This document shows, in pieces, positions 1 through 13,631 of a stretch of 13,631 bases of DNA; positions within the stretch are counted from its first letter, which is position 1; every line of letters starts with the position of its first letter. The stretch lies in contig JAIRXX010000115.1 in NCBI GenBank assembly GCA_031268065.1, forward strand, positions 1-13,631. The letters are read 5' to 3'. A program made the translations under genes and the position numbers. Below the pieces are notes generated by a model that saw only the letters and a list, made by a program, of their open reading frames with translations, was not told the origin of the DNA and ran no database searches. The DNA is from Propionibacteriaceae bacterium. GTDB lineage: Bacteria; Actinomycetota; Actinomycetes; Propionibacteriales; Propionibacteriaceae.

Positions 1-96
1 CCGCGCCGCTATCGAATCCGCGAGGCGGTGTATCTGCCGTCGGCTGGGGAGGCTGGCCCGGCCCATCAACCAAACCAAGATTTCCTGCCCCGACAT
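1..96 (-). CDS. possible 5' end of a CDS running off the left edge (unidentified)
   Basis: A minus-strand reading frame opens with ATG at position 96 and stays open for 32 codons to the window edge. Its third codon positions are strongly GC-rich (about 26 of 32), as in the confident genes here. The peptide contains a basic stretch, SRRQIHRLADSIAAR, that looks protein-like, but I recognise no family. The ribosome binding site before this ATG is weak. An overlapping frame starting near 107 has a better-placed GGAG but poorer codon bias. Too little is present for a functional call. Confidence 0.27.
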   Translation of the reverse strand, partial: MSGQEILVWLMGRASLPSRRQIHRLADSIAAR

Positions 97-118
97 GCCT
101 GCGGCGCATCCAGCGTAA

Positions 119-150
119 CTCCAGGGTGCTCATGTCTCTAACGCCTGGAG
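119..150 (+). promoter_or_regulatory. short stem-loop (7-bp arms) overlapping a GGAGG ribosome binding site
   Basis: CTCCAGG (119-125) and CCTGGAG (144-150) are perfect inverted arms around an 18-nt loop. The right arm contains most of the GGAGG (147-151) that precedes the ATG at 158, so folding would mask it. It could equally be a weak terminator, as a short GTTT follows. No known RNA family is recognised. Confidence 0.25.
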
Positions 151-157
151 GTTTCCC

Positions 158-307
158 ATGCCGCGCCTGGCCCCGAACTGGTCATGGGTACGGCGGAATC
201 TTCGCTTGCGTCGGCGCTCTCAAACGTGGTCGCCGGTTCGTGTTTTCATGGTGTTCTCCGTTCCAGATTCCACGTATGTTGCACGAAACCGGACGCCGCA
301 CCCTTGA
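158..307 (+). CDS. possible small basic protein (49 aa, unidentified)
   Basis: The ATG at 158 is preceded by GGAGG with a 6-nt spacer, an unusually good ribosome binding site for this otherwise gene-poor 333-bp stretch. The 49-codon frame encodes an Arg-rich N-terminal half (NLRLRRR, residues 14-20) followed by a short hydrophobic patch (VRVFMVF, residues 27-33). There is no recognisable domain. GC at third positions is only about 65 percent, not clearly above local background, so the frame may be fortuitous. Apart from this, the hairpin at 119-150 and the left-edge ORF, I see nothing in 1-333. Confidence 0.2.
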   Translation: MPRLAPNWSWVRRNLRLRRRSQTWSPVRVFMVFSVPDSTYVARNRTPHP

Positions 308-333
308 AAGTGCCCCTGACTAGGCAAGGAAGG

Positions 334-410
334 TGGTACCCCCACAGGGACTCGAACCCTGGACACGCGGATTAAGAGTCCGCTGCTCTAACCAACTGAG
401 CTATGGAGGC
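334..410 (-). tRNA. tRNA-Lys (anticodon CTT)
   Basis: The minus strand folds as a complete cloverleaf of 77 nt with an encoded CCA end (334-336). The 7-bp acceptor stem contains two G-U pairs. The D-arm reads TAGCTCAGTTGGTTAGAGCA. The anticodon stem GCGGA/TCCGC closes a 7-nt loop, CTCTTAA, giving anticodon CTT, which reads the lysine codon AAG. The T-arm is CAGGG-TTCGAGT-CCCTG. A TATATT at 420-425 (minus strand) lies 9 nt before the mature 5' end and could be its -10 box, with no convincing -35 box. Confidence 0.97.
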
Positions 411-475
411 AGGTGCCTGAATATACTAGCTCACTTTCTGCCTAACTGCCGAAAAACGGGTGAACTGGTGGCGGG

Positions 476-1204
476 CTAACGGTGTTGGCCCTGTTTGCGG
501 ACGAAGCTGATCCGCTGGGCGCGCAACTCGTCCAGCTCGGGGTTGGGCAGGGGGTCGAGTTGGCGGTCCAGCGCCAGCTCTAGCAGAAAATCGGCCAACT
601 CCGGGTTTCGGGCTAGCACCGGGCCGTGTGGATAGCTGCCGATGACTCGTCCCTGTACGGCGCCCTCGCTGCCGTCGCCGTTGTTGCCGATCCCGATCTC
701 TACTCGTGCCAACGCTGCCGCGTCGGTGCCCAGGTAGCTGAAGCCGCCGTGGTTCTCGAAGCCGGTGATCAGCGACTCGCTGCCGTCTGGTTTGGTCCAA
801 CGGGTCAGAATCTCTCCTACGGCTCTCTCGCCGCCGCGCCGGGTTTCCACGTCGAGCAGGCCCAGGCCTTCTACCACTTCGTCATTGTCACCCACGGTGA
901 AGGTCTTGCCGGTGATCTGGAAACCGGCGCACACGGCGAAGAGCACCGCACCCGCCCCCACCGCTGAGAATAAGTTGCCGTCCTCGCGCAGGTACTTGAC
1001 CGCCGAAATTTGGGCAGCGTCTTCTCCGCCGCCCAACAAGTAGACCGCACCATCGGCTGGCAACCGCTCCCCCGGCTCCACAGTGACGACTTCGGCGTCG
1101 ATCCCGCGCCAGGCTAGGCGCTGGCGGAGCACCAGGGCGTTGCCGCGATCACCGTAAATCCCGAGCAGCGATTGATAAACCAGAACGATCTTGACTGCGC
1201 TCAT
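476..1204 (-). CDS. gatD: GatD, glutamine amidotransferase subunit of lipid II isoglutaminyl synthase
   Basis: This 242-aa class-I (CobB/CobQ-like) glutamine amidotransferase has its nucleophile Cys92 in the motif VCAGFQ and the paired His193 in SYPHGPVLARNP. The LLGGGEDAAQ segment (residues 56-65) is also typical of GatD. In the family, GatD releases ammonia from glutamine and passes it to MurT, which converts the D-glutamate alpha-carboxyl of the lipid II stem peptide to D-isoglutamine in the cytoplasm. Length and motifs are normal and nothing looks degraded. Its ATG overlaps the stop of the upstream repeat ORF as ATGA, and a GAGG sits 5 nt upstream. In related genomes gatD directly follows murT; here about 640 bp intervene. 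A tRNA-Lys gene follows. Confidence 0.93.
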   Translation of the reverse strand: MSAVKIVLVYQSLLGIYGDRGNALVLRQRLAWRGIDAEVVTVEPGERLPADGAVYLLGGGEDAAQISAVKYLREDGNLFSAVGAGAVLFAVCAGFQITGKTFTVGDNDEVVEGLGLLDVETRRGGERAVGEILTRWTKPDGSESLITGFENHGGFSYLGTDAAALARVEIGIGNNGDGSEGAVQGRVIGSYPHGPVLARNPELADFLLELALDRQLDPLPNPELDELRAQRISFVRKQGQHR

Positions 1205-1848
1205 CGCAACCTCGCTGGGACAGTCCCACAGCCCCGGACGATGACCGGTTTTCGGAGTGGGTAGGTGGGATGCCAGGTGCCCGTAATGGGGTTTCGACGG
1301 GCAATGGTTGGTTTGTGGGAAGGCCGGTGGGGGTTGGTGTTGGCTGTGGCCGCCCTCCAGGGTTCCAACGGCGGGTGCGACGACGTGTGTTGGCTGGTGT
1401 TGGTTGTGGTTGGTTTTGGGGTGGTTGTTGGCCGGTGGGGTGGTTGGTTGGGGTTGGTGTTTGTTGTGGCCGCCTCCCAGGGCTTCAACGGCAGGTGCGA
1501 CGACGTGTGTTGGCTGGTGTTCGTTGTGGTCGCCCTCCAGGGCTTCAACGGCGGGTGCGACGATCTGAGATAGACGACGTTGTGGCTGGTGTTGGCTGTG
1601 GCCGCCCTCCAGGGTTCCAACGGCGGGTGCGGCGGCGTGTGTTGGCTGGTGTTGGTTGTGGTCGCCCTCCAGGGTTCCAACGGCGGGTGCGACGACGATC
1701 TTGGGTAGACGTTGTGGTTGGTGTTGGCTGTGTTTGGTTTGGGGATGGTTGTTGGTTGGTTGGGGTTGGTGTTTGTTGTGCTCGGTGTCGAGGTGGTGGT
1801 TGGTCTGTGGGGAGACCAGGTGTGGCTGGCATTGTGGCGGATGCTCAT
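1201..1848 (-). CDS. Pro/Thr/Asn/His-rich tandem-repeat protein nested between murT and gatD (unknown function)
   Basis: A 215-codon frame starts in an ATGA overlap with the murT stop and ends in an ATGA overlap with the gatD start, so all three frames are linked without a gap. AGGAG lies 5 nt before its ATG. The protein is low-complexity and very basic, with no signal peptide or membrane segment. A nonamer H-[PL]-P-L-[EK]-P-W-[RE]-A occurs five times (residues 54-62, 74-82, 98-106, 118-126, 158-166). The copies are separated by Thr/Asn/Ser-rich linkers such as TTTNTSQHT and TNTNPNQP. The last 35 residues are non-repetitive. I recognise no family, and long disordered structure is likely. The opposite strand is also open, so translation is inferred from the two coupled junctions rather than from homology. 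The alternative is non-coding minisatellite DNA that happens to preserve the frame. Confidence 0.6.
   Translation of the reverse strand: MSIRHNASHTWSPHRPTTTSTPSTTNTNPNQPTTIPKPNTANTNHNVYPRSSSHPPLEPWRATTTNTSQHTPPHPPLEPWRAATANTSHNVVYLRSSHPPLKPWRATTTNTSQHTSSHLPLKPWEAATTNTNPNQPPHRPTTTPKPTTTNTSQHTSSHPPLEPWRAATANTNPHRPSHKPTIARRNPITGTWHPTYPLRKPVIVRGCGTVPARLR
1350..1692. repeat. minisatellite: five copies of a 31-bp core at 60/72/120-bp spacing
   Basis: A core of about 31 bp starts at 1350, 1470, 1530, 1602 and 1662, with only one to four differences between copies. Spacings of 120, 60, 72 and 60 bp are all multiples of 12 and so keep the minus-strand frame. A pair of units (60+72 bp) appears duplicated as a 132-bp block: copies at 1530 and 1662 share flanks coding for HNV-Y-RSS. 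A 27-bp exact direct repeat also occurs at 1442-1468 and 1754-1780. Between cores the plus strand is rich in GGTTGG and GTGTTGG. Confidence 0.93.
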
Positions 1849-3308
1849 CGTTGCTCCTGGTGGGTGGTGTCCGCTGATTGCGGTGTGGAAGGGGGGAGCC
1901 GCCTGCCCGGCGGCTTGGAGCCGGGCAGCAGGCCAGCCATTTTGAGCAATGCTTGGAACGGTGTGTAAGTGGCGATCACATCGACCACACGGGCAGGTTC
2001 AGCGGGGTCGGAATCCGCACCGCCAACGTCCAATGCTTCGCGCAAATCTGGAACGATCTGATGCTCCACTCCCGCGTGGCTGAGCCGGACGGCGAGGTCT
2101 TGGGCGCGGGGGCCGCTGCAGATCACCTGCCTGCCCGCCAACTGCTCATAATCCACGTCCCACAGCCAGGAGACGTCTTTGCCGTCAGCGGCCACCGAGT
2201 CAATGGCCAGCACCACCGGGTCGCTGGCCAACAGGGGCAACGCCTCCGCCCAGCCAGCCGGATTCTTTGCCAGCAGCAGTCGGGCACGGGTTTGGCCGAA
2301 GACGGCGGTGGCGTACCGCCCAGCCGGAGAGACCACTTTGCGCATCCCTTTCAGGGCGGTCTCCACGCCCACCCCGAATGCAGACGCGGCGGCCAGGGCC
2401 ATCGCCGCGTTGGAAATGTTGAAGGAGCCAGGCACGCGCAATTGCGGGTCGATAAGACGCCCATCGGGCAGCTTGATCAGCGGCCCTCGCACTGAGTATT
2501 CGGCCTCGGGCTGGGTGAGCGGACAAGCCGGGCAGTCCCAGCGGAGATACGATCCGGGCTGGTCGCCACCCGCGCCGGGTGCGGGTACGCGCCGGAGCAC
2601 CGATCCGCAGGCGGGGCAGAGGGCCGAGTCCGCGCTCCAGAGCAGGGCGGTGTCCACCCAAACCACCTTGGCAGCCGTCTGCGCCGACCAAACCACCAGC
2701 GGATCAGCCGCGTTGGCGATCACCACCGGCCCGGTCACCCCGGCTTTGCCCAAGGCGAAACGCCAAGCCTTGCCCAAGGCCTTAATCTCATGGTGGCGGT
2801 CCAATTGGTCACGGCTGAAGTTGAGGAAGACCAATACCTCCGGGTTGCCGTAGGCGATCATGTCGGAAACTACCCTCTCATCGGTCTCCAACACAGCGAT
2901 GTCGGCATCACGCGCCTGGCTGAGCGCCGAGGCGATTCCATAGCGCAGATTCGCCCCGTCTGCGTTGGTGACCAATCTGCCGCTGGCCCCGGCTAGCTCC
3001 TCCCGAATCACCGCCGCGAGCAGGTGGGTGGTGGTCGTCTTCCCATTCGTGCCAGATACGGCGAGCACCCGAGGCTCGCGCAAGAGCAGCTGGAAAGCAT
3101 CCGGCGCCAGCTTGGTGAGCACCTGGCCGCGAATGGATGCTCCAGAGCCTTTGCCCAACGCACGCGAGGCCAGCGCGGCCAAATCCCCAAGCCAAGTGGC
3201 GAAACGGAGCCGGACGCGGTCGGCCTGTCTGAGTGACGCCGGGTGGTCTGGTTCTTGTTGGGACACCAGCGCACCGCCCGCGCTATCGCCGTTCACCGTG
3301 GATTTCAT
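1845..3308 (-). CDS. murT: MurT, Mur-ligase subunit of lipid II isoglutaminyl synthase
   Basis: This 487-aa Mur-ligase-like protein has the ATP-binding P-loop GTNGKTTTTH (residues 86-95), followed by TNADGANLRYG (114-124) and the central-domain LNFSRDQLDRHHE (162-174). A four-cysteine zinc ribbon CPAC...CPAC (Cys231, 234, 259, 262) is typical of MurT and absent from MurC-F. The C-terminal DUF1727 domain carries LLLAKNPAGW (344-353) and DVSWLWDVDYE (378-388), which includes the conserved Asp implicated in catalysis. With GatD it amidates D-Glu of lipid II at the inner membrane face. I chose the ATG at 3308 because AGGGGGAG lies just upstream; a start 16 codons earlier has no better signal. The N-terminal 20-30 residues are non-conserved looking. 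The stop overlaps the next ORF as ATGA. Confidence 0.94.
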   Translation of the reverse strand: MKSTVNGDSAGGALVSQQEPDHPASLRQADRVRLRFATWLGDLAALASRALGKGSGASIRGQVLTKLAPDAFQLLLREPRVLAVSGTNGKTTTTHLLAAVIREELAGASGRLVTNADGANLRYGIASALSQARDADIAVLETDERVVSDMIAYGNPEVLVFLNFSRDQLDRHHEIKALGKAWRFALGKAGVTGPVVIANAADPLVVWSAQTAAKVVWVDTALLWSADSALCPACGSVLRRVPAPGAGGDQPGSYLRWDCPACPLTQPEAEYSVRGPLIKLPDGRLIDPQLRVPGSFNISNAAMALAAASAFGVGVETALKGMRKVVSPAGRYATAVFGQTRARLLLAKNPAGWAEALPLLASDPVVLAIDSVAADGKDVSWLWDVDYEQLAGRQVICSGPRAQDLAVRLSHAGVEHQIVPDLREALDVGGADSDPAEPARVVDVIATYTPFQALLKMAGLLPGSKPPGRRLPPSTPQSADTTHQEQR

Positions 3309-3385
3309 TGTGTCTCGCTCCCCCTGCTTGTCATCACTGTTCTCCCGCACCCGCAACGCCAGCCGCCTATTCGCCCGTCCACTCG

Positions 3386-3395
3386 GAGCATGCTC
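3386..3395. repeat. 10-bp perfect palindrome between the SGNH gene and murT
   Basis: GAGCATGCTC lies directly after the SGNH hydrolase stop codon in the 87-bp gap before murT. It has no loop and no following T-run, so a terminator role is doubtful. The short spacing suggests that SGNH and murT can be co-transcribed. Confidence 0.3.
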
Positions 3396-4190
3396 TTAGC
3401 TGCTCGCGGAAGCCGGGCAGATGGTTTGGTAGTTGGGGAACTTCGCCGAACGGTGCTCTCCAGAGCTGGTCTTCCTGATCCGCCTGCCCAGCCAGGGGCC
3501 GACGTAGTTGCGCAGCCAGTGGGCATGCCAACGGGCGGACTCAGGCAGAGTTTTGGACGGCTCCGGCGGCAACGGGGCATCCCAGTCTGGAGAGTCGGGA
3601 GCCAGGCCGAGCGAAACCAGCGCCGCTTGGGCGATGCGCTCATGCCCGTCGGGCAGCAAGTGGATGCGGTCTGGATACCACAGCCGGAAGTCGCGCAGGC
3701 TGGCCATCTTCCAAGTGTTGACCACCCGCGCCCCGTATTCCTCGGCTATGCCGACCAGGTGGATGTTAAACAGCGCCGTGCGTTTGCGGGACAACTTGAT
3801 CAAGGGGGAGTCAACGGTGTCAATGCCGGTGAGCAGCAGCACGTCTACCCCCGCCTCGCGGAACAGGCGCACGGCGGACCCGAGTTGCGCGGCCATGTCG
3901 TCTGGATCGCTGTTGACCCGAAGCATGTCATTCCCGCCGCCCCAGATCGACACCAGATCGGGTTGGAGGTCGAGCGCCGGTCCCACTTGCTGGCTGAGGA
4001 TGGGGGACAGCAGCCTGCCCCGAACGGCCAGGTTCGCGTAGCTGACGTTCTCGCCAGCCCGATTCGCCAGATGCTGGGCCAGCCGGTCCGCCCAGCCGCG
4101 CGGCTTCCCGTCCGGGTAGTAGTCCTGCAAGCCTTCGGTGAGTGAATCGCCCAAGGCCACGTAGCTCCGCCACGGATGCGTGCTTGCCAT
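3396..4190 (-). CDS. SGNH/GDSL-family hydrolase, cytoplasmic
   Basis: This 264-aa protein carries all four SGNH blocks: GDSLTEG with nucleophile Ser16, AVRG with Gly58, GGGND with Asn87, and DRIH with Asp174 and His177. Family members are esterases, lipases or acyl/acetyl hydrolases; the substrate cannot be read from the sequence. There is no signal peptide or lipobox, so it should act in the cytoplasm. The C-terminal 60 residues (rich in Pro, Trp, Arg) extend beyond the catalytic core. The start is well supported: GGAGG lies 5 nt before the ATG. It is upstream of and co-directional with murT (87-bp gap), so it may share an operon with the lipid II amidation genes. That hints at an envelope precursor substrate, but this is inference. 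Confidence 0.9.
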   Translation of the reverse strand: MASTHPWRSYVALGDSLTEGLQDYYPDGKPRGWADRLAQHLANRAGENVSYANLAVRGRLLSPILSQQVGPALDLQPDLVSIWGGGNDMLRVNSDPDDMAAQLGSAVRLFREAGVDVLLLTGIDTVDSPLIKLSRKRTALFNIHLVGIAEEYGARVVNTWKMASLRDFRLWYPDRIHLLPDGHERIAQAALVSLGLAPDSPDWDAPLPPEPSKTLPESARWHAHWLRNYVGPWLGRRIRKTSSGEHRSAKFPNYQTICPASASS

Positions 4191-4212
4191 AGGTCCCTCC
4201 GCTATCTGCGAC

Positions 4213-4228
4213 TATGGGAATTCCGATA
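4213..4228. promoter_or_regulatory. near-palindrome upstream of the SGNH gene (possible operator)
   Basis: TATgGGAATTCCgATA is palindromic apart from one central-flank pair and lies 23 bp upstream of the hydrolase start codon. It sits where a -10 region or operator would be. No matching copy is seen elsewhere in the window, so any regulator is unknown. Confidence 0.25.
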
Positions 4229-4304
4229 CTACTCCCAGTGCTCCCAGCCCGGGCGCCGTCGGCCCAGCCTCCGAAAATTCTGTCCAGTCAAGCCGCTCAG
4301 GGGG

Positions 4305-5213
4305 CTATTGGCTGGTTCTGCTTTGCCGGGCGGTGGTTTGCGGTTTGGGGACGTGCCGGGCGGGCAGCGGCAGCGCGGCGTTGATTTCAGTCAGCGCTGT
4401 CGGCGGGCCGAGCGGGCCGCGCTCTTTGGTGGCTCGGGTCAACTCGTTGGGCACTCCGGTGATGGCCGCGATGATGTCCTCGTAGGTCACTTCATCCATC
4501 GAACCTTCGCCGTTTACCCGCCCGTGCCGCATTACGACGATGCGGTCGGCCACCGCCTGCAAGTCGGAGAGGGTGTGCGAGATGAACATCACCCCGTAGC
4601 CGAGTTCGCGCAATTGCTCGATGAGGTTGAGCACTTCGGCGGTCTGGGTCACCGACAGCGAACTCGTCGGCTCGTCCATTATCACGATCCGAGGCGAGCC
4701 GAGCATGGCGCGGGCGATGGCGGTGATTTGGCGCTGTCCAGCGGAGAGGTCCGCGACCAGGGTGCGCACCGGTGGGATTTTCGCGCCCAGTTCGCGGAAG
4801 ACGGTGCGGGCGATCTCTTCCATTTCGTTGTCTGCGATGGCGACTGGCCCGGTGAGTTCGCGGCCTAGGAAGAGGTTCTGCACGATGCTCATGTTGTCGC
4901 AGAGGGCCAGCTCTTGGAAGATGGTGGCGATTCCAAGCTCTTGGGCCGCAGACGGGCTGGAGATGTCGGTGGGCGCCCCATCCCAGAAGACGACGCCGGA
5001 TTCGGGCCGGTAGACCCCGGCGATAGTTTTCGCCAGCACCGACTTGCCTGCGGCGTTGTCCCCCACCACGGCTACGACCTCGCGCGGGTAGATGTCGAAA
5101 TCAACTTGGTCGAGGGCTTGCACTGATTTGAAGCTTTTGGAGACTTGGCGGAAGGCGAGGATCGGCTGCCGGGTTTGCGGGGTGGGCGGGATATCGCGGA
5201 CGAGTGAGATCAT
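4305..5213 (-). CDS. single-domain sugar ABC transporter ATP-binding protein (FrcA/XylG-like), orphan
   Basis: This 302-aa protein has one ABC ATPase domain of the CUT2 sugar type. Walker A is GDNAAGKS (51-58), the Q-loop Gln is at 100, the signature is LSAGQ (156-160), Walker B is RIVIMDEP with catalytic Glu181, and the switch His is at 213. Two positions deviate from the usual GDNGAGKST and LSGGQ, but the required Lys57 and Ser58 remain, so ATP hydrolysis is plausible. About 50 C-terminal residues, rich in Pro, Thr and Arg, follow the domain and look disordered. The ATG at 5213 overlaps the ROK stop as ATGA, which excludes the longer upstream frame. No permease or binding protein accompanies it. 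It may energise a permease encoded elsewhere or the divergent GguB-like permease. Confidence 0.88.
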   Translation of the reverse strand: MISLVRDIPPTPQTRQPILAFRQVSKSFKSVQALDQVDFDIYPREVVAVVGDNAAGKSVLAKTIAGVYRPESGVVFWDGAPTDISSPSAAQELGIATIFQELALCDNMSIVQNLFLGRELTGPVAIADNEMEEIARTVFRELGAKIPPVRTLVADLSAGQRQITAIARAMLGSPRIVIMDEPTSSLSVTQTAEVLNLIEQLRELGYGVMFISHTLSDLQAVADRIVVMRHGRVNGEGSMDEVTYEDIIAAITGVPNELTRATKERGPLGPPTALTEINAALPLPARHVPKPQTTARQSRTSQ

Positions 5214-6397
5214 GCTGAGGCCTCCACTGCTGTTATCGGTAGTGAAATCGAATCGAAGGCGAACGCCACCGCGCCGTGGACGGCGGCGTCGTCTCCGAGA
5301 GCTGAGAGCTGCACTTGCGGCGGGTTGAGCGGGTTGCGCAGCGAGTTCCGCTCGATGGCCGCTTCGAGCGGGGCGAGCAGCACCGCGCCGGCGTCGGCAA
5401 GTTCGCCGCCGATGACGATGAGTTCCGGGTTGATCAGGTTGCACAGCGACGAGAGGGCCGCGCCGACGTAATGCGCGGCGTCGCTGATGACGCGGGAACA
5501 GCCGATATCGCCTTGGCGGGCCATTGTGATCACATCGCGCAAGGTGACATTTCCCACTGTGTGCCGCAGCGAGTGGACGATGGCCGTCGAGTTGACCATC
5601 ACTTCCAGGCAGCCCCGGTTCCCGCAGCGGCAAAGCTCCCCGTTCTCACTCACCCGGACATGGCCTATCTCCCCGGCTGTGCCGTCGTGCCCGCGCAGCA
5701 GCTCGCCGTTGGCCATGATCCCAGCGCCGATGCCATACCCGATGGAAACGAAAACCGCCGAACTCGCTTCTCTCGCCACCCCGTGCCGAGACTCGCCCAA
5801 CATCGCCAAGTTGGCGTCGTTATCGACCACCACCTGCTTGCCCAGACGCCGCGACATCGATTCAGCGAGGCGGACTTCATCCCACCCGCGCAGCAATCCA
5901 GGCACCGAGAGCATGTCCGTCTCCGCGTTGTACGGTGCGCAAATGCCCAATCCGGCGCCAAGCAATTCACCTGGGGGAGCGCCGATTGACTCCAGCATGT
6001 CGGAAACCAATTGCGCCGCCCGGTCCATGTCCGTGTCATGCCGGTGGTCAGGGGGCAGCGGCAGCCGCTGTCTTGCGACGATTGTGCCGCTGGGATCGGC
6101 CAAAGCCACCCGCAACGCCCGCGTCGAGAAATGGATCCCCGCCACCAGCCCCAGGCCGCGCGAGAGCGTCACCTGGAACGCCCGCCGCCCGGAGCGGGTC
6201 ACCTGGGTGGTGGTCACGATGCCTGCGGCTACCAATTCGTTTACGATGATTGAGACCGTGGCAGTGGACAGGCCGGTGGCGTCGGCCAACTCGACCTGGG
6301 TCATCGCGCCGAGGCGCTTGACCGTATCGACTATTCGGGCGCGGTTAGCTTCGCGGAGTGAACTCTGCGAACCAGGAGGCACCCTTCCGATAGCCAT
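5210..6397 (-). CDS. ROK-family transcriptional regulator (HTH plus sugar-kinase-like domain)
   Basis: This 395-aa protein starts with a winged-HTH region (about residues 15-70, containing TQVELADATGLSTATVS) and continues as a ROK domain. The Zn site is GEIGHV (His246) with CRCGNRGC (Cys256, 258, 263). The sugar-binding/catalytic motif DNDAN is intact (Asp194), but the phosphate loop reads GYGIGAG rather than GTGIGGG, so kinase activity is doubtful and a sugar-sensing repressor is more likely. I chose ATG 6397. A TTG at 6418 would add seven residues, but then the GGGGAGTAGG purine run (6409-6418), which looks like the ribosome binding site, would itself be coding. The gene is divergent from the multiple-sugar operon, its probable target, and translationally coupled to the downstream ATPase. 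A leader hairpin precedes it. Confidence 0.92.
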   Translation of the reverse strand: MAIGRVPPGSQSSLREANRARIVDTVKRLGAMTQVELADATGLSTATVSIIVNELVAAGIVTTTQVTRSGRRAFQVTLSRGLGLVAGIHFSTRALRVALADPSGTIVARQRLPLPPDHRHDTDMDRAAQLVSDMLESIGAPPGELLGAGLGICAPYNAETDMLSVPGLLRGWDEVRLAESMSRRLGKQVVVDNDANLAMLGESRHGVAREASSAVFVSIGYGIGAGIMANGELLRGHDGTAGEIGHVRVSENGELCRCGNRGCLEVMVNSTAIVHSLRHTVGNVTLRDVITMARQGDIGCSRVISDAAHYVGAALSSLCNLINPELIVIGGELADAGAVLLAPLEAAIERNSLRNPLNPPQVQLSALGDDAAVHGAVAFAFDSISLPITAVEASA

Positions 6398-6404
6398 AGC
6401 CCGA

Positions 6405-6448
6405 AGCCTACTCCCCAAACTGCCTAGATGGAGCCAGTGGAGTAGGCT
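6405..6448 (-). promoter_or_regulatory. 10-bp inverted repeat in the ROK leader, covering its ribosome binding site
   Basis: AGCCTACTCC (6405-6414) and GGAGTAGGCT (6439-6448) are perfect inverted arms with a 24-nt spacer. The arm nearest the gene ends 7 bp before the ROK ATG (6397) and contains the purine-rich Shine-Dalgarno segment. It can be read as a DNA operator for autoregulation or as an RNA hairpin that hides the ribosome binding site. The sequence alone does not decide. Confidence 0.55.
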
Positions 6449-6518
6449 GAATCTCAGTTGGCGACCGCTGAAGAGTTAGAGAAGTTAAGTCACAAACTGA
6501 TAACAATCCTGAATGGGT

Positions 6519-6535
6519 TTGAGTTACAAACTCAA
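6519..6535. promoter_or_regulatory. candidate ROK operator upstream of the sugar-binding protein gene
   Basis: TTGAGTT-aca-AACTCAA is a perfect 7-bp inverted repeat in the divergent intergenic region. A related, less symmetric element, AGTTaagtcacaAACT, lies about 35 bp away at 6483-6498, and both contain the string ACAAACT. That core resembles the AGTTTGT/ACAAACT half-sites known for some XylR-type ROK repressors (family knowledge; the match here is by eye). Confidence 0.5.
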
Positions 6536-6547
6536 TAGGACTAATGT
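6519..6547 (+). promoter_or_regulatory. possible promoter of the multiple-sugar ABC operon
   Basis: TTGAGT (6519-6524) and TAATGT (6542-6547) are separated by 17 bp and point toward the binding-protein gene about 100 bp downstream. Matches to the -35 and -10 consensus are 4/6 and 3/6, so it is weak. The -35 box lies inside the inverted repeat at 6519-6535, as expected for a repressed promoter. Confidence 0.3.
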
Positions 6548-6649
6548 CATCCTTACCGCCGAACCCACGGGTGAGGCAGCTACGAAGAAGTACAGCGAAG
6601 GACTCCAATGCAGGAAGACCTTCAGAAGACCCCAGAAGGGACGATCTTT

Positions 6650-7768
6650 ATGGCAAAACGCAAGATCATCGCAGCGCTGGCCGCCATTGCAATGGGATTC
6701 ACCGCATTGGCAGGCTGCTCAGCTGAACGCCCCGCAGGCTCCCCATCAGCCGGCGGCGACGAGCCGGAGGCTGGTGGCCTTATCGGCATCACCATGCCGA
6801 CCAAGAGCCTTGAGCGCTGGAACAACGACGGCGCCGAGTTGGACCGGTTGCTCAAAGAAGCCGGCTATACCACCCAACTCGACTACGCAGACAACAAACC
6901 AGAAGAGCAAGTCAAGCAGCTGGAGAACCAGATCAACGCCGGCGCCAAGGTGCTGGTGATCGCCTCCATCGAGTCGAAGGCTCTGCTCCCCACCCTGCAG
7001 AAGGCCGCTGACGCCGGGATCAAGATCCTCGCCTACGACCGCCTGTTGATGGACACCCCGAACGTCGACTACTACGCCACCTTCGACAATGAAAAGGTCG
7101 GCACCTTGCAGGGCACCTTCATCGAAGAGCAGCTTGGCCTCAAAGACGGCAAAGGCCCGTTCAACTTGGAGCCATTCGCCGGCAGCCCCGACGACAACAA
7201 CGCGAGCCTGTTCTTCAAGGGCGCTTGGGACATCCTCAGCCCCTACGTCGTTGACGGCAAGCTGGTCGTGAAGTCCGGCAAGGATCCGAAGACCCTCGCC
7301 GATTGGACCTCCATTGGCATCCTGGCTTGGAAGACCGAGACCGCGCAGTCCGAGATGGAAAACCGGCTCAACTCCTTCTATGGCGACAGCAAGGTCAACG
7401 CCGTGCTATCCCCCAACGACTCGCTGGCGCTGGGCATCGCCCAGGCTCTAGAGTCCAAGGGCTACAAGACCGGCGATGACTGGCCGTTGCTCACCGGGCA
7501 GGACGCCGACGTTGCCAATGTGAAGAACATCCTCGCCGACAAGCAGTCGATGACTGTCTGGAAGGACACCCGCGAGCTGGCCAAGCAAGCGGCCAAGATG
7601 GTTGATCAGATCATCAAGGGACAGACCGTCGATACCAACAACGACACCTACAAGAACAACACCAAGACCGTCCCCACCTATCTGCTCGATCCGCAGACCG
7701 TGGTGAAGGACCAAGTTCAGAGTGTGTTGGTCGATTCTGGATTCATCAAGGCCGATCAGCTCCAGTGA
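6650..7768 (+). CDS. multiple-monosaccharide ABC transporter substrate-binding lipoprotein (ChvE-like)
   Basis: This 372-aa protein belongs to the periplasmic-binding-protein type 1 (CUT2) group. A lipoprotein signal peptide spans residues 1-23, with the lipobox LAGC at its end, so the mature protein is anchored outside the membrane at that Cys. A short Pro/Gly/Glu-rich tether follows, and then the sugar-binding fold beginning at GLIGITMPTKSLERWNNDG. Features seen in ChvE-like proteins include ADNKPEEQVKQLENQI, AYDRLL and LTGQDAD. It would capture aldoses such as xylose, glucose, galactose or arabinose; the exact ligand is not readable. The ATG at 6650 is preferred because AGAAGGGA lies 8 nt upstream and the signal peptide then begins MAKRK; a start 14 codons earlier lacks both advantages. 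It is the first gene of the operon. Confidence 0.93.
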   Translation: MAKRKIIAALAAIAMGFTALAGCSAERPAGSPSAGGDEPEAGGLIGITMPTKSLERWNNDGAELDRLLKEAGYTTQLDYADNKPEEQVKQLENQINAGAKVLVIASIESKALLPTLQKAADAGIKILAYDRLLMDTPNVDYYATFDNEKVGTLQGTFIEEQLGLKDGKGPFNLEPFAGSPDDNNASLFFKGAWDILSPYVVDGKLVVKSGKDPKTLADWTSIGILAWKTETAQSEMENRLNSFYGDSKVNAVLSPNDSLALGIAQALESKGYKTGDDWPLLTGQDADVANVKNILADKQSMTVWKDTRELAKQAAKMVDQIIKGQTVDTNNDTYKNNTKTVPTYLLDPQTVVKDQVQSVLVDSGFIKADQLQ

Positions 7769-7788
7769 GTTAAGGGCTATTCGCCGAC

Positions 7789-7827
7789 GGGGTGTGGCAC
7801 ATTGTAGTGGAGCAGGTGCCACACCCC
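7789..7827 (+). promoter_or_regulatory. intercistronic stem-loop between the binding-protein and ATPase genes
   Basis: GGGGTGTGGCAC (7789-7800) pairs perfectly with GTGCCACACCCC (7816-7827), leaving a 15-nt loop. No T-run follows, so it is unlikely to be a full terminator. In sugar ABC operons such stems typically protect the upstream message or cause partial read-through, giving more binding protein than ATPase; that role is inferred here. Confidence 0.7.
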
Positions 7828-7885
7828 CGGCGGGTGGCCGCGAGCGATTTCTGGTCCCGTATGGCGAGGCAAGGAAAACTTTAAG

Positions 7886-9427
<1,542 letters not shown>

Positions 9428-9428
9428 C

Positions 9429-10598
9429 ATGGCTAGCTTCAAAGACAGCATTGGCGGCAGCTTGCGCCAGTACGGCATCATGGGCGCGCTCGTACTGGTG
9501 GTGGCGTTCTTCGCGGTGTTCACCAATGGGATGCTGCTGAACCCAGACAATGTGGCGACGCTCATCCTGCAGAACTCGTACGTGCTCATCCTCGCCATCG
9601 GCATGGTGATGGTGATCGTGGCCGGGCATATCGACCTGTCGGTCGGCTCGTTGGTCGCTTTCATCGGCGGCGTGCTCGGCTGGGCAGTCATCAACTGGCA
9701 TTGGCCTTGGCCGATGGCGATCGGGCTGGCGCTGGTGGTCGGCTTGCTGGTCGGCGCCTGGCATGGCTTCTGGGTCGCCTATGTGCGCATCCCCGCGTTC
9801 ATCGTCACCCTGTCTGGCATGCTCGTCTTCCGCGGCCTTGCGTTGATGATCGCCGGGGTGACGATGGCGGGCTTCGACCAGGGCTTCATCCAGATCTCCT
9901 CGGGCAAGCTCCCGCAGACCTTCTTCATCGGGAACCTTGACGGCTTGACGCTGATAATCGGCGCGGTCGGCGTGGCCGGCCTGGTCTTCTCGCAGTTGCG
10001 CTCGCGCTCGGCTCAGATCAAGCACGGTATCGCCACCGAGTCGCTGGGCTTGATGATCGGCAAGCTGGTGGTCATCTCAGTCGCCATCGTGGCGGTGACG
10101 GTGCGCCTGGCTGAGCCACGCGGCTTCGTGCCCTATCTGCTGCTGCTCATCGGGGTGCTGATCCTGATTTACAGCTTCGTGCTCAACCGCACCGTCTTCG
10201 GACGTCACATTTACGCCATCGGCGGCAACCTGAACGCCGCCATCCTCTCCGGCATCAACACCGCCCGCACCAACTTCATGATCTTTGTCCACATGGGGCT
10301 GCTCTCGGCCATCGCGGCGATAGTCGTGACTTCCCGCGCTGGAGCGGCGACGGCGCAGGTCGGTCAGAACTACGAGTTGGATGCCATCGCCGCCTGCTTC
10401 ATCGGCGGCACCGCAGTCACCGGCGGTATCGGAAGAATCTCCGGGGCGATGGTCGGGGCGCTGATCATGGGCGTGCTGAATATGGGCCTGTCGATCGGCA
10501 AAGTTGACCCGGCAGTGCAGCAGACCATCAAAGGCTTGGTGTTGTTGGGGGCGGTCGCCCTAGACCTGCTCTCCAAGCGCCGCGCCAAGGTGGCCTGA
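9429..10598 (+). CDS. mmsB: multiple-monosaccharide ABC transporter permease (MmsB/GguB-like)
   Basis: This 389-aa, highly hydrophobic protein has roughly ten or more membrane segments, starting near residue 18 (MGALVLVVAFFAVF). The BPD_transp_2 landmarks are present: GHIDLSVGSLVAFIGG, VTLSGMLVFRGLAL, YAIGGNLNAAILSGIN and CFIGGTAVTGGIGRISGAMVG. The length suits the GguB/MmsB group, which is longer than RbsC because of an extra mid-protein segment. Here that segment is about residues 160-260 and contains SQLRSRSAQIKHGIATES. It forms the membrane channel for the sugar delivered by the upstream binding protein. It is the last gene of the operon; a strong stem-loop follows 22 bp after its stop. 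Confidence 0.95.
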   Translation: MASFKDSIGGSLRQYGIMGALVLVVAFFAVFTNGMLLNPDNVATLILQNSYVLILAIGMVMVIVAGHIDLSVGSLVAFIGGVLGWAVINWHWPWPMAIGLALVVGLLVGAWHGFWVAYVRIPAFIVTLSGMLVFRGLALMIAGVTMAGFDQGFIQISSGKLPQTFFIGNLDGLTLIIGAVGVAGLVFSQLRSRSAQIKHGIATESLGLMIGKLVVISVAIVAVTVRLAEPRGFVPYLLLLIGVLILIYSFVLNRTVFGRHIYAIGGNLNAAILSGINTARTNFMIFVHMGLLSAIAAIVVTSRAGAATAQVGQNYELDAIAACFIGGTAVTGGIGRISGAMVGALIMGVLNMGLSIGKVDPAVQQTIKGLVLLGAVALDLLSKRRAKVA

Positions 10599-10620
10599 GG
10601 CGTAGCTTCCTCCTCCTTCG

Positions 10621-10668
10621 CCGAACGTCGGCTCCCTGCGGCTAATAATGTCGGGAGCCGACGTTCGG
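10621..10668 (+). terminator. 16-bp perfect stem-loop after the sugar ABC operon (probable terminator)
   Basis: CCGAACGTCGGCTCCC (10621-10636) pairs perfectly with GGGAGCCGACGTTCGG (10653-10668) around a 16-nt AT-rich loop. After one mismatch, TTC (10617-10619) and GAA (10670-10672) pair as well. There is no poly-T tract, which is common for actinobacterial terminators. Position and length favour transcription termination; an operator or element-end role is less likely. Confidence 0.75.
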
Positions 10669-10773
10669 AGAATCCCATGAGAAGAGATGCCCCACAGTGT
10701 AGCGCTGTGTGGCGAGTGAATGGGGAGAATACCGGGCCACGCAGCGAGACTTCTTTTGAACTGCGGTTGCGGT

Positions 10774-10787
10774 GGGAGAATTTTCCC
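10774..10787. promoter_or_regulatory. near-palindrome upstream of the nitroreductase gene
   Basis: GGGAGAATTTTCCC is palindromic apart from one pair and lies about 70 bp upstream of the nitroreductase start. TTGAAC at 10756-10761 is a possible -35 box 17 bp before an AT-rich stretch, AATTTT (10779-10784), which would place the palindrome over the -10 region. It is weak evidence for a regulated promoter. Confidence 0.25.
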
Positions 10788-10855
10788 GTGAGAAAAGTTG
10801 GCTGCCGTGCCGGTATTACCCGGTGCGGTACCGCCGAGAATGAAGCGAGGAACCG

Positions 10856-11416
10856 ATGAGCGACACACTCGAAGTGATCAAAACCAGGTATGCCTGCCGG
10901 GATTTCGACGGCAAACCGGTCCCTGATGGGGTGCTGCACGAAATTGCCTACGCTGGCCTGTGTGCGCCCAGCGCGATGAATTTGCAGCCCTGGCGCATCT
11001 GCGTGGTCAAGGACAAAGCGGTGATAGCGGCCTTAGACGCTCGCGGCATGGCCAAATTGGCGCTGTCCAATCCGGGTGCGCACCAGCGGATGATGGATCG
11101 CGGGGGCAGCCTGTTCTACAACGCCTCGGCAATGATCGTGGTGGCGAAACAGTCCGCAGGCCAGTTCGCGCCCGAGTTGGACTGCGGGATAGTCACCGCC
11201 AATCTGATCCTCGCCGCCAGGGCACTGGCGGTGGACTCGGTGGTCTGCGGCTTCGCGGGAATCCTCTTCGATGGCGAAGGCGCTGCCGAAGCCAAGAAGC
11301 AATTCGGTTTCCCCGAAGGCTTTGAATTCGCCGTCTCCGTGCTGCTCGGCCAGGCCAGCGGAGCGCCCAACGCGCCACACGCCCCCGACCTGGAAAAACT
11401 CATCGAAGTCGGCTGA
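10856..11416 (+). CDS. nitroreductase-family FMN flavoprotein
   Basis: This 186-aa protein has the compact nitroreductase fold signatures: RYACRDFDGKPV (11-22), where the Arg residues bind FMN phosphate; LCAPSAMNLQPWR (35-47), the FMN-binding loop; and the helix with LDCGIVTANLILAARAL near residues 107-123. Such enzymes are cytoplasmic homodimers that transfer two electrons from NAD(P)H through FMN to nitro groups, quinones or enones. The physiological substrate is not deducible. The length fits the short nitroreductases. The ATG is preceded by GAGGA with a 4-nt spacer. It is monocistronic, lying after the ABC-operon stem-loop and convergent with the second ROK gene. No functional tie to the sugar systems is evident. 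Confidence 0.92.
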   Translation: MSDTLEVIKTRYACRDFDGKPVPDGVLHEIAYAGLCAPSAMNLQPWRICVVKDKAVIAALDARGMAKLALSNPGAHQRMMDRGGSLFYNASAMIVVAKQSAGQFAPELDCGIVTANLILAARALAVDSVVCGFAGILFDGEGAAEAKKQFGFPEGFEFAVSVLLGQASGAPNAPHAPDLEKLIEVG

Positions 11417-11469
11417 GCGATCCCACACGGCAGCTTTGCCGCCAAGGCAGTGGAAAAGTCCATCGTGCG

Positions 11470-11486
11470 CGGTGGTCGTTCCACCG
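11470..11486. terminator. weak stem-loop in the convergent nitroreductase/ROK intergenic region
   Basis: CGGTGG (11470-11475) and CCACCG (11481-11486) form a 6-bp GC-rich stem with loop TCGTT. It is the clearest hairpin in the 134-bp gap between the two converging genes and could serve both. No T-run is present on either strand. Confidence 0.35.
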
Positions 11487-11550
11487 GCGTCGCGCTAAAT
11501 AGCCAATGACTTGGTGATATACCACCAGACCAGCGCCGCCGCCTTCCCCG

Positions 11551-12765
11551 CTACGGGCGTTTGGCGACTTCGGCGGCGGTGTCGGGCAGTGATTTCAAGT
11601 AGCCCTCGAATGCTTGGGCGGCTACTCCGCGGCAGACGGCGTTCCCGTTGGCGCCCGGTTGCTCAATCCGCACCGCGCCCAGGGGCACCGCTAAGGAATG
11701 GCTGTTGATGTCGGGCTGGGCCTGGTCAATGAGAACTGGGCCGAGTTGGCGGGCGACCCATCCGGTGACCACGATTATGGAGGGGTTGAGGAAGTTGACG
11801 ATGGATGCCAGCGCCATCCCCAGGTAATGGCCGGTCAGCGCGATCACTTCCAGCGCGGTGGGGTCGTTCTTGGCGGCGGCGGCGGCGCGTAGCGCGTTGA
11901 TGGTGGCTGTCTGGTCGTCGCCGCGCAGCAAATGGCTTCCGGGATCGGCCTCCCGAAGGGTTTGGATGATGCCCGGCGCCCCGACGTATGCCTCCACGCA
12001 GCCACGGGAACCGCAGCGGCAGGCCCGCCCGTCTCCGAAAAGGACGGTGTGCCCCCATTCCCCGGCGCTATTGGTGCTGCCGCGATGCACTTTCCCCTCG
12101 ATGGCGAAAGCCGCCCCAACGCCGGTGCCCAGGTTCACCACGGCGAAGTCTTGGGAGCACCGTTCCGGGTTCGCCCAAATTTCGGCCAGCACCAGCGACT
12201 TCAGCGGATTGTCCAAATACAGCGGCGCTGAGACGCTGGGCGCGAGCATGTCTATCAGCGGGACGTCATGCCAGCCCCAGTTTGGGGCGAACAGGGACAG
12301 CCCGCCAGCCTGGTCCACTTGGCCTGGCGCCGCCACCCCAACTCCGAGCAGGCGGTGTCCGGGATGCCTGCCCTGCTCTTCGGCGATGGCGGCGTTGACT
12401 TCCAGCAGCACTTCTTCGGGGCTATTTACGCTGGGCTGAGTCTCGCGCCGGGTGTGCGAGACCGTATCCAACGCCAGGTCGAGAGTTTCGACATGCACGT
12501 AGGTTTCGGCGATATCGACGCCGAGGAAAACGCCGTGGCTGGGATTGAGGGCGAGTTTTGTGGTCGGCCTCCCGACCGTTGGGGCTGCGCGGCCAACCTC
12601 GACCAGAACTTGGTTGGCGATGAGCTTGCCGCAGATGGTGGCAACAGTCGAGAAGCTGAGGCCGGTGGCCTCCACCAGTTCGCGGCGGGTGCAGACCCCA
12701 GCGGCGTGGATGGCACGCGCAACCGCGAAAGTGTTGAAGCTGTGGATGTCCGCGACAGTTTGCAT
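11551..12765 (-). CDS. ROK-family transcriptional regulator, second copy, with degenerate catalytic motif
   Basis: This 404-aa protein has an N-terminal winged HTH (about residues 8-65, TRRELVEATGLSFSTVATI) and a ROK domain. The Zn-binding site is intact: GEWGH (His239) and CRCGSRGC (Cys249, 251, 256). The phosphate loop GTGVGAA is near canonical, but the NDAN motif that supplies the catalytic Asp reads DNPLK, with Pro187 where the Asp should be. Kinase activity is therefore very unlikely and a pure ligand-responsive DNA-binding role is favoured. The start follows GGAGG with a 4-nt spacer. It is divergent from a family-1 sugar-binding protein gene, its likely target, across a region with a long perfect inverted repeat. 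It is clearly a different paralogue from the ROK at 5210-6397, with little identity outside motifs. Confidence 0.92.
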   Translation of the reverse strand: MQTVADIHSFNTFAVARAIHAAGVCTRRELVEATGLSFSTVATICGKLIANQVLVEVGRAAPTVGRPTTKLALNPSHGVFLGVDIAETYVHVETLDLALDTVSHTRRETQPSVNSPEEVLLEVNAAIAEEQGRHPGHRLLGVGVAAPGQVDQAGGLSLFAPNWGWHDVPLIDMLAPSVSAPLYLDNPLKSLVLAEIWANPERCSQDFAVVNLGTGVGAAFAIEGKVHRGSTNSAGEWGHTVLFGDGRACRCGSRGCVEAYVGAPGIIQTLREADPGSHLLRGDDQTATINALRAAAAAKNDPTALEVIALTGHYLGMALASIVNFLNPSIIVVTGWVARQLGPVLIDQAQPDINSHSLAVPLGAVRIEQPGANGNAVCRGVAAQAFEGYLKSLPDTAAEVAKRP

Positions 12766-12794
12766 GGGGCCTCCGCTGATCGGTGAACGGCCCC
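12766..12794 (-). promoter_or_regulatory. short inverted repeat in the second ROK leader
   Basis: GGGGCC (12766-12771) and GGCCCC (12789-12794) are perfect arms around 17 nt, ending directly at the ROK start codon. The downstream arm includes two G residues of the GGAGG ribosome binding site. The arrangement parallels the longer leader hairpin of the other ROK gene. Confidence 0.4.
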
Positions 12795-12813
12795 TAGTCT
12801 ACGCCTACTAGAT

Positions 12814-12850
12814 AATTATTACGAGAGTTGTTGCGAGTCTCGTAATAATT
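12814..12850. promoter_or_regulatory. perfect 13-bp inverted repeat, probable ROK operator
   Basis: AATTATTACGAGA (12814-12826) and TCTCGTAATAATT (12838-12850) are exact inverted arms separated by 11 bp. The element is strikingly AT-rich against the GC-rich surroundings and lies between the divergent ROK and solute-binding-protein genes, 49 bp before the ROK start. An inner CGAGTCTCG palindrome (12834-12842) overlaps the right arm. Because it is symmetric, a TTACGA and a TAATAA sit 18 bp apart in both directions, so weak divergent promoters could be embedded in the operator. Confidence 0.75.
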
Positions 12851-12922
12851 GGTGTACTGTCAGCAACAGGCGCGTGATAGCCACTTGCGAGACGCACTCG
12901 GCCAAGTTCAAAGGAGAATCAG

Positions 12923-13057
12923 ATGCCCGAAGCCACCGACAGCGGGTCTCCATCACTTTCGCATCCACTCCAGGCGCATCGGTCAAAGTCTGGTGCTGCC
13001 CGCCTGCTGCGGCAGGCTGGGCGGCCATCGATGATGCCAGCCGCAATTGCTGTATAG
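12923..13057 (+). CDS. possible small leader ORF (44 aa, unidentified)
   Basis: ATG 12923 follows AAAGGAGA with a 6-nt spacer, the strongest ribosome binding site in this 320-bp intergenic region. The frame runs 44 codons to TAG and ends 28 bp before the solute-binding-protein start. The peptide is Ser/Ala/Arg/Pro-rich (it begins MPEATDSGSPSLSHP and ends PAAIAV), with no signal peptide and no recognised family. It may be a leader peptide, a small protein or a decayed gene remnant. A competing frame (GTG 12874 to TGA 13089) overlaps the downstream ATG as ATGA but has a poor ribosome binding site. Confidence 0.4.
   Translation: MPEATDSGSPSLSHPLQAHRSKSGAARLLRQAGRPSMMPAAIAV
12998..13022 (+). promoter_or_regulatory. 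GC-rich hairpin upstream of the solute-binding-protein gene
   Basis: GCCC-GCCTGC pairs with GCAGGC-t-GGGC across a 4-nt loop (TGCG), giving a 10-bp stem with one bulged T. It lies inside the small ORF at 12923-13057. No T-run follows. It may stabilise the downstream message, pause ribosomes or act in attenuation; none of these is demonstrated. Confidence 0.45.
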
Positions 13058-13085
13058 AAACAAAACAAATCGAAAGGAACTCCCA

Positions 13086-13631
13086 ATGAGAAATATCCTG
13101 GCTGGCGCTACCCGCGTTTCAGCTGCCGCATTGGCTGCAACGCTGGCTCTGGCGAGCTTGGCGGGCTGCTCGACGGCAGACCAGGCTGGCACTCCCAGCA
13201 GTTCGGGCGCTGCCCCAGCCGAGAACGTCACTTTGACAATGACGATCTGGGGCTCGGACACCGACCAGAAAGTTATGGAGGAACGGCTCGCTCTCGCCAA
13301 AGCGGCGTTGCCGAATATAACCGTCAACCTGCAATTGATCGCCAAGGACTACGACACGAAAGTGCAGACCATGTTCGCCGGTGGGCAGGCCCCGGACATC
13401 ATGATGACCGCAGAGGCGGTTAATGTGTATTCGTCCAAGGGCCAGCTCGAAGACTTGAATCCCTACTTCGCCGCTGAGGGCGTCGATCCGGTGGCCGCAT
13501 TTGGGCCGGGGTCGGTGAACACCTACTCGACTGACGGAAAGCTTTGGGGTGCGCCCGACCGCTCCGGCGCTGCCGTGGTCTACTACAACAAGGGTTTGTT
13601 TGACGCCGCCGGTGTGGCCTATCCGAGCGCG
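13086..13631 (+). CDS. family-1 extracellular solute-binding lipoprotein of a sugar ABC transporter (5' part)
   Basis: The first 182 codons are present and the gene runs off the right edge. A lipoprotein signal peptide occupies residues 1-28 (RNILAGATRVSAAALAA..., lipobox LAGC), followed by a Ser/Ala/Gly-rich tether. The fold then begins with VTLTMTIWGSDTDQKV, and NITVNLQLIAKDYDTKVQTMFAGGQAPDIMM is characteristic of MalE/UgpB-type (CUT1) binding proteins. LWGAPDRSGAAVVYYNKGLFDAAGV is the equally typical segment that precedes the substrate site. The start follows AAGGA with a 7-nt spacer. Such proteins bind oligosaccharides or glycosides outside the cell; CUT1 permease genes normally follow. 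The divergent ROK gene is the probable regulator. Confidence 0.93.
   Translation, partial: MRNILAGATRVSAAALAATLALASLAGCSTADQAGTPSSSGAAPAENVTLTMTIWGSDTDQKVMEERLALAKAALPNITVNLQLIAKDYDTKVQTMFAGGQAPDIMMTAEAVNVYSSKGQLEDLNPYFAAEGVDPVAAFGPGSVNTYSTDGKLWGAPDRSGAAVVYYNKGLFDAAGVAYPSA

Follow-up and report, generated by a model that had tools for sequence, protein, structure and literature searches.

A species-private repeat insertion between murT and gatD in a Propionibacteriaceae bacterium and its possible role as a translated bridge

In the studied Propionibacteriaceae bacterium the genes murT and gatD, whose products form one amidotransferase complex (PMC6085368, in part), are separated by an insert of about 722 nt. 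Judged from the sequence, this insert is a species-private, repeat-built insertion that splits an ancestral 4-nt murT/gatD overlap. It carries a long open reading frame (ORF), here called the bridge, and the most probable reading (probability of about 0.58) is that the insert is a translated bridge which keeps termination-reinitiation from murT to gatD, with a peptide that is probably dispensable filler. The sequence-only reading had offered a tolerated insertion that maintains coupling by an open frame as its second choice, and this fits best, the two other exceptions found in the family being continuous as well.

The locus and the insertion

The window is the entire contig C78 (13,631 nt) of a 2.23 Mb draft genome, which consists of 385 contigs and is 75.7% complete. 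The domains checked in Pfam for murT and gatD (Mur ligase middle, MurT_C, and GATase_3) are all present, and the top NCBIfam matches are MurT and GatD, respectively, in both cases under the curated cut-off. The minus-strand ORF that had been described as running from the ATGA at the murT stop to the ATGA at the gatD start is present together with its AGGAG site: the bridge ATG (1848-1846) overlaps the murT TGA (1847-1845) and the bridge TGA (1203-1201) overlaps the gatD ATG (1204-1202). The repeats noticed in the ORF are also real, with periods of 60, 72, 132, 48, and 21 nt. The coordinates are collected in the table.

Table. Features of the murT-gatD locus (positions in the window)
Feature	Position	Strand	Remarks
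gatD (glutamine amidotransferase subunit)	476..1204	-	242 aa; Pfam PF07685
Right junction octamer CGATGAGC	1199..1206	-	ancestral murT stop and gatD start (ATGA)
Bridge ORF	1201..1848	-	215 codons/215 aa, between murT and gatD
Insert (about 722 nt beyond the modal murT-gatD spacing)	1205..1926	-	borders known to within a few nt
Minisatellite, five copies of a unit of about 60 nt (GCCGTTG...)	1351..1697	-	unit starts 1684, 1624, 1552, 1492, 1372
Left junction octamer CGATGAGC	1843..1850	-	new stop of murT and, overlapping it, start of the bridge (ATGA)
murT (lipid II isoglutaminyl synthase subunit MurT)	1845..3308	-	487 aa from the ATG at 3308; Pfam PF08353 and PF08245
AGGAG, Shine-Dalgarno-like, ahead of the bridge ORF	1854..1858	-	5 nt 5' of the ATG
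Imperfect inverted repeat at the left border of the insert	1898..1933		14-nt arms, 86% complementary, 8-nt loop; overlaps the last native murT codons

That murT and gatD usually abut was borne out by the family: in 82 of the 84 other readable family genomes the two genes overlap or lie no more than 3 nt apart (71 at -4 nt, 7 at -1, 3 at +3, and 1 at +2). These counts are by distinct genome, with 11 further genomes unreadable and L029, which belongs to a different family, excluded from the 84. The distance between fixed points at the murT end and the gatD start is 793 nt in the window versus a modal 71 nt, as measured in 71 of 82 loci after 11 without a readable murT anchor had been dropped; ten unreadable loci were inspected by eye alone and kept out of the counts. 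The two family exceptions besides the window are an in-frame murT::gatD fusion (L301, genome G202) and a locus with 170 extra nt (L252, genome G208). By eye, no other gap of at least 100 nt was seen among the family genomes with both genes on one contig, the next in size being 95 nt in G178, while smaller lengthenings proved to be MurT C-terminal or GatD N-terminal extensions (L027, L272, L257).

Within the genus 29 genomes were searched, and all 22 relatives with a readable junction have the direct ATGA overlap and lack the bridge ORF. In 6 of 6 aligned relatives, including the two best metagenome matches (P0002 and P0003), MurT ends in MAGLR, while the MurT core in the window ends in ...MAGL and is followed by 27 residues where the relatives have R alone. 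Relatives with intact murT and gatD and without the ORF, which had been named as grounds for giving up the ORF, therefore exist; they speak against a conserved partner protein and have no bearing on a private bridge. The inverted repeat at the left border was found as one copy in 41 genomes in a search allowing up to 3 mismatches.

Origin of the junctions and of the repeat array

The context of the right ATGA, TGCGATGA, matches the sole murT-gatD junction of the same-genus relatives, and because it is common to them, the stop of the bridge is the old murT stop; being inherited, the right ATGA is no coincidence. The octamer CGATGAGC occurs at 1850 and at 1206, with a third copy on the same strand at 10152. 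Since the left ATGA lies inside this common octamer, it looks like a copied junction, which suggests that the left ATGA is a copy of the ancestral one. The claim that double ATGA nesting goes beyond chance thus stands for the right junction, which is inherited, and loses force for the left one, which looks copied, and for the open frame, which is weak evidence. The left octamer copy is situated about 78 nt into the insert, away from its edge; target-site duplication in its simple form therefore leaves part of the event unexplained. A search for features of a transposable element or MITE gave the octamer at both junctions and otherwise nothing beyond one hairpin of local extent and a single inverted pair of 10 nt. 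Repetition of junction sequence is also seen at two other loci: the two junctions of L252 share GCGATGA, and outside the family the 81-nt spacer of L326 holds a repeat of the junction sequence.

The minisatellite units are spaced by 60, 72, 60, and 120 nt, and the exact self-matches of the array lie at offsets divisible by 12 in 14 of 14 cases at a length of at least 14 nt, in 21 of 22 with at least 12 nt, and in 30 of 44 with at least 10 nt. As the offsets are multiples of 12, changes in copy number have kept the reading frame. A 12-nt building block would give such frame-keeping steps without selection.

A dispersed element was rejected because copies are missing: with the whole insert and with the core as queries, the own genome gave one real locus. 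When the threshold was relaxed to E <= 10, 19 extra short weak matches appeared (best E 0.069), and a 21-base core pattern had five matches in the own genome, all inside the array. In other genomes the core pattern was met with two mismatches once each in 8 of 59, and its one exact match in the genome collection was on a Microbacterium contig, with about 23 nt shared around the pattern. Against 198 family genomes the insert gave short matches alone in 19 besides its own (best E 2.4e-6). A genome-wide excess of repeats was likewise rejected, since tandem coverage of non-coding DNA, as defined by a crude gene caller, is unremarkable in the own genome (19.5 bases per kb, 42 contigs) beside G021 (31.2, 20 stretches) and G015 (18.0, 20 stretches); 15 own contigs picked for repeat matches (36.6) and the window (81.3) were kept apart, and two contigs reading N were omitted.

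Coding character, coupling, and competing explanations

No homologue of the bridge protein was found at E <= 0.01 among 5.8 billion proteins, and it has no Pfam, NCBIfam, or PHROG match. Its G+C by codon position (0.454, 0.653, and 0.755) departs from that of the nine window genes, in which the first position exceeds the second and the third is high, and its codon log-likelihood is -0.43 versus +0.17 to +0.41 for these genes. When the window genes were used to train a crude gene caller, it passed over the bridge and marginally called an antisense ORF (1265-1573) instead. Comparison of the five repeat copies, which has low power as they are few and related, gave 3 synonymous versus 32 non-synonymous single-base codon differences, the synonymous share in the bridge frame being the lowest of the six frames, and thus no sign of purifying selection on the peptide. 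The missing homologues and families, the un-gene-like codons, and the mostly non-synonymous repeat differences tell against the bridge ORF being a protein gene under selection. The extra protein that had been proposed as a tether, regulator, or wall-associated partner of MurT-GatD found no backing in these data, nor in the 22 relatives without it, and a genuine protein of this kind is improbable. In its favour are the Shine-Dalgarno-like AGGAG with an uninterrupted frame and a weakly positive synonymous-codon score (+0.119; nine window genes +0.194 to +0.41); a stop-free shifted frame of the same stretch, however, scores nearly the same (+0.084).

Three of the six frames across the 648-bp stretch lack an internal stop, so the open bridge frame by itself is weak evidence; the minus strand contains 61 T in 648 bases. 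Among dinucleotide shuffles with ATGA at both ends, 392 of 3000 bridged the window when its length was kept and 117 of 3000 when the phase was random, the corresponding numbers for L252 being 1312 and 412. As the window was picked for being bridged, L252 is the only independent test within the family, and a weak one. Its separate 56-codon ORF runs from the murT ATGA to the gatD ATGA and is unrelated in sequence to the window bridge, and another ATG, 6 nt ahead of the one at the junction, may be the start of its gatD.

In experiments on six gene pairs of E. coli and H. volcanii hardly any translational coupling was left across a gap of about 20 nt, and genes for subunits of complexes are enriched in overlaps (PMC10666635, in part), while a review takes the softer view that up to about +40 nt the loss is 3- to 10-fold (PMC12548453, in part). 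Since coupling is reported to need an overlap or a very short gap, an untranslated gap of 722 nt would be expected to uncouple GatD, and a bridge with two -4 overlaps would not. The proposed course is that the insertion split the ancestral overlap and brought a second overlap octamer near its left end; ribosomes ending murT would reinitiate at the bridge ATG, translate the low-complexity filler, terminate at the old murT stop, and then reinitiate on gatD. The job of the bridge would be to tie the synthesis of GatD to that of MurT, and the peptide itself would probably be dispensable. We infer that the bridge is translated, that coupling is important to the species, and that the frame has been kept by selection.

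The duplex with the anti-Shine-Dalgarno sequence has an energy of -6.6 kcal/mol ahead of the bridge and of -7.7 kcal/mol ahead of gatD, both within the range of native junctions (median -5.5 kcal/mol in 22 same-genus junctions). For random 20-mers the median is -2.9 kcal/mol, with a tenth of them reaching -7.0 kcal/mol. No sigma-70-like promoter or terminator-like site was seen in 1000-2100. A structured RNA was rejected, with no Rfam match in 400-3400 and a fold z-score of -1.1.

Outside the family 40 junctions were read, picked largely for gaps seen by eye in coordinate tables, whereas the other fetched loci (the first sets) had been taken from the locus list regardless of gap. The two genes overlap by 4 nt in sixteen of them and by 1, 8, or 11 nt in three more, and the other 21 have spacers of at least 10 nt. 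No -4 chain spans the spacers of 10-69 nt in 18 of these 21 (12-34 nt in ten f20 genomes, 69 nt in L330, also of f20, and 10-16 nt in seven f18 genomes), while the other three are chained by short ORFs with -4 overlaps: two ORFs in L326, one of 6 codons in L335, and one of 5 codons in L358. The L335 and L358 chains are so short that chance easily suffices. In one outside genus all five sampled genomes (L321-L325) have a low-complexity GatD extension of roughly 65 to 220 residues that starts at the murT GTGA. The unbridged spacers led to the rejection of a class-wide overlap rule, and the pair can therefore do without overlap.

As gatD is able to start by itself in other lineages, an appreciable share must be left to a neutral minisatellite, although on balance this is rather unlikely. 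It would be open because the strand is T-poor, gatD would start on its own Shine-Dalgarno-like site, and the double ATGA would be an inherited junction plus a duplicate with no present role. The three open frames and the scarcity of T, the strong duplex before gatD, and the 18 unbridged outside junctions are all in line with it, but the phase must then fit by chance (117 of 3000 shuffles), and both L252 and L301 keep translation continuous, provided that the ORF of L252 is translated. If both bridges are translated, no gap longer than 3 nt interrupts the reading of any of the 84 other readable family junctions or of that of the window. An assembly artefact, in which the repeat was misjoined or mis-sized, is somewhat less probable still than the genuine protein: the genome is an incomplete draft of many contigs and repeats are hard to assemble, but the insert lies inside a contig, flanked by murT and gatD in correct order and orientation, and a second insert copy was not found in the own draft. 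It also weighs against the preferred translated bridge that gatD might start alone from its -7.7 kcal/mol site and that open frames are cheap here; L252, too, is bridged by chance in 412 of 3000 random-phase shuffles.

Relation to known systems

If the bridge reading is true, a sizeable ORF in a wall-enzyme operon would be a translated spacer, neither junk nor a protein gene, of a class that gene finders would misname, and the locus, at which relatives differ by up to 722 nt, would let nature itself show whether coupled translation is needed for the balance of MurT and GatD. The outcomes at the murT-gatD junction include bridge ORFs (the window and L252), short-ORF chains (L326, L335, L358), a fusion (L301), and long GatD extensions (L321-L325). 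Tentatively, and with considerable doubt, it may be proposed that duplication of an NTGA overlap is self-rescuing: since a stop and a start come with the duplicate, tandem repeats that grow between two coupled subunit genes could persist as a chain of filler ORFs. The junction would then be a natural series on the insertion tolerance of coupled genes without a mobile element.

Known cases of termination-reinitiation at NTGA overlaps resemble the window in that both of its junctions are at -4 nt and flank subunit genes of one complex (PMC10666635, PMC12548453, both in part), whereas the window would need two reinitiations in series across a filler ORF. The mobE gene of T-even phages is an ORF inserted between the subunit genes nrdA and nrdB and overlaps the upstream stop (UAAUGA), as the bridge does; it differs in coding for a homing endonuclease and in having a middle promoter between mobE and nrdB (PMC2988022, in part). 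The rnc-fpg tandem repeats of the M. tuberculosis complex (279-358 bp, versus 1-20 bp in most other listed mycobacteria and 54 in M. leprae) are a lineage-private array like that of the window, while an ORF overlapping both neighbours is a feature of the window that is absent from the part of the rnc-fpg description cited here (PMC2734929).

The closest known system to the bridge is that of the mycobacterial interspersed repetitive units (MIRUs). In 1997 Supply et al. reportedly described the internal ORF of a MIRU as also overlapping the stop of the upstream gene, and the window ORF likewise overlaps the murT stop. Downstream the MIRU ORF is coupled to its target gene at -4 nt, as the window ORF is to gatD, likely with little effect on the target, and MIRUs are apparently mobile repeats (PMC12548453, in part). 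Their units of 40-100 bp, some of them variable in copy number, encompass the 60- and 72-nt repeat steps of the window; they occupy 41 places in one genome (PMC2734929, in part), whereas the insert is found at one locus of a 75.7% complete draft. A further difference is that the window array moves in 12-nt steps. As interspersed copies are lacking, the insert would work like a MIRU and is not filed as a member, the likeness being one of architecture. Literature on an ORF between murT and gatD was not met in the titles and abstract openings searched. What looks new is thus a minisatellite born at its locus and using a MIRU-like trick, together with several different solutions at one and the same junction.

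Repeats elsewhere in the genome and the family

The GGGACAAACT / TTTGTCCCA motifs possibly represent a small dispersed palindromic element. An array of TTGGTTGGGATTGG type, which lies at a contig end, is similar to the TG-rich part of the insert between murT and gatD, and arrays of this kind may be places where the assembly breaks. In genome G068, from another genus of the family, three loci (L066, L085, and L087) carry repeats that match a portion of the insert at 73-80% identity, a likeness that probably reflects shared low complexity.

Repeat features of the same draft genome and other genes of the window
Feature	Location	Remark
Repeated GGGACAAACT / TTTGTCCCA motifs, both orientations	L168 8740-9200; L156 19120-19200	intergenic-looking DNA
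TTGGTTGGGATTGG-type array	L151 1-64	start of contig C343
Sugar ABC transporter, ChvE/GguA/GguB-like	window 6608-10598	
ROK-type proteins	window 5210-6364; 11551-12765	accompany the transporter

MurT and GatD of other genomes

In the protein alignment the cysteine-rich segment of two related MurT proteins (P0003 and P0043) contains low-complexity insertions of roughly 45-70 residues between the cysteine pairs, and both proteins keep the normal C-terminal MAGLR. Outside the family, GatD in five genomes of one genus (L321-L325) bears a proline-rich, low-complexity N-terminal extension that starts at murT's GTGA overlap, and in L326 (around 449-535) the murT/gatD spacer contains a repeated junction sequence, giving overlapping short ORFs between both genes.
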